Shown: positions 1 to 64,000 of the stretch, in pieces
Layout of the letters: each line of letters begins with the position of its first letter
How positions within the stretch are numbered: the stretch's first letter is position 1
Origin: Thermobifida cellulosilytica TB100
GTDB taxonomy: Bacteria > Actinomycetota > Actinomycetes > Streptosporangiales > Streptosporangiaceae
Length of the DNA: 64,000 nucleotides
Direction of reading: 5' to 3'
Assembly (NCBI RefSeq): GCF_001517975.1
Contig: NZ_KQ950181.1
Coordinates: forward strand, 128,052 to 192,051
Notes under the pieces: generated by a model
Databases searched by the model: none
What the model saw: only the letters and a program-made list of their open reading frames with translations
Told to the model about the DNA's origin: nothing
Program-made: the position numbers and the translations under genes

Positions 1-334
1 GACGGGCTCGGCCGGACCGCCGAAGGGCACCTCCGGACCGGGCGACGGCGGCTGCCCCCCGCCGGGAGCCCCGTTCCAGGCGGGCGGTTCCCAGTTCTCC
101 GGAGCGGGAGCCGGGGGGTATCCCGGCTCTCCCGGCGGCGCGGGCGGACCGTAGGCCGGGTAGGGCTGTGCTCCGCCGGGGGGAGTGGGCGGGTAGTCGG
201 CTCGGGTGTGGGAGCCGGTGTCGTAGGAGCCGAAGGAGCCCGTGTCGTAGGAGGAGGGGCCGTAGCCGCCGGGGACGGGCTCGGCCGGACCGCCGAAGGG
301 CACCTCCGGACCGGGCGACGGCGGCTGCCCCCCG
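1..334. repeat. Exact 61-bp direct repeat inside the low-complexity gene
   Basis: Bases 1-61 recur at 274-334. The offset of 273 bases is 91 codons, so the reading frame is kept. The unit encodes a Pro/Gly segment around GGQPPSPGPEVPFGGPAEPV. The left copy touches the window edge, so the repeat may be longer or have more copies outside. Nucleotide identity, not only protein similarity, points to recent internal duplication. Confidence 0.85.
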
Positions 335-1386
335 TCCGGTGCGGGAGCGGACGGCATCGGGGACTGCCGCTGGTGGGACCCCGTGTCCAGGCTCGACCAG
401 ATCGGAGACCCGGTGTCGGAGCCCGCCGTGGAGGGAGTGAACGAGGGGTCGGTGAGCGGGTCCACGGGCGCGGGCCGCGGGGACGGCTCCGCCGACGGCA
501 GGCCGTCGTAGGAGCCCCGCTCGTGTGAACCGCTGTCGAAGGGGGACGGCGTGCCGAAACTGCTCCGGCTGTGCGCCCCGGTCGCGTAGGAGGGCGAGGA
601 CAGCGGATCGGAGGAGTAGGAGCTGTCGCGGTGGTGCGAACCGGTGTCGGAGGAGTAGCCCGAGGGTGCGGTCAGGTCGTAGGAGGAGCGGTTGTGGGAT
701 CCGCTGTCGTAGGACGACGGCCGGGGCGAGGTGAGCGGGTCGTCGTCGGCGCGCGCGGACGACGACCCGGGCCGCGCGGGAGTCTCCGGCTCCTCGACCG
801 GCGCGAGCGCGGCCGGGGTGTGCCCCTGGCCGAGACTGGCCAGGACCGCCAGTGAGTCGTCGCTGCCCGCGGCGGGCAGCGCCACAGTCTCGGCCGAGCC
901 GCGGGAGCGCCGTCCGTGCGCGGGCGGCTGCTCCTCGTCGAGGTCGTCGTCATCGTCGCGGACGGCCTCCATGGCCTCCGTCGACTCGTGGCGGGTGTCG
1001 CGGCGCCCCGGGAACGGATCCCGGTCCTCCTCGTCGCGGTCCTCGTACAGGCTGGAGAAGTAGTCCTCGTCCTCCCAGTCGTCGTCACGGCTCTTGCGGG
1101 AGCGCGACTTGCGGGGGGAACGCGGTTCGGACGCGTCCCGGGACCGCCTGCGGGAGCGGGGTGCGGGCTCCTCTTCCGCAGGCTCCTCGTCGAAGTCGTC
1201 CACGTCGTCGGCACGGCCGCGGGAGGCGCGGCGCGCGGAGCGCCGCGGCCGCTCCTCCTCCGTCTCCTCGACCTCGTAGTCGTCCTCGTAGTCGTCGACC
1301 CCGTTGCTCGCACCGAGGGCGCGCAGCCCCAGCACGATGAGGAGGAGGACGATGACGACGATGACGGCGATGAGCGCGATGATCAT
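1..1386 (-). CDS. Membrane-anchored, acidic and repeat-rich low-complexity protein (C-terminus beyond window)
   Basis: The gene reads leftward and runs off the window, so only the N-terminal 462 residues are seen. It opens with one hydrophobic segment (MIIALIAVIVVIVLLLIVLG), followed by a cytoplasmic- or surface-exposed low-complexity region. This region is first acidic/arginine-rich (about residues 28-130), then Ser/Tyr/Asp-rich with about seven degenerate copies of SYDTGSHxR (for example SYDSGSHNR, SYATGAHSR, PFDSGSHER, SLDTGSHQR, SYDTGSHTR), and finally Pro/Gly-rich. The start ATG has AAGGTGG about 9 bases upstream. The anchor plus disordered tail fits an actinobacterial envelope or polar-scaffold protein, but I recognise no family and assign no function. 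A 61-bp exact DNA repeat lies inside the gene. Confidence 0.75.
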   Translation of the reverse strand, partial: MIIALIAVIVVIVLLLIVLGLRALGASNGVDDYEDDYEVEETEEERPRRSARRASRGRADDVDDFDEEPAEEEPAPRSRRRSRDASEPRSPRKSRSRKSRDDDWEDEDYFSSLYEDRDEEDRDPFPGRRDTRHESTEAMEAVRDDDDDLDEEQPPAHGRRSRGSAETVALPAAGSDDSLAVLASLGQGHTPAALAPVEEPETPARPGSSSARADDDPLTSPRPSSYDSGSHNRSSYDLTAPSGYSSDTGSHHRDSSYSSDPLSSPSYATGAHSRSSFGTPSPFDSGSHERGSYDGLPSAEPSPRPAPVDPLTDPSFTPSTAGSDTGSPIWSSLDTGSHQRQSPMPSAPAPDGGQPPSPGPEVPFGGPAEPVPGGYGPSSYDTGSFGSYDTGSHTRADYPPTPPGGAQPYPAYGPPAPPGEPGYPPAPAPENWEPPAWNGAPGGGQPPSPGPEVPFGGPAEPV

Positions 1387-1724
1387 GGTGAATGCACCAC
1401 CTTGGGCCCCGTGGCCTGGTAGAGGACAGAGACGGCACCGGCGGTGGTGATGGGAGTGGCCGGTGTCGAACCGCTCCTGCCATGGCGGACTCCGCGCCAG
1501 GGGGACGGCAGGCGATACCGGGCGTACGACACCCCGAGTTCGGTGTCCGGACACCACGGCCTCCGGACACGCCAGCGCACCGGTGGACGTGAAAGGGATT
1601 CGGTCATCAAGAAATCAGCGGGGTGCACGGCCCCACTTTATGCATAGATGCGCTATCTGTGCAGGGGGCAACCAGCCGCTTCCCCTGAGAACACGAGGAA
1701 TCACGGCTTCTCGGGTGGGGTATG
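1387..1724. other. Intergenic region between two leftward genes
   Basis: This 338-base stretch presumably carries the promoter of the low-complexity gene and the 3' end of the PEBP lipoprotein transcript. I see no convincing reading frame, RNA gene or perfect terminator. Short stretches around 1600-1690 are less GC-rich than the surroundings. Confidence 0.4.
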
Positions 1725-2270
1725 TCACGGCACACTGGTCAGCCGTCCCCGCGCCAGAGTGTGGGCGGCGATCGCCCCCAGCGCCACGTCCAGGGAGGCG
1801 GCCTCCCCCAGCTCCAACTGCTCGGACAGGGCGTAGACGGTGAACCGGAACTCGTGCTCGTCGTCCCCCCGCGGGCACGGCGGTTCGTACACGGCCGAGT
1901 CGAAGCTGTTTATCCCCTGCTGGGCGGGCATCGGGACCGTCCCCTCGGGCAGTTCGGGGTCGGCCGGATCGAGTCCGTAGACCACCCAGTGCACGGTGGC
2001 GCTGCCCGACTCGTGGACGTCGTCCACCACCAGAGCGAGGGACTCGGTGGCTGCGGGCAGCCCGGACCAGCGCAGCGGCGGAGACATCCCCTCCCCTCTA
2101 CAGGTGTAGCGGTCCGGGAGTTTCTCGCCTTCGCGCAGCATCGGACTGGTGACGGTGATGTCGTCACTCACTTCGCTGTTGTTGGGGCCGGTCAGCACGC
2201 CGCATCCCGTGCTCAGGACGAGCAGCGCGGCTGCGGCGGCGCCGCGGCGGTGTCGGGCGAGGGCGAACAT
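1725..2270 (-). CDS. PEBP/YbhB-family lipoprotein
   Basis: The product is 181 residues with an N-terminal lipoprotein signal: MFALARHRRG, then a hydrophobic stretch ending in LSTGC. It is probably lipid-anchored outside the membrane. The mature part matches the phosphatidylethanolamine-binding/RKIP-like fold. It has the core PPLRWSGLPAATESLALVVDD (anion-pocket region, about residues 70-90), the following TVHWVVYGLDP motif, and YEPPCP with EHEFRFTVYAL near the C-terminus. Bacterial members (YbhB, YbcL) bind small anionic ligands, and many have unknown substrates. The ATG was chosen because the signal peptide starts there and GGAG lies 6 bases upstream; a longer in-frame extension lacks these signs. 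Confidence 0.85.
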   Translation of the reverse strand: MFALARHRRGAAAAALLVLSTGCGVLTGPNNSEVSDDITVTSPMLREGEKLPDRYTCRGEGMSPPLRWSGLPAATESLALVVDDVHESGSATVHWVVYGLDPADPELPEGTVPMPAQQGINSFDSAVYEPPCPRGDDEHEFRFTVYALSEQLELGEAASLDVALGAIAAHTLARGRLTSVP

Positions 2271-2512
2271 GGAACTCCTGCGAGGAACAGAGACGTACAG
2301 GTGCCGCGGAACTGGAAGGAGCGGCGGACGGAATCCGCGCGCGGGGCAGTGGGTCGCGTCAGCGGTTCCACAGGAACCATACTGCCGCAGTGGCCTCTTC
2401 GTCCCTCCTGCCGACAATGTGCCAGAAAGATTCCGGATGCGGCCGACAGCGCGGCACGGCACGGGGCCCCGGAGTGTCCTCCTGTCCGGGGCCTCAGCGT
2501 AGACTCGGTCAG

Positions 2513-3031
2513 GTGACGACAGCCCGGCTACGTCCCCCGAACAACCGAGTCTCCCCCCGCGCAGTGTGGCTGTGGACAGTCACCGACGCGATCGGTGCGG
2601 TAGTGATCGTCGCGGGACTGGCTCTGGGAGCCTGGGCCGTGGACTCCTTCCGCTGGTCCTGGCTGCCCGGCTGGGCCGTGGACGGGGTCTGGCTGGTGCC
2701 CGCGGCGGTCGGCGTCTACAGCCTGGTCGAACTCGTCGTCGCGCCGCGGTGGCGCTACCGGGTGCACCGCTGGGAGGTCACTGGGGACGTCGTCTACACC
2801 CGCAAGGGCTGGCTCAGCCGGACCTGGCAACTGGTGCCGGTCACCCGGATCCAGACCGTGGACCACACCCAGGGGTGGCTGGAACGCCTCTTCGGCCTGG
2901 CCACCCTGAAGATCCAGACCGCCTCCCACGCGGGCTCCTCCACCATCGAAGGGCTGCCGGAGGAGCAGGCGCGTCGACTCTCCGAGGAACTGGCCGCGCG
3001 GGCCGGCGAGCTGCGGGACGACGCCACATGA
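2513..3031 (+). CDS. PH-domain (DUF304/bPH2) membrane protein, YdbS-like
   Basis: The product is 172 residues. Two hydrophobic segments (about residues 20-42 and 48-70) precede a single bacterial PH domain containing YRVHRWEVTGDVVYTRKGWLSR and LATLKIQTASHAG, the usual pattern of YdbS-type proteins. The GTG start at 2513 follows the lone plausible upstream signal; longer in-frame starts lead into the divergent promoter region. It overlaps the next gene by ATGA, so the pair is translationally coupled. YdbS/YdbT pairs are membrane proteins found next to each other in many Gram-positives. In Bacillus they are linked to resistance to some bacteriocins; the role here is unknown. Confidence 0.85.
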   Translation: MTTARLRPPNNRVSPRAVWLWTVTDAIGAVVIVAGLALGAWAVDSFRWSWLPGWAVDGVWLVPAAVGVYSLVELVVAPRWRYRVHRWEVTGDVVYTRKGWLSRTWQLVPVTRIQTVDHTQGWLERLFGLATLKIQTASHAGSSTIEGLPEEQARRLSEELAARAGELRDDAT

Positions 3032-4659
3032 GCGCCGACCGCGACCCGCTTCCGGGCCAGGGCGGACAGGAGCACCCCGAGCGGCCCGGAGCGGACCCCC
3101 GGGACACGGAGCCGGCGGCCGGGGAGCCGGAGGCCGACGTCGAACGGCGTCTCAGCCCGCTCTCCGTGGTCACCACCGCGATCACCTACGCCCGGTCGGC
3201 GGTCGTGCCCGTCCTGGTGGCCCTGGTCGCGGGCGACTTCAACCCCTGGGTGCTGGGCGGCACGGTCGCGACCGCCGTCCTGCTCATCGTCTCCGGCCTG
3301 GTCCGCTACCTGACCGTGCGCTACCTCGTCACCGAGGAGCGGCTGGAGATCCGCTCGGGACTGGTCTCCCGCTCCCGGCGTGCCGTCCCGCTGGAGCGCA
3401 TCCGGGGCGTCGACGTCACCTCCACGCTGCTGCACCGCGTCTTCGGCCTGGCCGTGGTCCGCATCGACGCGGCGGGCGGCGGGGCGTTGCAGCAGGAGGA
3501 GGCGAAACTCGACGCGGTTACCGCGGCCGAGGCCGAGCGGCTCCGCGCCGAACTGCTGCGCCGCCGCTCCCTGCTGGTGGACCGGGAGGAGGACGCCGGG
3601 CCGGAGGACGAGCAGGGCGGGCAGGAGCGCCCCGAAGCCGCAACCGCCGACACCGTCCACTTCCGGATGCCGCCGCGCTGGTACGCCTACGCCGTGCTGA
3701 GCCCCGGCTACCTGCTCACCCCGTTCGCGGTGCTGGCGACGCTGTTCGGCTTCCTCAACCAGTTCGTCGACTCCGAGGCCCTCGGCGACTACCTCATCGA
3801 GCGGGCCGACACGATCCAGCGGTTCCTCGTCTCCCAGTGGGGCACGCTGGTGGTCGCCGCAGCCGGGGCGGTGGCGCTGCTGCTGGTGGCCATGCCGCTG
3901 TTCGCGGTGGCCTCCTACATGATCAACCAGTGGCGCTTCACCCTGCGCCGCTCCGGCGACTCCCTGGTCACCGAACGGGGCCTGTTCACCCGCCACAGCG
4001 TCACCCTGGAGTACCGCCGTATCCACGGCCACGAGCTGCGGGACAACCCCGTCCAGCGGCTGGGGTCGCTGGTGCGGCTGTCCGCGGTCGTCACCGGGCT
4101 GGGGGAGACCGCCACGCGGGCAGCGCTGCTGCCGCTGGGACCGCGCGCCGAGGTGGAGCGGATCGTGGCGCGGGCGCTGCGTCCCTTCGAGGGGCGCCTG
4201 GCCGCGCACCCGGCCGCCGCGCGGTCCCGCAGGCTGTTCCGGGCGGTGGTGCCGCCGCTGGCGGGCGCCGTGCTCGCCGCGGCGCTGGGCTGGTCCTGGG
4301 CGGCCGGGGCGCTGCTGCTCCTGGCGCTGCTGGGCGTGCCGCTGGGGCTCGACCGCTACCGGTCCCTGGGACACGGCTACGACGGCCAGCAGGTCAGCGT
4401 CCGCTCCGGCTCGCTCAGGCGGACGCAGGCGACCGTGGCGCGGTCGGCCGTCATCGGCTGGCGGTGGCGCCAGACCCTCTTCCAGCGCCGCGCAGGACTG
4501 GCCACCCTGAAGGTGACCGTCGGGGCGGGACGAGGCGGCTACGACGCGGTCGACGTCGACTTCGCCGAGTCCGTCGCGTTCGCCGGCGGGGTCACCCCCG
4601 AACTGGTCGCCCCCTTCCTGGTCGACGGCCGTGCGGGCCGGTCCGCCGCGGACGGATGA
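3028..4659 (+). CDS. Large PH-domain membrane protein, YdbT-like
   Basis: The product is 543 residues. A charged, Pro/Glu-rich N-terminus is followed by several hydrophobic segment pairs and three DUF304/PH repeats. Repeats are marked by LVTEERLEIRSGLVSRSRR (about residues 102-120), the related block SLVTERGLFTRHSVTLEYRR, and the C-terminal block VSVRSGSLRRTQATVARSAV, with matching ATLKVTV strands. This multi-repeat form is typical of YdbT, the partner of the single-domain YdbS encoded just upstream with a 4-base overlap. The start is fixed by that ATGA overlap. The two proteins probably form one membrane complex (inference). Confidence 0.85.
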   Translation: MSADRDPLPGQGGQEHPERPGADPRDTEPAAGEPEADVERRLSPLSVVTTAITYARSAVVPVLVALVAGDFNPWVLGGTVATAVLLIVSGLVRYLTVRYLVTEERLEIRSGLVSRSRRAVPLERIRGVDVTSTLLHRVFGLAVVRIDAAGGGALQQEEAKLDAVTAAEAERLRAELLRRRSLLVDREEDAGPEDEQGGQERPEAATADTVHFRMPPRWYAYAVLSPGYLLTPFAVLATLFGFLNQFVDSEALGDYLIERADTIQRFLVSQWGTLVVAAAGAVALLLVAMPLFAVASYMINQWRFTLRRSGDSLVTERGLFTRHSVTLEYRRIHGHELRDNPVQRLGSLVRLSAVVTGLGETATRAALLPLGPRAEVERIVARALRPFEGRLAAHPAAARSRRLFRAVVPPLAGAVLAAALGWSWAAGALLLLALLGVPLGLDRYRSLGHGYDGQQVSVRSGSLRRTQATVARSAVIGWRWRQTLFQRRAGLATLKVTVGAGRGGYDAVDVDFAESVAFAGGVTPELVAPFLVDGRAGRSAADG

Positions 4660-4699
4660 GCCCGAGGACGGCGGCCGCGGACGGCGCCGCCCCGGGCGG

Positions 4700-5698
4700 C
4701 TAGTCGGACTTCTTCGACCCGAACATGATCTCGTCCCAGGACGGCACCGAGGCGCGGCGGGCGCGCCCCTTGCGCCGGGGCTGCTGGGGAGTGCTGGGGG
4801 CGGGGGAGGCCGTGGGCAGGGACGGTTCGGGGCGGGCCGGGCGCTGGGGGGCGGCCGTGGACCGCTGCGGGGCCGGGCCGGAGGTCGGGGCGGTGTCGGG
4901 GCGGTAGCGGCGTTCGGGCGCGGTGACGTTGAACACGGAGTCCTCGACCGGGTGCGCCCGCTCGGCGGTGATGGGGGTCCGGGAGGCGCGCGGGGGTGCG
5001 GTCGGCCGCTCGCTGTTCAGGGGGGCCTCGGGAACGGAGGGGGTGTCCCGCGCGACGGGGCGGCGCGGAGCGAAGGGGGTGACGGTCGCCCCCGGGGAGG
5101 CAGCGGGGCGCGGCGCGTCGTAGTCGCCGACCGCGGAGAAGCGCATGGCCTCCTCGTCGTAGGGGGTGACCGAGCGGCGGCGCGGCTCGTAGACCCAGTG
5201 GGCGACGTGCTCCTCGCCCATCACCCGGAAGGACAGCTTGACCTGCCAGGTGTTGTCCTCGCGTTTCCAGGAGTCCCAGGACGCCTCTCCCGACTCCAAC
5301 TGGGCGGTGCCGATCCGCTCGGTGACCAGTTCGCCGAGGGAGGGGCCCGGGGTGGTCTCGCCCGGGCGGCGGACCGGGGCCAGTTGCGCCTGTTGGGCCA
5401 TGTACTCGCGTTCCTGTAGAACCGGACTCTCAAACCAGCGCACACGTTCGATGGGGATGCCCGCGGCCTGCGCGATGGACTCGGCGGTCTCCCCCGCGCG
5501 TATCCGGGCCTGGATCTCCTTGGGGCGCAACGGATTCTCCACTTCGATCTCGTACTGGCCGAGCCGGGAGAACTGCCCGCGCACGGCGGCGCGGAGCCGG
5601 TCGTCGACGGGCAGCATGAAACGGGTTCCGCGTCCGGCACTGGCCAGCACCAGGTAGGTTCCGTCCTCACTGACGGCGACCAGGCGAAGCTCCTGCAT
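4700..5698 (-). CDS. sepH: Septation protein SepH (DUF3071)
   Basis: The product is 332 residues. The N-terminal DUF3071 domain (MQELRLVAVSEDGTYLVL through about residue 95) contains the helix-turn-helix-like AESIAQAAGIPIERVRWFE. A long disordered Pro/Ala-rich linker and a short conserved C-terminal tail follow. This is the architecture of actinobacterial SepH, which binds FtsZ through the N-terminal domain and stimulates Z-ring assembly during sporulation or division. The ATG gives a start at the conserved MQELR. It lies alone, convergent with the PH-domain pair, and in Streptomyces the same gene also sits a few genes from ferrochelatase and CutRS. Confidence 0.93.
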   Translation of the reverse strand: MQELRLVAVSEDGTYLVLASAGRGTRFMLPVDDRLRAAVRGQFSRLGQYEIEVENPLRPKEIQARIRAGETAESIAQAAGIPIERVRWFESPVLQEREYMAQQAQLAPVRRPGETTPGPSLGELVTERIGTAQLESGEASWDSWKREDNTWQVKLSFRVMGEEHVAHWVYEPRRRSVTPYDEEAMRFSAVGDYDAPRPAASPGATVTPFAPRRPVARDTPSVPEAPLNSERPTAPPRASRTPITAERAHPVEDSVFNVTAPERRYRPDTAPTSGPAPQRSTAAPQRPARPEPSLPTASPAPSTPQQPRRKGRARRASVPSWDEIMFGSKKSD

Positions 5699-5997
5699 CG
5701 CCCTCCTTACTCGCGTCCCGTCGAGGGGGTGGGAAACCCGGTATCCCCCAGCTCAAGTCTTGTCGGCCCGGGTTCTTCGAGCCAGTACCGCACCCGGCAT
5801 GTCCCCAGGAGCACGCCCGGTGCGGAGCGCGCTGCACTCCCCTATCGTGCCATCCCGACACGCCGACAGGGGCACGGCAAGGACACGGATTCGAACTTCG
5901 CTCCGTTTCCGTGACATCCGGGTGAAGGACGGCCGCACCGGTCGGCCGCCGCGACGGAGGGAGAAGAGGGCGCGGCCGGACCGGCCCCGCCGCGCGG

Positions 5998-7299
5998 TCA
6001 CACGCCCAGGACGCGCTCCAGGTAGGCGTTGGTGAAGCGCCGCTGCGGGTCGACGCGTTCGCGTACCTCCAGCGCGTCGTGCAGCCGGGGGTAGACCTTC
6101 TCCAGGTAGGACAGGTCGCGGGTGTGCATCTTGCCCCAGTGGGGCCGACCCGCCACGGAGGTGAAGATCGCCTCCATGTCGGCGAAGTACTCCTGGTAGG
6201 GGCAGCCCTGGTAGACGTGCACGGCCAGGTAGGCGCTCTCCCGGCCGTAGGCGGTGGACAGCCACACGTCGTCGGCGGGGGCGAAGCGCACCTCCACGGG
6301 GAAGCTGATGCGGTGCCGACCGCTCGCGAACACCGCCCGCATCTCGTGCAGCACGTCGGCCAGGTGCTCGACCGGGATCGCGTACTCCATCTCCACGAAC
6401 CTGACCCGGCGCGGGCTGGCGAAGGTCCGGTAGGAGGCGTCGACGTACTCGCGCGCCGTCAGCGCCCGGGCCGAGACCTGGTTGATCGCGGGGATCAGCC
6501 CGGGCAGGCGGCGCGCCGCCCGGTTGACGACCTCGAACACCGAGTTCGACAGGAACTCGTCGTCCAGCCAGGCGCGGAACCGCGGCAGAGGGCGGGCCGG
6601 TCCCGGGGAGCGGTTGTTGCGTTTGGTGATGGTGAGCTCGGTGTGCGGGAACCAGAAGAACTCGAAGTGCTCGTTGTCGGTGCGCAGTTCCTCCAGCCGC
6701 TCCAGGACCTCTCCCAGCGGCATCGGGACCTCGCGCGCGTGCAGCAGGAACGCGGGCTCGACCGCCATGGTCAGGGCGGTCACCACGCCGAACGCGCCCA
6801 GACCCACGCGCGCGGCCTGGAACAGGTCCGGCTCCTCCTCGGCCGAGCAGGTGCACACCGAGCCGTCGGCCAGGACCAGCTCCAGTCCTCTGATCTGCGC
6901 GGCCAGGCCCGCCGAGGCGCGCCCGGTCCCGTGGGTGCCGGTCTGGGTGGCGCCCGCCATCGTCTGCACCGCGATGTCGCCCATGTTGGTCAGGGCGGCC
7001 CCGTGGCGGGCGAGCGCCTCGTTGAAGTCGCACAACCGCATGCCCGCCTCGACGGTCGCCTGCCGGCCGGCGAGGTCGACCCCGCGCACCGAGGACAGCG
7101 CGGTGGGGGCGAGCAGGGTCCCGTCGGTCGTCGCGATGTCGGTGAAGGAGTGCCCGGAGCCCACCATGCGCACCCGGGAGCCGGATGCGGCGGCCTCGCG
7201 TACCGCCGCGGCGACCTCGGCCGTGCTGTTGGGGGTGACCACCCGGGCGGGTGTCATGCGGTGGGTGTCGGCCCAGTTGCGCCAGAGCGTGCTCGTCAT
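5998..7299 (-). CDS. FAD-binding D-arabinono-1,4-lactone oxidase-like oxidoreductase
   Basis: The product is 433 residues in the vanillyl-alcohol oxidase flavoprotein family. The N-terminal FAD domain has VRMVGSGHSFTDIATTDG, where the His can be the site of covalent FAD attachment, and TMAGATQTGTHGTGRAS. The C-terminal ALO domain ends with RPHWGKMHTRDL, a motif of L-gulono/D-arabinono lactone oxidases and alditol oxidases. The substrate is not predictable: sugar lactone or alditol. The ATG at MTSTLWRNWADTH was chosen over an upstream extension that is proline/arginine-rich and unlike the family. It is divergent from ferrochelatase across 166 bases, which must hold both promoters. Confidence 0.88.
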   Translation of the reverse strand: MTSTLWRNWADTHRMTPARVVTPNSTAEVAAAVREAAASGSRVRMVGSGHSFTDIATTDGTLLAPTALSSVRGVDLAGRQATVEAGMRLCDFNEALARHGAALTNMGDIAVQTMAGATQTGTHGTGRASAGLAAQIRGLELVLADGSVCTCSAEEEPDLFQAARVGLGAFGVVTALTMAVEPAFLLHAREVPMPLGEVLERLEELRTDNEHFEFFWFPHTELTITKRNNRSPGPARPLPRFRAWLDDEFLSNSVFEVVNRAARRLPGLIPAINQVSARALTAREYVDASYRTFASPRRVRFVEMEYAIPVEHLADVLHEMRAVFASGRHRISFPVEVRFAPADDVWLSTAYGRESAYLAVHVYQGCPYQEYFADMEAIFTSVAGRPHWGKMHTRDLSYLEKVYPRLHDALEVRERVDPQRRFTNAYLERVLGV

Positions 7300-7465
7300 G
7301 GTGGCCTCGGCGGGGGTGAGAGGCCCGGTCGTGCGGGCGTGCGGGACTGTCGTGCGGACGGGCGGGATTGGCAGTCTGCGGGGCGGACGACGGGGTGTCA
7401 AGGGGGAGCGGAGCGTGAGGCGGGGGTGGTGCGCGGTCCGCGCGGAGGGCTGGTTTGATGGGGCC

Positions 7466-8497
7466 ATGAGGCCCTACGACGCGTTCCTGCTGCTCTCCTT
7501 CGGGGGTCCGGAGAAGAGAGAAGATGTCATCCCGTTCCTGGAGAACGTCACCCGCGGGAGGGGGATCCCGCGCGAGCGGCTGGCCGAGGTCGGGGAGCAC
7601 TACTACCTCTTCGACGGGGTCAGTCCGATCAACCAGCAGTGCCGGGACCTGATCGCGGCGCTGCGCGAGGACTTCGCCGCCAACGGGGTGGACCTGCCCG
7701 TCTACTGGGGCAACCGCAACTGGGACCCCTACCTCGCGGACACGGTGGCGGCCATGGCCCGCGACGGAGTGCGCCGCGCGGTGGCGCTGTCCACCTCCGC
7801 CTACAGCAACTACTCCAGCCACCGGCAGTACCTGGAGGACATCGAGCGGGCCCGCGCCGCGGTGCCGGGGGCGCCCGAGATCGACCTGATCCGCCCCTAC
7901 TACGACCACCCGGGATTCGTCGACGCCTTCGTCGACCACACCCGCCGGGCCCTGGGGCGGCTCCCCGAGGAGCTGCGCGCGGACGCGCGGCTGCTGTACT
8001 CGGCGCACTCCATCCCGCTGGCGATGGCGCGCAGGTCCGGCGACCCGCGGCGCGACTACGGTCCGCTGACCGCCTACGAGGCGCAACTGGCCGAGGTGGC
8101 CCGGCTGGTCACCGAGCGCCTGGGCGGCGGCCACCGCTACGAGGTCGTCTACCAGAGCCGCAGCGGCCCGCCCACCCAGCCGTGGCTGGAGCCCGACATC
8201 AACGACCGCCTGGAGGAGCTGGCTGCCGAGGGCGTGCGGGCGGTCGTGGTGGTCCCGCACGGGTTCGTCTCCGACCACATGGAGGTCAAGTACGACCTGG
8301 ACGTGGAGGCCCAGGCCACCGCCGAGAAGCTCGGCATCCGCCTGGAGCGGGCGGCCGCCCCGGGCACGCACCCGGCGTTCGTGGCGATGGTCCGCGACCT
8401 GGTCTCCGAGCGCGCCGAGGGACGGCCGCCGCGCGGCCTCGGCGCCATCGAACGGTCCTGCCACGACGACCCGGCGGACTGCTGCCAGCTTCGCTGA
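7466..8497 (+). CDS. cpfC: Coproporphyrin III ferrochelatase
   Basis: The product is 343 residues of the ferrochelatase family (hemH). Seen motifs include YDAFLLLSFGGPEKREDV, NRNWDPYL, ALSTSAYSNYSSHRQYLEDI, LLYSAHSIPLAMA with the catalytic His, and VVVPHGFVSDHMEVKYDLD. The tail SCHDDPADCCQ holds three Cys, as in actinobacterial enzymes that carry a [2Fe-2S] cluster; which residues bind the cluster here is not certain. Because HemQ and a CgoX-type HemY are also encoded in this window, the enzyme most likely inserts Fe2+ into coproporphyrin III rather than protoporphyrin IX. The ATG is the family start. Confidence 0.93.
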   Translation: MRPYDAFLLLSFGGPEKREDVIPFLENVTRGRGIPRERLAEVGEHYYLFDGVSPINQQCRDLIAALREDFAANGVDLPVYWGNRNWDPYLADTVAAMARDGVRRAVALSTSAYSNYSSHRQYLEDIERARAAVPGAPEIDLIRPYYDHPGFVDAFVDHTRRALGRLPEELRADARLLYSAHSIPLAMARRSGDPRRDYGPLTAYEAQLAEVARLVTERLGGGHRYEVVYQSRSGPPTQPWLEPDINDRLEELAAEGVRAVVVVPHGFVSDHMEVKYDLDVEAQATAEKLGIRLERAAAPGTHPAFVAMVRDLVSERAEGRPPRGLGAIERSCHDDPADCCQLR

Positions 8498-8500
8498 CCA

Positions 8501-8529
8501 CGCGGGGCCGGGACCGTCCCGGCCCCGCG
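8501..8529. terminator. Bidirectional hairpin terminator
   Basis: Perfect 13-bp GC-rich stem (arms 8501-8513 and 8517-8529) with a 3-base loop. It lies between the convergent ferrochelatase and deacetylase-like genes. There is no strong T-run, as usual in this GC range. Confidence 0.75.
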
Positions 8530-8540
8530 GTCGTGCCCGG

Positions 8541-9749
8541 TCAGGGCAGCACGCCGGTGCCGGGGCCCAGGAACTCCGCCCAGCCGCCGGGCGGGGCCTG
8601 GCCGACGTCCAGGCGGCCGAGCCTCGCCACGACGTCGGGGTCCTGGGCGTCGAGCCAGTCGGCGAACTGGCGGAAGGAGACCATCCGGACGTCGGACTCG
8701 CCGCCGATCTCGTCCATGAACTGCTCGACCGCGTCCATGTAGATCCCGCCGTTCCACCGCTGGAAGTGGTTGCCCACGAACAGCGGGGCGCGGTTGCCGT
8801 AGTAGGCGCGTTCGAAGCCCTTCAGGTAGGTGTCGCGTGCCTGGACGCGCCACCGGCCGTACTGGCTGCGGTCCCCCCGGGGCGTCTCGGACTGGTTGAC
8901 CATGATGTTGTAGTCCATCGACAGCACCTCGAAGTCCTGCCCGGCCATGGGCAGCGACTGCAAGGGGAAGTCCCACAGGCCGTGCCTGCGCTGCGGCCAG
9001 ACCTGCCGCCCTCCCGGGGAGCTCGCGTCGTAGCGCCAGCCGAGCTTGGCGGCGGTGGGCAGAAGCTGGTCCCGGCCCTGTAGGCAGGGAGTGCGCCCGC
9101 CGACGAGCTCCTTGCGGTAGTCGAAGGGCAGGGGCGGCAGGTCGGTGAAGCCGGTGTTGGTCTTCCAGGTCGTCACGAACTGCACGGCCTGCCGGATCTC
9201 CGACTCCCAGTCGGCCGGGGACCAGGTGGAGACCCCCTTCGGACCGCAGAAGTGCCCGTTGAAGTGGGTGCCGATCTCGTGCCCCTCCCGCCACGCCAGG
9301 TCGAGCTGGATGATCGTGCGGTGGATCGACTCCTCGCTGAGGTAGCCGATGTCGGAGGCGCCCACCGGGTGCCCGGGCGGCCGGTAGAGGTGTTTGCGGT
9401 GTTCGGGGAGCAGGTAGATGCCGCTGAGGAAGAACGTCATGTGGGCGTTGTTGCGGCGGGCCACCTCCCGGAAGCGGGTGAACAGCCGGTCGCTCAGCTC
9501 TCCTGCGCCGTCCCAGGAGATGACGACGAACTGGGGCGGCGCCGTGCTGCGGTCGAGCCGGTCCACCGGCGGCTGGTGCGGCTGCGGTCCGGTGTCGGAG
9601 GTGGAGCCGTCTCCGATGACGCGGACGCGCCGCCGCGGCGACGGCTCGGCCAGCGCGGCCCCGTGCCGGTCCGCTGAGCAGCCGGCAGCGCCTAGGGCGG
9701 CGGTGATCGCGGTGGCGGACAGGAGTGTGCGGCGCGAAATATCTCTCAC
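8541..9749 (-). CDS. Tat-exported polysaccharide deacetylase-like lipoprotein
   Basis: The product is 402 residues. The N-terminus VRDISRRTLLSATAITAALG-AAGC combines a twin-arginine motif with a lipobox, predicting Tat export and lipidation. The body fits the polysaccharide deacetylase (NodB/CE4) fold: a first strand FVVISWDGAGE in place of the usual TFDDG, then GHEIGTHFNGHFCG with the metal-type His pair, and a C-terminal GNHFQRWNGGIYMDAVEQF. The changed first motif means the catalytic Asp pair is not intact in canonical form, so activity is uncertain. The GTG start follows AGGA by 4 bases; a longer frame upstream has no signal peptide logic. It probably acts on cell wall or extracellular glycans. 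Confidence 0.8.
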   Translation of the reverse strand: MRDISRRTLLSATAITAALGAAGCSADRHGAALAEPSPRRRVRVIGDGSTSDTGPQPHQPPVDRLDRSTAPPQFVVISWDGAGELSDRLFTRFREVARRNNAHMTFFLSGIYLLPEHRKHLYRPPGHPVGASDIGYLSEESIHRTIIQLDLAWREGHEIGTHFNGHFCGPKGVSTWSPADWESEIRQAVQFVTTWKTNTGFTDLPPLPFDYRKELVGGRTPCLQGRDQLLPTAAKLGWRYDASSPGGRQVWPQRRHGLWDFPLQSLPMAGQDFEVLSMDYNIMVNQSETPRGDRSQYGRWRVQARDTYLKGFERAYYGNRAPLFVGNHFQRWNGGIYMDAVEQFMDEIGGESDVRMVSFRQFADWLDAQDPDVVARLGRLDVGQAPPGGWAEFLGPGTGVLP

Positions 9750-10017
9750 TTGATCCTGGTTCCTTCGGCACACGAACGCGGCGGAAATGGTGACCAGGGG
9801 AAATTTATCACTTTCGGTAGTTGTGAAGTTACATAAAGTGTCGAGTGTTGTGCGGCGGGTCTCTTTCGAGAACCAGCGCCACAGATAGGCTCGAACACGA
9901 TCAAGACCGGCAGGCGGCGTCCCACGAGGGCGGGGAGGCACTCGGCCCGTCCGGGCGGCCGACCCCGCGGCGCCGCCCGTCCGGGCCACCCCACACCCCC
10001 GTCGTGAGGAGACGACC

Positions 10018-10818
10018 GTGACCAATCCCGACCCGCGGGAGCTGCTGGACCTCGCGCTCGAGGCGGCTCGCAAGGGAGGTGAGCTGGCCGCGCGCGGGCA
10101 GCGGGGCATCTCGGTGCTCGACACCAAGTCCTCGCCCACCGACGTGGTCACCGAGATGGACCGCGCCACCGAGAAGCTGATCCGCGACGTCCTGCTCGGC
10201 GCCCGCCCCGACGACGCGATCCTGGGCGAGGAGGGCGGCGCGGCCCGGGGCAGCACCGGGGTGCGCTGGCTGGTCGACCCCATTGACGGCACCGTCAACT
10301 ACCTGTACGGGCGCGCCGAGTGGGCGGTGAGCGTCGCCGCGGAGGTCGACGGCGAGACCGTGGTCGGGGTCGTGGAGATCCCCGTGCGCGGTCTGACCTA
10401 CTCCGCGGTACGGGGACAGGGGGCCCGCCGCAACGGCGAGCCGATCTCGGCCGCGGCCCCCGTGGAGCTGGGCATGGCCCTGGTCGCCACCGGATTCGGC
10501 TACGAGGCGCGCCGTCGGCGCAAGCAGGCCCAGGTGCTCAGCACGGTCCTGCCGAGAGTCCGCGACATCCGCCGGGTCGGCTCCGCCGCGATCGACCTGT
10601 GCGCGGTGGCGGAGGGCAGCGTCAACGCCTACTACGAGCGCGGGGCCTACCCCTGGGACTGGGGGGCGGGGGCGCTGATCGCGACCGAGGCGGGAGCCCG
10701 GGTGGGCGGGCTGCGCGGCACCCCGCCCAACCACGACCTGCTCCTGGCCGCGGTGCCGGGCCTGTTCGAGCAGTTGCACGACCTGCTGGAGCCGCTGGGG
10801 GCCGACAGCGACGACTGA
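10018..10818 (+). CDS. suhB: Inositol-1-monophosphatase family protein
   Basis: The product is 266 residues in the Mg2+-dependent, Li+-sensitive phosphatase family. Motifs in order: SSPTDVVTEMDRATE, ILGEEGG (metal Glu), VRWLVDPIDGTVNY (metal Asp pair and Thr), and YPWDWGAGALIATEAGA near the C-terminus. It hydrolyses inositol monophosphate or related sugar phosphates. Actinobacteria use inositol for phosphatidylinositol and mycothiol. GTG start at the family N-terminus. The symbol is by family; substrate specificity is not shown by sequence. Its neighbours match the conserved Streptomyces order ferrochelatase - suhB - cutRS. Confidence 0.88.
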   Translation: MTNPDPRELLDLALEAARKGGELAARGQRGISVLDTKSSPTDVVTEMDRATEKLIRDVLLGARPDDAILGEEGGAARGSTGVRWLVDPIDGTVNYLYGRAEWAVSVAAEVDGETVVGVVEIPVRGLTYSAVRGQGARRNGEPISAAAPVELGMALVATGFGYEARRRRKQAQVLSTVLPRVRDIRRVGSAAIDLCAVAEGSVNAYYERGAYPWDWGAGALIATEAGARVGGLRGTPPNHDLLLAAVPGLFEQLHDLLEPLGADSDD

Positions 10819-10837
10819 GGCCGCGGGGCCGAACCGA

Positions 10838-10872
10838 AAGGCCGGGGCGCCCCAACGGGGCACCCCGGCCTT
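10838..10872. terminator. Bidirectional hairpin terminator
   Basis: Arms 10838-10853 and 10857-10872 pair over 16 bp with one mismatch and a 3-base loop. AA at the left flank and TT at the right suit both directions. It separates suhB (plus) from the small gene ending at 10895 (minus). Confidence 0.8.
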
Positions 10873-10894
10873 GCGCAACTGCTCCGTCGTGGGG

Positions 10895-11065
10895 TCACAC
10901 GCCGTGCGGGTCGATCCCGTGGCGGGCGGCGATGCGGTGCAAGTCCTCCAGCTCCGACGCGTGCGCGTCGGCAAGGAATTCGTCTCCGGCGGCCTGGGCC
11001 GCTTGGAGCGACGTGTAGGTCTCGTTGATCCGAACCCGAATCTCTGCCAGAAACTCGCCCATCAT
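10895..11065 (-). CDS. Small conserved actinobacterial protein, 55-56 residues
   Basis: Two adjacent ATG codons (11065 and 11062) follow GAGGGG; the second has the better spacing. The peptide begins MGEFLAEIRVRINETYTSLQ and ends RIAARHGIDPHGV. It is mostly predicted amphipathic helix, with no signal peptide or Cys. It resembles small uncharacterised proteins found beside suhB/cutR in Actinobacteria, recalled rather than searched. Codon usage (G/C at third positions) and the terminator at its 3' end support expression. Confidence 0.75.
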   Translation of the reverse strand: MMGEFLAEIRVRINETYTSLQAAQAAGDEFLADAHASELEDLHRIAARHGIDPHGV

Positions 11066-11588
11066 CACACCCCTCTCTCACCACATGGCCGGCGGTTGCC
11101 GACCATACCCACGCCCCTCCGAGCGCCAAACCTTCCGGAGAGACGAAAATCGCTGCGGGACCGGGAGTCCTACCCCGGACACGACGCTGTGCTCGGTGAG
11201 TGGTCCGCAGGCGGGCAACCACGATAACCCCGGCCCCTGCGGGAGCCGCAGGGGGATCGGGAAAACGTGGTGGAGCAGCCAATACCCCAGGATGGTCACG
11301 GAAAGGCCACGCTTATTTTTTTCTTATCCGTGCTGTGTCAAATTTGAGATGTGCGGGGTGAACGTCGCGGTCGGCGGTTGGGGGATGCGCCGACCGCGAC
11401 TCCGCATTTTCGGGCCGCTGCGTGTGCGGGGCTGTACGCCCCGTGTGCCCGACTGGTCGGTCCTCCAAGTATCATCGAAGGCGTACCGGCCTCCCGTCGG
11501 AAGTCGAGCTTCCGGCCGTGCGAGGTGCCCCGACCGGGGAGGATCCCCTGCCGGGGCAGGACAACCAGTGGCGCGGTCGGAGACGAGC
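11066..11588. other. Long leader or intergenic region upstream of cutR
   Basis: No convincing gene is seen. Features: an AT-rich run at about 11310-11350 (TTATTTTTTTCTTATCC), likely promoter territory, and a 9-bp hairpin at 11234-11254. The distance to cutR is unusually long for this compact region, and a terminator-like hairpin lies just before cutR. A small RNA or a regulated leader is possible. Confidence 0.4.
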
Positions 11589-11631
11589 GCCGCTGCCGGT
11601 GTGTTGGGGGATGCGCCGGCAGCGGCCTTTT
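11589..11631 (+). terminator. Terminator-like hairpin 30 bases before cutR
   Basis: Perfect 11-bp stem GCCGCTGCCGG/CCGGCAGCGGC (arms 11589-11599 and 11616-11626), 16-base loop, then CTTTT. In orientation it would stop a plus-strand transcript before reaching cutR. It is either the end of a small RNA or an attenuator in the cutRS leader. Confidence 0.65.
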
Positions 11632-11660
11632 GCTGTCTCCACGAAGGAACGAAGGACACA

Positions 11661-12314
11661 GTGCGCGTACTCGTGGTCGAAGACGAGCAGGTTCTCGCCG
11701 ACGCGGTCGCGGTGGGACTGCGACGCGAATCGATGGCCGTGGACGTCGCCTACGACGGCGACAGTGCCCTGGAACGCACCAGCGTCAACGACTACGACGT
11801 CATCATCCTGGACCGTGACCTGCCCGGGACCCACGGCGACGAGGTGTGCCGGTCGCTGGCCTCCGCCAGCTACCCCGGGCGGATCCTGATGCTCACGGCC
11901 GCCGGGGGACTCGACGACAAGGTGTCGGGTCTCACCCTGGGCGCCGACGACTACATGGCCAAGCCCTTCGCGTTCGCCGAACTCGTCGCCCGGGTGCGGG
12001 CGCTGGCCCGGCGCGCCACCCCGCCGCTGCCCCCCGTGCTGCGCCGCCAGGGCATCACGCTGGACCCCGCCAACCACACGGTCGAGCGGGACGGGCGGCC
12101 CATCTCGCTGACTCCCAAGGAGTTCGCCGTCCTGGAGGTCCTGATGCGAGCCAACGGAACCGTGGTGAGCGCCGAAGGACTGCTGGAGAAGGCATGGGAC
12201 GAGAACGCGGATCCGTTCACCAACGTGGTACGGGTCACGGTGATGACCCTGCGCAAGAAGCTCGGCGACCCCCCGGTGATCCGCACCGTGCAGGGCGCGG
12301 GATACCGGATTTGA
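11661..12314 (+). CDS. cutR: OmpR-family response regulator CutR
   Basis: The product is 217 residues. Receiver domain: VRVLVVEDEQ start, acidic pocket E8/D9, phosphoacceptor D51 in ILDRDLPG, T79 and K101 in MAKPFAFAEL. The C-terminal winged helix has the OmpR pattern SLTPKEFAVLEVLMRANGT and VRVTVMTLRKKLGDPP. The sequence and place match Streptomyces CutR of the CutRS system, which is linked to secretion stress and control of HtrA-like proteases. GTG start; RBS GAAGGA upstream. The last bases overlap the kinase gene (TTGA). The leader hairpin upstream may regulate it. Confidence 0.88.
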   Translation: MRVLVVEDEQVLADAVAVGLRRESMAVDVAYDGDSALERTSVNDYDVIILDRDLPGTHGDEVCRSLASASYPGRILMLTAAGGLDDKVSGLTLGADDYMAKPFAFAELVARVRALARRATPPLPPVLRRQGITLDPANHTVERDGRPISLTPKEFAVLEVLMRANGTVVSAEGLLEKAWDENADPFTNVVRVTVMTLRKKLGDPPVIRTVQGAGYRI

Positions 12315-13618
12315 CCGCCGGGGAACAGGAGGTCGTCACGGCCTCCGCCGGAGAGGTCCCCCCCACTCCGCCGGGGGAGACCGGCACCTGGCGGCGGCTG
12401 TCCCGGCCGCTGAACCAGCAGCCCAAGGGCGCGGGGCAGGCCGACAAGAAGGCGGTCGGCGAGAAGGAGCACGGCTTCCGCCTCACCGACAACATCAGCC
12501 TGCGGATGCGCCTGACGCTCATCTACGGGATGCTCTTCTTCGCGGCGGGCTCGCTGCTGGTGCTCCTCAACTACGTGATCCTGGTCAGTGTCCTCGACAA
12601 GCCCGACTTCACCGTCCAGATCGACGGCTACAACCTGGAGTCGGAGATCGCCGACGAGATCAAGGCGGTCCTCATCGACGGCATCGCCAACCAGGTGACC
12701 CGCTACTCGGTGCTGGCGCTGATCGTGGTGGGCGTCCTGGCGGTCGGTCTGGGGTACATGGTGGCCGGCCGGGCGCTGTCCCCCCTGCACAAGATCACCC
12801 GCACCGCGCGGCGGCTCTCGGAGCGCTCGCTGCACGAGCGCATCGCGATGGGCGGCCCCGACGACGAGATACGGGAACTCGCCGACACCTTCGACGCGAT
12901 GCTGGAGCGCCTGGACCGCGCCTTCGACGGGCAGCGCCGCTTCGTCGCCAGCGCCTCCCACGAACTGCGCACCCCCCTGGCCATCAACCGCACCCTGCTG
13001 GAGGTGGCGCTCGCCGACCCCGACGCCTCGCCCGACCTCAAGACGATCGGCCGCACCCTGCTGGAGACCAACTCGCGGCACGAGCGCCTCATCGACGGCC
13101 TGCTCTTCCTCGCCAAGAGCGACCGCGAGCTCGACGTGCGCACCGTGGTCGACCTCGGCGAGGTCACGGCGACCGTGCTGAGCCAGCTCGACGACGAGAT
13201 CAAGAAGTCGGGCCTGCGGCTGCGCACCGACCTGCGGGAGGCCCTCGTCACCGGGGACCCCGTGCTGCTGGAGCGGCTGGTCGGCAACCTGGTCGAGAAC
13301 GCGCTGCGCTACAACGTCGCCGACGGCGAGATCACGGTCCGCTCCGGCATCAACGAGGGCGCCCCGGCCATCCAGGTGGAGAACTCCGGTCCGGTCGTGC
13401 CCGCCTACGAGATCGAGGGGCTGTTCGAGCCCTTCCGGCGCGGCTCCGGCGACCGGGTGCGCTCCAAGAAGAGCGCAGGGCTGGGCCTGTCCATCGTGCG
13501 CTCGGTGGTGCGCGCCCACCAGGGGACCGTCACCGCCTGGCCCCGGGCCGGGGGCGGCCTCGTGGTGACCGTCCACTTCCCGGTGAGCACCCGCCGCGGC
13601 GAGGGCGACTCCGCCTGA
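12311..13618 (+). CDS. cutS: Sensor histidine kinase CutS
   Basis: The product is 435 residues with a TTG start overlapping the cutR stop; the first ATG in a sensible place (12508) is an alternative start. Order: charged N-terminal tail, TM1 (LTLIYGMLFFAAGSLLVLLN), a short extracytoplasmic loop of about 50 residues, TM2 (VLALIVVGVLAVGLGYMVAG), HAMP, then the HisKA box ASHELRTPLAINRTLLE with His217. The N box is GNLVENALRYN and the ATP lid has AGLGLSIVRSVV. It is the partner of CutR. The reported CutS family senses extracytoplasmic protein state, possibly through Cys residues; no Cys is visible in the short loop here. Confidence 0.86.
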   Translation: MTAGEQEVVTASAGEVPPTPPGETGTWRRLSRPLNQQPKGAGQADKKAVGEKEHGFRLTDNISLRMRLTLIYGMLFFAAGSLLVLLNYVILVSVLDKPDFTVQIDGYNLESEIADEIKAVLIDGIANQVTRYSVLALIVVGVLAVGLGYMVAGRALSPLHKITRTARRLSERSLHERIAMGGPDDEIRELADTFDAMLERLDRAFDGQRRFVASASHELRTPLAINRTLLEVALADPDASPDLKTIGRTLLETNSRHERLIDGLLFLAKSDRELDVRTVVDLGEVTATVLSQLDDEIKKSGLRLRTDLREALVTGDPVLLERLVGNLVENALRYNVADGEITVRSGINEGAPAIQVENSGPVVPAYEIEGLFEPFRRGSGDRVRSKKSAGLGLSIVRSVVRAHQGTVTAWPRAGGGLVVTVHFPVSTRRGEGDSA

Positions 13619-14080
13619 ACCCTCTGCGCCGTCGGCGTGTCCCGGGCGGTTCCGTTCCGTCCGTACCGCGGCCGTGATATGCATACGTGTCCGACGGAAC
13701 GAGCACCCTGGTGCGGGAACGGTCCCGGGAATGGGTATGCTCACCCGGGCACCGAAAAGGCGAGAGGCGTCCTGTCCGGGATGTCGGCTTTTCCCTCACG
13801 GTCCGGCGCGGGCCCGGAGCCCCGAACCCGCGGCGGCAGGGAAGGCGGCGGGGCGGGGACTGTCCGCTGCCGGGAGAGCACCGGGCAGCAGCTCGTTCGC
13901 CCGCCGCGAACACGTTCGGTCACCGGACGCCGCCGTCCGCGGAGACGGGCCGCGCATCGGGGCACGGTCCTTCAGACACCGGAAAAACTTTTCGGCCCAA
14001 ACGGGCACAAGAGACGTCTCTGAAGCGTTACATTCGCGCGACGAGACAAGAGAGATGGATCGAGGGGGATGGAGTAAGCC
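13619..14080. other. Intergenic region upstream of the DUF4193 gene
   Basis: No gene seen in this 462-base stretch. A perfect 12-bp palindrome AGAGACGTCTCT lies at 14010-14021, about 60 bases before the DUF4193 start, and TGATATGCATACG near 13674 is the least GC-rich spot. These are possible operator and promoter elements. Confidence 0.4.
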
Positions 14081-14380
14081 ATGGCCACCGACTACGACAG
14101 CCCACGCAAGACCGACGAGGACCTGGGCGAGGACAGCCTCCAGGAACTGCAGGCGCGCCGGGGCGACAAGGGCACCAGCACCATCGACGTCGACCCCGAC
14201 GAGGTCGCCGAGGGGCTGGAGCTGCCGGGGGCGGACCTGTCCGGTGAGGAGCTCGCGGTACGGGTCCTGCCGCGTCAGGCAGACGAGTTCACCTGCTCGC
14301 GCTGCTTCCTGGTCCACCACCGCAGCCAGCTGGCCGAGGAGCACAACGGGCAGTACGTCTGCAAGGAATGCGCTTCCTGA
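14081..14380 (+). CDS. DUF4193 zinc-ribbon-like small protein
   Basis: The product is 99 residues. An acidic N-terminal half (MATDYDSPRKTDEDLGED and a run of Asp/Glu) leads to a C-terminal zinc-ribbon pattern: FTCSRCFLVHHRSQL ... YVCKECAS, two CxxC pairs about 25 residues apart. This is the DUF4193 family, universal in Actinobacteria and next to cutS in Streptomyces. Function unknown; the acidic tail plus ribbon recalls RNA polymerase-binding proteins, which is inference only. RBS GGAG 8 bases before the ATG. A strong terminator follows. Confidence 0.9.
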   Translation: MATDYDSPRKTDEDLGEDSLQELQARRGDKGTSTIDVDPDEVAEGLELPGADLSGEELAVRVLPRQADEFTCSRCFLVHHRSQLAEEHNGQYVCKECAS

Positions 14381-14423
14381 TCCGTGGAGCCCTCCTTGCT
14401 CCACCGCCTCTTTCGGTCGAAGA

Positions 14424-14466
14424 AAACGGACGAGACCCCGGACCCGAACCGGGGTCTCGTCCGTTT
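14424..14466 (+). terminator. Intrinsic terminator after DUF4193 gene
   Basis: Perfect 18-bp inverted repeat (arms 14424-14441 and 14449-14466) with a 7-base loop. The left arm begins AAACGGACG and the right ends CGTCCGTTT. One of the strongest hairpins in the window. Confidence 0.92.
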
Positions 14467-14562
14467 CCCGGACTCCGTCCCGGGCTGCCGGGGAACAGGG
14501 GGGCGGGTCCCGTTCGTCTACATCAGGGAACACAACCCCGCGCACCGAGGGGATGAGGAGCC

Positions 14563-15429
14563 GTGAACGAGGGGACCGACGACAGGGACCGCGCCGAGGA
14601 GTCCGGGCGGCAGCCGGGGGCCGAACTCGTGCCCGCGGACCGCGCCGAGGTGGGCGAGCTCGTCGCCCGTCTCGCCACGGAGGAGAAGGCCGACGAGGAG
14701 AGCCGGTCGCGGCTGCTGGGACGGCTCTCCGCGGCCCTGGTCCGCAGCGCCCGGGCGGCCGGGGCCAAGAGCCTGGCGGGCGGCCGGTGGCTGACCGACC
14801 TGTTCACCGAGGAGATCGCTCCGCGCATCCCCATCCGCGACCGTGAGACCCTGATCCGCCACCACCGGGGATTGCAGGGCGAGGACCTCGCCGACGCGCT
14901 GGAGCGCGTCGCGGTCAACACCACCACCGCCGTGGGCGCGGCCGGCGGGGCGCTCGCCGCCGTCCAGTTCACCGCGCCCCCGCTGCTGCTCAGCGCCCCC
15001 GCGCAGATCGTCGCCGAGACGATCGTCGTCGCGGCCGTCGAGGTCAAGCTGATCGGGGAACTCCACGAGGTCTACGGGGCCCCGGCGCGGGGCGGCCAGT
15101 TGCAGCGCACCTCCGGATACCTCGTGTCGTGGGCCAGGCGGCGCGGCATCGACCCCACCCAGAGCGTCGAGTCGCTCACGGCCGCCCTGGGCACAGCCGC
15201 CCGGACCGCGCTGCGCAACCGCCTCATGAAGCTGCTCGGCCGCCACCTGACCACCCTGGGCCCCTACCTGACCGGCGCGGTGGCCGGGGCCACGCTGAAC
15301 CGGGCCGGCACCCGCGCCCTGGCCCGGGCGGTGCGCGAGGACCTGCGCGCTGTGACGGCTCCCGGACAGCCCTCCGCCAAGGTGCTCCCGCTGCGCCGGA
15401 CCAGGCCGCTGGACCGCGGCAGGGGCTGA
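14563..15429 (+). CDS. Conserved actinobacterial hypothetical protein, membrane-associated
   Basis: The product is 288 residues, GTG start with GAGGAG upstream. The N-terminal third is charged and helical. Around residues 120-165 there is an Ala-rich hydrophobic stretch (TTTAVGAAGGALAAVQF, LLLSAPAQIVAETIVVAAVEV), and around 225-250 a second (LTTLGPYLTGAVAGATLN), suggesting insertion in or contact with the membrane. The C-terminus is basic. I do not recognise a named family. Homologues are expected between DUF4193 and valS/dut genes in related genomes, based on recall of Streptomyces synteny. Confidence 0.8.
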   Translation: MNEGTDDRDRAEESGRQPGAELVPADRAEVGELVARLATEEKADEESRSRLLGRLSAALVRSARAAGAKSLAGGRWLTDLFTEEIAPRIPIRDRETLIRHHRGLQGEDLADALERVAVNTTTAVGAAGGALAAVQFTAPPLLLSAPAQIVAETIVVAAVEVKLIGELHEVYGAPARGGQLQRTSGYLVSWARRRGIDPTQSVESLTAALGTAARTALRNRLMKLLGRHLTTLGPYLTGAVAGATLNRAGTRALARAVREDLRAVTAPGQPSAKVLPLRRTRPLDRGRG

Positions 15430-15454
15430 CCAGCCCCGGGCGGCGCCGCGGCCC

Positions 15455-15739
15455 CTACAGCGGCAGTTGCTCGATGTCGTGGTGCCGGCGCGGAGCGAGG
15501 CGCTTGTGCACGGCGCGTACCGCCAGCACCCGGGTCACCTCCATGCCGACGCCGGTGACCACGGCCCAGCCCAGCGCCTCGGCCAGGCTGATGTCGGGGG
15601 AGTCCGGGTCGGCCGGGGGCTCCTTGCCCACGGTCTTGGTCCACACCAGGGTGAGGATCTTGCGGGTCACGTAGGCGGCGGCCACCGCCGCCACCCCTCC
15701 GAGGATCCGAGCGGTCAGCTCGCCGTCCTTGTCGGCCAT
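15455..15739 (-). CDS. DUF4235 membrane protein
   Basis: The product is 94 residues. Two hydrophobic helices (about residues 10-32, ILGGVAAVAAAYVTRKILTL, and 51-72, LAEALGWAVVTGVGMEVTRV) flank a Pro-rich loop, with a basic tail KRLAPRRHHD. This is the DUF4235 pattern of small integral membrane proteins of Actinobacteria. Function unknown. It is convergent with the preceding gene and divergent from valS. Confidence 0.85.
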   Translation of the reverse strand: MADKDGELTARILGGVAAVAAAYVTRKILTLVWTKTVGKEPPADPDSPDISLAEALGWAVVTGVGMEVTRVLAVRAVHKRLAPRRHHDIEQLPL

Positions 15740-15891
15740 GGGAATCGCGTCACTTCCGTTCCGGTGTCGTTCGGGTCAGGCGCTGCCCGAAATACTGTCA
15801 TGTCCCCTCCGGCCGTCGCAGGGCGTCACGGCCGGGTGTCGGCTGAGACGAACGGAGCGACCAGGGCCGCGGGACCAATACCATTGGCCCT

Positions 15892-18465
15892 ATGACCAAC
15901 CGCTCTCGTTCCTTCAACGTGCCTGACAAGCCTTCGCTCGATGGTATCGAGGCGAAATGGGTAGACGTCTGGGACGAGTCCGGCGTCTATCACTTCGACC
16001 GCTCCAAGAGCCGCGAAGAGATCTTCTCGATCGACACCCCGCCGCCCACCGTGTCCGGTTCGCTGCACATCGGACACGTCTTCTCCTACACCCACACCGA
16101 CACCGTCGCCCGGTTCCAGCGGATGAACGGCAAGGCCGTGTTCTACCCGATGGGCTGGGACGACAACGGGCTGCCCACCGAGCGGCGCGTGCAGAACTAC
16201 TACGGTGTGCGCTGCGACCCGTCGATTCCCTACGACCCGGACTTCACCCCGCCTGCCAAGCCCGACCCCAAGAAGCAGATCCCGATCTCCCGGCAGAACT
16301 TCATCGAGCTGTGCGAGCGGCTCACCGTTGAGGACGAGAAGGTCTTCGAGTCCATCTGGCGTCGGCTCGGGCTCAGCGTGGACTGGCGCTACACCTACGC
16401 CACCATCGACGACAACTCCCGCGCCACGGCCCAGCGGGCCTTCCTGCGCAACCTGGCGCGGGGCGAGGCGTACATGGCGGAGGCCCCCACGCTGTGGGAC
16501 GTCACCTTCCGCACCGCGGTGGCCCAGGCCGAACTGGAGGACCGAGAGCGGCCCGGCGCCTACCACACGATCACCTTCCACCGCGACGGTGCGGAGCCGG
16601 TGCGCATCGCCACCACCCGCCCCGAACTGCTGCCCGCCTGCGTGGCCCTGGTCGCCCACCCCGACGACGAGCGCTACCAGGCCCTGTTCGGCACCACCGT
16701 GCGCACCCCGGTCTTCGGGGTGGAGGTCCCGGTCGTGGCGCACCGCCTGGCCGACCCCGAGAAGGGCACCGGCATCGCCATGATCTGCACCTTCGGTGAC
16801 GTCACCGACGTCACCTGGTGGCGGGAGCTGCAACTGCCCACCCGGCCGATCATCGGCTGGGACGGCCGGATCGTCGCCGACCCGCCCGAGGGGCTGGACT
16901 CCCCGGCCGGGCGCGAAGCGTACGCCAAGCTGGCCGGGGCCACCGTGCACACCGCGCGCGAGCGGGTGGTCGAGATGCTGCGCGCCTCCGGCGACCTGAT
17001 CGGGGAGCCGCAGCCGATCACCCACCCGGTGAAGTTCTTCGAGAAGGGCGACAAGCCCCTGGAGATCGTCACCACCCGCCAGTGGTACATCCGCAACGGC
17101 GGCCGCGACGCCGAGGTGCGCGACGGGCTGCTGGAGCGCGGCCGGGAGCTGATCTGGCACCCCGAGCACATGTGCAGCCGCTTCGAGCACTGGGTCGGCG
17201 GCCTCAACGGCGACTGGCTGATCAGCCGCCAGCGGTTCTTCGGCGTGCCGTTCCCCGTCTGGTACCCGCTGGACGACGAGGGCAACCCGATCTACGACGC
17301 GCCCATCCTGCCCGACGAGTCGCAGCTTCCGGTCGACCCCAGCTCCGAGGCGCCCAAGGGCTACACCGAGGAGCAGCGCGGCAAGCCCGGAGGCTTCATC
17401 GGCGACCCCGACGTCATGGACACCTGGGCCACCTCCTCGCTGACGCCGCAGATCGCCGGCGGCTGGGAGCGCGACCCCGACCTGTTCGAGCGGGTCTTCC
17501 CGATGGACCTGCGTCCCCAGGGCCAGGACATCATCCGCACCTGGCTGTTCTCCACCGTGGTCCGCTCGCACTTCGAGCACGGCACGCTGCCCTGGAGCAC
17601 CGCGGCCATCTCCGGTTGGATCCTCGACCCCGACCGCAAGAAGATGTCCAAGTCCAAGGGCAACGTGGTCACGCCCATCGCCATGCTGGAGAAGTACAGC
17701 TCCGACGCGGTCCGCTACTGGGCGGCCAGCGGCCGGCTGGGCACCGACACCGCGCTGGACGAGGGTCAGATGAAGGTCGGCCGCCGCCTGGCCATCAAGA
17801 TCCTCAACGCCAGCAAGTTCGCGCTGTCGGTGGCCGGGGAGGACACCCCCGTCGACCCGGCGGCCGTCACCGAGCCGCTGGACCGGTCGATGCTGGCGGT
17901 CCTGGCCGACGTCGTCGCGGACGCCACCGCGGCCTTCCAGGGCTACGACCACACGCGGGCCCTGGAGCGCACCGAGCGGTTCTTCTGGGACCTGTGCGAC
18001 GACTACCTGGAGCTGGTCAAGGCCCGCGCCTACGACGCCGACTCCCGCGAGGGCGCCTCGGCCCGCTCCGCGCTGCTCATCGCGCTGTCGGTGCTGCACC
18101 GCCTCTTCGCCCCCTTCCTGCCCTTCGTCACCGAGGAGGTCTGGTCGTGGTGGCAGGAGGGCTCGGTGCACGCGGCCTCCTGGCCGTCGGTGGAGGAGTT
18201 CCGCAGCGCCGCCGCGGCGGGCGACCCCGCCGTCCTGGCCGCCACGGCCGAGGTGCTGCGCAGCGTCCGCAAGGCCAAGTCCGAGGCGAAGCTGTCCATG
18301 CGCGCCGAGGTCGACCGGGTCGTCGTCCGCGGCAAGCAGGCCGAGCAGGCGGGCCTGTGCCGGGACGACCTCGCCGCGGCGGGCCGGGTCGCCGAACTGA
18401 CCTTCGAGAGCAGCGACGACACCGAACTGCGGGTGGACGTCACGCTGCCCCAGGCCGAGGGGTGA
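15892..18465 (+). CDS. valS: Valine--tRNA ligase
   Basis: The product is 857 residues, class I aminoacyl-tRNA synthetase. The signature VSGSLHIGHVFSYTH carries HIGH at 59-62, and RKKMSKSKGNVVTP carries KMSKS near residue 583. The editing (CP1) domain includes the TTRPE motif (ATTRPELLPACVAL). DDNGLPTERRVQ and the C-terminal tRNA-binding helices match ValS rather than IleS or LeuS. No long coiled-coil C-terminal arm is present, as in the shorter ValS forms of Actinobacteria. The ATG start gives the usual N-terminus. Confidence 0.95.
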   Translation: MTNRSRSFNVPDKPSLDGIEAKWVDVWDESGVYHFDRSKSREEIFSIDTPPPTVSGSLHIGHVFSYTHTDTVARFQRMNGKAVFYPMGWDDNGLPTERRVQNYYGVRCDPSIPYDPDFTPPAKPDPKKQIPISRQNFIELCERLTVEDEKVFESIWRRLGLSVDWRYTYATIDDNSRATAQRAFLRNLARGEAYMAEAPTLWDVTFRTAVAQAELEDRERPGAYHTITFHRDGAEPVRIATTRPELLPACVALVAHPDDERYQALFGTTVRTPVFGVEVPVVAHRLADPEKGTGIAMICTFGDVTDVTWWRELQLPTRPIIGWDGRIVADPPEGLDSPAGREAYAKLAGATVHTARERVVEMLRASGDLIGEPQPITHPVKFFEKGDKPLEIVTTRQWYIRNGGRDAEVRDGLLERGRELIWHPEHMCSRFEHWVGGLNGDWLISRQRFFGVPFPVWYPLDDEGNPIYDAPILPDESQLPVDPSSEAPKGYTEEQRGKPGGFIGDPDVMDTWATSSLTPQIAGGWERDPDLFERVFPMDLRPQGQDIIRTWLFSTVVRSHFEHGTLPWSTAAISGWILDPDRKKMSKSKGNVVTPIAMLEKYSSDAVRYWAASGRLGTDTALDEGQMKVGRRLAIKILNASKFALSVAGEDTPVDPAAVTEPLDRSMLAVLADVVADATAAFQGYDHTRALERTERFFWDLCDDYLELVKARAYDADSREGASARSALLIALSVLHRLFAPFLPFVTEEVWSWWQEGSVHAASWPSVEEFRSAAAAGDPAVLAATAEVLRSVRKAKSEAKLSMRAEVDRVVVRGKQAEQAGLCRDDLAAAGRVAELTFESSDDTELRVDVTLPQAEG

Positions 18466-18482
18466 CTCCCCGTCACCGGTTC

Positions 18483-18509
18483 GGGTGCCTCGCGTTACGC
18501 GAGGCACCC
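18483..18509 (+). terminator. Terminator between valS and dut
   Basis: Near-continuous palindrome GGGTGCCTCGCGT/ACGCGAGGCACCC (arms 18483-18495 and 18497-18509). A realistic fold is a 12-bp stem with a 3-base loop. It sits 18 bases after the valS stop. Confidence 0.8.
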
Positions 18510-18534
18510 GCGTCGCAGGGTAGGCTCGGCCGTT

Positions 18535-19020
18535 GTGAGTGACGTTTCCCCCGCCTCCGGTACGGTGCGGGTCGAGATCCGGCGGCTCGACCCCGACCTT
18601 CCACTGCCCCGCTACGCCCATCCGGGCGACGCGGGCGCCGACCTGGTCACCGCCGAAGACGTCGTGCTGGCCCCGGGGGAGCGCGCGACCGTGCGCACCG
18701 GGGTGGCCATCGCCCTGCCCGACGGGTACGCGGCGTTCATCCACCCGCGGTCCGGACTGGCCGCGCGTTTCGGGTTGACCGTGGTGAACGCGCCCGGGAC
18801 GGTGGACGCCGGATACCGGGGCGAGATCATGGTGCCGCTGCTCAACACGGACCCCGTCACGCCGGTGAAGCTGACCCGCGGGGACCGCATCGCCCAGATG
18901 GTGGTCCAGCGGGTGGAGCGCGCGCTCTTCGTCGAGGTGGACGAGCTCGGCGACTCGGCGCGGGGCGCCGGCGGGTTCGGTTCCACCGGCGGGCACGCCG
19001 CACTGCCGGAGCGGCGTTGA
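18535..19020 (+). CDS. dut: Deoxyuridine 5'-triphosphate nucleotidohydrolase (dUTPase)
   Basis: The product is 161 residues, the normal trimeric dUTPase length. The five motifs are present: [49 protein letters not shown] and the C-terminal [13 protein letters not shown]-loop-like motif that closes over the substrate. It hydrolyses dUTP to dUMP, preventing uracil in DNA. GTG start 26 bases after the valS terminator. It heads a row with DUF3710, the usual actinobacterial order. Confidence 0.95.
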
Positions 19021-19064
19021 CCGCCTCCGGGTGACTTCGGGACTCAAGGAAGAGGTGTTGCGGC

Positions 19065-19808
19065 GTGTTCGGACGCCGACGCAAGAAGAAGGCCAAGAGC
19101 CGCGTTGACGACATCCCCCCTGCCGTCGCGCCCCGGCACGCTCCGGTGACCGAGCCGACCAAGGAGGACGACCGGTACCGCGCCCGGGGACCGTGGGACG
19201 TCTCCGAGGAGGTGCCCGAGATGCCACGGGTGGACCTGGGCGCGCTGCGCGTCCCGGTCGGCCCCGGCATCGAGGTGCAGGTCAACGTCGCCAAGCAGCA
19301 GAACCAGAACCGGATCATCGGGGTGACGATCATCAACGGCAAGACCGCGATGCAGGTCCAGCCGTTCGCCGCCCCCAAGTCCACCGGGCTGTGGACGGAC
19401 ATCCGCAAGGAGGTCGTCGCCGAGATCGCCAGAACGGGCGGCAAGAGCGAGGAGTTCGACGGGACCTTCGGCCCCGAGGTGCGTGCCATCGTCCCGATGC
19501 CCGGCCGGACCAACGAGAAGGGCCAGCAGCTCGCCCAGCCGATGCGGTTCCTCGGCGTGGACGGCCCGCGCTGGTTCCTGCGCGCGGTGATCCGCGGCGA
19601 GGGCGCGGTCCGCCCCGAGGCCGCCGCCCGCATCGAGGAGATCTTCGCCGGGATCGTGGTGGTCCGCGGCTACCACCCGATCCCCCCGCGCGACCTGCTG
19701 GAGATCACCCTGCCCAAGCAGGGCAAGGCCGCGGTGGCCCAGGCCCTCCAGGCGGCCCAGCAGGCCGCGGCGCAGGCGCGGCCCCAGGCGCCGACCGCGG
19801 AGAAGTGA
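19065..19808 (+). CDS. DUF3710 protein
   Basis: The product is 247 residues beginning MFGRRRKKKAKSR, a strongly basic start. The body has the DUF3710 pattern: RYRARGPWDVSE, VQVNVAKQQNQNRIIGVTI, WTDIRKEVVAEI, RFLGVDGPRWFLRAVIRG and VVVRGYHPIPPRDLLEI. The tail is Ala/Gln-rich coiled-coil-like (AQALQAAQQAAAQA). Always next to dut in Actinobacteria; function unknown. GTG start with AAGAGG upstream. Confidence 0.9.
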   Translation: MFGRRRKKKAKSRVDDIPPAVAPRHAPVTEPTKEDDRYRARGPWDVSEEVPEMPRVDLGALRVPVGPGIEVQVNVAKQQNQNRIIGVTIINGKTAMQVQPFAAPKSTGLWTDIRKEVVAEIARTGGKSEEFDGTFGPEVRAIVPMPGRTNEKGQQLAQPMRFLGVDGPRWFLRAVIRGEGAVRPEAAARIEEIFAGIVVVRGYHPIPPRDLLEITLPKQGKAAVAQALQAAQQAAAQARPQAPTAEK

Positions 19809-19866
19809 TGCCGGGGCGGCGCAGCGCCGCACGGCCGCGGCGCGGATCCGCCGGGACAACGGGCAC

Positions 19867-20379
19867 GTGCTGATCCGACGCGAGAGCCCGGACGACGTCC
19901 CCGCGATCCGGGCGGTCACGGCCGCGGCCTTCGCCCGCCCCGGCGAGGGCGAGCCGTTCGAGGTGCGACTGGTCGAGGCGCTGCGGGCGCACGAGAGCTG
20001 GCTGCCGCCGCTGTCCAGGGTGGCCGTGGACGACGCCGGCGAGGTCGTCGGGCACGTACTGGCCACCCGGTGCACCGTCGACGGCGCACCCGTGCTGGGC
20101 CTGGGACCGTTGAGCGTGCGCCCCGACCGGCAGCGCGCGGGGATCGGGTCGGCGCTGGTGCACTCGCTGCTCGGCGCCGCCGACGCCCTGGACGAACCCC
20201 TGGTGGGCCTGCTGGGCGACCCCGCCTACTACCGCCGGTTCGGCTTCGTGCCCGCCGGGCGCCACGGGATCATCCCCCAGGTGCCCGAGTGGGCGCCCTA
20301 CTTCCAGGTGGTGGCGTTCACCGCGGACCCGCCGCGCGGGACGTTCCGCTACCCCGAGCCGTTCTTCGCCGAGGGGTGA
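19867..20379 (+). CDS. GNAT-family N-acetyltransferase (YhbS-like)
   Basis: The product is 170 residues. The GNAT acetyl-CoA site is seen as LGPLSVRPDRQRAGIGSALV (about residues 80-98). The C-terminal block LLGDPAYYRRFGFVPA is typical of the YhbS/COG3153 subgroup. The substrate is unknown. GTG start. Only 58 bases separate it from DUF3710, so co-transcription is likely; the 3' end converges on the serpin gene with an 11-base gap. Confidence 0.85.
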   Translation: MLIRRESPDDVPAIRAVTAAAFARPGEGEPFEVRLVEALRAHESWLPPLSRVAVDDAGEVVGHVLATRCTVDGAPVLGLGPLSVRPDRQRAGIGSALVHSLLGAADALDEPLVGLLGDPAYYRRFGFVPAGRHGIIPQVPEWAPYFQVVAFTADPPRGTFRYPEPFFAEG

Positions 20380-20390
20380 GGCGGCCCGTG

Positions 20391-21494
20391 TCAGCGTGCC
20401 GGACCGGGGTCCTGCGGGTCGGCGACCGAGCCGAGGAACAGGATCGCGCCGCGGCGGCGCACCACGACGCGGAAGGGCCGGTCCACGACGAAGGGGACCG
20501 GACGCACCGGGAACACCGCGGCGGCCAGCGCCATGACCGCGGTGGCCGCCGCCCCCTCGGCGCCCCGCTCGTCCACGCGCAGCCTGGCCTGGTGGACGAC
20601 GGCGTCCACGCGCAGCGGCACGGGAGAGACTCCGGACAGGTCGGCGGCGTCGGTGAACAGGGTGCGCACCCCCGAGGAGGCCAGGACCGGGACGAGCTCC
20701 CGGTGGCAGGCCAGGTCGAAGCGGGGCAGCGCCAGCTCCACCCGGACGGGCGAGGCGTCCCGGTACAGCGCGGTGAGCAGGGCCGCGTCCGGTTCCGCCG
20801 CGGGGGAGTCCTCGGGGGGAAGCAGCACGTCGACGTCGGTCTCGTCGTGCGCGTGCAGGGTCACCATCCGCCAGCCGTCCGCCCGGGCGTGGGGCATCAG
20901 GCCGGTGTGGTGCATCATCGCGGTCTTCTTCGCTCCGCCGGGGGAGTGGAAGGTGCGGTCGAAGGTGCGGGCGGGGTCGAACTCCGTGACCCAGCGGGCC
21001 CGCACCCACAGCGCGTTGACCAGGATCGACAGCAGGTCGGGGGTGACGCTTCCCGGAGCAAGCAGGTCGCGGATCATGTTCCGGGTGGTGGCGGCGACGT
21101 CGGCGTTGACCGCGGCGCGCACCCCCTCGGGGTCGCCCGCGAAGTCCGCGGCCCGCACGTCGGAGTCGGGGCGGCGGCGCAGGTCCGCCGCGAAGGCGGA
21201 ACGGACGGGGACGTCCGGGCGCACCCACAGGACGGTGCGGGAGGCCAGGTCGGGGCTGTCGGCCGCGGCCCGGTCCAGGGCGGCGAGCGCGCCGTCCAGG
21301 TCGCCTCCCAGCAGCGCGGCGACCTCGGCGCGGGTGGCGCCCCGGGCGCCCGTGGCCAGCAGGCCCAGGGCGCAGGCCACCGAGTAGGGCGACCACACCG
21401 TCCCCGGGCCGGCGGCGGGGCCGGACGCGGTCAGTGCGGTGTGCAGGCGCAGCGCGAACGCCACGTGGTCGGAGTTGCGGAGAACTTCGGCCAT
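20391..21494 (-). CDS. Serpin (serine protease inhibitor family)
   Basis: The product is 367 residues, full serpin length, without a signal peptide, so intracellular unless exported otherwise. Family blocks: NSDHVAFALRLHTAL, TVWSPYSVACALGLLATGARG (helix B), ILVNALWVRARWVTEFDP, FHSPGGAKKTAMMHHTG, LPRFDL, and the hinge VDERGAEGAAATAV that marks an inhibitory-type mobile loop (small residues at P12-P9). The loop then reads MALAAAVFPVRPVPFVVDRPF, about 3 residues longer than in alpha-1-antitrypsin, so P1 cannot be fixed by counting. Thermopin of Thermobifida fusca is a well-studied bacterial serpin and this is a probable relative. RBS GGAGG 5 bases before the ATG. Confidence 0.92.
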   Translation of the reverse strand: MAEVLRNSDHVAFALRLHTALTASGPAAGPGTVWSPYSVACALGLLATGARGATRAEVAALLGGDLDGALAALDRAAADSPDLASRTVLWVRPDVPVRSAFAADLRRRPDSDVRAADFAGDPEGVRAAVNADVAATTRNMIRDLLAPGSVTPDLLSILVNALWVRARWVTEFDPARTFDRTFHSPGGAKKTAMMHHTGLMPHARADGWRMVTLHAHDETDVDVLLPPEDSPAAEPDAALLTALYRDASPVRVELALPRFDLACHRELVPVLASSGVRTLFTDAADLSGVSPVPLRVDAVVHQARLRVDERGAEGAAATAVMALAAAVFPVRPVPFVVDRPFRVVVRRRGAILFLGSVADPQDPGPAR

Positions 21495-21655
21495 CGGGCC
21501 TCCTCGTCCCGGACGGAGGGGTCTTCGCTGCGAGCCTAGTGCCCGAGGCGGTGTTGCGGCGCGTGACCGGGCGCGTGCGGACCGTGGGGGCACTACTCTT
21601 GGGGGAGTGGCCCGCGGGCCGCCGAGCAACGTATCCGCAGCGACAGCGTCCGGGA

Positions 21656-22408
21656 GTGACATTGACCGACCAGAGCCAGGCCCGGGTCTCCGAACACACC
21701 GTCGAGGAGGTCGTGCGCGGCCAGTTGGCCAAGGCCCTGGGCGGCAGACGCGGCATGGTCGAGACGGCGGTGCCCACGGTCGTCTTCACCTGCACCTACC
21801 TGCTCTGCACCAACTACGGCTGGCAGGCCGCCGGGCTGGACCCGCTGCGACTGGGACTGGTGCTGGGCGGGGCCGCGGCGGTGGCGCTGGCCGTGGTCCG
21901 GCTCGTGCAGCGCTCCTCGGTGCAGTACGTGGTCAACAGCCTGTTCGGGATCGCCATCGCCGCCGTCTTCGCGCTGCGCAGCGGGCAGGCCGAGGACGCC
22001 TTCCTGCCCGGCATCATCTACAACAGCGGCTACGCGCTCGTGCTGATCCTGTCGATCCTGGTGCGCTGGCCCGCGATCGGGCTGCTCATCGGCGCGGTCA
22101 CCGGCGATCCGACCGGCTGGCGCAGGGACCGGGCCGTGGTCCGCCTCAGCTCCAGGCTCACCTGGCTGCTGGTGCTGCCGTGCGTGGTGCGGGTGGCGGT
22201 GCAGTACCCGCTGTGGGCGGCGGGCATGGTCGGCTGGCTGGGGGCCGCCAAGATCCTCATGGGCTGGCCGCTCCAGGTCGCCGCGTTCGCCGCCATGGTG
22301 TGGCTGCTGGCGGTGGGGCGCACCCCCCTGGAGCAGCCCGTGGCGGACGCCGAGGAGGGCTCCGCGGAGGAGGACGCCGCGGCGGCGCAGGCGCACCCGC
22401 GGGGGTGA
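21656..22408 (+). CDS. DUF3159 integral membrane protein
   Basis: The product is 250 residues with five to six hydrophobic segments (for example AVPTVVFTCTYLLCTNYGW, LGLVLGGAAAVALAVVRLV, SLFGIAIAAVFALR, GYALVLILSILVRWPAIGLL). The motif VQYVVNSLFGIAIAAVFAL with VTGDPTGWRRD is the DUF3159 pattern. The C-terminus is acidic. In other Actinobacteria it is beside the TrkA/CeoBC pair, here separated by a two-gene flavoenzyme unit. GTG start at 21656; TTG at 21662 is an alternative. Function unknown. Confidence 0.85.
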   Translation: MTLTDQSQARVSEHTVEEVVRGQLAKALGGRRGMVETAVPTVVFTCTYLLCTNYGWQAAGLDPLRLGLVLGGAAAVALAVVRLVQRSSVQYVVNSLFGIAIAAVFALRSGQAEDAFLPGIIYNSGYALVLILSILVRWPAIGLLIGAVTGDPTGWRRDRAVVRLSSRLTWLLVLPCVVRVAVQYPLWAAGMVGWLGAAKILMGWPLQVAAFAAMVWLLAVGRTPLEQPVADAEEGSAEEDAAAAQAHPRG

Positions 22409-22445
22409 CCCCGCTCCGGGGCGGGCCGCCCGCGGGCGCGGCGGG

Positions 22446-23057
22446 TCACCGGTCCGGCAGCAGCTCCTCGAAGGGCGTGGGCGCCTCGTAGGGGTCGATC
22501 CGGCGCTTCGGGGCGCGGGCGGCGACCAGGGCGGCGAACTCCCCGGCGGCGCGGTCGATCCGCTCAGCGAGCACCCCCTCCCCGTCGTCGCCCCAGTCCT
22601 GGGAGGCGGCGTAGACCCCGGTCGGCGCCGCGAGGGCGCGCAGGTGGGCGAAGAGCGGCCGCAGGGCGTGGTCGAGGACCAGGGAGTGGCGCGGCGTGCC
22701 TCCGGTCGCTCCGAGCAGCACCGGCGTCCCGGCCAGCGCGTCGGGGTCCAGTACGTCGAAGAACGTCTTGAACAGGCCGCTGTAGGAGGCGGCGAAGACC
22801 GGGGTCACCGCGATCAGTCCGTCGCTGTCGGCCACACGCTCCAGCACCTCGTGCAGGCCCCCCGTGGGCACGCCGGTGAGCAGGGCGTTGGTCAGGTGGT
22901 GGGCGTGGTCGCGCAGCTCCACCACCAGGGTGTCGGCGGTGGTCCCCCGGGCCTCCAGGGAGCGCCGGGCCGCCTCGGCGAGCCGGTCGGCCAGCAGCCT
23001 GGTGGAGGAGGGGCGGCCCAGTCCGGCGGAGACCACGGTCAGCGTCCGTGCGGTCAT
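22446..23057 (-). CDS. NADPH-dependent FMN reductase (CE1759-type)
   Basis: The product is 203 residues with a flavodoxin-like fold: start LTVVSAGLGRPSSTRLLADRL (phosphate loop for FMN), TPVFAASYSGLFKTFFDVL (dimer/FMN segment), and LGATGGTPRHSLVLD. Its start overlaps the stop of the LLM gene by ATGA, so the two are made together. It probably supplies reduced FMN to the LLM monooxygenase/oxidoreductase encoded upstream; this pairing is known in Corynebacterium-type loci. Confidence 0.88.
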   Translation of the reverse strand: MTARTLTVVSAGLGRPSSTRLLADRLAEAARRSLEARGTTADTLVVELRDHAHHLTNALLTGVPTGGLHEVLERVADSDGLIAVTPVFAASYSGLFKTFFDVLDPDALAGTPVLLGATGGTPRHSLVLDHALRPLFAHLRALAAPTGVYAASQDWGDDGEGVLAERIDRAAGEFAALVAARAPKRRIDPYEAPTPFEELLPDR

Positions 23058-24157
23058 CGGCCCGCCTCCTCCTGTGCGGCCTTGCGCGCCGCTGCCGCGC
23101 GGAGGCTGGCGTGGGTGGGCGCGTCGGGCACGTGGGCGGGCTTGCGCGCGGCGAACTCCTTGCGCAGCACCGGGACGACCTCCTCGCCGAGGATGTCGAG
23201 CTGTTCCAGCACGGTCTTGAGCGGCAGGCCCGCGTGGTCCATGAGGAACAGTTGGCGCTGGTAGTCGCCGAAGTACTCGCGGAATTGCAGGGTCCGGTCG
23301 ATGACCTGCTGGGGGCTGCCCACGGTCAGCGGGGTCTGGGCCATGAACTCCTCCAGGGAGGGGCCGTGGCCGTAGACGGGCGCGTTGTCGAAGTAGGGGC
23401 GGAACTCCCGCACCGCGTCCTGGGAGCGGGCGCGCATGAACACCTGTCCGCCCAGGCCGACGATGGCCTGGTCGGCCGAGCCGTGGCCGTAGTGCTCGTA
23501 GCGGCGGCGGTACAGGTCGATGAGCCGTTGGAAGTGCTCTTTCGGCCAGAAGATGTTGTTGGCGAAGAAGCCGTCGCCGTAGTAGGCGGCCTGTTCGGCG
23601 ATCTCCGGGCTGCGGATGGAGCCGTGCCACACGAACGGCGGGATCCCGTCCAGGGGCCGCGGGGTGGAGGTGAAGGACTGCAACGGGGTGCGGAACTTGC
23701 CCTGCCAGTCCACCACGTCCTCGCGCCACAGGCGGTACAGCAGGTGGTAGTTCTCGATGGCCAGCGGGATGCCCTGGCGGATGTCCTTGCCGAACCAGGG
23801 GTAGACCGGTCCGGTGTTGCCGCGGCCCAGCATCAGGTCGACCCTGCCGTCGGCCAGGTGTTGCAGCATTGCGTAGTCCTCCGCGATCTTCACCGGGTCG
23901 TTGGTGGTGATCAGCGTGGTGGCGGTGGACAGGATGAGGCGTTCGGTGCGGGCGGCGATGTAGCCGAGCATGGTGGTGGGGGAGGAGGGCACGAACGGCG
24001 GGTTGTGGTGCTCCCCGGTGGCGAAGACGTCGAGGCCGACCTCCTCGGCCTTCAGCGCGATCGTGACCATGGCCTTGATCCGCTCGGCCTCGGTGGGGGT
24101 GCGCCCGGTGGTCGGGTCGGTGGTGACGTCCCCGACGCTGAAGATGCCGAACTGCAT
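23054..24157 (-). CDS. LLM-class flavin-dependent oxidoreductase (CE1758-type)
   Basis: The product is 367 residues of the bacterial luciferase-like fold. Motifs: MQFGIFSVGDVTTDPTTGRTP, EEVGLDVFATGEHHNPPFVPSSP, ERLILSTATTLITTNDPVKIAEDYAMLQHL with LGRGN, and TVGSPQQVIDRTLQF. It belongs to the FMN-linked two-component type, agreeing with the coupled FMN reductase gene downstream. Substrate unknown. The promoter region just upstream (24160-24230) is AT-rich, with a GAAATTTC palindrome. Confidence 0.88.
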   Translation of the reverse strand: MQFGIFSVGDVTTDPTTGRTPTEAERIKAMVTIALKAEEVGLDVFATGEHHNPPFVPSSPTTMLGYIAARTERLILSTATTLITTNDPVKIAEDYAMLQHLADGRVDLMLGRGNTGPVYPWFGKDIRQGIPLAIENYHLLYRLWREDVVDWQGKFRTPLQSFTSTPRPLDGIPPFVWHGSIRSPEIAEQAAYYGDGFFANNIFWPKEHFQRLIDLYRRRYEHYGHGSADQAIVGLGGQVFMRARSQDAVREFRPYFDNAPVYGHGPSLEEFMAQTPLTVGSPQQVIDRTLQFREYFGDYQRQLFLMDHAGLPLKTVLEQLDILGEEVVPVLRKEFAARKPAHVPDAPTHASLRAAAARKAAQEEAGR

Positions 24158-24263
24158 GGCCGCTCCTCACGATCTTCTTCAGGAAGAAATAGAAATTTCA
24201 ACTATCATGGCGAACCCCGGCCGTCGGTGAACTATTCCGCCCTCCGGGGAATCGGGCCGCGGC

Positions 24264-24944
24264 TCAAGCCGCGCCGCTGAGGACGGCGTGCAGGTCGTCG
24301 TCGCTGCGGGCGCTGCTGAGCAGGACCAGCACGTCCCCCGCGGTGAGCACGGTGTCCGGCAGCGGGGGGCGCGCCTGGCCCGCCTGCACCACGGCGACCA
24401 GCACCACCCCCTCGGGCAGCGCGGCGCTCAGCTCCCCGGCCCTGCGCCCCGCGAACGGCGACCCCTCGGTCAGCACCGACTCCAGCAGGTCGGCTCCGCC
24501 CAGCGAGGCTAGCGGCACCGCCTCACCGGAGCGGTCCAGCCCGACCTCCTCGTCGTCGTCCACCAGCGCCGCCAGCAGCCGCGGCGGGGACACCGCCACG
24601 TCCACCCCCCAGGCGTCGGTGAACAGCCACTCGTCGCGCGGGTCGTTGACCCGCGCGATCACGCGGCGCACCCCGAACTCCCGCTTGGCCAGCAGCGACA
24701 CCACCAAGTTGACCTTGTCGTCGGAGGTCGCGGCGATGACCGCGTCGAACTCGTCCAGCCGGGCGTTCTCCAACGAGCTGACCTCGCAGGCGTCGGCCAG
24801 CAGCCACTCGGCCTCGGTCAACGCGTGCACGTCGATGGCGCGCGCGTCGCGGTCGATGAGCAGCACCTCGTGCCCGCTGCTCAGCAGCTCGGCCGCGATG
24901 GACCGGCCCACCGCACCGGCTCCCGCGATCGCCACCCGCATCAC
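24264..24944 (-). CDS. ceoC: TrkA/RCK potassium channel or transporter regulatory subunit (second of pair)
   Basis: The product is 226 residues. RCK-N Rossmann domain: MRVAIAGAGAVGRSIAAEL (GxGxxG), acidic end of strand 2 LLIDRD, DAVIAATSDDKVNLVVSLLAKREFGVRRVIARVNDP. A TrkA-C domain follows (LTEGSPFAGRRAGELSAALPEGVVLVAVVQAG). It binds NAD(H) or nucleotides and gates K+ uptake. The start overlaps the stop of its paralogue by 4 bases. The cognate membrane transporter is not in the window. Confidence 0.88.
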   Translation of the reverse strand: MMRVAIAGAGAVGRSIAAELLSSGHEVLLIDRDARAIDVHALTEAEWLLADACEVSSLENARLDEFDAVIAATSDDKVNLVVSLLAKREFGVRRVIARVNDPRDEWLFTDAWGVDVAVSPPRLLAALVDDDEEVGLDRSGEAVPLASLGGADLLESVLTEGSPFAGRRAGELSAALPEGVVLVAVVQAGQARPPLPDTVLTAGDVLVLLSSARSDDDLHAVLSGAA

Positions 24945-25615
24945 CGCTCACCTCCGTCCGCGCCGATCCGGCCCACCGTCTCCTCGACCGCTCCGGCCGC
25001 GGCGACCACGTGCAGCACGTCCCCCGGCCACAGCCGCAGGTCCGAGCGGGCCAGGTGGATCTCCCCGCCCCGGCTCAGGTAGACCACCCGCACCCCCAGC
25101 GCGGACTCCACCTGCTCGACGCGCTGCTGCGCCCATGCGGTGCCCACCGCAGCGTCCACCATGACCAGCGACCCGGAGGGGTCCCGCCACAGCGGCCCGG
25201 TACCCAGGAACTCGTCCCCGGGGACCAGGTGGCGCAGGATCATGTCGGCGGTCCAGCGCACCGTGGCCACGGTGGGGATGCCCAGCCGCTGGTACACCTC
25301 GGCGCGCCGCGGGTCGTAGATGCGCGCCACCACGTTGCGCACCCCGAACGTCTCACGGGCCACCCGAGCCGCGATGATGTTGGAGTTGTCGCCGCTGCTG
25401 ACCGCGGCGAACGCGCCGGCCCGCTCGATGCCCGCGCGTACCAGCACCTCGCGGTCGTGGCCCAGCCCGGTGACCGCGTGCCGGGCGGTCGCCGAACGCA
25501 GCCTGCGAAACGCCTCGGGGGCGCGGTCGATCACCGCGACCGTGTGGCCGGAGTCCTCCAGCGTGTGCGCGAGGGTGGAGCCCACCCGTCCGCAACCCAA
25601 GATGACGATGTGCAC
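24941..25615 (-). CDS. ceoB: TrkA/RCK potassium uptake regulatory subunit (first of pair)
   Basis: The product is 224 residues, paralogous to the next gene. It has MHIVILGCGRVGSTLAHTLEDSGH (Rossmann loop), AVIDRAPEAF, GAFAAVSSGDNSNIIAARVARETFGVRNVVARIYDP, and a TrkA-C domain. CeoB/CeoC pairs are standard in Actinobacteria and lie close to DUF3159 and a TrmA-like methyltransferase, as here. The methyltransferase is divergently transcribed from a 225-base interval that carries both promoters. Confidence 0.88.
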   Translation of the reverse strand: MHIVILGCGRVGSTLAHTLEDSGHTVAVIDRAPEAFRRLRSATARHAVTGLGHDREVLVRAGIERAGAFAAVSSGDNSNIIAARVARETFGVRNVVARIYDPRRAEVYQRLGIPTVATVRWTADMILRHLVPGDEFLGTGPLWRDPSGSLVMVDAAVGTAWAQQRVEQVESALGVRVVYLSRGGEIHLARSDLRLWPGDVLHVVAAAGAVEETVGRIGADGGER

Positions 25616-25840
25616 GTCCTGTCCGTCCCTGGTAAGCCTCGTGGTGGCGGCCCCGCCGGAGCCGACGCGGCCTGGGCTGGGATATACCCAACCACAGTCC
25701 CGGCTCCCGCCGCACCGGACCGGCTCTGCGCGGGCGGACCGGGCGCGTCCGCGCCCCGACTAGAGTGGTCGGCAGGAGGCGGCGGTCACGGACCCGCCGC
25801 GGTGCCCTACCGCCCCGTCCACCCGAAAGGTCGTGTACTC

Positions 25841-27100
25841 ATGAGTCGGCTCGGAACCCACGTCGAGGTGCGTCTTGACGGGGTGGCGCACGGCGGGTGG
25901 TGCGTCGGGCGCCACGAGGGCCAGGTCGTGTTCGTCCGCCACGCGCTGCCCGGAGAGCTGGTGCGCGCCCTGGTCACCGAGGAGACCAAGCGGTTCCTGC
26001 GCGCCGACGCCGTGGAGGTGCTCGAGGCCTCGCCCGACCGGGTGGAGCCGCCGTGCCCCTTCGCCGGGCCGGGACGCTGCGGAGGCTGCGACTGGCAGCA
26101 CGCCTCCCTGGACGCCCAGCGGCGGATCAAGGCGCAGGTGGTCGCCGAGCAGTTGCACCGGATCGCCGGGATCGACCGCGAGGTCGTGGTCGAGGAGCTG
26201 CCCGGAACCCCCGACGGGCTGGGGTGGCGCACCCGGGTCCGGTTCGCGGTCGACGCCGACGGGACGCCGGGCCTGCGCAGGCACCGCTCCCACAGCGTCG
26301 AGCCGATCGACTCCTGCCCCATCGCCCACCCGGGGGTCAACCGGCTGGAGGTGCCCCGGCGGCGCTGGCCCAGGGTGGCCGAGGTCGAGGCGGTGGCCTC
26401 GGCGGGGACCGGAGACGCGGCCCTCGTCGTCACCCCGACCACGGCCAAGCTGCCCGAACTGCCCAGGCCCGCGGCGCCCGCCGCGGTGCTGCGCCGCTTC
26501 CGGGGCGGCCGGATCCAGACGGTCCGCGGACGGCGCGGGGTCGTCGAGACCGCCGCCGGACGCCGCTGGCGGGTCAGCGCGGGAGCGTTCTGGCAGGTCC
26601 ATCCGGCCGCCGCGCAGACCCTCACCGAGGCGGTGCTGCGCGCGCTGGAGCCCAAACCCGGTCAGACCGCCCTGGACCTGTACTGCGGCGTGGGGCTGTT
26701 CGCCGGCGCGCTGGGGGTCGCGGTCGGCCCCGAGGGCCGGGTCTTCGGCGTCGAGAGCAGCGCCGAAGCGGTCCGCGACGCCCAGTACAACCTGCGCGAC
26801 CTGCCGCAGGTCCGGATCGAGCGGGGGGACGCGGCCGCGCACCTGCGCCAGTGGGCGGACCTGCGCGTCGACCTGGCCGTGGCCGACCCGCCGCGCGCGG
26901 GCCTGGGCGCCCAGGCGGTGGAGTCCCTGGCCGCGCTGCGTCCGCAGCGGATCGCCTACGTCTCCTGCGACCCCGCCACCCTCGCCCGCGACCTGGCGCT
27001 CTTCGCCGAGCGCGGCTACCGGCTGGAGGACCTGCGCGCCTTCGACGCCTTCCCCATGACCCACCACGTGGAGTGCCTGGCCGTGCTGGCCCGCGGCTGA
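25841..27100 (+). CDS. TrmA/RlmD-like class I SAM-dependent RNA 5-methyluridine methyltransferase
   Basis: The product is 419 residues. N-terminal TRAM domain (GTHVEVRLDGVAHGGWCVGRH), iron-sulfur-type cysteines PCPFAGPGRCGGCDW plus DSCPIAHP, SAM site ALDLYCGVGLFAGAL, then ADPPRAGLG, and the catalytic YVSCDPATLARD near the C-terminus. It methylates U in tRNA or rRNA; which site is not predictable. It is shorter than RlmD of E. coli. GAAAGG lies 11 bases before the ATG. Confidence 0.9.
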   Translation: MSRLGTHVEVRLDGVAHGGWCVGRHEGQVVFVRHALPGELVRALVTEETKRFLRADAVEVLEASPDRVEPPCPFAGPGRCGGCDWQHASLDAQRRIKAQVVAEQLHRIAGIDREVVVEELPGTPDGLGWRTRVRFAVDADGTPGLRRHRSHSVEPIDSCPIAHPGVNRLEVPRRRWPRVAEVEAVASAGTGDAALVVTPTTAKLPELPRPAAPAAVLRRFRGGRIQTVRGRRGVVETAAGRRWRVSAGAFWQVHPAAAQTLTEAVLRALEPKPGQTALDLYCGVGLFAGALGVAVGPEGRVFGVESSAEAVRDAQYNLRDLPQVRIERGDAAAHLRQWADLRVDLAVADPPRAGLGAQAVESLAALRPQRIAYVSCDPATLARDLALFAERGYRLEDLRAFDAFPMTHHVECLAVLARG

Positions 27101-27300
27101 GCCCCGTCCCGCGCCGCGGCGGCCGGATCGCGGCGCGGCGCTGCCGGAAGCGGCCGGAGCCGCAGGGCCCCGGCCGCGAGGCCTTCTTCCGCCCCGAACC
27201 ACGACCTGGGACCGCGAGCCGCCGGAACCGGGGCGACCCCCTCCGCCGCGCCGGGCCGTGCCTGCCGCAAAACCGGCAAGCCGGGCGGAAGAATGGGGGC

Positions 27301-28233
27301 ATGCGACTGAGGATCTTCACCGAACCCCAGCAGGGCGCCAGTTACGAGACCCTGCTGACAGTGGCCAGAGCCGCCGAGGACCTCGGCTTCGAGGCTTTCT
27401 TCCGCTCCGACCACTACCTCAAGATGGGCTCCGTCAGCGGCCTGCCCGGGCCGACCGACGCCTGGGTCACCCTGGCCGGGCTGGCCCGCGAGACCTCCCG
27501 TATCCGGTTGGGCACCCTCATGACCGCGGCCACGTTCCGGGCTCCGGGGCCGCTGGCGATCAGCGTCGCCCAGGTGGACCAGATGAGCGGGGGCCGGGTG
27601 GAGTTCGGCTTCGGGGCGGGCTGGTTCGAGGCCGAGCACACCGCCTACGGGCTGCCCTTCCCCGTCGACGCCGGGGAGCGCTTCGACCGCTTCGAGGAGC
27701 AACTGGCGATCGTCACCGGGCTGTGGCAGACCCCGGTCGGCGAGACCTTCGACTACCAGGGCAAGTACTACCGCCTGACGGACAGCCCGGCGCTGCCCAA
27801 GCCCGCGCAGTCGCCGCGGCCCCCGGTCATCGTCGGCGGCACCGGGCGGCGGCGCACGCCCAAGCTGGCCGCGGCCTACGCCGACGAGTACAACGTCCCC
27901 TTCACCGTGCTGGAGGGCACCCGGGCGGCCTTCGACCGCGTCCGCGCCGCGGTGGAGGAGGCGGGCCGGGAACGCCCCATGGTCTACTCCGCGGCCCAGG
28001 TGGTGTGCGTGGGCCGCGACGAGGCCGAGGTGGCGCGCCGCGCAGCCGCGATCGGCCGGGAGGTGGACGAGCTCAGGGTCAACGGCCTGGCGGGCAGCCC
28101 TGACGAGGTCGTCGACAAGATCGGCCGGTTCGCCGAGATCGGCACGGAGCGGATCTACCTGCAAGTACTGGACCTGTCCGACCTGGACCACCTGGAGCTG
28201 ATCGCGGACCGGGTGGCCGCCCAGTTGGCGTGA
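27301..28233 (+). CDS. LLM-class F420-dependent oxidoreductase
   Basis: The product is 310 residues, luciferase-like fold. MRLRIFTEPQQGASYETLL start, AEDLGFEAFFRSDHYLKMG, IRLGTLMTAATFRAPGPLAISVAQVDQMSGGRVEFGFGAGWFE (split pattern typical of F420-using LLM proteins), and VIVGGTGRRRTPKLAAAYADEYN. It is unrelated to the FMN pair except by fold. The substrate is unknown. It stands alone between two 200- to 390-base spacers. Confidence 0.85.
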   Translation: MRLRIFTEPQQGASYETLLTVARAAEDLGFEAFFRSDHYLKMGSVSGLPGPTDAWVTLAGLARETSRIRLGTLMTAATFRAPGPLAISVAQVDQMSGGRVEFGFGAGWFEAEHTAYGLPFPVDAGERFDRFEEQLAIVTGLWQTPVGETFDYQGKYYRLTDSPALPKPAQSPRPPVIVGGTGRRRTPKLAAAYADEYNVPFTVLEGTRAAFDRVRAAVEEAGRERPMVYSAAQVVCVGRDEAEVARRAAAIGREVDELRVNGLAGSPDEVVDKIGRFAEIGTERIYLQVLDLSDLDHLELIADRVAAQLA

Positions 28234-28622
28234 GAGCAGCCGGTGGGAGCACTCCGCTCCCCGGGGTGTTCCCACCGGACGGACGGGTAGTGGAGCGGGG
28301 AGCAACAGGCATTACTGGCCAGTAGCTTGATGTCGAGATATATGTCCGATACCTTGATGTCGAGATAACAGCGCGAGCGAATCACTGGGCATGTGAGGTT
28401 CACCGCCACCGGCGGTCCGCCTGCCGGCGCGGTGCGGCGGGCTCCGCACTCCCAGAGGCGGAACCCGAGCCGTCCGCGCAGGCGGCCCCCGTTGTCCCGC
28501 GCAGTACGGGGGAGCCGTCCCGGCTCGGGAGTGATCTTGTAAGGGAAGCCTCAGTGACGCCCCGGCTGTGCCGCTAGGGCAGGATGCTTGGAAAAAGTGG
28601 CGAGACCAGGAGGCGAACAACC
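28234..28622. other. Regulatory region upstream of aconitase
   Basis: This 389-base spacer holds no gene. Its centre (28305-28380) is AT-rich against the background and carries a palindrome and two identical 15-base boxes, described separately. An AGGAGG site lies 9 bases before the acnA GTG. Confidence 0.6.
28313..28367. promoter_or_regulatory. Palindrome plus two direct repeats, likely operator of acnA
   Basis: TACTGGCCAGTA (28313-28324) is a perfect 12-bp palindrome. One base later comes CTTGATGTCGAGATA (28326-28340), repeated exactly at 28353-28367, a period of 27 bases. Each box is itself an imperfect palindrome (CTTGAT/GTCGAG), the form bound by MarR-type dimers. In Streptomyces coelicolor the MarR homologue TamR is reported to control the aconitase gene, so a TamR-like regulator is a good candidate (inference). 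Confidence 0.7.
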
Positions 28623-31386
<2,764 letters not shown>

Positions 31387-31397
<11 letters not shown>

Positions 31398-31845
31398 TAG
31401 TCCCACGAACTCCCCGCGGGCCCACCAGGCCCGGGGCGACCCACAGGGGGCCCGTCGCCGTCCAGGAGACGGCGGCGGGCCCTCGGCTCTGCCGGGGAGG
31501 GTGTGCGTCCGCCGCGCCCGGCACCGCGGGGAGGAACCAGCCCAACAGCCCCTCGAAGCCGAACAGGGCGAGGAGGAAGCCGAAGGCGTAGCAGACGGCG
31601 CCGACCAGGGGCCACGGCCACCCGTGGCGGCCCCGCGGCCAGGACGGGATGAACAGGCCCAGCGCGCCGAAGCTGCCGATCAGCCAGCCGAGCCACGGCA
31701 GCGCGAAGCCCAGGCCGGCCCGCAGCGAGCTGACGCAGGCGGGGACGTCGTCCACGACGCCGCTGCAACTGCCGACCAGCATCGTGGTGCCCGCCGTCGC
31801 GGGCAGCAGCAGGATCCCGCCGAGAAAGGTGAGGGCGAGAAGCAC
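31387..31845 (-). CDS. Small membrane protein, three hydrophobic segments; start and end uncertain, possible frameshift
   Basis: The frame gives 152 residues from a GTG. Hydrophobic segments are [40 protein letters not shown] and [20 protein letters not shown]. Two Cys ([14 protein letters not shown]) may form an external disulfide. No ribosome binding site precedes this GTG. An ATG with a good GGAG site at about 31916 opens a Pro-rich N-terminus (MPYPSPTLPRPH) in the +1 frame, so a frameshift (real or sequencing) in the C-rich stretch 31850-31900 may split the gene. The last 45 residues overlap the acnA terminator and stop codon. Function unknown. Confidence 0.5.
31448..31482 (+). terminator. 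Terminator of acnA
   Basis: 14-bp stem with one G-U pair (arms 31448-31461 and 31469-31482), 7-base loop. It lies inside the 3' part of the opposing minus-strand reading frame, which makes the annotated C-terminus of that frame doubtful. Confidence 0.75.
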
Positions 31846-32048
31846 GATGCCGACGGTGCGGCTGATGAGCCGGGAGGCGGTGGGGGCGGGGCAGCGTGGG
31901 GGACGGGTAGGGCATCACGGAAACTCCAACAAATGTGGCAAATGCCCATGAATCATGACAGGTTGCCCCATGTTCGGCGCCGGGAGGCGGGCCGCTCCGC
32001 AGCCGGGCCTCGACGGGGTACGACGGCGGACGCCCGGCCGCGGGGCGG

Positions 32049-32606
32049 TCACCACGGTGCGGTGCCGTCGAGCACCACGTCGGCGTACTCCCAGGGGGTG
32101 TGCAGGGCGTAGAAGTCCTCCTCCTGGCGCGCCCAGGCCTCGCGGTGGGGGGTGTAGACGGCGGCGTCGCTCCGGGCGTCCAGCCGCCGGTGGCGCACCT
32201 CGGCGGGGGCGTCGATCCACACCAGGGTGGACAGGTAGGGGCGGATCTCGGCCGCACCACAGCCGCACCCCTCCACGATCAGGCCGTCCACGACGGGGGT
32301 GGTGCACCACTCGGCGGGGCGGCCGCGCTCCCAGTCGTAGCGCCGCCACCGCGGGTCGGCGCCGTTGAGCAGCGGCATGACCACCCACAGCGCCAGCAGG
32401 TCGACCGAGGCGGCCAGGCCGGTCCACCCCGGGTACACGTCGTCCATGTGGAACACCGGCCAGCCGGTCACCGCGGCGAGCGCCTCGGCCAGGGACGTCT
32501 TGCCCGCTCCCGAGCGTCCCTCGATCGCCACCACCCGCACGCCCCCGGCCAGCGGGGGCCGGTCGCGGGCCAGCTCCGCCAGGGACGTCACCGCTTCGGA
32601 ATCCAC
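32049..32606 (-). CDS. P-loop (uridine kinase-like) ATP-binding protein
   Basis: The product is 185 residues, GTG start. Walker A is IEGRSGAGKTSLAEAL (about residues 28-43), followed by VFHMDDVYPGW, a DxD/DD substrate region as in uridine kinases and related small-molecule kinases. GLIVEGCGCG and LVWIDAPAEVRHRRLDAR form the later core strands. The phosphate acceptor is unknown. It is isolated; the divergent ROK gene starts 250 bases away. Confidence 0.82.
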   Translation of the reverse strand: MDSEAVTSLAELARDRPPLAGGVRVVAIEGRSGAGKTSLAEALAAVTGWPVFHMDDVYPGWTGLAASVDLLALWVVMPLLNGADPRWRRYDWERGRPAEWCTTPVVDGLIVEGCGCGAAEIRPYLSTLVWIDAPAEVRHRRLDARSDAAVYTPHREAWARQEEDFYALHTPWEYADVVLDGTAPW

Positions 32607-32855
32607 CTGGTCACCACCGGTCTCTCGTCGGACAGCCGCCGTTCACCACGGAGTGATACCCGATCGGCCGGGGCCGCAGTGCGGCGGCCCGCAGGCGCCG
32701 ACCGGCGCCCGTTCCGGCGGTGCGCTTTCCCCCGTGCCTTCCGGGACGGTGGGGCCGAATCGGACTTTCTTCTTCAAGCGGGTCGAAACCGTTGCCTTCA
32801 AGCCTTGTAAGCTCCTTTGTGACGGCTTTTGCCCCGCCGGAACCAAGGAGCGCCA

Positions 32856-34025
32856 GTGACGAGGGAGGCCCAGGTCACGCCGGGGTCGCAGGCTGCCCTG
32901 CGGCAGGCCAACCGGGAACGGGTGGTCGCCGCACTGCGCAGGGGCGGCACGCTCACCCAGGCCGAGATCGCCCGCGCCACCGGGCTGTCCGCGGCGAGCG
33001 TGTCCAACATCGTGCGTGACCTGCGGTCGATGGGCACGGTGTCGGTGCGCGAGACCTCCTCCAACGGGCGTCGCGCGCGGGCGGTCACCCTGCTGCGCCC
33101 CCCGGGCGTGCTGGTGGCCGTCGACTTCACGCACTCCCGGGTCACCGTGGCCCTGGGAGACACCCAGGGCCACGTCCTGCAGGAGGAGAGCATCGACTAC
33201 GACGTGGCCGAGGACCCCGCGCGCGGGATACGGCGCGCGGTCTGGCTGACCGAGACCCTGCTCACCCAGGCCCGGGTGGACCGGTCCATGGTGGCGGGCG
33301 CCGCCGCGTCGGTCCCCGGCCCGGTCGACCCGGGCAGCGGCCTCATCGGCGACATCACCTGCATGCCGCACTGGGCGGGCTTCAACCCAGGGGCCGAGCT
33401 GCAAGAACGCCTGGGGCTGCCCGTCCAGGTGGACAACGACGCCAACCTGTGCGCCCTCGCCGAGACCGCCGAGGGCGCCGCCCGAGGACTGGAGCACGTC
33501 GTCTACGTCAACGTCTCCCAGGGAGTGGGGGCGGGCGTGATCATCGGCGGGCGGCTGTTCCGGGGAGCCAACGGCAACGCTGGGGAGATCGGGCACATCG
33601 GGTTGGACGAGCGCGGCCCGGTGTGCCGGTGCGGCAACCGCGGCTGCCTGGAGACCCTGGTCGGCGCGCCCTACCTGCTGGACATGCTGCCGCAGCAGGG
33701 CAGGGTCCGGCACGGCGCCGCACTGCTGGACCTGGTCAGAGCGGCCTGCGAGGGGGACCCCGGCTGCCGGCGGATCATCGCCGAGGCGGGCGCTGCGCTG
33801 GGCCGGGGGGTGGCCATCGTGGTCAACATGTTCAACCCGCAGATGGTCGTCATCGGGGGCGAGATCGCCGAGGCGGGAGAACTGCTGCTGGACCCCATGC
33901 GGCGGGCGATGGAACTGGGGGCGCTGGGCAGCGCGCTCGGCGAGCTGCGCCTCGTGCCCGGTGAGCTGGGACGACGGGCCGCGCTGCGCGGGGCGCTGCG
34001 CTCCGCGCTTGCCTCCACGTTCTGA
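32856..34025 (+). CDS. ROK-family transcriptional regulator
   Basis: The product is 389 residues. N-terminal winged helix (LTQAEIARATGLSAASVSNIVRDL) followed by a ROK sugar-kinase-like domain: VAVDFTHSRVTVALGD, VPGPVDPGSG, VQVDNDANLCALAE, GVGAGVIIGGRLFRG, and the zinc motif CRCGNRGCLE. GTG start with AAGGAG 6 bases away. It precedes a sugar ABC importer, and two operator-like repeats lie in the intervening 247 bases, so it most likely represses that operon and responds to the imported sugar or its phosphate (inference). Confidence 0.92.
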   Translation: MTREAQVTPGSQAALRQANRERVVAALRRGGTLTQAEIARATGLSAASVSNIVRDLRSMGTVSVRETSSNGRRARAVTLLRPPGVLVAVDFTHSRVTVALGDTQGHVLQEESIDYDVAEDPARGIRRAVWLTETLLTQARVDRSMVAGAAASVPGPVDPGSGLIGDITCMPHWAGFNPGAELQERLGLPVQVDNDANLCALAETAEGAARGLEHVVYVNVSQGVGAGVIIGGRLFRGANGNAGEIGHIGLDERGPVCRCGNRGCLETLVGAPYLLDMLPQQGRVRHGAALLDLVRAACEGDPGCRRIIAEAGAALGRGVAIVVNMFNPQMVVIGGEIAEAGELLLDPMRRAMELGALGSALGELRLVPGELGRRAALRGALRSALASTF

Positions 34026-34100
34026 ATCGATCTTGAGAGTCCTCCGCGACTTTTCACAGCCCACAACATCTGTTCTCAAGCCCGCCGACCTGCGCTTTCT

Positions 34101-34163
34101 TTGGGTTCAAAGCGTGAACCCAAGATTCGTAACATTTCAGTTATGCGTTCAAAGCTTGACCAC
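34101..34163. promoter_or_regulatory. Two operator-like sites 42 bases apart, upstream of sugar ABC operon
   Basis: Site 1 (34101-34123) is a perfect inverted repeat: TTGGGTTCA and TGAACCCAA around AAGCG. Site 2 (34145-34163, GCGTTCAAAGCTTGACCAC) matches the core of site 1 at 15 of 19 bases. Core starts are 42 bases apart, about four helical turns, so two dimers could sit on one DNA face. They are probable ROK-regulator operators; related CTTCAAG half-sites occur before the ROK gene (about 32773-32810). Confidence 0.7.
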
Positions 34164-34272
34164 AAGGGTTCCAACCGTTTGACTTCACGCATCGGTCCAC
34201 CGAGTGACCGGCGACACACAACGGCCGGACCGCAATCCCCCGACAACGGTGGGCCCCGAGGAGGTCACAGCG

Positions 34273-35406
34273 ATGAGCAATCGGAACAGGTTCATCCGCC
34301 GCGTCGCGGTGGGAACCGCCGCCCTGGCGATGCTGGCAGCCGCCGGATGCGGCGCCGCAACCACCAGCGGAGGTGGAGGCGAGCAGGCCGCCGCCTCCGT
34401 CGAGGAGGGCTTCACCATCGGCCTGCTGCTGCCCGATGCCAAGACCGCCCGCTACGAGAAGTTCGACCGCCCCTACTTCGAGGAGGCGATCGCCGAACTC
34501 TGTCCCAAGTGCGAGGTCACCTACCAGAACGCCGACCAGGACGTCTCCAAGCAGCAGTCCCAGGCCGAGGCCATGCTGACCCAGGGGGTCGCCGTGCTGG
34601 TCCTGGACGCCGTCGACGCCGAGGCCGCGGGCGGCATCGTCAAGCAGGCCCACGCCCAGGGCGTCCCGGTCATCGCCTACGACCGGCTGGCCCAGGGCGG
34701 GGTGGACTACTACGTCTCCTTCGACAACAAGACCGTCGGACGGGTCCAGGCCGAGGCGCTCGTCGAGGGCATGGAGAAGGCCGGAACCGCGGGCAAGGGT
34801 GAGGTCGTCATGATCAACGGCTCTCCCACCGACCCCAACGCCGCCAGCTTCAAGGAGGGCGCCCACGAGATCCTCGACGGCCAGGTCGAGATCGGCGCCG
34901 AGTACGACACCCCCGACTGGTCGCCCGACAAGGCCCAGCAGCAGATGGAGCAGGCCATCACCGCCGTCGGCGCCGACAACATCAGCGGCGTCTACAGCGC
35001 CAACGACGGCCTGGCCTCCGGCATCATCGCGGCCCTCAAGAGCGCGGGCGTGGACGAGCTGCCGCCCATCACCGGCCAGGACGCCGAACTCGCCGCCATC
35101 CAGCGGATCCTCTCCGGCGACCAGTACATGACGGTCTACAAGGCCATCCGCCCCGAGGCCGACATCGCGGCCGCCATGGCCGTCGCCGCCGCCACCGGGC
35201 AGGAGTACAGCGGCACCGCCGAGTACCCGCTGACCGAGGCCACCGACGGCGAAGGCAACACCGTCCCCGCCGTGCTGCTCACCCCCGTCGCGGTGACCAT
35301 TGACAACATCGAGGACACGGTCATCTCCGACGGTTTCTACACCATCGAGGAGATCTGCACCGACGAGTACGCCGACACCGACCTGTGCAAGGAAGCCGGG
35401 GCCTGA
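34273..35406 (+). CDS. Sugar ABC transporter substrate-binding lipoprotein (xylose/XylF type)
   Basis: The product is 377 residues. Signal FIRRVAVGTAALAMLAAAGC has a clear lipobox, so it is anchored outside the membrane. The mature part is a type I periplasmic-binding fold for pentoses/hexoses: TIGLLLPDAKTARYEKFDRP, NADQDVSKQQSQAEAMLTQG, VIAYDRLAQGGVDYYVSFDN, VYSANDGLASGIIAALKSAG, ITGQDAELAAIQRIL. These match XylF/ChvE-like proteins. ATG with GAGGAGG 8 bases upstream. It is first of the importer operon. Confidence 0.9.
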   Translation: MSNRNRFIRRVAVGTAALAMLAAAGCGAATTSGGGGEQAAASVEEGFTIGLLLPDAKTARYEKFDRPYFEEAIAELCPKCEVTYQNADQDVSKQQSQAEAMLTQGVAVLVLDAVDAEAAGGIVKQAHAQGVPVIAYDRLAQGGVDYYVSFDNKTVGRVQAEALVEGMEKAGTAGKGEVVMINGSPTDPNAASFKEGAHEILDGQVEIGAEYDTPDWSPDKAQQQMEQAITAVGADNISGVYSANDGLASGIIAALKSAGVDELPPITGQDAELAAIQRILSGDQYMTVYKAIRPEADIAAAMAVAAATGQEYSGTAEYPLTEATDGEGNTVPAVLLTPVAVTIDNIEDTVISDGFYTIEEICTDEYADTDLCKEAGA

Positions 35407-35613
35407 CCGGGCCCAGCGGAGCGGGAGCCGCGGCCGGCGCCCCACCCGGCGCGCCGCGGACTGCCGGGGCGGCACTGTCGGCCACGGCCCCGCACCCCGG
35501 GGAGCAGGCCGATGCCGCCCCGCTCCGCTCCGCCTTCCCCAGGAGACCTGCCCGGGACCGCGGTCCGCGCTCCCGGGCAGGTCGCCCGACCAGAGGAACC
35601 GCGAGGAAACGTC

Positions 35614-36399
35614 ATGACGCAACCGATCCTGGAGCTGTCCGGGATTTCCAAGAGGTTCGGCGCGGTGCAGGCGCTCAGCGACGTCCACTTCCACGTCCAC
35701 CCGGGCGAGGTCGTGGCGCTGCTGGGTGACAACGGCGCTGGGAAGTCGACTCTCGTCAAGGTCATCGCCGGAGTCAACCCCGCCGACAGCGGAGTGATCC
35801 TGTGGGAGGGACGGCCGGTCAAGGTCAACCGCCCCAGCGACGCCCAGCAGCTCGGCATCGCCACCATCTACCAGGACCTCGCGCTCTGCGACAACCTGGA
35901 CATCGTGGCCAACCTGTTCCTCGGCAGCGAGCGCACCGCCGTCGGGGTACTGGACGAACTGGAGATGGAGCGACGCGCCCAGGAGCTGCTGGACTCGCTC
36001 TCCGTGCGCATCCCCAGCCTGCGCGTCCCCGTGGCCTCCCTGTCCGGCGGCCAGCGCCAGATCATCGCGATCGCCCGCTCCCTGCTGGGCGACCCCAAGG
36101 TCGTCATGCTGGACGAGCCCACCGCGGCGCTGGGCGTGGCCCAGACCGCCCAGGTCCTCGACCTCATCGAGCGGCTCCGGGACCAGGGGCTCGGGGTCAT
36201 CCTCATCAGCCACAACATGGCCGACGTACGTGCCGTCGCCGACCGCGCCGTGGTCCTGCGCCTGGGTCGCAACGCCGGCGACTTCCGGATCGAGGACACC
36301 AGTTACGAAGAGATCGTGGCGGCCATCACCGGGGCCGCCGACAACCCCGTGTCCCGACGGTCCGGCCGTGCCGCGGTGCCGGGAACGGAGGAAGCGTGA
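35614..36399 (+). CDS. Sugar ABC transporter ATP-binding protein
   Basis: The product is 261 residues with one ABC domain: Walker A LLGDNGAGKSTLVKVI, Q-loop IYQDLALCDNLDIVANLF, signature SLSGGQRQIIAIARSL, Walker B KVVMLDEPTAALG, and H-switch LISHNM. Carbohydrate-uptake type 2 transporters often have a fused double ATPase (XylG, RbsA); this single-domain form resembles FrcA and presumably dimerises. It ends in TGATG overlap with the permease gene. 207 bases separate it from the binding protein, possibly allowing differential expression. Confidence 0.92.
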   Translation: MTQPILELSGISKRFGAVQALSDVHFHVHPGEVVALLGDNGAGKSTLVKVIAGVNPADSGVILWEGRPVKVNRPSDAQQLGIATIYQDLALCDNLDIVANLFLGSERTAVGVLDELEMERRAQELLDSLSVRIPSLRVPVASLSGGQRQIIAIARSLLGDPKVVMLDEPTAALGVAQTAQVLDLIERLRDQGLGVILISHNMADVRAVADRAVVLRLGRNAGDFRIEDTSYEEIVAAITGAADNPVSRRSGRAAVPGTEEA

Positions 36400-37652
36400 T
36401 GGCTCAGCAGACCACCGGTACGGCCCAGGGGGCGCAGGTCGCGCGGGACCCCCGGCTCATCGTGGACGACGGCACCCCGCGCGGCCTGCTCAGCGGCGCG
36501 CTGCGGCGGCTGCGCAGCGGTGAGCTCGGCTCGGTACCGGTCATCGTCGGGCTCTTCGTCATCGCCCTCGTCTTCTGGACGCTCAACGACAAGTTCCTGT
36601 CCCCGCAGAACCTGTCCAACCTGACCGTGCAGATCGTCGCCGTCGGACTGATGTCCTCCGGGGTGATCATGGTCCTGCTGCTCGGCGAGATCGACCTGTC
36701 GGTCGGCTCGGTCGCGGGCGTGTGCGGCGTGGTCACCACGGTCCTGGCGGTCCAGTACGACTGGAACGAGGTCGCCGCGATGGCGGCGGCCGTCGTGGTC
36801 GCCGCGCTCATCGGCGTCATCCACGGCACGATCTTCGCGAAGGTCGGAGTCCCCGCGTTCGTGGTGACCCTGGCCGGACTCATCGGCTGGCAGGGCGCCC
36901 AGCTCTACCTGCTCGGCGCCGACGGCACCATCAACGTGCCCTACGACGGGCCGATCGGCTACCTCACCCAGACCTACTTCGTTCCCGCGATCGGCTGGAG
37001 CATCGCGGCCGCGGCGGTCGTCCTGTACGCCGGCTTCACCTTCTACGGCGAGTCCCGCCGCGCCGCCGCCGGGCTGCCCGCCAAGTCCCCCACGGAGATC
37101 GTCGCGCGCACCCTGCTGCTGGCGGTCCCGGTGCTCGGCGGGGTGTGGGTGCTCAACTCCTACAAGGGAGTGCCGCTGGCGTTCCTCATCTTCGTCGGGA
37201 TCGTCGTCGTCTTCGACCTGGTGCTGCGCAAGACCCGCTACGGCCGGATGGTCTTCGCGGTCGGCGGCAACGCCGAGGCGGCCCGCCGCGCCGGCATCAA
37301 CGTCGACATGGTCCGGATCTCGGTGTTCGCCCTGGCCTCCACCCTGTCCGGGCTCGGCGGCATCATGTTCGTCTCGCGCAGCTTCGCGGTGAACCAGTCC
37401 ACCGGCGGCGGCGACGCGCTGATGATGGCCATCGCGGCCGCGGTCATCGGCGGCACCAGCCTCTTCGGCGGACGCGGCAGCGCCTACTCGGCCCTGCTGG
37501 GCGGCCTGGTGCTGGGGGCGATCTCCTCGGGCCTGTTCCTGTTGCAGATGGACTCCTCGGTGCGGTTCATGATCACCGCGGTCGTCCTGCTCGTCGCGGT
37601 CATCCTCGACGCCGTCTCCCGACGCAGCCGAAGAGCGCACGCCCGGGGATAA
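36399..37652 (+). CDS. Sugar ABC transporter permease (XylH type)
   Basis: The product is 417 residues with about ten or more hydrophobic segments. Signature stretches are GVIMVLLLGEIDLSVGSVAG, GVPAFVVTLAGLIGWQGAQL, GRMVFAVGGNAEAARRAGI (cytoplasmic coupling loop) and AIAAAVIGGTSLFGGRGSAY, all of the CUT2 permease family; the long central insert fits XylH. The start overlaps the ATPase stop. With its neighbours it imports a pentose or similar sugar. Confidence 0.92.
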   Translation: MAQQTTGTAQGAQVARDPRLIVDDGTPRGLLSGALRRLRSGELGSVPVIVGLFVIALVFWTLNDKFLSPQNLSNLTVQIVAVGLMSSGVIMVLLLGEIDLSVGSVAGVCGVVTTVLAVQYDWNEVAAMAAAVVVAALIGVIHGTIFAKVGVPAFVVTLAGLIGWQGAQLYLLGADGTINVPYDGPIGYLTQTYFVPAIGWSIAAAAVVLYAGFTFYGESRRAAAGLPAKSPTEIVARTLLLAVPVLGGVWVLNSYKGVPLAFLIFVGIVVVFDLVLRKTRYGRMVFAVGGNAEAARRAGINVDMVRISVFALASTLSGLGGIMFVSRSFAVNQSTGGGDALMMAIAAAVIGGTSLFGGRGSAYSALLGGLVLGAISSGLFLLQMDSSVRFMITAVVLLVAVILDAVSRRSRRAHARG

Positions 37653-37761
37653 GTAGGGGGCCGGGCGTGCCGGACCGCGTGCCGCCTCCGCACCCACTCC
37701 TCCCGGCGGCATGCGGTACCCCCGGCGGGGCGCCGGAGCCTCCTCCCCTCCGGGGCCCCGC

Positions 37762-37804
37762 GCCGTCCGCCCGTCCCGATGCCCTCCTGGGACGGGCGGA
37801 CGGC
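37762..37804 (+). terminator. Terminator downstream of sugar ABC operon
   Basis: Perfect 16-bp inverted repeat GCCGTCCGCCCGTCCC (37762-37777) and its complement (37789-37804), 11-base loop. It ends 15 bases before the next start codon. Confidence 0.9.
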
Positions 37805-37818
37805 TAGTCTCGCCTCAC

Positions 37819-38544
37819 GTGACAGAGTCCGATCTGGTGTTTCTGGCCGTGGCCGGGCCTGCCGTGCTGGCGGGAGCCGCGGTGCAGGGCAGCGTGGGCC
37901 TGGGCCTGGCACTGGTGGCCGCGCCGGTCGTCGCGATGCTGGACCCCACCCTGATGCCGGGCACGCTGCTGGTGCTCACCGCGGTGCTGCCGCTGCTCAC
38001 CGTCGGCGCCGAGTGGCGCCACGCCGACCTGCGCGGCGTCTCCTGGGCACTGGCCGGGCGCCTGGTCGGCACGGTGGCCGGGGTGTGGGTGGTGGCGCTG
38101 GCCGCGCCCGAGACACTCGGCCTGGCCGTGGGCGTGGCCGTGCTGCTCGCGGTGGCCGCCAGCCTCAGCCCGCTGCGCATCGGCCCGACCCCGGCCGCCC
38201 TGGGCGTGGCCGGAGTGGTCTCCGGGGTGATGGGTACGGCCACCTCCATCGGCGGTCCGCCCGTCGCGCTGGTCTACCAGCACGAGAGCGGGCCCCGGGT
38301 GCGCGCCACGCTGGGCTGCTACTTCCTGGTCGGTGTGCTGGTCTCGCTGGCCGCGCTGGCCCTGGGCGGCCAACTGCGGCTCCGCGAGGTCGCGGCGGGC
38401 TGCGCCCTGCTGCCGTTCATGGTGGCGGGGTTCCTGCTCTCCGGCCCGCTGCGGCGCGTGCTGGGCGGGGCGCGCCTGAGAGCGGCCCTGCTGGCGGTGG
38501 TGGCGCTGTCGGGGGCCGCGCTCGTGGTGCGGGCGCTGCTGTGA
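37819..38544 (+). CDS. TauE/SafE-family sulfite or anion exporter
   Basis: The product is 241 residues with seven to eight hydrophobic segments. The two halves each carry a Gly-rich stretch: AGAAVQGSVGLGLALVAAP near the N-terminus and GVVSGVMGTATSIGGPPVAL in the middle, the TauE/SafE hallmark. The transported species is unknown (sulfite, sulfoacetate or other organic acid in studied members). GTG start just after the terminator; the stop overlaps the next gene by GTGA. Confidence 0.87.
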   Translation: MTESDLVFLAVAGPAVLAGAAVQGSVGLGLALVAAPVVAMLDPTLMPGTLLVLTAVLPLLTVGAEWRHADLRGVSWALAGRLVGTVAGVWVVALAAPETLGLAVGVAVLLAVAASLSPLRIGPTPAALGVAGVVSGVMGTATSIGGPPVALVYQHESGPRVRATLGCYFLVGVLVSLAALALGGQLRLREVAAGCALLPFMVAGFLLSGPLRRVLGGARLRAALLAVVALSGAALVVRALL

Positions 38545-39215
38545 CCGGTCACGGACAGGCGAGGAGGAGGCCGAGGGGCGGAACACGGCGCAGGCGGCCC
38601 GACGCCGCCGAGCTGGCCGCGGCACGCGCAAGGACCGTGCCCGACGTGCTCGGCCCCGACCTGGACGTGCTGTTCTGCGGGATCAACCCGGGCCTGTACT
38701 CCGCCTGGAGCGGGCACCACTTCGCCCGCCCCGGCAACCGGTTCTGGCCCGCGCTGCACGCCGCCTCCCTCACCCCGCGCCTGCTGGCCCCGCAGGAGCA
38801 GCACCTGCTTCCCGGCCTGGGCCTGGGCATCACCAACCTGGTGGACCGGGCCACCGCGAGGGCCGACGAGCTCACCCGAGAGGAACTGCGCGCGGGAGGG
38901 CGGGCACTGGCCGCGAAACTGCGGGTCCACCGGCCGCGCGTGCTCGCCGTGCTCGGAGTCACCGCCTACCGGCAGGCGTTCGCGCGCCCGAGGGCCCGGA
39001 TCGGCCCCCAGCCGCCCGAGGACGCCGTCGCCGAGGTCCCGGTGTGGGTGCTGCCCAACCCCAGCGGCCTCAACGCGCACTGGACCACCCGGGGCATCGC
39101 CGCGGAACTGCGCCGCATGTGCGCGGCCCACGGCATCGCCCCCGCCGCCCGCACACGGCAGAGCTTCTCAGAGCAGGGGGCCGCCCCACCCCCGCTCGGC
39201 GGCGAATCGGCATAA
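38541..39215 (+). CDS. mug: G/U mismatch-specific DNA glycosylase (Mug/UDG family 2-like)
   Basis: The product is 224 residues with a basic N-terminal tail (ARRRPRGGTRRRRP). Motif 1 LFCGINPGLYSAWSGHHFARPGNRFW contains the GINPG active-site block, and LPNPSGLNAHW is the second motif. Both agree with the Mug family, which removes uracil or ethenocytosine opposite G. GTG start overlapping the TauE gene stop by 4 bases. An extra Pro/Ser-rich tail follows the domain. Confidence 0.88.
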   Translation: MTGHGQARRRPRGGTRRRRPDAAELAAARARTVPDVLGPDLDVLFCGINPGLYSAWSGHHFARPGNRFWPALHAASLTPRLLAPQEQHLLPGLGLGITNLVDRATARADELTREELRAGGRALAAKLRVHRPRVLAVLGVTAYRQAFARPRARIGPQPPEDAVAEVPVWVLPNPSGLNAHWTTRGIAAELRRMCAAHGIAPAARTRQSFSEQGAAPPPLGGESA

Positions 39216-39389
39216 GCTGTGTGCCTGTGGTGAAGCCGGTTGATCGTGGTTCGTCCGGTTCCCACCACCGAGCCGCCGGAAGCCGGACCCCGTGTCGGCC
39301 GTGTCCACTGCCAGACTCGGTCCGTCCCCGCTCCCCACGGGAGGCGCCCGTGGCCCGGCGGCCGACCCGATGTCCTGCATACGAGGGGA

Positions 39390-41306
39390 ATGACGAGAGT
39401 GACGCTGCTCGACTCGGTGCACAACCCAGACGACCTGAAGAGACTCCCCGAGGCGCAGCTCCCCCAGCTGGCCGCCGAGATCCGGGAGTTCCTCGTCTCC
39501 CAGGTCGCCCGAACCGGTGGTCACCTCGGCCCCAACCTGGGTGTCGTCGAGCTCACCATCGCGCTGCACCGCGTGTTCGACTCCCCGCGCGACCCCATCC
39601 TGTTCGACACCGGCCACCAGGCGTACGTGCACAAGATCCTCACCGGGCGGCAGGACTTCTCCGGTCTGCGCCAGGAGGGCGGCCTGTCCGGGTATCCCTC
39701 GCGCGCCGAGTCCGAGCACGACTTCATCGAGAACTCGCACGCCTCCACCGCGCTGTCCTACGCCGACGGCCTGGCCCGAGCGCACGAACTGCGCGGAATC
39801 ACCGACCGCACGGTGGTCGCCCTGGTCGGCGACGGCGCGCTGACCGGCGGCATGGCCTGGGAGGCGCTCAACAACATCGCCGAGGGCAAGAACCGCCGCG
39901 TGGTGATCGTCGTCAACGACAACGGACGCTCCTACTCGCCCACCATCGGCGGCCTGGCCGAGCACTTCGCCAATCTGCGCATGACCCGCGGCTACGAGCA
40001 GATGCTGGCGACCGCCAAGAACGCGATCAACCGCGCCCCCGTCGTCGGCCCCCCGCTCTACGACGCGCTGCACGCGTTCAAGAAAGGGCTCAAGGACGCC
40101 ATCCAGCCGCAGATCATGTTCGAGGACCTCGGCCTGAAGTACGTCGGCCCCATCGACGGGCACGACGTCGCCGCCGTGGAGCGGGCGCTGCGCCGCGCCC
40201 GCGACTTCGGCGCGCCGGTCATCGTGCACGTGCTCACCCAGAAGGGCAAGGGGTACGCGCCCGCCGAGAACCACGACGAGGACCAGTTCCACGCCCCCGG
40301 AGCCTTCGACGTGGCCACCGGACGCCAGCGGTCCAACCCCGGGCTGAAGTGGACCTCGGTCTTCAGCGACGAGATGGTGCGGATCGGCGCCGAACGCGAG
40401 GACGTCGTCGCCATCACCGCCGCCATGCTCCACCCCACCGGCCTGGCCGCCTTCGCCGAGGCCTACCCCGACCGGGTCTTCGACGTGGGCATCGCCGAGC
40501 AGCACGCCGCCACCTGCGCGGCGGGCCTGGCCATGGGCGGCCTGCACCCGGTCGTGGCGGTCTACGCCACCTTCCTCAACCGCTGCTTCGACCAGGTCCT
40601 CATGGACGTGGCGCTGCACCGCCAGCCCGTCACCTTCGCCCTGGACCGGGCGGGGATCACCGGCGACGACGGCGCCAGCCACAACGGCATGTGGGACCTG
40701 TCCATCCTGCAGGTCGTGCCCAACCTGGCCATCGCGGTGCCGCGCGACGCGGTGCGGCTGCGCGAGCTGCTGCGCGAGGCCGTCGCCGTGGACGACGGCC
40801 CCACCGTGGTGCGCTACCCCAAGGGCGCGGTGCCCCCCGCGATCCCCGCCGTCGGCCGCCTCGGCGGCATGGACGTGCTGCGCCGCCCCGCCACCGACAC
40901 CCCGGACCTGCTGCTGGTCGCGGTGGGACCCATGGCCCAGACCTGCTGCGAGGCCGCCGACCGGCTGGCCGACCAGGGCATCGGCGTCACCGTCGTGGAC
41001 CCGCGCTGGGTCAAGCCGCTCGACCCGGCCCTGGTGGCCGAGGCGGCCCGTCACCGCGTGGTCGCCGTGGTCGAGGACAACGGGCGCGTCGGTGCGGTGG
41101 GCGACGCCGTGGCGCGGACCCTGCGCGACGCCGACCTGGACCTGCCGGTGCGCACCTTCGGGGTCGAGCAGCGCTTCCTGGAGCACGCCAAGCGCGACCG
41201 GATCCTTGCCAAGATGGGCCTGGACGCCCAGGGACTGGCGCGCCAGCTCACCGAGATCGTGGCCAAGCACTCCGAGCTGTCCCTGGAGGACGAACCGGCC
41301 TCCTGA
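39390..41306 (+). CDS. dxs: 1-deoxy-D-xylulose-5-phosphate synthase
   Basis: The product is 638 residues. First enzyme of the MEP isoprenoid pathway, condensing pyruvate and glyceraldehyde 3-phosphate with thiamine diphosphate. Motifs: [55 protein letters not shown] (ThDP/Mg site), [16 protein letters not shown] (catalytic Glu region), [20 protein letters not shown], and C-terminal transketolase-C. The ATG at 39390 is preceded closely by GAGGGG; the GTG 9 bases on (MTRV) is a possible alternative. Confidence 0.95.
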
Positions 41307-41596
41307 CGCCGACCGGCGCGCACCACGCGAACCGCCGGGGCGGGCCTGGGACCGCGCCCCGGCGGGTGTCCGGCGCCCGCCGCACCGGACCGCGGGTCCC
41401 GGCCTTCTCGGCCTCCTGACCGGAGGCGGCCCCCGGCCGTCCCGCCGTGGTCGGCGCCGGGGCCGCCCCGGCACTGTTCTCCCGGCCGGGACGGCAGGCG
41501 ATGACCAGCGGGGACTTCTGGGCGAAGCCCCGTGTTCACCGTGCGCTCCGTTGACCGCCCACAGGACACTCCCTGATCTCAGAGGTCGAATGTCGT

Positions 41597-42976
41597 ATGA
41601 GTCACAATGAGCGCATGAGCACTCCCGACCCGTTGCGGGTAGCCGTGATCGGCTCCGGCCCCGCAGGAATCTACACAGCCGAGGCACTGACCCGGCAGTC
41701 CCGTGAGCCGGTGGCCGTGGACGTACTGGACCGCCTTCCCACCCCCTACGGTCTGGTCCGCTACGGCGTGGCACCCGACCACACCTCCATCAAGCGGGTG
41801 GCCCACACCCTGGCCCGCGTCCTCGAACACCCCGACGTCCGCTTCCTGGGCTGCGTGGAGTACGGCACCGACCTCACCCGGGCCGACCTGGCACGCGCCT
41901 ACCACGCGGTGGTCTACGCGACCGGAGCAAGCATGGACCGCCGCATGGGCGTCCCCGGAGAGGACCTGCCCGGCAGCGTCGCGGCCACCGACTTCGTCAA
42001 CTGGTACAGCGGCCACCCCGACCTGGAGGTGTCGCGGTTCGTCCTGGACGCCGAGGAGGTCGCCGTCGTCGGCGCGGGCAACGTCGCCCTCGACGTGGCG
42101 CGCATCCTCGTGCGGAGCGTCGACGAACTGCGCCGCACCGACATCCCCGAACCCGTCCTCCAGGTGCTGGCGGCCAGCAAGGTGCGCCGGGTGCACGTGG
42201 TCGCCCGACGCGGCCCCCTCCAGGCCAAGTTCTCCGCCAACGAACTGCGGGAACTGGGCCAGTTGGACGGCGTGGAGGTGGGGGTGGACCCCGCCGACGT
42301 CGCCATCGACCCCAACAGCGAGGCCATGGTGGGCGCGGCCCGGGCCGCCCGCACCAACCTGCGCACCCTCACCGAATGGGCGCAGCGCTCCGGTGGAGGC
42401 ACGGGCCGCCGGGTCGAGCTGCACTTCTGGCGCAAGCCGACCGCGGTGGTGGGCGCCGAGCACGTCGAGGGCCTGGAGGTGGAGCGCACCGAGCTCGACG
42501 ACGAGGGGCGCCTGGTGGGCACCGGGCAGCGCGAGACCCTGCCGGTGGGCATGGTGGTGCGTTCGGTGGGCTACGCCAGTACCCCCCTGCCCGACCTGCC
42601 CTTCGACGAGTCCACGCGCACCCTGCCGCACGAGGACGGGCGCATCCTCGACGCGGAGGGCAACCCGCTGCCCGGCGAGTACGTGGCGGGCTGGCTCAAG
42701 CGGGGCGCCACCGGCGTGATCGGCACCAACAAGTCCGACGCCGCGGCCACCGTCCGCTCGCTGCTGGACGACGCCCCCGCGCTGCGCTCCTCCCGGGCCC
42801 CGCAGGTCGGCGTCGAGGAGCTGCTGAAGGAGAAGGGCGTGGTGGTCAGCGACTACGCCGACTGGCTGGCCATCGACGCCGCGGAGGCCGCGCTGGGCGC
42901 GGAGCTGTCCCGCGGGGAGCGGGTCAAGCTCAGCGGCTGGTCCGAGCTGCGCCGCGTCCTGGCCGAGCGGAACTGA
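41597..42976 (+). CDS. fprA: Ferredoxin--NADP+ reductase, adrenodoxin reductase type
   Basis: The product is 459 residues. FAD-binding VAVIGSGPAGIYTAEALTR, PYGLVRYGVAPDH, NADP-binding VAVVGAGNVALDVARIL, and the late block GWLKRGATGVIGTNKSDA. It is the FprA class of Actinobacteria, which passes electrons from NADPH to ferredoxin for P450s and other oxidases. Starts at ATG 41597, with a second in-frame ATG 6 codons on (MSTPD) that could be the true start. Confidence 0.92.
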   Translation: MSHNERMSTPDPLRVAVIGSGPAGIYTAEALTRQSREPVAVDVLDRLPTPYGLVRYGVAPDHTSIKRVAHTLARVLEHPDVRFLGCVEYGTDLTRADLARAYHAVVYATGASMDRRMGVPGEDLPGSVAATDFVNWYSGHPDLEVSRFVLDAEEVAVVGAGNVALDVARILVRSVDELRRTDIPEPVLQVLAASKVRRVHVVARRGPLQAKFSANELRELGQLDGVEVGVDPADVAIDPNSEAMVGAARAARTNLRTLTEWAQRSGGGTGRRVELHFWRKPTAVVGAEHVEGLEVERTELDDEGRLVGTGQRETLPVGMVVRSVGYASTPLPDLPFDESTRTLPHEDGRILDAEGNPLPGEYVAGWLKRGATGVIGTNKSDAAATVRSLLDDAPALRSSRAPQVGVEELLKEKGVVVSDYADWLAIDAAEAALGAELSRGERVKLSGWSELRRVLAERN

Positions 42977-42989
42977 CCCCGTCCCACCG

Positions 42990-43020
42990 GCCCCGGCGGT
43001 GCGCCGCGCACCGCCGGGGC
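42990..43020. terminator. Bidirectional terminator between fprA and kptA
   Basis: Perfect 14-bp stem (arms 42990-43003 and 43007-43020) with a 3-base loop. It touches the kptA stop codon, so it serves both convergent genes. Confidence 0.85.
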
Positions 43021-43604
43021 TACCGGGCCGCCCGCCGCTTCGTGGAGCGCTTCGGGATCCACCGCCCGTCCAGGTAGTGCGGCGGCACACCGGCCACCAG
43101 CCACACCCCGTTGCCGCTGATCCGGAACTCGTGGCCGTCGGCGTGCATGCGCGCGGAGTCCACGGTCAGCACGACGGGCCTGCCGTGGCGCGCGCCTACC
43201 CGCCGAGCCGTCTCCTCGTCCGGGGACAGGTGCACGTAGTGCCGCCCCATGGGACGCAGGCCCTCGTTGAGGATGGCGGGCAGGGAGTGCTTCGCGGTGC
43301 CGTGGTAGAGCACCTCCGGGGGCGTGCGCACGGGCAGGTTCAGGTCCACCTCGACGGTGTGCCCCTGCTGGGCGCGGATGCGTCGGCCGTCCTCGCTGAA
43401 CGCGTAGCGCCGCTTGTCGTTGCGGGCGACGATCTCCTCCAGCTCGGCCCGGGTGAGGGGGCGTCCCGCGGCCCGGCAGCCTTTGAGCAGCGCGTCCACC
43501 TCCACCCAGCCCTCGGCGTCCAACGTCACGTTGGCCTCCTCCGGCCGGTGCCGCAGCACCCGGGAGAGGAACTTCGAGGCACGTACCAGTTCTTCAGGGT
43601 TCAT
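43020..43604 (-). CDS. kptA: RNA 2'-phosphotransferase (KptA/Tpt1)
   Basis: The product is 194 residues. SKFLSRVLRHRPE (catalytic Arg-His-Arg), WVEVDALL, NDKRRYAFSEDGRRIRAQQGHT, VLYHGTAKHSLPAILNEGL, and HYVHLSPDEETARRVGARHG are the KptA/Tpt1 blocks. The enzyme uses NAD+ to remove an internal 2'-phosphate from RNA. Bacteria lack the tRNA splicing that makes such ends in yeast, so the natural substrate is open. Start ATG at MNPEEL. Confidence 0.93.
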   Translation of the reverse strand: MNPEELVRASKFLSRVLRHRPEEANVTLDAEGWVEVDALLKGCRAAGRPLTRAELEEIVARNDKRRYAFSEDGRRIRAQQGHTVEVDLNLPVRTPPEVLYHGTAKHSLPAILNEGLRPMGRHYVHLSPDEETARRVGARHGRPVVLTVDSARMHADGHEFRISGNGVWLVAGVPPHYLDGRWIPKRSTKRRAAR

Positions 43605-43684
43605 TCGGCAAGTATGGCCCGGGCCTGCATTCCCGGGCCAGTGGTTTTCCGGCCGCAGGGGCACGGCCGGCCCGGGGCGGCGGG

Positions 43685-45037
43685 TCAGCGGACCTGTTCG
43701 GCCTCCGCGGCGAAGGTGTTGCACGCCTCCATGGTCTCCGCGGTCGCGCCGGCCTCGAACCAGTACACGCGGTTGGCGGCGCTGCCGTGCGTGTCGCTGT
43801 CGCCGGTGTCCTCGTTGAAGTGGCGGTTGACGAAGGCCACGTCCTCGGCGTCGTGCCCGGAGAGCACGGCCACGCCGGTGCCCGCCAGGCATTCGGCCTG
43901 CAGTTCGATCTGCCGCCCCACCTTGAGCTCCTCGGCCTCGGAGCCGGCCTTGCGCTCCAGGGTGCCCGCCGCGTCCAGCAGGCCGGTCTCCCCCTGGACG
44001 TGGTGCCCGTACTCGTGGGCGACCAGCGCGTACCAGATCCGCTCGTCCTCCATGTTCGGGTAGCTCAGCAGCTTCCGCACGTTGGGCACCACGATGGTGA
44101 TGCTCAGCTCGTGCTCCAGGTAGTAGGCGAGGGTGACCCCCTCCTCCTCGGACTCGCCGCGCAGGTCCGCGGGGATCTCGTCCAGGACCACGTAGTGCGG
44201 CTCCTCCGGACGCAGCCCCATCTCCTCCAGCGGGGTCAGCCACATCTCGTTGAGGCACGGGCCGATCGTGTCGGTGAAGGTCTCCCACTCCGCGGCCGAG
44301 GACGGGTCGAAGTCGGGGATCTCGCAGTCGACGGTCTCGGGGAAGGGCAGGTCGTAGAAGGGGTGCGAGGCCACGTCGACCGGGATGCTCTTGGCGGTGT
44401 GGAACCAACTGTCCTCGTAGAGGACGTCCCGGTGCGGTTTGCCGGACGCCTGGGCCGTGTCGCCGGTCAGGGTGGAGACCGTCAGCGCCACGCACAGCAC
44501 CAGGGACACCGCCGCGACGAGCGCCGCTCCGCCCGCGGTCAGCCACAGCCGGGCACCGCCCTGCCGCGGCGCGGGGGGAGGCGGGACGGGCACCGGCGGG
44601 ACGGGCACCGGAGGTGCGGGCCACGCCCCGGTCGCGGTGGGGGAGGGCGCGACGGCCTGGAACTGGGCGGTGAGGTGCGCGGCGGGCAGGGATCCGGTGG
44701 GCGCCTGTAGGTGCTGCGGCGCGGGGGAGGGGACCGGGGCCTGCGGCGGGCGGAGGGAGGGCTGCGCGCCGGAGACGGGGCCGGGGGCCGGGGGCTGGAA
44801 GGGGGGCAGCGGCCCGTGCAGGGTCGGCGGGCCGAATGAGGGCTGCGCGCCGGGCACGGGGCCGGGGCGCGCGGCGGCCTGGGGAGCGGTCGGCCGGGGT
44901 GGGGCGGGCGCCTCCGGTGCGGTCTCGGGCACGGGCGTCTCCTGCGCGGAGGGCAGGGGGCCGCTGCTCTCGGGAGGCGGGTCGGAGGGCCGAGAGGTCG
45001 GAGCCGGGACGGCTTCACCACCGCGAGGCGTGTCCAA
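43685..45037 (-). CDS. Membrane-anchored neutral zinc metallopeptidase (YpfJ-like) with Pro-rich N-terminus
   Basis: The product is about 450 residues. The N-terminal 180 are Pro/Ala/Gln-rich and cytoplasmic by topology. One TM segment follows (WLTAGGAALVAAVSLVLCVALTV), then the extracytoplasmic domain with the zincin motif HEYGHHVQGE (His, His zinc ligands and catalytic Glu) and the later EAEELKVGRQIELQAECLAG with the third ligand region. Four or more Cys may form disulfides. The TTG at 45037 has AAGGA 7 bases upstream; the GTG at 45082 overlaps a TTGACT -35-like element and is less likely. Substrate unknown. Confidence 0.85.
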   Translation of the reverse strand: MDTPRGGEAVPAPTSRPSDPPPESSGPLPSAQETPVPETAPEAPAPPRPTAPQAAARPGPVPGAQPSFGPPTLHGPLPPFQPPAPGPVSGAQPSLRPPQAPVPSPAPQHLQAPTGSLPAAHLTAQFQAVAPSPTATGAWPAPPVPVPPVPVPPPPAPRQGGARLWLTAGGAALVAAVSLVLCVALTVSTLTGDTAQASGKPHRDVLYEDSWFHTAKSIPVDVASHPFYDLPFPETVDCEIPDFDPSSAAEWETFTDTIGPCLNEMWLTPLEEMGLRPEEPHYVVLDEIPADLRGESEEEGVTLAYYLEHELSITIVVPNVRKLLSYPNMEDERIWYALVAHEYGHHVQGETGLLDAAGTLERKAGSEAEELKVGRQIELQAECLAGTGVAVLSGHDAEDVAFVNRHFNEDTGDSDTHGSAANRVYWFEAGATAETMEACNTFAAEAEQVR

Positions 45038-45161
45038 GACAGGGTCCTTCGTGTTCGGGGGGTACTGGGGAGGAGTCAACACTATTGGGGCATCCCGCGG
45101 GGCGCGGGACGGATCAGGTGGACAACCCGGTGAGACGCCTGCCGGGCGCCCCCGGTTCCGC

Positions 45162-45935
45162 TCACCCCTCCGGTGGCCGGTACCGGACACCCACCGACGC
45201 CAGCAGGTCGGCCAGTTCGGCCTCGAACAGCGGCTCCATGTCGTCGGGTCCGAACACCATGTTGTGGAAGACCTCCATGCACACCAGGCCGTACAGCCGC
45301 ACCCAGCAGGCGGTGAGCACGCGCAGCTCCCCCTCGGAGTGCCGGCCTGCGATGCCGGCGCTCCGGGCGAACTGCTCGAGCTGGCGGCACAGCTCGGGCG
45401 TGAAGGAGCCGGAGTCGGGGAGCGGGATCCGGTCCTCCTCCAGCAGTCGGTTGAACAGGGTGAGGAAGGTGGAGGCGAAGCGCTGCCCCTCGCGCAGGGC
45501 GGCCTCCTCGTGGGGTCCGGAGGGCTGGTGGGGCGGGCGGGGGCCGAACAGCAGGGCGAACTCGGCCCGGTTGGCCAGCGCCCAGGAGCGGAAGGCGCGC
45601 AGGGACGCCAGGAGGCGGCCGTCGACGTCCTCCTCGGGCACCCCCGTGTTGGCGTCGGTGATCCAGGCGCTCAGCTCGGCGAAGAAGTCCGCCTGCAAGG
45701 ACAGCAGCAGGTCGTTGAGGCTGGCGAAGTAGCGGTAGAGGGCGGGCGCGGTCATCCCCATCTCGCGGGCGATGGCGCGCAGTGAGACGCCTTCGGCCCC
45801 CTGTTCGACGAGGCGGCGCCGGGCGATCGCCTTGATCTCGGTGAACGCGGCCTCGCGCAGCCGCGCCCGACGCGGTTGCGGGGAGGCGGCGGGCGGGGCG
45901 TTGCCGGTGGGCAGGTCGGTGGTGTCCTTGTGCAT
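45162..45935 (-). CDS. TetR-family transcriptional regulator
   Basis: The product is 257 residues. The HTH is SLRAIAREMGMTAPALYRYFASLNDLL (about residues 50-76). The C-terminal domain is all-helical and larger than average. It is divergent from the MMPL transporter; three 19-bp direct repeats lie between the two starts, so it is the likely local repressor of the exporter and itself. Confidence 0.9.
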   Translation of the reverse strand: MHKDTTDLPTGNAPPAASPQPRRARLREAAFTEIKAIARRRLVEQGAEGVSLRAIAREMGMTAPALYRYFASLNDLLLSLQADFFAELSAWITDANTGVPEEDVDGRLLASLRAFRSWALANRAEFALLFGPRPPHQPSGPHEEAALREGQRFASTFLTLFNRLLEEDRIPLPDSGSFTPELCRQLEQFARSAGIAGRHSEGELRVLTACWVRLYGLVCMEVFHNMVFGPDDMEPLFEAELADLLASVGVRYRPPEG

Positions 45936-45982
45936 GGCCTTCCTTGAGCACAGTTTATGCGGCTGGCGGTGGCTGTTTCGGT

Positions 45983-46039
45983 GGAGTTAGCGCCGTATGC
46001 CGGAGTTAACGGTGTTTGCTAACATTATCGCCGTTTGCT
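45983..46039. promoter_or_regulatory. Three tandem 19-bp repeats, likely TetR operator
   Basis: Units start at 45983, 46002 and 46021, each exactly 19 bases: GGAGTTAGCGCCGTATGCC, GGAGTTAACGGTGTTTGCT, AACATTATCGCCGTTTGCT. The shared core is TTAnCGsyGTwTGC. The array ends 30 bases before the MMPL start. Even spacing under two helical turns suggests cooperative binding along the DNA. Confidence 0.8.
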
Positions 46040-46068
46040 GAAATCCAATGCCCTAGGGAGACGCGTCC

Positions 46069-48261
46069 ATGTTCTCTGCGCTCGGCCGGTTCACCTATCG
46101 GGGGCGAGTCTGGGTGCTCCTGGCCACGGTGGTGTTCGTCGTCTTCGCCGCGCTGTGGGGCACCGGGCTGTTCGGCTCGGTCAGCGACGGGGGGTTCGAG
46201 GACCCCGACGCGGAGTCCACCAGGGCGGCCGAGGTGATCGAGGAGGAGCTGGGCCACGACGCGGTGGACGTCGTGGCCGTGTACCGCAGCGACGAGCTGC
46301 GGGTGGACAACCCCACCTTCGCCAAGGCGGTGCAGCGGGTCCTCGACGACCTGCCCGACGAGTACGTCAAGTCGGCCACCAGCTACCTGGACGAGGACCT
46401 CAGCGACATCGAACGCGGCATCCTCGTCTCCGAGGACCGGCACGCGGTGTACGTGCCCATCACCCTCGTGGGCGAGGACCAGGTCGAGCGGATGGAGTCC
46501 TTCGAGGCGATCGCCGCCGACCTCGACGCCGGTCCGCTCGACACCTACCTGGGCGGCTCCGTCGCGATCCAGAGCGAACTGTCCGAGCAGGCCGAGACCG
46601 ACGTGGTGAGCGCCGAGATGATCTCCCTGCCGGTGCTGCTGGTCCTGCTCGTCGTCATCTTCGGCGGAGTGGTCGCCGCCCTGATGCCGCTGGCCGTCGG
46701 CGGTCTGGCGGTCCTCGGCGCGATGGTCCTGCTGCGCGCCCTCACCTACCTCACCGAGGTGTCGGTGTTCGCCGTCAACGTGGCCAGCATCCTCGGCCTG
46801 GGCCTGGCCATCGACTACGGCCTGTTCCTGGTCAGCCGGTTCCGCGAGGAGATGCGCCGCAGCGGCGACGTCGCCTCGGCCGTCCCCGTCACCCTGGCCA
46901 CGGCCGGGCGGACCGTCGCCTTCTCCGGCGTCACCGTGCTCATCGCCTTCGCCGGGCTGCTGTTCTTCCCGCAGCCCATCCTGCGCTCCATCGGCCTGGG
47001 CGGCATCGCCGTCGTCCTGTTCGACCTGGTCGCCGCGCTCGTCGTGCTCCCCGCCCTGCTGGGGGTCATCGGCCGCCGCATCGACGCGCTGCGGCTGCCC
47101 CTGCCCCGGCGGCGCTCCGGCGCCCGCGCCGACGACCGCGTGGGGGGCTGGTCGCGGCTGGCGCACAGCGTCATGCGGCGCCCGGTGCTCTACCTGCTCA
47201 CCGTCACCGCCGTGCTGGTCGCGTTCGCCTCGGCGCTCTTCTCCCTCGACGTCGGCTCCACCGACCAGCGCTACCTGCCCGACGAGGCCGGCAGCCGCCA
47301 GGCCACCGAGATGCTGCGGGAGGACTTCCCGGCTGGCGGCGTCAGCCAGATCGACGTGGTGGTCACCGGGGACGTCGCAGAGGACGACCTGGCGGACTTC
47401 GCCGCGGAGCTGGCCGACCTGGACGGGGCGGAGGGCGCCGGGGTCGGCCGGGTCGGGGACGGCGTCGCGCACCTGACCGTCGCCTACGAGGGCGAGATCG
47501 ACGACGACTCCACCGCGGACCTGGTGGCGGCGGTGCGCGGTGCCGACGCCCCCGCGGGCGCCGACGAGGTGCTGGTCGGCGGCCCGGCCGCGCAGCAGCT
47601 CGACAACATCGACGCCATCGTCGAGACCGTGCCCGCGACCCTGCTGTTCGTCACGCTGACCACCCTGGTCCTGCTGTTCCTGGCGTTCGGCTCGATCGTG
47701 CTGCCGGTCAAGGCGGTGGTCATGGGCCTGCTGTCCCTGGGCGCCTCCCTGGGCGTGGTCATCTGGGGCTTCCAGGAGGGGCACCTGGCCGACCTGCTCG
47801 GCTTCACCGCGGTCGGCACCATCGACCCGACCTTCCTGGTCCTCATCATCATCGTCGCCTTCGGCCTGGCCATGGACTACGAGCTGTTCCTGCTCAGCCG
47901 GGTCCGCGAGGAGTACCTGGCCACCGGCGACAACACCCACTCGGTGGCGGTGGGCCTGCAGCGCACCGGACGCATTATCACCAGCGCCGCGCTGCTGCTC
48001 ATCGTGGTGCTGGCCGCGATGGGCGTGTCCGACCTGCTGTTCCTCAAGATCATCGGCATCGGTCTGGCGGTGGCGGTGGTCGTGGACGCCACCCTGGTGC
48101 GCGCCCTGCTGGTGCCCGCCACGATGCGCCTGCTCGGCGCCGCCAACTGGTGGCTGCCCGGCCCGCTGCGCCGGCTGCACGACCGCATCGGCATCACCGA
48201 GGGCGAGGAGGCCGTGCAGCCCCGCCGCGAGGAGAAGGCGGAGGCGGGCGTCGGCTCCTGA
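46069..48261 (+). CDS. MMPL-family (RND superfamily) exporter
   Basis: The product is 730 residues with the two-fold MMPL layout: TM1, an external domain (about residues 40-170), TM2-6, a cytoplasmic loop, TM7, a second external domain and TM8-12. Motifs include LGLGLAIDYGLFLVSRFREE and the matching second copy VAFGLAMDYELFLLSRVREEY (Asp-Tyr pairs of the proton relay). It exports hydrophobic or amphipathic molecules; substrate unknown. It is regulated with the divergent TetR gene and ends in a strong terminator. Its position next to a microcin C-like locus makes it a candidate exporter for that product (inference). Confidence 0.93.
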   Translation: MFSALGRFTYRGRVWVLLATVVFVVFAALWGTGLFGSVSDGGFEDPDAESTRAAEVIEEELGHDAVDVVAVYRSDELRVDNPTFAKAVQRVLDDLPDEYVKSATSYLDEDLSDIERGILVSEDRHAVYVPITLVGEDQVERMESFEAIAADLDAGPLDTYLGGSVAIQSELSEQAETDVVSAEMISLPVLLVLLVVIFGGVVAALMPLAVGGLAVLGAMVLLRALTYLTEVSVFAVNVASILGLGLAIDYGLFLVSRFREEMRRSGDVASAVPVTLATAGRTVAFSGVTVLIAFAGLLFFPQPILRSIGLGGIAVVLFDLVAALVVLPALLGVIGRRIDALRLPLPRRRSGARADDRVGGWSRLAHSVMRRPVLYLLTVTAVLVAFASALFSLDVGSTDQRYLPDEAGSRQATEMLREDFPAGGVSQIDVVVTGDVAEDDLADFAAELADLDGAEGAGVGRVGDGVAHLTVAYEGEIDDDSTADLVAAVRGADAPAGADEVLVGGPAAQQLDNIDAIVETVPATLLFVTLTTLVLLFLAFGSIVLPVKAVVMGLLSLGASLGVVIWGFQEGHLADLLGFTAVGTIDPTFLVLIIIVAFGLAMDYELFLLSRVREEYLATGDNTHSVAVGLQRTGRIITSAALLLIVVLAAMGVSDLLFLKIIGIGLAVAVVVDATLVRALLVPATMRLLGAANWWLPGPLRRLHDRIGITEGEEAVQPRREEKAEAGVGS

Positions 48262-48292
48262 CCCCGCGCCGAGCCCGGATTGCCGACGGTCC

Positions 48293-48336
48293 CGCCCCCG
48301 GAGCCGCTCACACCGCCGAATGCGGCTCCGGGGGCG
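48293..48336 (+). terminator. Terminator of the MMPL gene
   Basis: Perfect 15-bp inverted repeat CGCCCCCGGAGCCGC (48293-48307) with its complement (48322-48336), 14-base loop. It uncouples the MMPL transcript from the small peptide gene 140 bases further on. Confidence 0.88.
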
Positions 48337-48474
48337 GAGCCGTGCGAGAAATCCGGAGAAACCTCTCCCTTTCCTCCGGGGGTCTGGTGTTAATTTCACT
48401 TCGGGACGCAGCAGATGGGATTCTCGCTGATCCGTCCCGATCTGGTCCGCTCCAGGAGAGGAAAGGAGATTTCC

Positions 48475-48498
48475 GTGAACGGCGACGGCAGCAACTAG
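48475..48498 (+). CDS. mccA: Putative microcin C-like precursor heptapeptide (MNGDGSN)
   Basis: GTG-AAC-GGC-GAC-GGC-AGC-AAC-TAG encodes fMet-Asn-Gly-Asp-Gly-Ser-Asn. AAAGGAG lies 6 bases before the GTG, an ideal ribosome binding site. E. coli MccA is MRTGNAN: also seven residues, also ending in a small residue plus Asn. MccB enzymes modify exactly this terminal Asn. The frame lies near an MccB homologue and a HIT hydrolase but on the opposite strand, not just upstream of mccB as in E. coli. A strong hairpin follows, and the MMPL terminator upstream implies its own promoter, which I could not define. Function is inferred; the peptide is too short for homology statistics. Confidence 0.7.
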   Translation: MNGDGSN

Positions 48499-48514
48499 CA
48501 GCGGAAACGAAGAA

Positions 48515-48551
48515 CATGAGGGTTGGAGGACCAGGTCTTCCAACCCTCATG
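48515..48551. terminator. Hairpin between the heptapeptide gene and the HIT gene
   Basis: 16-bp stem with one G-U pair (arms 48515-48530 and 48536-48551), 5-base loop. For minus-strand transcripts it is followed by TTCTTCGTTTCC, a T-rich tail suited to ending the mccB-HIT operon. For plus-strand transcripts it lies 17 bases after the heptapeptide stop; a hairpin at this place is also known after E. coli mccA. Confidence 0.82.
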
Positions 48552-48619
48552 GAAATCTGTGTGAATGTGTTTTCACGACGTGTCTTCGCGGGCTGTCGCC
48601 CAGAGAAGAAAAGTTTTTC

Positions 48620-49099
48620 TTATCGCTTCGAGTTCCTGATGCGTTCGGCCAGCACGGCCAGTTCCGCATCGTCAGCGCGGGTGTGGTCGTGGGAGGACAG
48701 GTAGCCCCGGTACCGGTCGAAGTAGACGTCCACCGAGGAGCGCACCGCCCGCCAGGCCGCGCCCTCGTTGCCCGCGGTGCCGTGCATGGGGAACAGTTTC
48801 GCGTGGGCGTGGTCCACGCCGTATCCCTCGTACATGATCCCGGTGCGTGCCACGTCCGCGAACGCGGCGTCCAGGCACCGGGCCGCCTCGCGGGCGGCCA
48901 GGTGCAGGGCGAGGTAGGCGTCGGTGTCCATCCGGACCACGTAGCTGGGCCGGTGGGCCTTGGGGATCACCACCGAGAACCCCTCGGTGTTGGGGAAGAT
49001 CGACAGGAATGCCAGGTGGTCCTCGTCCTCCCAGAACGGGTGGCAGGGCTCCTCCCCGGCGGCGATCGCGCAGAAGACGCAGGAAGCAGCGGAAGGCAA
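48620..49099 (-). CDS. HIT-family hydrolase, candidate microcin C immunity enzyme
   Basis: The product is 159 residues from a TTG with AAGGAGG 5 bases upstream. CVFCAIAAGEEP holds a CxxC zinc pair (C7, C10). FPNTEGFSVVIPKAHRPSYV is the HIT nucleotide pocket, and GVDHAHAKLFPMHG is the triad region with H97, H99 and Lys101 where a third His is usual. The middle His, the nucleophile in HIT enzymes, is kept. HIT hydrolases in microcin C-like clusters cut the phosphoramide bond of processed toxin and protect the producer. It is 35 bases downstream of the MccB-like gene on the same strand, hence the same operon. A general housekeeping HIT role remains possible. Confidence 0.88.
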   Translation of the reverse strand: MPSAASCVFCAIAAGEEPCHPFWEDEDHLAFLSIFPNTEGFSVVIPKAHRPSYVVRMDTDAYLALHLAAREAARCLDAAFADVARTGIMYEGYGVDHAHAKLFPMHGTAGNEGAAWRAVRSSVDVYFDRYRGYLSSHDHTRADDAELAVLAERIRNSKR

Positions 49100-49134
49100 A
49101 GAAACCTCCTTCGAGGTTGGTTGTGGTCGTGTAG

Positions 49135-50220
49135 TCAGGGCTGGAGCGGACCACAGGTTGGGCAGTCGGGATCGGGGATGCTTGGCTGCTCGTCCAGGCG
49201 CAGTTCGTGGGTCCACACGCCCACTCTCCGGCCCAGTGACTGCACAAATCCGAAATCGCCCAGGTATTTCAGAGCGTCAAGACTGGCCAACGCGGAGGAG
49301 AGCATGTTGGTCGGACCGTGCGAGGGAGCCTGGTACCGGCGGTTGATGCGGGATATCAAGGCGTCGAGTTCCGCGTTTCCTGAAGGGGCCTGGGCAGTCA
49401 GTGGACGACAGGACCAGCATCCCGTCTTCCCGGGGACGATCAGTGGTCCCCATACCGCGATGTCGTTGACGTAGCACACGTTGAGCCAGGCTGTTTCGGT
49501 CGTGACGCAGTGGGCGTTGACGAGTTCGGTGATGCCCGTGGAATCGGCGGACAGCACGAGCAGGTCGGCTTCGGGAAGGGCAGCGAGATCGGAGAGGTCG
49601 GTCATCCGTCGTCTGATCGTGCACACCTCGACGTCAGGGTTGCGGGAGCGTAGCTCCCGTGCCAGGACCTCGCATTTGGCTGCACCGACGTCGGACTCGG
49701 TGAACAGGTACTGCCGGGTCAGATTGCTCTTCTCGATGTGGTCGGCGTCGACGAGGGTCACCTGGCCCACTCCGGCGGTGGCCAGGGTGACCGACATCAG
49801 ATTGCCGATACCGCCGCAGCCCAAGAAGACGATGTGGCTGTCCGCCAGTCGCTTCTGGACCTCCTGCGAATCGGCACCCGAGAGCCTATAGAACAGGGAG
49901 GGGCGGCTGTAGCGGTCCTCCGGTCGGTAGGAGCCTGCCGGGATGAGGTAGTGGCCGCTACGAAAGATCTCCACGATTTCCTCAGCACGCCCAGGTGAGA
50001 GCCCGCATTCGCGCTCCAGGAAAGCAGCGGCCTCACCGTGAGTGCGGGGAGCCGAGTAGTGGTCGGCGAGACGGATCAAGGGATCCCAGAGGGACGAGTC
50101 GTCAAAGACCCGTTGAATGGAACCGAAACCGAGGAAGAGTTGACCGTCCTGAATACCGATTCGGACGTAGGGAGCGAGTGTGTGTGGTTCCTGAAGGACC
50201 TCGGCCGTGCTCTGACCCAC
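49135..50220 (-). CDS. mccB: MccB-like ThiF-family peptide nucleotidyltransferase
   Basis: The product is 361 residues (E. coli MccB has 350). Residues 1-100 form the MccB-type N-terminal peptide clamp region, ending RPEDRYSRPSLFYRLSGAD. The E1/ThiF domain has LGCGGIGNLMSVTLATAGVG (134-153), LVDADHIEKSNLTRQYLF, VLSADS, CYVNDIAVWGPLIVPGKTGC (249-268) and two zinc CxxC pairs (C268/C271, C353/C356). The blocks NRYS/DRYS, NLTRQ, YVNDIAVFGPL and VPGKTGC occur in the same order in MccB and not in ThiF or MoeB. MccB uses two NTPs to convert the precursor's last Asn to a nucleotidyl phosphoramide. GTG start with AAAGG upstream. Base composition is visibly lower in G+C than the flanks. Confidence 0.9.
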   Translation of the reverse strand: MGQSTAEVLQEPHTLAPYVRIGIQDGQLFLGFGSIQRVFDDSSLWDPLIRLADHYSAPRTHGEAAAFLERECGLSPGRAEEIVEIFRSGHYLIPAGSYRPEDRYSRPSLFYRLSGADSQEVQKRLADSHIVFLGCGGIGNLMSVTLATAGVGQVTLVDADHIEKSNLTRQYLFTESDVGAAKCEVLARELRSRNPDVEVCTIRRRMTDLSDLAALPEADLLVLSADSTGITELVNAHCVTTETAWLNVCYVNDIAVWGPLIVPGKTGCWSCRPLTAQAPSGNAELDALISRINRRYQAPSHGPTNMLSSALASLDALKYLGDFGFVQSLGRRVGVWTHELRLDEQPSIPDPDCPTCGPLQP

Positions 50221-50397
50221 AACTGACGCCTTTCACGGAAGTGGTCGATGACTGATGAGTTCCTGGTCCTGGACGGTAGAAGCAGCCGTTGGGTCAAGGA
50301 GCAAGGTTGCTTGAGATTGCTGACGTAGTGGTGGGAAATTTTTGAAGACTCCGCAGAGAGGCGGACAAACTGGGAGTACCTACCGAGGAGGAGAGGT

Positions 50398-50598
50398 ATG
50401 AAGCTGCGCAAGCTTGGAACGACGTCAGTTGGCGGGAAGTGCCCTACTCTGTACGAAACGGACAGCGGGGACATCGTCGTGCAGGGCTACCGACTCACCG
50501 ACGCCGAGGCGCTGGCTCAGTTGGAGGATGTGCTTCCCAACGAGACGTTCGTCATCGTTCCTCGAGAACTGATGGTTCGTTTCGCGCCCAAGGAGTAG
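50398..50598 (+). CDS. Small hypothetical protein, 66 residues, linked to DUF6879/XRE pair
   Basis: MKLRKLGTTSVGGKCPTLYE begins a compact alpha/beta-looking small protein with DIVVQGYRLTDAEALAQL in the middle and FAPKE at the end. It has GAGGAGG before the ATG and is 4 bases from the next gene, so it is co-transcribed with the DUF6879 and XRE genes. Such small proteins are common in these actinobacterial regulator triads. It is not a microcin C precursor by sequence: it is long and ends in Lys-Glu, not Asn. Confidence 0.75.
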   Translation: MKLRKLGTTSVGGKCPTLYETDSGDIVVQGYRLTDAEALAQLEDVLPNETFVIVPRELMVRFAPKE

Positions 50599-50602
50599 CG
50601 GT

Positions 50603-51130
50603 ATGCGCGAATACCTGAACGATGACGACTTCACTGCTTTGTTCCGGTCTTATCGGTACACTGCGTGGCGTCTGGAGACTCGGCGCTACTACGGCAACGT
50701 TGGTGAGGACAAGCAGTTCCAGGAGTGGTTGGCGGGGAAGGACCCCGGAGTCGAGTGGCTCAGACCGTGGCTGGGCATGGTGCGGGAGGAACTCGCCAAG
50801 GGGAAGCGGATGGAACGGGTGCGAATCGTCGATAACCCGCCCTCGGATTACCTGCGCTGGGAACTGTGGGCCACTCCCTACAACCTCGCGGTGGGTGAGG
50901 ACATCCGCTACCTGTCCCGGGACCACCCTATCGTCGCGGAACTTCCCGACGAGGATTTCTGGATCTTCGACAGCCGCACCTTGGCGCGGTTCGAGTTCGA
51001 TGGCGATGATGTCGCCGGCATCTGGCTTGACGACACTCCTGAAGCTGTTGTGACTGCTCTTGCCGCCCGGGACGCGGCGTGGCACCATGCGCTCACCTAC
51101 ACCGACTACCTGGCGGCAAGGGTGGGATGA
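50603..51130 (+). CDS. DUF6879 protein
   Basis: The product is 175 residues. It contains FTALFRSYRYTAWRLETRRYY, PWLGMVREELAKGKRMERVRIV, LRWELWATPYNLAVGEDIRYL and DFWIFDSRTLARFEFDG, the usual DUF6879 blocks. Members sit next to XRE regulators with a DUF5753 ligand domain, as here (ATGA overlap with the next gene). They are thought to act with those regulators; the biochemical role is unknown. Confidence 0.85.
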   Translation: MREYLNDDDFTALFRSYRYTAWRLETRRYYGNVGEDKQFQEWLAGKDPGVEWLRPWLGMVREELAKGKRMERVRIVDNPPSDYLRWELWATPYNLAVGEDIRYLSRDHPIVAELPDEDFWIFDSRTLARFEFDGDDVAGIWLDDTPEAVVTALAARDAAWHHALTYTDYLAARVG

Positions 51131-51966
51131 CCGACTACCAGACGGCCCGGACCTCCTTGGGGGCGCGGTTACGTGAGATCCGGATGGAGGCCGGGCTGTC
51201 AGGGCGGGCGTTGGCCCAAGCCCTGGGGTGGCATCCGTCAAAAGTGTCCAAGCTGGAGTTGGGCAGGCAGACCGCTTCTGTGGCGGACCTGAAAGCATGG
51301 GCGGCGGCCTGTGACGTGCCGGAGACCGCCGCCGAACTGCTTGCGATGCGCAGGACGCTGGAAACCCACTATGCGAGCTGGCGCCGACAGCTTGCTGGAG
51401 GCACCAGGGCCAGACAGGCGACCTTCGTCGACGTGGAGAGTCGGATGCGTCGACTCCGGGCTTTTGAGACAGCAGTGGTTCCAGGACTGATGCAAACCCC
51501 TGACTACGCCCGATACGTCCTGCGTAACGTGGTGGCCCTACACGGCGCACCGGACGATGTCGAAGCTGGTGTCCGTACCCGGATGGAACGCGCCCGCGTC
51601 CTCGAAGATCCGGGAAAGACGTTCGACATCGTCCTGTGGGAGCCGGTTCTGTATGCGCGGGTTTGCCCGGGGGAGGTCATGGTTGGCCAGTTGGACCGTA
51701 TTGCGGAGCTGATCATCCGCAAGGGTTCGATGATCGGGATTGTTCCGCTGCACATCCGGCTTCCCGCGATCCCCGAACACGGCTTCTGGATCTTCGACGA
51801 CGACCGTGTGAATGTGGAGACGGTCGGCGCAGAGCTCTCCCTCACCGACAACGACGCGATCGAGCCCTACCGCCGGGTCTTTGCGAGGCTCTCCCAGGCA
51901 GCATTGCGTGGCCAGGCCGCACTGCGCCTTGTGGCACGGGCACGGCATCAGCTCGTACCTGTCTGA
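51127..51966 (+). CDS. XRE-family regulator with DUF5753 domain
   Basis: The product is 279 residues. HTH at LGARLREIRMEAGLSGRALAQALGWHPSKVSKLELGRQ (seen in two parts, about residues 11-48), followed by the DUF5753 domain: VVPGLMQTPDYARYVLRNVV, RARVLEDPGKTFDIVLWEPVLY, GVVPLHIRLPAIPEHGFWIFDD-like block. It is of the WhiJ/AbaA-like group of actinobacterial regulators. It and the DUF6879 gene are the only regulators in the low-G+C island, so they may control the microcin C-like genes, or be an independent cassette. Confidence 0.9.
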   Translation: MTDYQTARTSLGARLREIRMEAGLSGRALAQALGWHPSKVSKLELGRQTASVADLKAWAAACDVPETAAELLAMRRTLETHYASWRRQLAGGTRARQATFVDVESRMRRLRAFETAVVPGLMQTPDYARYVLRNVVALHGAPDDVEAGVRTRMERARVLEDPGKTFDIVLWEPVLYARVCPGEVMVGQLDRIAELIIRKGSMIGIVPLHIRLPAIPEHGFWIFDDDRVNVETVGAELSLTDNDAIEPYRRVFARLSQAALRGQAALRLVARARHQLVPV

Positions 51967-51994
51967 TGACCGGGGCCGCCGCTGACTCCCCGGG

Positions 51995-52056
51995 CCGCGG
52001 ACGGGGAACGGCCCCGCCCCCGGAGGAGAGTCGGGGGAGCGGGGCCGCGTCCGCGG
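51995..52056. terminator. Long bidirectional hairpin between XRE and fadB-like genes
   Basis: Outer arms CCGCGGACG (51995-52003) and CGTCCGCGG (52048-52056), inner arms CGGCCCCGC (52009-52017) and GCGGGGCCG (52039-52047), with small bulges and further C/G pairing. It ends the two convergent transcription units. Confidence 0.8.
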
Positions 52057-52072
52057 GGGCGCTGCTACGGGG

Positions 52073-54166
52073 TCACAGCGCCTTCAGGCCGTCGGGGTGG
52101 AAGCGGGACCCGTTGACCTTCTCGGAGATGCCGGTGCGGTCCAGGTACGGGGTGATGCCGCCCAGGTGGAACGGCCAGCCCGCGCCGGTGATCATGCACA
52201 GGTCGATGTCGGCGGGCTCGGCCACCACGCCCTCGTCCAGCATGATCCTGATCTCCCGGGCCAGCGCCTCCAGGGCGCGGTTGAGGATCTCCTCCTCGCT
52301 GGACGGGGAGCCGCCGCCGGTGAAGAACGCCCGCACCTCGGGGTCGATGGTGAAGTCGGGGCCGTAGATCGTGGTCCTGCCCGCCTCCACCAGCGCCTTG
52401 AGCTGCTGGGACACCCGGAAGCGGTCGGGGAACGCGGCGTGCAGGGTCTCGGCCACGTGCAGCGCCACGGCCGGGCCGACCAGTTGCAGGAGCAGCAGCG
52501 GCGACATGGGCAGGCCCAGCGGCGCCACCGCGCGGTCGGCGACCTCCGGCTCGGTGCCCTCCTCGACCGAGGACAGCACCTCGCCCATGAACAGGGTGAG
52601 CAGCCGGTTGACCACGAACGCGGGCGCGTCCTTGACCAGCACCGCGGTCTTCTTCAGCTTCTTGGCGGCGGCGAACGCGGTCGCCAGCGCGGCGTCGTCG
52701 GTCCGCTCGCCGCGGATGATCTCCAGCAGCGGCAGCACCGCCACCGGGTTGAAGAAGTGGAAGCCGACCACGCGCTCGGGGTGCTTCAGGTCCGCGGCCA
52801 TCTCGGTGACCGACAGCGACGAGGTGTTGGTGGCCAGCACCGCCTCGGCCGAGACGTACTCCTCGACCTTGGCGAATACCGACTTCTTGACCGACATCTC
52901 CTCGAAGACGGCCTCGATGACGAAGTCGGCGTCGGCGAACGCCTCGTACGACAGCGACCCGGTGACCAGGGCTTTGAGCCGGTTGGCCGTGTCGGCGTTG
53001 ACGCGGCCCTTGGCGAGCAGCTTGTCGACCTCGCCGTGCACGTAGCCCACGCCGCGGTCCAGCCGCTCCTGGTCCAGGTCGGTCATGACCACCGGGACGC
53101 CCAGGCGGCGGGCGAACAGCAGCGCGAGCTGCCCGGCCATCAGGCCCGCGCCCACCACGCCGACCTTGGTGACCGGGCGGGCCAGCGACTTGTCGGGCGC
53201 GCCCTTGGGACGGCGGGCGCGCTTCTGCACCAGGTTGAACGAGTACAGTCCGGCGCGCAGCTCGTCGCTGAGGATCAGGTCGGCCAGCGCCTCGTCCTCG
53301 GCGGCGAAGCCCTCGTCGCGGCTGCGGTTCTTGGCCTCGGCGACCAGGTCGATCGCGCGCAGCGCGGCGGGGGCGGCGCCGTGCAGCTTGCCCTCCACGG
53401 TCCAGCGCGCGGTGGCGACGGCCTGGTCCCACGCCTCGCCCCGGTCGACCTCGGGACGCTCGACGGTGATGTCGCCCCGGACGACCTTGGCCGCCCAGCG
53501 CAGCGACTCCTCCAGGAAGTCGGCGGGCTCGAACAGCGCATCGGCGATGCCCATCTCGAACACCTGCGGACCCTTGATGGTCTTATTCTGGGCCAGCGGG
53601 TTGTCGATGATCAGCTTCAGCGCCTTCTCCGCGCCGACGAGGTTGGGCAGCAGGTAGGTGCCGCCCCAGCCGGGCACCAGGCCGAGGAACACCTCGGGCA
53701 GCGCGAACGCGGGGACGCCGGAGGAGACGGTGCGGTAGGTGCAGTGCAGCGCCACCTCCACCCCGCCGCCCATGGCCGCCCCGTTGACGAACGCGAAGGT
53801 CGGCACGTTCAGTTCGCCGAGCTTGCGGAACACGTCGTGGCCGAGCTTGCCGATGGCGCGCGCCTGCTCCCGGTCGGTGATCTTCGGTACGCCGTTGAGG
53901 TCGGCGCCCACGGCGAAGATGAACGGCTTGCCGGTGATCGCCACGGCGACGATGTCGGTGCGCGCGGCGGCGGCGTCGATCGCCTCGCCCAGGCTCAGCA
54001 GCCCGGCGGGGCCGAAGGTGTTGGGCTTGGTGTGGTCGTGGCCGTTGTCCAGGGTGATCAGGACGGCCTTGCCCGCGCCGTAGGGCAGTTCCACGTCGCG
54101 GGAGAGCGCCCGGGTGACGACCTCGTCGGCGAACTGCTCCCGCGCGGCCTCGATCGCGCTGCTCAC
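52073..54166 (-). CDS. fadB: Fatty acid oxidation multifunctional enzyme (enoyl-CoA hydratase / 3-hydroxyacyl-CoA dehydrogenase)
   Basis: The product is 697 residues. N-terminal enoyl-CoA hydratase/isomerase half: ITGKPFIFAVGADLNGV and VNGAAMGGGVEVALHCTYR, with FLGLVPGWGGTYLLPNLVG. The second half is an NAD-binding 3-hydroxyacyl-CoA dehydrogenase: VTKVGVVGAGLMAGQLALLF, ATNTSSLSVTEMA, RVVGFHFFNPVAVLPLLEII, and C-terminal dehydrogenase domains. The GTG start overlaps the thiolase stop (GTGA), a coupled beta-oxidation pair. The long extension ahead of this start in the same frame is a shadow of the thiolase gene. Confidence 0.93.
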   Translation of the reverse strand: MSSAIEAAREQFADEVVTRALSRDVELPYGAGKAVLITLDNGHDHTKPNTFGPAGLLSLGEAIDAAAARTDIVAVAITGKPFIFAVGADLNGVPKITDREQARAIGKLGHDVFRKLGELNVPTFAFVNGAAMGGGVEVALHCTYRTVSSGVPAFALPEVFLGLVPGWGGTYLLPNLVGAEKALKLIIDNPLAQNKTIKGPQVFEMGIADALFEPADFLEESLRWAAKVVRGDITVERPEVDRGEAWDQAVATARWTVEGKLHGAAPAALRAIDLVAEAKNRSRDEGFAAEDEALADLILSDELRAGLYSFNLVQKRARRPKGAPDKSLARPVTKVGVVGAGLMAGQLALLFARRLGVPVVMTDLDQERLDRGVGYVHGEVDKLLAKGRVNADTANRLKALVTGSLSYEAFADADFVIEAVFEEMSVKKSVFAKVEEYVSAEAVLATNTSSLSVTEMAADLKHPERVVGFHFFNPVAVLPLLEIIRGERTDDAALATAFAAAKKLKKTAVLVKDAPAFVVNRLLTLFMGEVLSSVEEGTEPEVADRAVAPLGLPMSPLLLLQLVGPAVALHVAETLHAAFPDRFRVSQQLKALVEAGRTTIYGPDFTIDPEVRAFFTGGGSPSSEEEILNRALEALAREIRIMLDEGVVAEPADIDLCMITGAGWPFHLGGITPYLDRTGISEKVNGSRFHPDGLKAL

Positions 54167-55365
54167 TTGGCGTTCCCTTCCCAGTTGGTGTTCTCCCACA
54201 GGACCGTTCCGCCCATGCCCATGCCCACGCACATGGTGGTCAGGCCGTAGCGGACGTCGGTGCGTTCGGCGAAGAGGCGCGACAGCTGCATCATCAGGCG
54301 CACGCCGGAGGAGGCCAGCGGGTGGCCCAGCGCGATCGCGCCGCCCCACGGGTTGACCCGCGGGTCGTCGTCGGGGATGCCGAAGTGCTCCAGGAAGGCC
54401 AGCACCTGCACGGCGAACGCCTCGTTGATCTCGATGAGGCCGATGTCGTCCATGGTCAGGCCGTTGCGGCGCAGCAGCTTCTCGGTGGCCGGGACCGGGC
54501 CGATGCCCATGACCTCGGGATCCACACCGGCGAAGGAGAAGTCCACCAGGCGCATCTTGGCGGTCAGGCCGAGTTCGGAGGCGACCTCCTCGGCGGCGAT
54601 GATCGCGCCGGTCGCGCCGTCGTTGAGCCCCGCGGAGTTGCCCGCGGTCACGTTGCCGTGGGGGCGGAACGGGGTCTTCAGGCCGGCCAGCGCCTCCAGG
54701 GTGGTGCTGGGGCGCGGCGGCTCGTCGGCGGTGGCCAGGCCGTAGCCCTGCTCGGCGCTGCGGACGGCCACCTCCACCAGGTCGGGCTGGATCTTGCCCT
54801 CGGCGTAGGCCTTGGCGACCTTCTCCTGGCTGCGCACCGCGTAGGCGTCGGCGCGCTCCTTGGTGATGGTCGGGTAGCGGTCGTGCAGGTTCTCGGCGGT
54901 GTTGCCCATGACCAGGGCGGAGGGGTCCACCAGCTTCTCGGAGAGGAAACGCGGGTTGGGGTCCACGCCCTCGCCCATGGGGTGGCGGCCCATGTGCTCG
55001 ACACCGCCGGCGATGGCCACGTCGTAGGCGCCGAAGGAGATGCCGGCCGCGGTGGTGGTCACCGCGGTCATCGCGCCCGCGCACATGCGGTCGATGGCGT
55101 AGCCGGGGACGCTGCGGGGCAGTCCGGCGAGAATGGCGGCGCTGCGGCCGATGGTCAGGCCCTGGTCGCCGATCTGGGTGGTGGCGGCGATGGCGACCTC
55201 GTCGATGCGCTCAGGGGGCAGCGCGGGGTTGCGGCGCAGCAGTTCGCGGATGACCCGGACCACCAGGTCATCTGCGCGGGTCTCGGCGTAGAGGCCCTTC
55301 CCGGCCTTGCCGAACGGAGTGCGCACCCCGTCGACGAAAACGACGTCGCGGGCAGTTCGCGGCAC
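54163..55365 (-). CDS. fadA: Acetyl-CoA C-acyltransferase (thiolase)
   Basis: The product is 400 residues. Active-site Cys in AIDRMCAGAMTAVTTTAAG (about residue 90). VEHMGRHPMGEG, NVTAGNSAGLNDGA, INEAFAVQVLAFLEHFG, GGAIALGHPLASSG (catalytic His) and the second Cys in TTMCVGMGMGG complete the thiolase set. It cleaves 3-ketoacyl-CoA. GTG start at VPRTARDVVFVDG with AGGAGG 8 bases upstream. The upstream in-frame ATG at 55413 lacks support. Confidence 0.94.
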   Translation of the reverse strand: MPRTARDVVFVDGVRTPFGKAGKGLYAETRADDLVVRVIRELLRRNPALPPERIDEVAIAATTQIGDQGLTIGRSAAILAGLPRSVPGYAIDRMCAGAMTAVTTTAAGISFGAYDVAIAGGVEHMGRHPMGEGVDPNPRFLSEKLVDPSALVMGNTAENLHDRYPTITKERADAYAVRSQEKVAKAYAEGKIQPDLVEVAVRSAEQGYGLATADEPPRPSTTLEALAGLKTPFRPHGNVTAGNSAGLNDGATGAIIAAEEVASELGLTAKMRLVDFSFAGVDPEVMGIGPVPATEKLLRRNGLTMDDIGLIEINEAFAVQVLAFLEHFGIPDDDPRVNPWGGAIALGHPLASSGVRLMMQLSRLFAERTDVRYGLTTMCVGMGMGGTVLWENTNWEGNAK

Positions 55366-55504
55366 GATTGCCCCTCCTTGTTCCAGGCGGATGGCGGAGT
55401 TGTCACCACCCATGCTACTCGTCAGTAACTAATGGTGCGAGTACGGGAGCGCGCCTTCTTCGGGGTGTTGCGCGGCGGAGGACCGCGGGAGGGGAGCCGC
55501 GCGG

Positions 55505-56437
55505 TCAGTACAGGGCGGCGGCGTCGCCGGGCCGCCCCGCCGCGCGGTAGGCGGCGGCCAGGTCGCGGCGGACGCGCAGCGAGAGCAGCCGGACCTCGGG
55601 ATCCCCGGCCGCGGCCAGACAGTTGCGGTAGGTCTCCCGCAGCACGCCGACCGCCTCGTCGGGCCGGTCGGAGTGCACGTAGGACAGCCCCAGCCGGTGG
55701 TGGACGGCCAGGGTGCGGGGGTGGCGCGCGCCGAGCCTGCGGCGGCGCTGGGCCAGCACCGCCCGCAACTGCTCGCGGGACTCGTCCTCGCGGCCCGTCC
55801 GGCACAGCGCCAGCGCCAGGCCCAGCCGCCAGGTCTCCGCCTCCTCGACGGAGAAGGCCGCGTCCCGTTCCAGGGCGCAGCGGTAGTGCGCGACGGCCTC
55901 GGCGAACCGGTCGGCGCGTCGGCAGGCCGACGCGAGGCGGGCGCGGGTGAGCACCGTGTCGGGGTCGTCCTCGCCCAGCCGGGCCGAGCGCTGGTCGAGC
56001 AGCCGCCGCCAGTGCTGTGCGGCGTCGGCGAAGCGGGCGGCGTCCTCGTGGCACAAGGCGAGGTTCTCCCGGACCACCTCGGTCAGCGGGTGCTGTTCGC
56101 CCAGCGTCCGCACCGCGTCGTCCAGGGCCCGCGTGAACTGGGCGGCGGCCTCGTCGCTCCGTCCGGACGCGGCGTACCCGCCCGCCAGGTTGTTGCGTGC
56201 GGCGATGGCCTCCGGGTGCTCCTCCCCGTCCCGCGCGACACACTCGGCGAGAGCCCGTTCCAGGACCGCGGTCCGCGCCTGTGCGGGCGCACCGCCCGCC
56301 GGAGCGGGGACGTCGGCCGCCGACCCGGGAGGGAGCAGTCGCCGCAGCGCCCGCCGGGCTGCGGACAGCACGGAGGAGAACCAGGGGAGCAGCGCGCCGG
56401 AGCCCGCACCGGTGCCGTCGCGCAGCAGAACAGTCAC
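55505..56437 (-). CDS. Tetratricopeptide repeat protein
   Basis: The product is 310 residues. After a short hydrophobic/basic N-terminus (ALLPWFSSVLSAARRALRRLL), about five TPR-type units follow, with the Kinesin-light-chain-like spacing of 42 residues: ARNNLAGGYAASGRSDEAAAQF, VRENLALCHEDAARFADAAQ, TRARLASACRRADRFAEAVA, HHRLGLSYVHSDRPDEAVGV, RRDLAAAYRAAGRPGDAAAL. It is a protein-interaction scaffold. GTG start. No neighbour suggests a partner. Confidence 0.85.
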   Translation of the reverse strand: MTVLLRDGTGAGSGALLPWFSSVLSAARRALRRLLPPGSAADVPAPAGGAPAQARTAVLERALAECVARDGEEHPEAIAARNNLAGGYAASGRSDEAAAQFTRALDDAVRTLGEQHPLTEVVRENLALCHEDAARFADAAQHWRRLLDQRSARLGEDDPDTVLTRARLASACRRADRFAEAVAHYRCALERDAAFSVEEAETWRLGLALALCRTGREDESREQLRAVLAQRRRRLGARHPRTLAVHHRLGLSYVHSDRPDEAVGVLRETYRNCLAAAGDPEVRLLSLRVRRDLAAAYRAAGRPGDAAALY

Positions 56438-56528
56438 GGTTCAATAACATCACGGGTGGTGCGGTGCAAGGACGGGAGCGACGGACCCCGGCGTATGGGA
56501 TTCGCCACTTCCGCTCGCCCGGCCGCCC

Positions 56529-57797
56529 TCACCGCGCCGCCGACCGCAGCGCCTCGGCCAGCGCCGCCGCGGTCAGCTCGGTCTGCCAGTTGCGGGCCTG
56601 GTGCTCGCGCAGGTGGCGGGCCACCGAGTCCGCGTCGACCGTCCGGGGCGGCGACCACGCCAGGCGGCGTACCGCGTCCGGCGGCAGCAGGTTCTCCGTC
56701 GGCATCACCACCCGCTCCGCGATCTCGGCCACCACGGCGCGCACCGCGTCGAGCCGACGCGCCGCGGCCGGGTCGCGGTCGGCCCACCGGTTGGTCGGCG
56801 GCGGCCCGTCCCCCGGCGGGCTGGGCTGGGGGAGTTCCGCCGGTCCCATGTCGCGCACCCGGTTGACCGCCTTGATCCACGCCGGGACGTAGCGGCGGGC
56901 CAGCCGGACGGTGAACGCCTTGATCTCGGTCAGCTCCTGGGAGGTACGGGGCATCGCCAAGGCCGCCTCCACGATCGCCGAGTCCTGCAACACCCGCCCC
57001 GGGGACAGGTCGCGCTCCCGGGCGATCCGGTCGCGCTCCAGCCACAGCTCCCGGACCACGCCCAGTCCGCGCTGGCTGCGGACCCGGTGGATGCCGGAGG
57101 TGCGCCGCCACGGGTCGGGGCGCGGCTCCTTGGGGGGAGCGGCCAGCACCGCCGCGAACTCCTCGCGCGCCCACTCCAGCTTGCCCGCCTGGTCCAGCTC
57201 GGCCTCCAGCGCGTCGCGCAGCTCGACGAGGACCTCCACGTCCAGCGCGGCGTAGCGCAGCCAGTCCTCGGGCAGCGGCCGGGTCGACCAGTCCACCGCG
57301 GCGTGCTCCTTGGCCAGCCGGACGCCCAGCACCCGCTCCACCATCGTGCCCAGGCCCACCCGCTGGTAGCCCAGCAGCCGACCGGCCAGCTCGGTGTCGA
57401 ACAGGCGCTGGGGCCGCAGGTTCACCTCGGTCAGGCAGGGAAGGTCCTGGTGGGCCGCGTGCAGCACCATCTCGGCGTCGGCGATCGCCTCCCGCAGCAC
57501 CGTCAGGTCGGGGCAGGCGACCGGGTCGACCAGCGCCGAGCCCGCCCCCTCGCGGCGTAGCTGGACCAGGTAGGCGCGCTGCCCGTAGCGGTATCCCGAG
57601 GCGCGCTCGGCGTCCACCGCGACCGGTCCGCTGCCCGCCGCGAACGCGGCGGCCACGCGCGCCAGCTCCTCCTCGTCGGCGACGACCGGCGGAAGTCCGC
57701 CACGGGGCTCGGTCAGCAGGGGGGCCGCGCTCGTCTGCGCCGAGGTGGTGTCGGGTTCGGGGCCTTCTTCGGTCTTGGAGTTCAGCACGTTCGCCAC
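56529..57797 (-). CDS. rnd: Ribonuclease D (DEDDy exonuclease with HRDC domain)
   Basis: The product is 422 residues. Exonuclease core: [23 protein letters not shown] (first Asp/Glu), [11 protein letters not shown] (second Asp), [12 protein letters not shown] (Tyr and third Asp). The HRDC domain is [30 protein letters not shown]-terminal extension of 130 residues includes a second helical domain typical of actinobacterial homologues. It trims 3' ends of tRNA and other RNAs. GTG start at 57797. Confidence 0.92.
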
Positions 57798-57854
57798 ACC
57801 CCTACGGTATGTGGTTGGCGCCGCCTTCCGGTTGCCGACCTCTCAGGCCGGACG

Positions 57855-58430
57855 TCACAGCCGCGGTCTGCGGGAGATGTCGGCCACGTCCACCGGCGGC
57901 AGCCCCGCGGCGGTGGAGAGCAGGTCCAGCCAGGCCGCCGTGTGCGCGGACAGGTCCCCGTCCTCGGTCGGAGTCCAGGAGGCGCGCAGCTCCACCTCGG
58001 TCGTCGTGGGCTCACCCGCCTTGAGGCCGAACCCCTCGGTGGTGGCGCGGGTGACCGTCCCGCTCAGCGCGCGGTGCCCGACGGCCCGGGTCGCCAGAGC
58101 CTCGGTCAGCCAGCTCCAGGCCACCTGTCCGAGCAGCGGGTCGCCGGCCATGTCGGGCTCCAGCTCGGCACTGACATAGGCGACCACCCGGAAGGAGCCC
58201 GGCCAGTCCCGGGTGCCCTCGGGGTCGTACAGGACGATCAGCCGCCCGAAGGCCGCGTCCTCCTCACCGGCGCGCACCGTCGCCGACATCGCCGCCGCGT
58301 ACGGGGCGAGCCGCCGCGGCGCGGGGATGTCCTCCAACACGATCTCAGGCCGCACCGTTCGGGCGCGCAGGCTCGCGACCGCCCGCGCGAACACGGGAGG
58401 GGCCTCGTCGGCCCTGCTGTGAGGGGGCAT
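57855..58430 (-). CDS. DUF3000 protein
   Basis: The product is 191 residues. The pattern [65 protein letters not shown] and [21 protein letters not shown] is DUF3000, always beside rnd and hemE in Actinobacteria. Function unknown. It is divergent from hemE across 162 bases. Confidence 0.9.
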
Positions 58431-58592
58431 GGTGGAAGCTCAGCCTTAATCTTTCGGGTCACCGGAAGGGCACGGCACGACGGTGGCACGAGACCCGTTG
58501 CGGTTCGCAGACTTTTGTCGGCGTGTCGGAGTTTCGTGATGATCTTGGGACATGCCGTACGGTCACCTGGGGAGCATGGCACGATCGGAAGC

Positions 58593-59624
58593 GTGACGCT
58601 ACAAGACTCTGCTTTCCTCCGGGCCTGTCGGTGCCAGCCGGTCCCGCACACCCCGGTGTGGTTCATGCGCCAGGCGGGGCGCTCCCTGCCCGAGTACCGC
58701 AAGCTCCGCGAGGGCGTGGCGATGCTGGACGCCTGCGCTCGGCCGGACATGATCGTCGAGATCACCTTGCAGCCGGTGCGCCGCTACGGCGTGGACGCCG
58801 CGATCTTCTTCAGCGACATCATGGTCCCGCTCAAGGCCGTCGGGGTGGACCTGGACATCAAACCCGGCGTCGGCCCGGTCGTGGCCGCACCGGTCCGCGG
58901 TCCGGACGACGTGCGGCGCCTGCGCGACCTGGAGCCCGACGACGTGCCGTACGTGACCGAGGCGGTCGGGGAGCTGGTCGGCGAGCTCGGTGACCGGCCG
59001 CTCATCGGCTTCGCCGGGGGGCCGTTCACGCTCGCCTCCTACCTGATCGAGGGCGGTCCGTCCCGGCACCACGAGCACACCAAGGCCCTGATGTACGGCG
59101 AACCCGCGCTGTGGGCGGAACTGATGCGGCGGCTGTCGGCCATCACCCTGGAGTTCCTGCGCGTGCAGATCGCCGCGGGCGCCAGCGCGGTGCAGCTGTT
59201 CGACTCCTGGGTCGGCGCACTCAGCCCCGAGGACTACCGGACCAGCGTGCTGCCGTACACGCAGCAGATCTTCGCCCGGCTCGCCGAGTACGACGTGCCC
59301 CGCATCCACTTCGGCGTGGGCACCGGGGAGCTGCTCGGGCTGCTCAGCCAGGCCGGGGCCGACGTGGTCGGCGTGGACTGGCGGGTGCCCCTGGACCGGG
59401 CGGTGCAGCGGGTGCAGCCCGACACCGCCCTGCAGGGCAACCTCGACCCGGCGGTGCTGTTCGCCTCCTGGCGGGTGGTCGCCGAGCGCACCGACGACGT
59501 GCTGGCCCGGGCCGAGGCCGCCGACGGGCACGTGTTCAACCTCGGCCACGGGGTGCTGCCCACCACCGACCCGGCCGTGCTGGAACGGCTCGTGGAGTAC
59601 GTGCACACGCGCACCGCGGGCTGA
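58593..59624 (+). CDS. hemE: Uroporphyrinogen decarboxylase
   Basis: The product is 343 residues. [20 protein letters not shown] holds the RQAGR substrate-binding motif. [60 protein letters not shown] and [12 protein letters not shown] are the further family blocks. It turns uroporphyrinogen III into coproporphyrinogen III, the branch point for HemY/CgoX. GTG start at [11 protein letters not shown]; the RBS (GGAAG) is unusually close. Confidence 0.93.
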
Positions 59625-59672
59625 GGCCGCGGTGCGCCCCGGCGCGCACGGACCGGGTCGGCGGGGCCGGGA

Positions 59673-60701
59673 TCAGTCCCGCTCCGGCCCGTCCGCGCCC
59701 TCGTCGGCGGAGGGGGCCGGAGCGTCGGCGAGGGCGTCCGCACCGGCCTCGGGGGAGGCGTCCGCGGCCGCCTCGGGAGCGGGCGCGGCCTCCGTCGGCT
59801 GCGCGGCCCCGGCTCTGCGGGCGCGCCTGCGGCGGCGCAGCCACACCAGCGGCGCGGCCACCACCGCGGCCAGGGCGGCGAACGGCAGCAGCCAGCCGAC
59901 GGCCACGACCACCACGTCCAGCAGGGTCAGCAGGGCACGCCAGCCCGCGGCCAGGCCGCCCAGGAAGCCGGGGGAGTCCTCGTCGTCCGGGGGCACCTGG
60001 GAGGAGGGCAGGGTCAGCTCCAGGTCCACCGTGGCGTAGGAGGTCGTCTCGGCCAGGGCGCGCTGCCGCGCCTGTAGGGCCTCCAGGTCGGCCTGGCGGG
60101 CGCTGATCTGCTCCTCGATCTCCAGGATCTCGCTGACCTTGTCGGCCTCCTCCAGCAGGTCGCGCAGCCGATCCAGGGACGCCTCCGCCGAGGCCACGCG
60201 GCTGTCGACGTCGGCGACCTCCTCGGTGACGTCGTGGGTGTACTGCTCCAGGTACTGCCGCTTGCCCAGCGCGGCGAACTCCTCCAGTGCCTCGTCGTAG
60301 GAGTCGGTCGGCACCCGCAGGGTCAGGCGCACCACCGGGTTCTGCCCGGCCGTCGAGTCGATGAACTCGGCGGCGACGTAGCCGCCCTTCCCGCGCACCC
60401 ACTCCTTGGCCTCCGCCGCGGCGGGGTCGAGCTCCTCGACGACGACGCTCATGGAGGCGGTGCGCACGACCTCCCGTTCGGCCGCCTCCCCCAGCGGGGC
60501 GGAGGCTTCCGACGCCCCGTCCGACGTGGTTGTGACGAACTCCTCAGAGACTGCGTCGGGGGCGGCGGGGGCCGCGTCCGACGCGCCCGGCCCGTCGGAG
60601 GAGGAGCCGCATCCCGCCAGCAGGAGAACGGCCAGAAGCGCGCTGATCGGTGCCGCACCCCGGCGGAGCGGCCGGGGGCGTCGGGACACTGGGGTCTTCA
60701 T
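59673..60701 (-). CDS. DUF4349 lipoprotein with coiled coil and C-terminal membrane segment
   Basis: The product is 342 residues. Signal ISALLAVLLLAGC gives a lipidated N-terminus outside. The DUF4349 core is REVVRTASMSVVVEELDPAAAEAK and VVRLTLRVPTDSYDEALEEF; then a coiled coil (EEVADVDSRVASAEASLDRL and EEQISARQADLEALQARQRAL). A C-terminal TM helix (VVVVAVGWLLPFAALAAVVA) and an acidic cytoplasmic tail follow. Function unknown; the family is thought to act at the envelope. Divergent from hemY. Confidence 0.88.
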   Translation of the reverse strand: MKTPVSRRPRPLRRGAAPISALLAVLLLAGCGSSSDGPGASDAAPAAPDAVSEEFVTTTSDGASEASAPLGEAAEREVVRTASMSVVVEELDPAAAEAKEWVRGKGGYVAAEFIDSTAGQNPVVRLTLRVPTDSYDEALEEFAALGKRQYLEQYTHDVTEEVADVDSRVASAEASLDRLRDLLEEADKVSEILEIEEQISARQADLEALQARQRALAETTSYATVDLELTLPSSQVPPDDEDSPGFLGGLAAGWRALLTLLDVVVVAVGWLLPFAALAAVVAAPLVWLRRRRRARRAGAAQPTEAAPAPEAAADASPEAGADALADAPAPSADEGADGPERD

Positions 60702-60825
60702 GGCCGGTGCGACGCCCCCGCGAATCCGGAGGTTCCCGGCAAGCGGTAACACAACGGTCACGGTTTCCGGTCGCGGAAACGGGGGGTGCTGCGCGGAGGC
60801 CCGAGGTGTCTGGAAAGCTGGCGGC

Positions 60826-62262
60826 ATGGACACCACACCACACACCGTGGTGGTCGGTGGCGGCGTGTCCGGACTGGCCGCCGCGCACCGGCTCGCTCGC
60901 AGCGGGCACCGCGTCACCGTGCTGGAAGCCGCCCCGCGGCCCGGCGGCAAACTCGCGGTGGAGAAGATCGCGGGAGTCCCCGCCGATGTCGGCGCCGAGG
61001 CGGTCCTGGCCCGCCGCCCGGAGGCGCTCGCCCTCATCGACGAGCTCGGCCTCGGCGAACGGGTCACCCACCCCGGTACCGTGACCTCGCAACTGTACAG
61101 CCGCGGCAGGATGCGGGACTTCCCCGAGGGCCACGTCATGGGAGTCCCCGGCGACCTGCGGTCACTGGCCCGCAGCGGCGTCCTCACCCCGGCCGGGGTG
61201 CTGCGCGCCGCCCGCGACCTGGTGTGGCCGGCCACACCGGTCCGCGCGGACGTCCCGGTCGCCACCTACGTCGGGATCCGGATGGGCCGGGAGGTCGTGG
61301 ACCGCCTCGTGGAGCCGCTGCTGGGCGGCGTGTACGCGGGCCGGGCCGACCAGCTCTCCCTGGACGCCACCCTGCCGCAACTGGCCCCGGCCGCGCGCAC
61401 CGAGCGCTCCCTGGCGGCGGCGGCGCGCGCCGTGCGCGCCCGCTCCGCCGCCCCCGCCGCGGGGCCGCCGTCCCCCCTGTTCGCCACCCTGCGCGGCGGA
61501 CTGGCCACCCTGGTCGACGCCCTGGCCGCGCAGCCGGAGGTGACCGTCCACACCGCCACGCCGGTGCGGGAGCTGCGCCGTACCGACCGGGGCTGGCGCC
61601 TGGTCGCGGGCGACGGCGAGCGCGCCCGGGCGATCGAGGCCGACGCCGTCGTCGTGGCCTGCCCCGCACCCGAGGCGGCCCGGCTGCTGCGTCCCGTCGC
61701 GCCGCGCGCCGCGGTGGAGCTGGGGGGCATCGCCTACGCGAGCATGGCCGTGGTCACCCTGGCCTACCCGGTCGCCGCGTTCCCCTCCCCGCCCGCCGCC
61801 AGCGGCTTCCTGGTGCCCGCGGTGGAGGGACGCGCCGTCAAGGCCGTGACCTTCAGCAGCGTGAAGTGGCCGTGGCTGGCCGAGGAACTGCGCGCCGCCC
61901 ACCCGCAGACCGAGACGGTGCTGCTGCGCTGTTCCCTCGGCCGTTTCGGCGACGCCGGGGTGCTGGACCGCGACGACGACGCGCTGGTCGAGCTGGCGAC
62001 CTCCGACCTCGCCGACCTGTGCGGGGTGTCGGGGCCGCCCGTGGACAGCCACGTCACCCGCTGGGACGCCGGGCTGCCCCAGTACACGGTGGGTCACCGC
62101 GACCGGGTGGCCCGGATCCGCTCGGCCCTGGAGGGCCTGGACGGCATCGCGGTCTGCGGTGCCGCCTACGACGGCGTGGGCATCCCCGCCTGCCTCGGAG
62201 GGGCGGAGGAGGCCACACGCCGGATCATCCGAACGACCGGACGACAAAGGAGTCACACGTGA
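60826..62262 (+). CDS. hemY: Coproporphyrinogen III oxidase (HemY/CgoX type)
   Basis: The product is 478 residues. FAD site [21 protein letters not shown] with [17 protein letters not shown], substrate-side [51 protein letters not shown] and C-terminal [24 protein letters not shown]. In organisms with HemQ this enzyme oxidises coproporphyrinogen III to coproporphyrin III with O2. The start ATG is at [10 protein letters not shown]. The stop overlaps hemQ by GTGA, so both are co-translated. Confidence 0.94.
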
Positions 62263-62960
62263 GCACGGAACACACCACTCCTGATCCCGAGGAGCTCAAC
62301 AAGCTGATCCGCTACACCATGTGGTCGGTGTTCCGGTTCGGGGACGTCGCGGCGCTGGACCGCGCCGCCGCGGGCGACGAGCTGGCGGGACTGCTGGCGG
62401 CGGCCGAGGAGAAGGGCACGGTCACCCGGGGCGTCTACGACGTGCAGGGCTTCCGTGCCGACGCCGACGCCATGTTCTGGTGGATCGCCGACACCCCCGA
62501 GCAGCTCCAGGCGGTCTACACCGACTTCCGCCGCACCGCGCTGGGCCGGACCGCCACCCCGGTGTGGTCGGCGGTCGGCCTGCACCGTCCGGCGGAGTTC
62601 AACCGGGGCCACGTCCCGGCGTTCCTGGCGGGCGAGAAGCCGCGCGACTACCTGTGCGTCTACCCCTTCGTGCGGTCCTACGAGTGGTACCTGCTGCCCG
62701 AGGAGGAGCGCCGCCAGATGCTCGCCGAGCACGGCCGCATGGCCGCTCCCTTCCCGGACGTGCGCGCCAACACGGTGTCCACGTTCGCGTTGAGCGACTA
62801 CGAGTGGCTGCTCGGCTTCGAGGCCGACGAACTGCACCGCATCGTCGACCTGATGCGCGCCCTGCGTGCCGCGGCGGCCCGCCGCCACACCCGGCTGGAG
62901 GTCCCCTTCTACACCGGTCGGCGCAGGAGCGTCGCCGAACTGGTCGAGTCGCTGCCCTAG
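62259..62960 (+). CDS. hemQ: Coproheme decarboxylase (HemQ/ChdC)
   Basis: The product is 233 residues of the chlorite dismutase-like fold. The stretch [20 protein letters not shown] contains the His expected as the proximal heme ligand, followed by [20 protein letters not shown] and the C-terminal [15 protein letters not shown], all typical of actinobacterial HemQ. It decarboxylates coproheme to heme b with peroxide. AAAGGAG precedes the GTG start. Together with CpfC, HemE and HemY it defines the coproporphyrin-dependent route. Confidence 0.95.
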
Positions 62961-62979
62961 CCTTCGGGCCGTCAACGAC

Positions 62980-63025
62980 GGGGCCACGGCGGCCCGGGAG
63001 CGTCTGCTCCGGCCGCCGCGGCCCC
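62980..63025. terminator. Bidirectional terminator after hemQ
   Basis: 15-bp stem with one G-U pair (arms 62980-62994 and 63011-63025), 16-base loop. It separates hemQ (plus) from pssA (minus). Confidence 0.8.
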
Positions 63026-63035
63026 GGACGCCGGT

Positions 63036-63857
63036 TCAGGAGCGCCTGCGCAGCGAGACCGGTGCCAGCACCAGCACCACCAGCATCAGCAGCGCGCCGA
63101 GGGAGAGCAGCAGCTTCCCGCCGGGCGCGTGCATCGCCCATGCGGTCAGGCAGCCCGCGCCGCCGGCGAGGCAGGCGAGGACGGCGTAGGCGGAGCGGCC
63201 CCGCGGCTTGGGGTAGCGGATGTGGCTCACCATCAGCCAGGCCACCGTCAGGATCGCGATGCTGCCCAGGTAGACCGGCGGGTGCAGCAGCACGATGACG
63301 ACGACCGCCATCGCGCCGAAGGGGCTGGGCAGTCCGGTGAAGTGGCGCTCCCCGGCTCCCTGGAAGGAGAAGCGCGCCAGGCGCACCACGACCGCCAGCA
63401 GCACCGCCGCCGCGACCACGAGCGAGAGCAGTGACCCGGCGGAGTGGGAGAACGACCCCCACAGGACCACGAAGAACGCCGGGGCGACCCCGAAGCTGAT
63501 CACGTCGGCCAGGTTGTCCAGCTCGGCGCCCATGACGCTGCCGCCGAACCTGCGGGCCACCCGTCCGTCGAACAGGTCGAAGGCCGCCGCACCCAGCAGC
63601 AGGACGATCGACGTCGCCACCGCCTCGCGCGGCAGCGGGCCGGGCAGCCCCGCCGAGCTGTGCGCCAGTTGCGCGGCGACGAGCTGGCAGACCGCCATGA
63701 AGCCGCACAGGGCGTTGCCCAGGGTGAAGTAGTCGGCCACGGACAGCCGGGGGTTCGCGGCGATCGGGTCCGACGGTGCGGTCGTCGGGTCAGTCGCGGT
63801 CGAGACGGGTTTCGCCGGCGCGGACCTTCTGGCCAACCTCCACGGCAGGCGCGACAC
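63036..63857 (-). CDS. pssA: CDP-diacylglycerol--serine O-phosphatidyltransferase
   Basis: The product is 273 residues with about eight hydrophobic segments. The CDP-alcohol phosphotransferase motif is FDLFDGRVARRFGGSVMGAE-LDNLADVISFG (D-x2-D-G-x2-A-R-x8-G-x3-D-x3-D). ADYFTLGNALCGFMAV and FTGLPSPFGAMAVVV match PssA. It makes phosphatidylserine for Psd. The GTG at 63857 overlaps the psd gene by 68 bases, unusually much; no other in-frame start lies before the first core motif except a GTG at SVADYF, which would shorten it. Confidence 0.9.
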   Translation of the reverse strand: MSRLPWRLARRSAPAKPVSTATDPTTAPSDPIAANPRLSVADYFTLGNALCGFMAVCQLVAAQLAHSSAGLPGPLPREAVATSIVLLLGAAAFDLFDGRVARRFGGSVMGAELDNLADVISFGVAPAFFVVLWGSFSHSAGSLLSLVVAAAVLLAVVVRLARFSFQGAGERHFTGLPSPFGAMAVVVIVLLHPPVYLGSIAILTVAWLMVSHIRYPKPRGRSAYAVLACLAGGAGCLTAWAMHAPGGKLLLSLGALLMLVVLVLAPVSLRRRS

Positions 63858-64000
63858 CCGGGGGGAGATAGACGTCGACCCGAGAACCGAACCGGATGAG
63901 ACCGATCCTCTCGCCCTGCTCGACCTCCGTACCGACCTGGTGATACGGGACGATGCGGCGGACCATCGCCCCGGCGATCTGGATGACCGTGACTTCGCCC
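63790..64000 (-). CDS. psd: Phosphatidylserine decarboxylase, C-terminal part (gene enters from beyond the window)
   Basis: Only the last 69 residues are inside. They read GEVTVIQIAGAMVRRIVPYH, then ERIGLIRFGSRVDVYLP and end GETRLDRD. The Gly-Ser in RFGSRVD is the self-cleavage site that makes the pyruvoyl cofactor in the short PSD class. It converts phosphatidylserine to phosphatidylethanolamine. Gene order psd then pssA is the usual actinobacterial pair. Confidence 0.92.
   Translation of the reverse strand, partial: GEVTVIQIAGAMVRRIVPYHQVGTEVEQGERIGLIRFGSRVDVYLPPGVAPAVEVGQKVRAGETRLDRD

Follow-up and report, generated by a model that had tools for sequence, protein, structure and literature searches.

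As far as the accessible text of the cited articles goes, the minimal mcc gene set consists of mccA, mccB and an export gene (PMC9239234, PMC6495379), and MccA precursors are marked by a Met start, a length of seven residues, an Asn end and a strong Shine-Dalgarno sequence (PMC6495379). Adenylation, processing, inhibition of aspartyl-tRNA synthetase (AspRS) and cleavage by MccH have been published for components from E. coli and Hyalangium minutum (PMC7157772, PMC6495379). Proteins of the MccH clade carry the signature ExxxxxHxHxK, with Phe replacing the first HinT histidine; hydrolysis of aspartamide-adenylate has been published for members of the clade, a homologue from N. kunsanensis among them, and this N. 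kunsanensis MccH is one of the homologues that confer resistance in E. coli (PMC7157772).

We analyzed a stretch of 64,000 nucleotides from Thermobifida cellulosilytica TB100 (contig NZ_KQ950181.1, positions 128,052 to 192,051; hereafter the window), which revealed a compact gene set, found in 20 genomes of the Thermobifida-Nocardiopsis group, that likely makes a peptide-nucleotide toxin, which would block protein synthesis. In the 20 genomes this cassette comprises a seven-codon peptide gene, an MccB-type gene, an MccH-type gene and regulator-type genes, mostly without a recognised exporter gene nearby. Our best explanation, held as a whole with moderate confidence, is that regulated mccB-mccH and mccA together make a peptide-nucleotide, which is exported via an unlinked transporter and acts as a Trojan-horse antibiotic. 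The first-pass annotation of the window had assigned an MccB-like enzyme, a HIT hydrolase and a heptapeptide gene to positions 48475..50220. The three elements sit where it placed them, while the span proved too short, as the conserved unit extends from about 48348 to 51966 and contains the following features:

48348..48362, plus strand: degenerate copy of the cassette direct repeat, GAAATCCGGAGAAAC (position conserved; not found by the repeat pattern at up to two mismatches)
48390..48396, plus strand: putative -10 element TTAATTT of the mccA promoter (placed by spacing)
48462..48468, plus strand: Shine-Dalgarno sequence AAAGGAG of mccA (present in all 20 carriers)
48475..48498, plus strand: mccA, encoding the precursor peptide MNGDGSN in seven codons (conserved in all 20 carriers)
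48515..48551, plus strand: hairpin with a 17-bp stem between mccA and mccH, likely a bidirectional terminator (folding and comparison of the 20 loci)
48620..49099, minus strand: mccH, HIT hydrolase with the E-x5-HxHxK signature, predicted immunity phosphoramidase (Pfam, alignment, motif; PMC7157772)
49135..50220, minus strand: mccB, predicted peptide adenylyltransferase with an MccB-type N-terminal domain, a ThiF fold and two CxxC (phmmer, Pfam, alignment, tree, AlphaFold)
50273..50278, minus strand: putative -10 element TACCGT of the mccB promoter
50306..50320, minus strand: direct repeat GCAATCTCAAGCAAC, predicted operator (sole pattern match in the window's genome)
50398..50598, plus strand: 66-aa protein without a match in Pfam or NCBIfam (conserved in all 20 carriers)
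50603..51130, plus strand: DUF6879 protein (PF21806, 6.9e-53; Pfam)
51127..51966, plus strand: XRE-type helix-turn-helix regulator with DUF5753 (WhiJ-type domain pair), predicted cassette regulator (Pfam, NCBIfam)

Using the MccB-type enzyme as a query, 20 of the 297 genomes of the order were obtained as carriers (E ≤ 1e-50, the window's genome included), and the three elements named by the first-pass annotation occur together in every one of them. The carriers appear to belong to Thermobifida (4 loci), Murinocardiopsis and Nocardiopsis. Their MccB proteins are as little as 57% identical to the window's enzyme, and the 20 loci are akin (two of them nearly identical), so they do not represent 20 independent events. 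At the class level, 9 of 394 genomes matched, eight of the cassette kind and one (G508) not; at the phylum level, the single match among 396 genomes was the window's own. A further MccB search matched 18 genomes, including eight weaker matches (31-37% identity) from non-carriers, which were placed in the tree only (except L017). The relative outside the group (G508, locus L046) shows the textbook order of a peptide (MLKLGGN), mccB and an MFS gene. Among phage records, none covered 80% of the MccB-like enzyme. The genome around the window is 4.43 Mb.

The product of mccB (GTG start, 361 aa) matched E. coli MccB over residues 14-357 (phmmer against 3h5n, E = 2.5e-70), so that the N-terminal domain is included in the match. 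The E. coli MccB structures 3h5n, 3h5a and 6om4 were all matched at E about 1e-70, and the next solved relatives, ThiF, reached 1e-22 in a match beginning only at residue 103. The protein is 37% identical to a plasmid-borne E. coli protein (L051), which is MccB itself (3h5n at 2.9e-238). In the AlphaFold model (mean pLDDT 91.8), the 24 best PDB matches were 24 E. coli MccB chains (TM 0.85-0.89), followed by PaaA (0.66) and then by ThiF and MoeB. A tree of 50 rows, built by a 'quick' method and with E. coli MccB as a long branch, placed the cassette enzymes and E. coli MccB (L051) on one branch (SH-aLRT 97), with MoeZ (L002) and other ThiF-type enzymes outside; its rows included 18 of the 20 cassette enzymes (without those of L007, which has one TGA, and of T. 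fusca, which has frame changes) and 20 of 120 listed homologues, from which L017 fell out. In a 33-row alignment N166, L167, R169, Q170, K182, S224 and D226 were invariant, as were all four Cys of the two CxxC. The full-length MccB architecture is therefore present, that is, the N-terminal domain, the ThiF fold, the Arg, Lys and Asp whose roles are described in PMC12250964, and two CxxC. Sequence, tree and fold thus uphold the MccB identity that had been proposed, which grouping with MoeB/ThiF would have overturned. A housekeeping ThiF/MoeB enzyme is ruled out by the full-length match, the tree and the fold, and the genome's own MoeZ (L002) is a gene distinct from mccB.

Family models describe the enzyme less specifically. 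No NCBIfam MccB model was matched, the best being ThiF/MoeB models far below their cut-offs. The TOMM leader-binding model was passed narrowly (38.9 against 36.9 bits), which agrees with one of the two database names of the enzyme, 'TOMM precursor leader peptide-binding protein', the other being ThiF-family protein. Pfam detected ThiF only. Bifunctional cytidylating MccBs carry an extra domain (PMC9239234). The first-pass annotation had left the added nucleotide as adenylate or cytidylate; adenylate is the more likely for this predicted enzyme, because Pfam shows ThiF without that extra domain and because characterised MccH cuts aspartamide-adenylate, and the cytidylate half of the claim is disfavoured.

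The neighbouring mccH has a TTG start preceded by AAGGAGG, and its product exceeds the Pfam HIT cut-off (23.5 against 21.5 bits). Its motif reads E-G-Y-G-V-D-H-A-H-A-K in the window, E-x5-HxHxK was found in the HIT protein of all 20 carriers, and Phe replaces the first HinT histidine in the window's protein, the one for which this position was aligned. The MccH signature in 20 of 20 carriers supports the role that had been suggested for this protein, namely a predicted immunity-type factor. The pairing of the two genes also bears on whether the enzyme might modify the heptapeptide otherwise, for example to an amide, imide or thioester as other ThiF-type RiPP enzymes do, with the HIT protein serving another purpose. 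ThiF-like RiPP enzymes catalyse several reactions (PMC12250964), and the enzyme is only 37% identical to E. coli MccB; however, the match to MccB is full-length, the fold is closer to MccB than to PaaA, the MccH-clade signature adjoins in 20 of 20 loci and the C-terminal Asn of the peptide is invariant, so that we consider such a modification improbable.

For the peptide gene, a seven-codon frame was found in all 20 carriers on the strand opposite to mccH, 68-121 nt past the mccH stop codon and behind a Shine-Dalgarno sequence. The encoded peptides follow the consensus MN(G/D)DG(S/N/D)N (MNDDGNN in 14 carriers, MNGDGSN in 4, MNGDGDN and MNDDGSN in one each), and the gene is convergent with mccH. 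Its start codon is GTG in the window; the length of seven and the final Asn are fixed in 20 of 20, with TAG, TGA or TAA as the stop codon. A Shine-Dalgarno sequence followed by a start and exactly seven codons ending in Asn arose by chance in 0.0002 of Markov-shuffled regions (n = 10000). Across the carriers the 24-nt frame showed 92% average consensus with 15 of 24 columns invariant, while the flanks averaged 51% with no invariant column from -60 to -21 or in the 40 nt after the frame, and the Shine-Dalgarno stretch between -21 and the frame reached 67%. Variation falls on third positions, residues 3 and 6, and stop codons. All marks of an MccA precursor, near mccB, are thus present in 20 of 20 carriers, and this conservation supports the heptapeptide as the predicted precursor, as first suggested. 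Other Asn-ending frames near mccB were few, none of them common to loci beyond the window and the nearly identical L026. The near-invariance of the peptide among the carriers counts against our best explanation; for the major clade, MccA is described as highly variable from one sequence to the next (PMC6495379). A sigma-70 consensus scan reported no promoter-like site at the putative mccA -10 element.

In 19 of the 20 carriers a strong hairpin lies 3' of mccA, with a folding energy of about -27 to -36 kcal/mol that no more than 1 of 15 shuffled sequences matched. The exception is L045, whose sequence here includes an undetermined base and gave only a weak hairpin. The arms differ in sequence between loci with pairing kept. 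The window's hairpin has no T tract and was not reported by a terminator scan, so its terminator role is putative. The position of this hairpin raises the reading that the seven-codon frame is no gene at all and merely accompanies a conserved regulatory RNA or terminator leader. The frame does adjoin a strong hairpin, and no Rfam family was matched, which leaves room for an undescribed RNA; against this, conservation is concentrated in the frame itself (15 of 24 columns inside, none in the 40 nt after it or from -60 to -21), and what varies is the third codon positions, residues 3 and 6, and the choice of stop codon. We give this reading almost no credence.

Beyond the three elements, the first-pass annotation overlooked a divergent operon and a direct repeat. 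The operon, encoding the 66-aa, DUF6879 and XRE-DUF5753 proteins, starts on the far side of the mccB promoter region in 20 of 20 carriers. The repeat, GCAAYnnnnnGCAAY with a 10-bp period, precedes mccB in every carrier, against an expectation of 0.1% per 250 nt, and TANNNT follows it at a distance of 27-28 nt in all 20. On the other side it occurs in the orientation of mccA, 119-133 nt before that gene, in 15 of 20 carriers at up to two mismatches (0.2% expected), and is weaker or degraded in L032, the window and three Thermobifida relatives; because of this degradation in Thermobifida loci, the predicted co-regulation is weaker there than in Nocardiopsis. The pattern GCAAYNYCVMGCAAN gave 53 matches in the 20 genomes. 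Of these, 33 fell at the cassette, where 13 genomes have both sites and 7 have one, and the remaining 20 lay outside it; places were assigned by hand. As the pattern was derived from the cassette loci, its cassette matches arise by construction, and the informative part is the lack of an off-cassette surplus, the reversed control giving the same number of matches (20) as the off-cassette count.

The XRE-type HTH and DUF5753 are features of WhiJ-type loci. A DUF397 (BldB-type) partner was not found, since the 66-aa protein has no Pfam match and its neighbour is the DUF6879 protein. The direct repeats bound by WhiJ9 of Streptomyces venezuelae have the consensus CGXXCTCAAC and lie between the gene of this regulator and its target (PMC10294661). 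By analogy with WhiJ9, the sole basis for this step, the XRE-DUF5753 protein is predicted to bind the repeat and drive both facing promoters.

As the first-pass annotation had noted, no linked MFS exporter of the MccC kind was recognisable by hydropathy or sequence searches, and neither MccD nor MccE is among the families common to the loci. A crude hydropathy count up to about 9 kb from the cassette showed ORFs of at least four predicted membrane spans in only 4 of the 16 non-Thermobifida loci (in L053 the contig ends on the side of mccA), and no such family recurred in at least three. The MFS protein of the classical relative L046 had no match in 6 carriers at E ≤ 1e-5, and that beside E. 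coli mccB had one weak match in 7 carriers (6.4e-6, 24% identity), although it finds the L046 protein at 9.1e-12. The MFS superfamily diverges quickly, so an exporter may be encoded elsewhere. Hydropathy and sequence searches thus detected no linked export gene of the minimal mcc cluster, and the locus is therefore filed as a variant rather than a complete minimal cluster; for lack of a recognised exporter, the 'secreted' half of the antibiotic reading is weakened. An MMPL-family gene (46069-48261) lies upstream of mccA and is present in the 4 Thermobifida loci (adjoining in three, about 4.7 kb off in L027). As a candidate exporter it was rejected, being absent near the cassette in 6 other loci checked, and this distribution makes it probably a flanking gene.

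These results bear on a second use of the same chemistry, as an internal brake. The peptide-nucleotide would not be exported; the regulator would trigger its synthesis in development, under stress or upon phage attack, the cell's own peptidases would free the AspRS inhibitor, translation would slow or stop, and MccH would set the threshold or reverse the block in the manner of an antitoxin. The 16 non-Thermobifida loci without a recurring linked exporter, the lack of an MccC relative beyond one weak match, the XRE-DUF5753/DUF6879/66-aa operon in 20 of 20 and the near-invariant peptide all agree with this, and XRE-type loci have been linked to Streptomyces development (PMC10294661). In T. fusca, mccB and the regulator gene are interrupted by frame changes and mccH, the DUF6879 gene and mccA are intact, as if the toxin maker had been lost and immunity kept, although draft-assembly errors could account for the frame changes. 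However, the McC systems described in the accessible articles are exported, an unlinked exporter may exist, the Thermobifida loci do have the MMPL transporter upstream of mccA, and PADLOC models gave generic E1-like (E1-E2), HIT and HTH matches only. Taken together, we regard an internal brake as possible though unlikely.

A more specific form can be stated for Thermobifida, Murinocardiopsis and Nocardiopsis, as an internal weapon or brake in which a WhiJ-type regulator, through a private repeat at two facing promoters, would fire mccB-mccH and mccA together, and the unexported product would stop the cell's own AspRS until MccH clears it, giving a toxin-antitoxin-like or abortive system. We advance this only tentatively and think it rather doubtful. 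To our knowledge it would be the first system of this type to use a RiPP nucleotide, and no paper joining microcin C, phage defense and aspartyl-tRNA synthetase was found in open-licence PMC.

In the exported-antibiotic explanation that we prefer, the XRE-DUF5753 protein would bind the repeat and turn on mccB-mccH and mccA jointly. With mccA on its own convergent transcript, closed by the hairpin, more peptide than enzyme would be made; E. coli achieves such an excess with a terminator between mccA and mccB. MccB would then adenylate the Asn of the (formyl-)heptapeptide, peptidases would free aspartamide-adenylate and AspRS would be inhibited, with MccH cleaving the phosphoramide. The product would exit via a transporter encoded elsewhere and act as a Trojan-horse antibiotic. 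In each of 4 carriers tested, one AspRS scored above the family cut-off and further matches fell far below it, so nothing points to a spare resistant AspRS.

The locus had been called unannotated. This holds only in part: mcc-like clusters of Nocardiopsis and Thermobifida have already been mentioned in print and the N. kunsanensis MccH tested (PMC7157772). MNGDGSN, MNDDGNN, MNGDGDN and MLKLGGN occur in no main text of open-licence PMC (supplements, such as Table S1 of PMC6495379, may list some), and the accessible text consulted describes neither the convergent arrangement of the genes nor the regulator operon and its repeat, nor the lack of an exporter. So far, the actinobacterial microcin C branch appears in the accessible literature only via its MccH and the mention of clusters. 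The cassette provides this branch with a predicted precursor peptide and a full gene set, and offers a seven-residue substrate that can be tested by one mass-spectrometry assay. It also raises the question of why a conserved toxin-making cassette with immunity and a linked regulator has no linked exporter.

Compared with E. coli microcin C (mccABCDEF; PMC6495379), the cassette shares an MccB-type enzyme, a seven-residue Asn-ending precursor and a hairpin after mccA. It differs in that mccA is convergent at the far end rather than in front of mccB, that MccH takes the place of MccE/MccF and a divergent regulator-type operon is added, and that no MccC is recognised and MccD and MccE are absent among the families common to the loci. 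The mcc-like clusters of Nocardiopsis and Thermobifida named in PMC7157772 are very likely the same clusters; the accessible text of that article describes neither a precursor peptide nor a layout, regulator or operator for them, and does not raise the matter of an exporter. The mcc cluster of Hyalangium minutum likewise has mccB followed by mccH, but with 36- and 46-residue precursors, two mccB genes and a linked ABC-type transporter (PMC7157772). Streptomyces WhiJ/BldB/AbaA-type loci (PMC10294661, PMC10364602) resemble the regulatory half, with an XRE and DUF5753 regulator beside small proteins and, for WhiJ9, direct repeats of a 10-base consensus between its own gene and the target gene (PMC10294661); in the cassette the regulator is accompanied by DUF6879 and by a 66-aa protein that does not match DUF397, the repeat differs in sequence and copy number, and the predicted target is a toxin-synthesis operon. 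The cluster of Nocardia vaccinii is also an mcc cluster in an actinobacterium, but combines a 21-residue precursor with a bifunctional MccB, cytidylate, MccG immunity and a linked mccC (PMC9239234).

Two genes upstream of mccA, the gene for the predicted heptapeptide precursor, are shared by the four Thermobifida loci. In the window these genes, named by reading their sequences, are:
45162-45935, a TetR-like regulator
46069-48261, an MMPL-family transporter
Both are present in all four Thermobifida loci and in none of the six other loci compared. In one of the three relatives of the window (L027), the gap between mccA and the MMPL gene holds more than 4 kb of extra DNA, which is absent from the other three Thermobifida loci and includes a second, partial stretch (13779-14040) resembling mccH, the HIT hydrolase gene (87% identity over residues 7-66, then 68% over residues 129-159).

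In the Thermobifida fusca locus (L034, G040:C25, 7275-10595), mccB is broken across frames 2-3-2 and the XRE regulator across several frames; mccH, DUF6879 and mccA are all intact. One TGA was also detected within the MccB match of another carrier genome (L007, G088:C9).

Among the 16 non-Thermobifida loci, a DUF397-like family was found within about 9 kb of the cassette in 10. In three Nocardiopsis loci (L030, L031 and L032), small proteins identified as DUF397-like by motif are encoded about 0.2-0.35 kb upstream of mccA, with an XRE-type regulator beside them in L030 and L032.

A copy of the predicted operator repeat, GCAATCTCGCGCAA, identical to copies common at the cassette, was detected at G133:C3:84001-84014, on a different contig from the cassette of that genome. 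This copy might be a second target, or might have arisen by chance.

Beyond the carriers, the listed MccB relatives P0042-P0120, mostly 40-50% identical, come mostly from metagenomes, and a few are labelled Planctomycetota, Gammaproteobacteria or Waddliaceae. A classical actinobacterial mcc cluster was found in L046 (G508:C229, 7574-9963), with its peptide located at L035 2647; the window's mccH had no HIT match in L035. The L046 cluster encodes the heptapeptide MLKLGGN, mccB and an MFS protein, all on the same strand, and its mccB shares 43% identity with that of the window.
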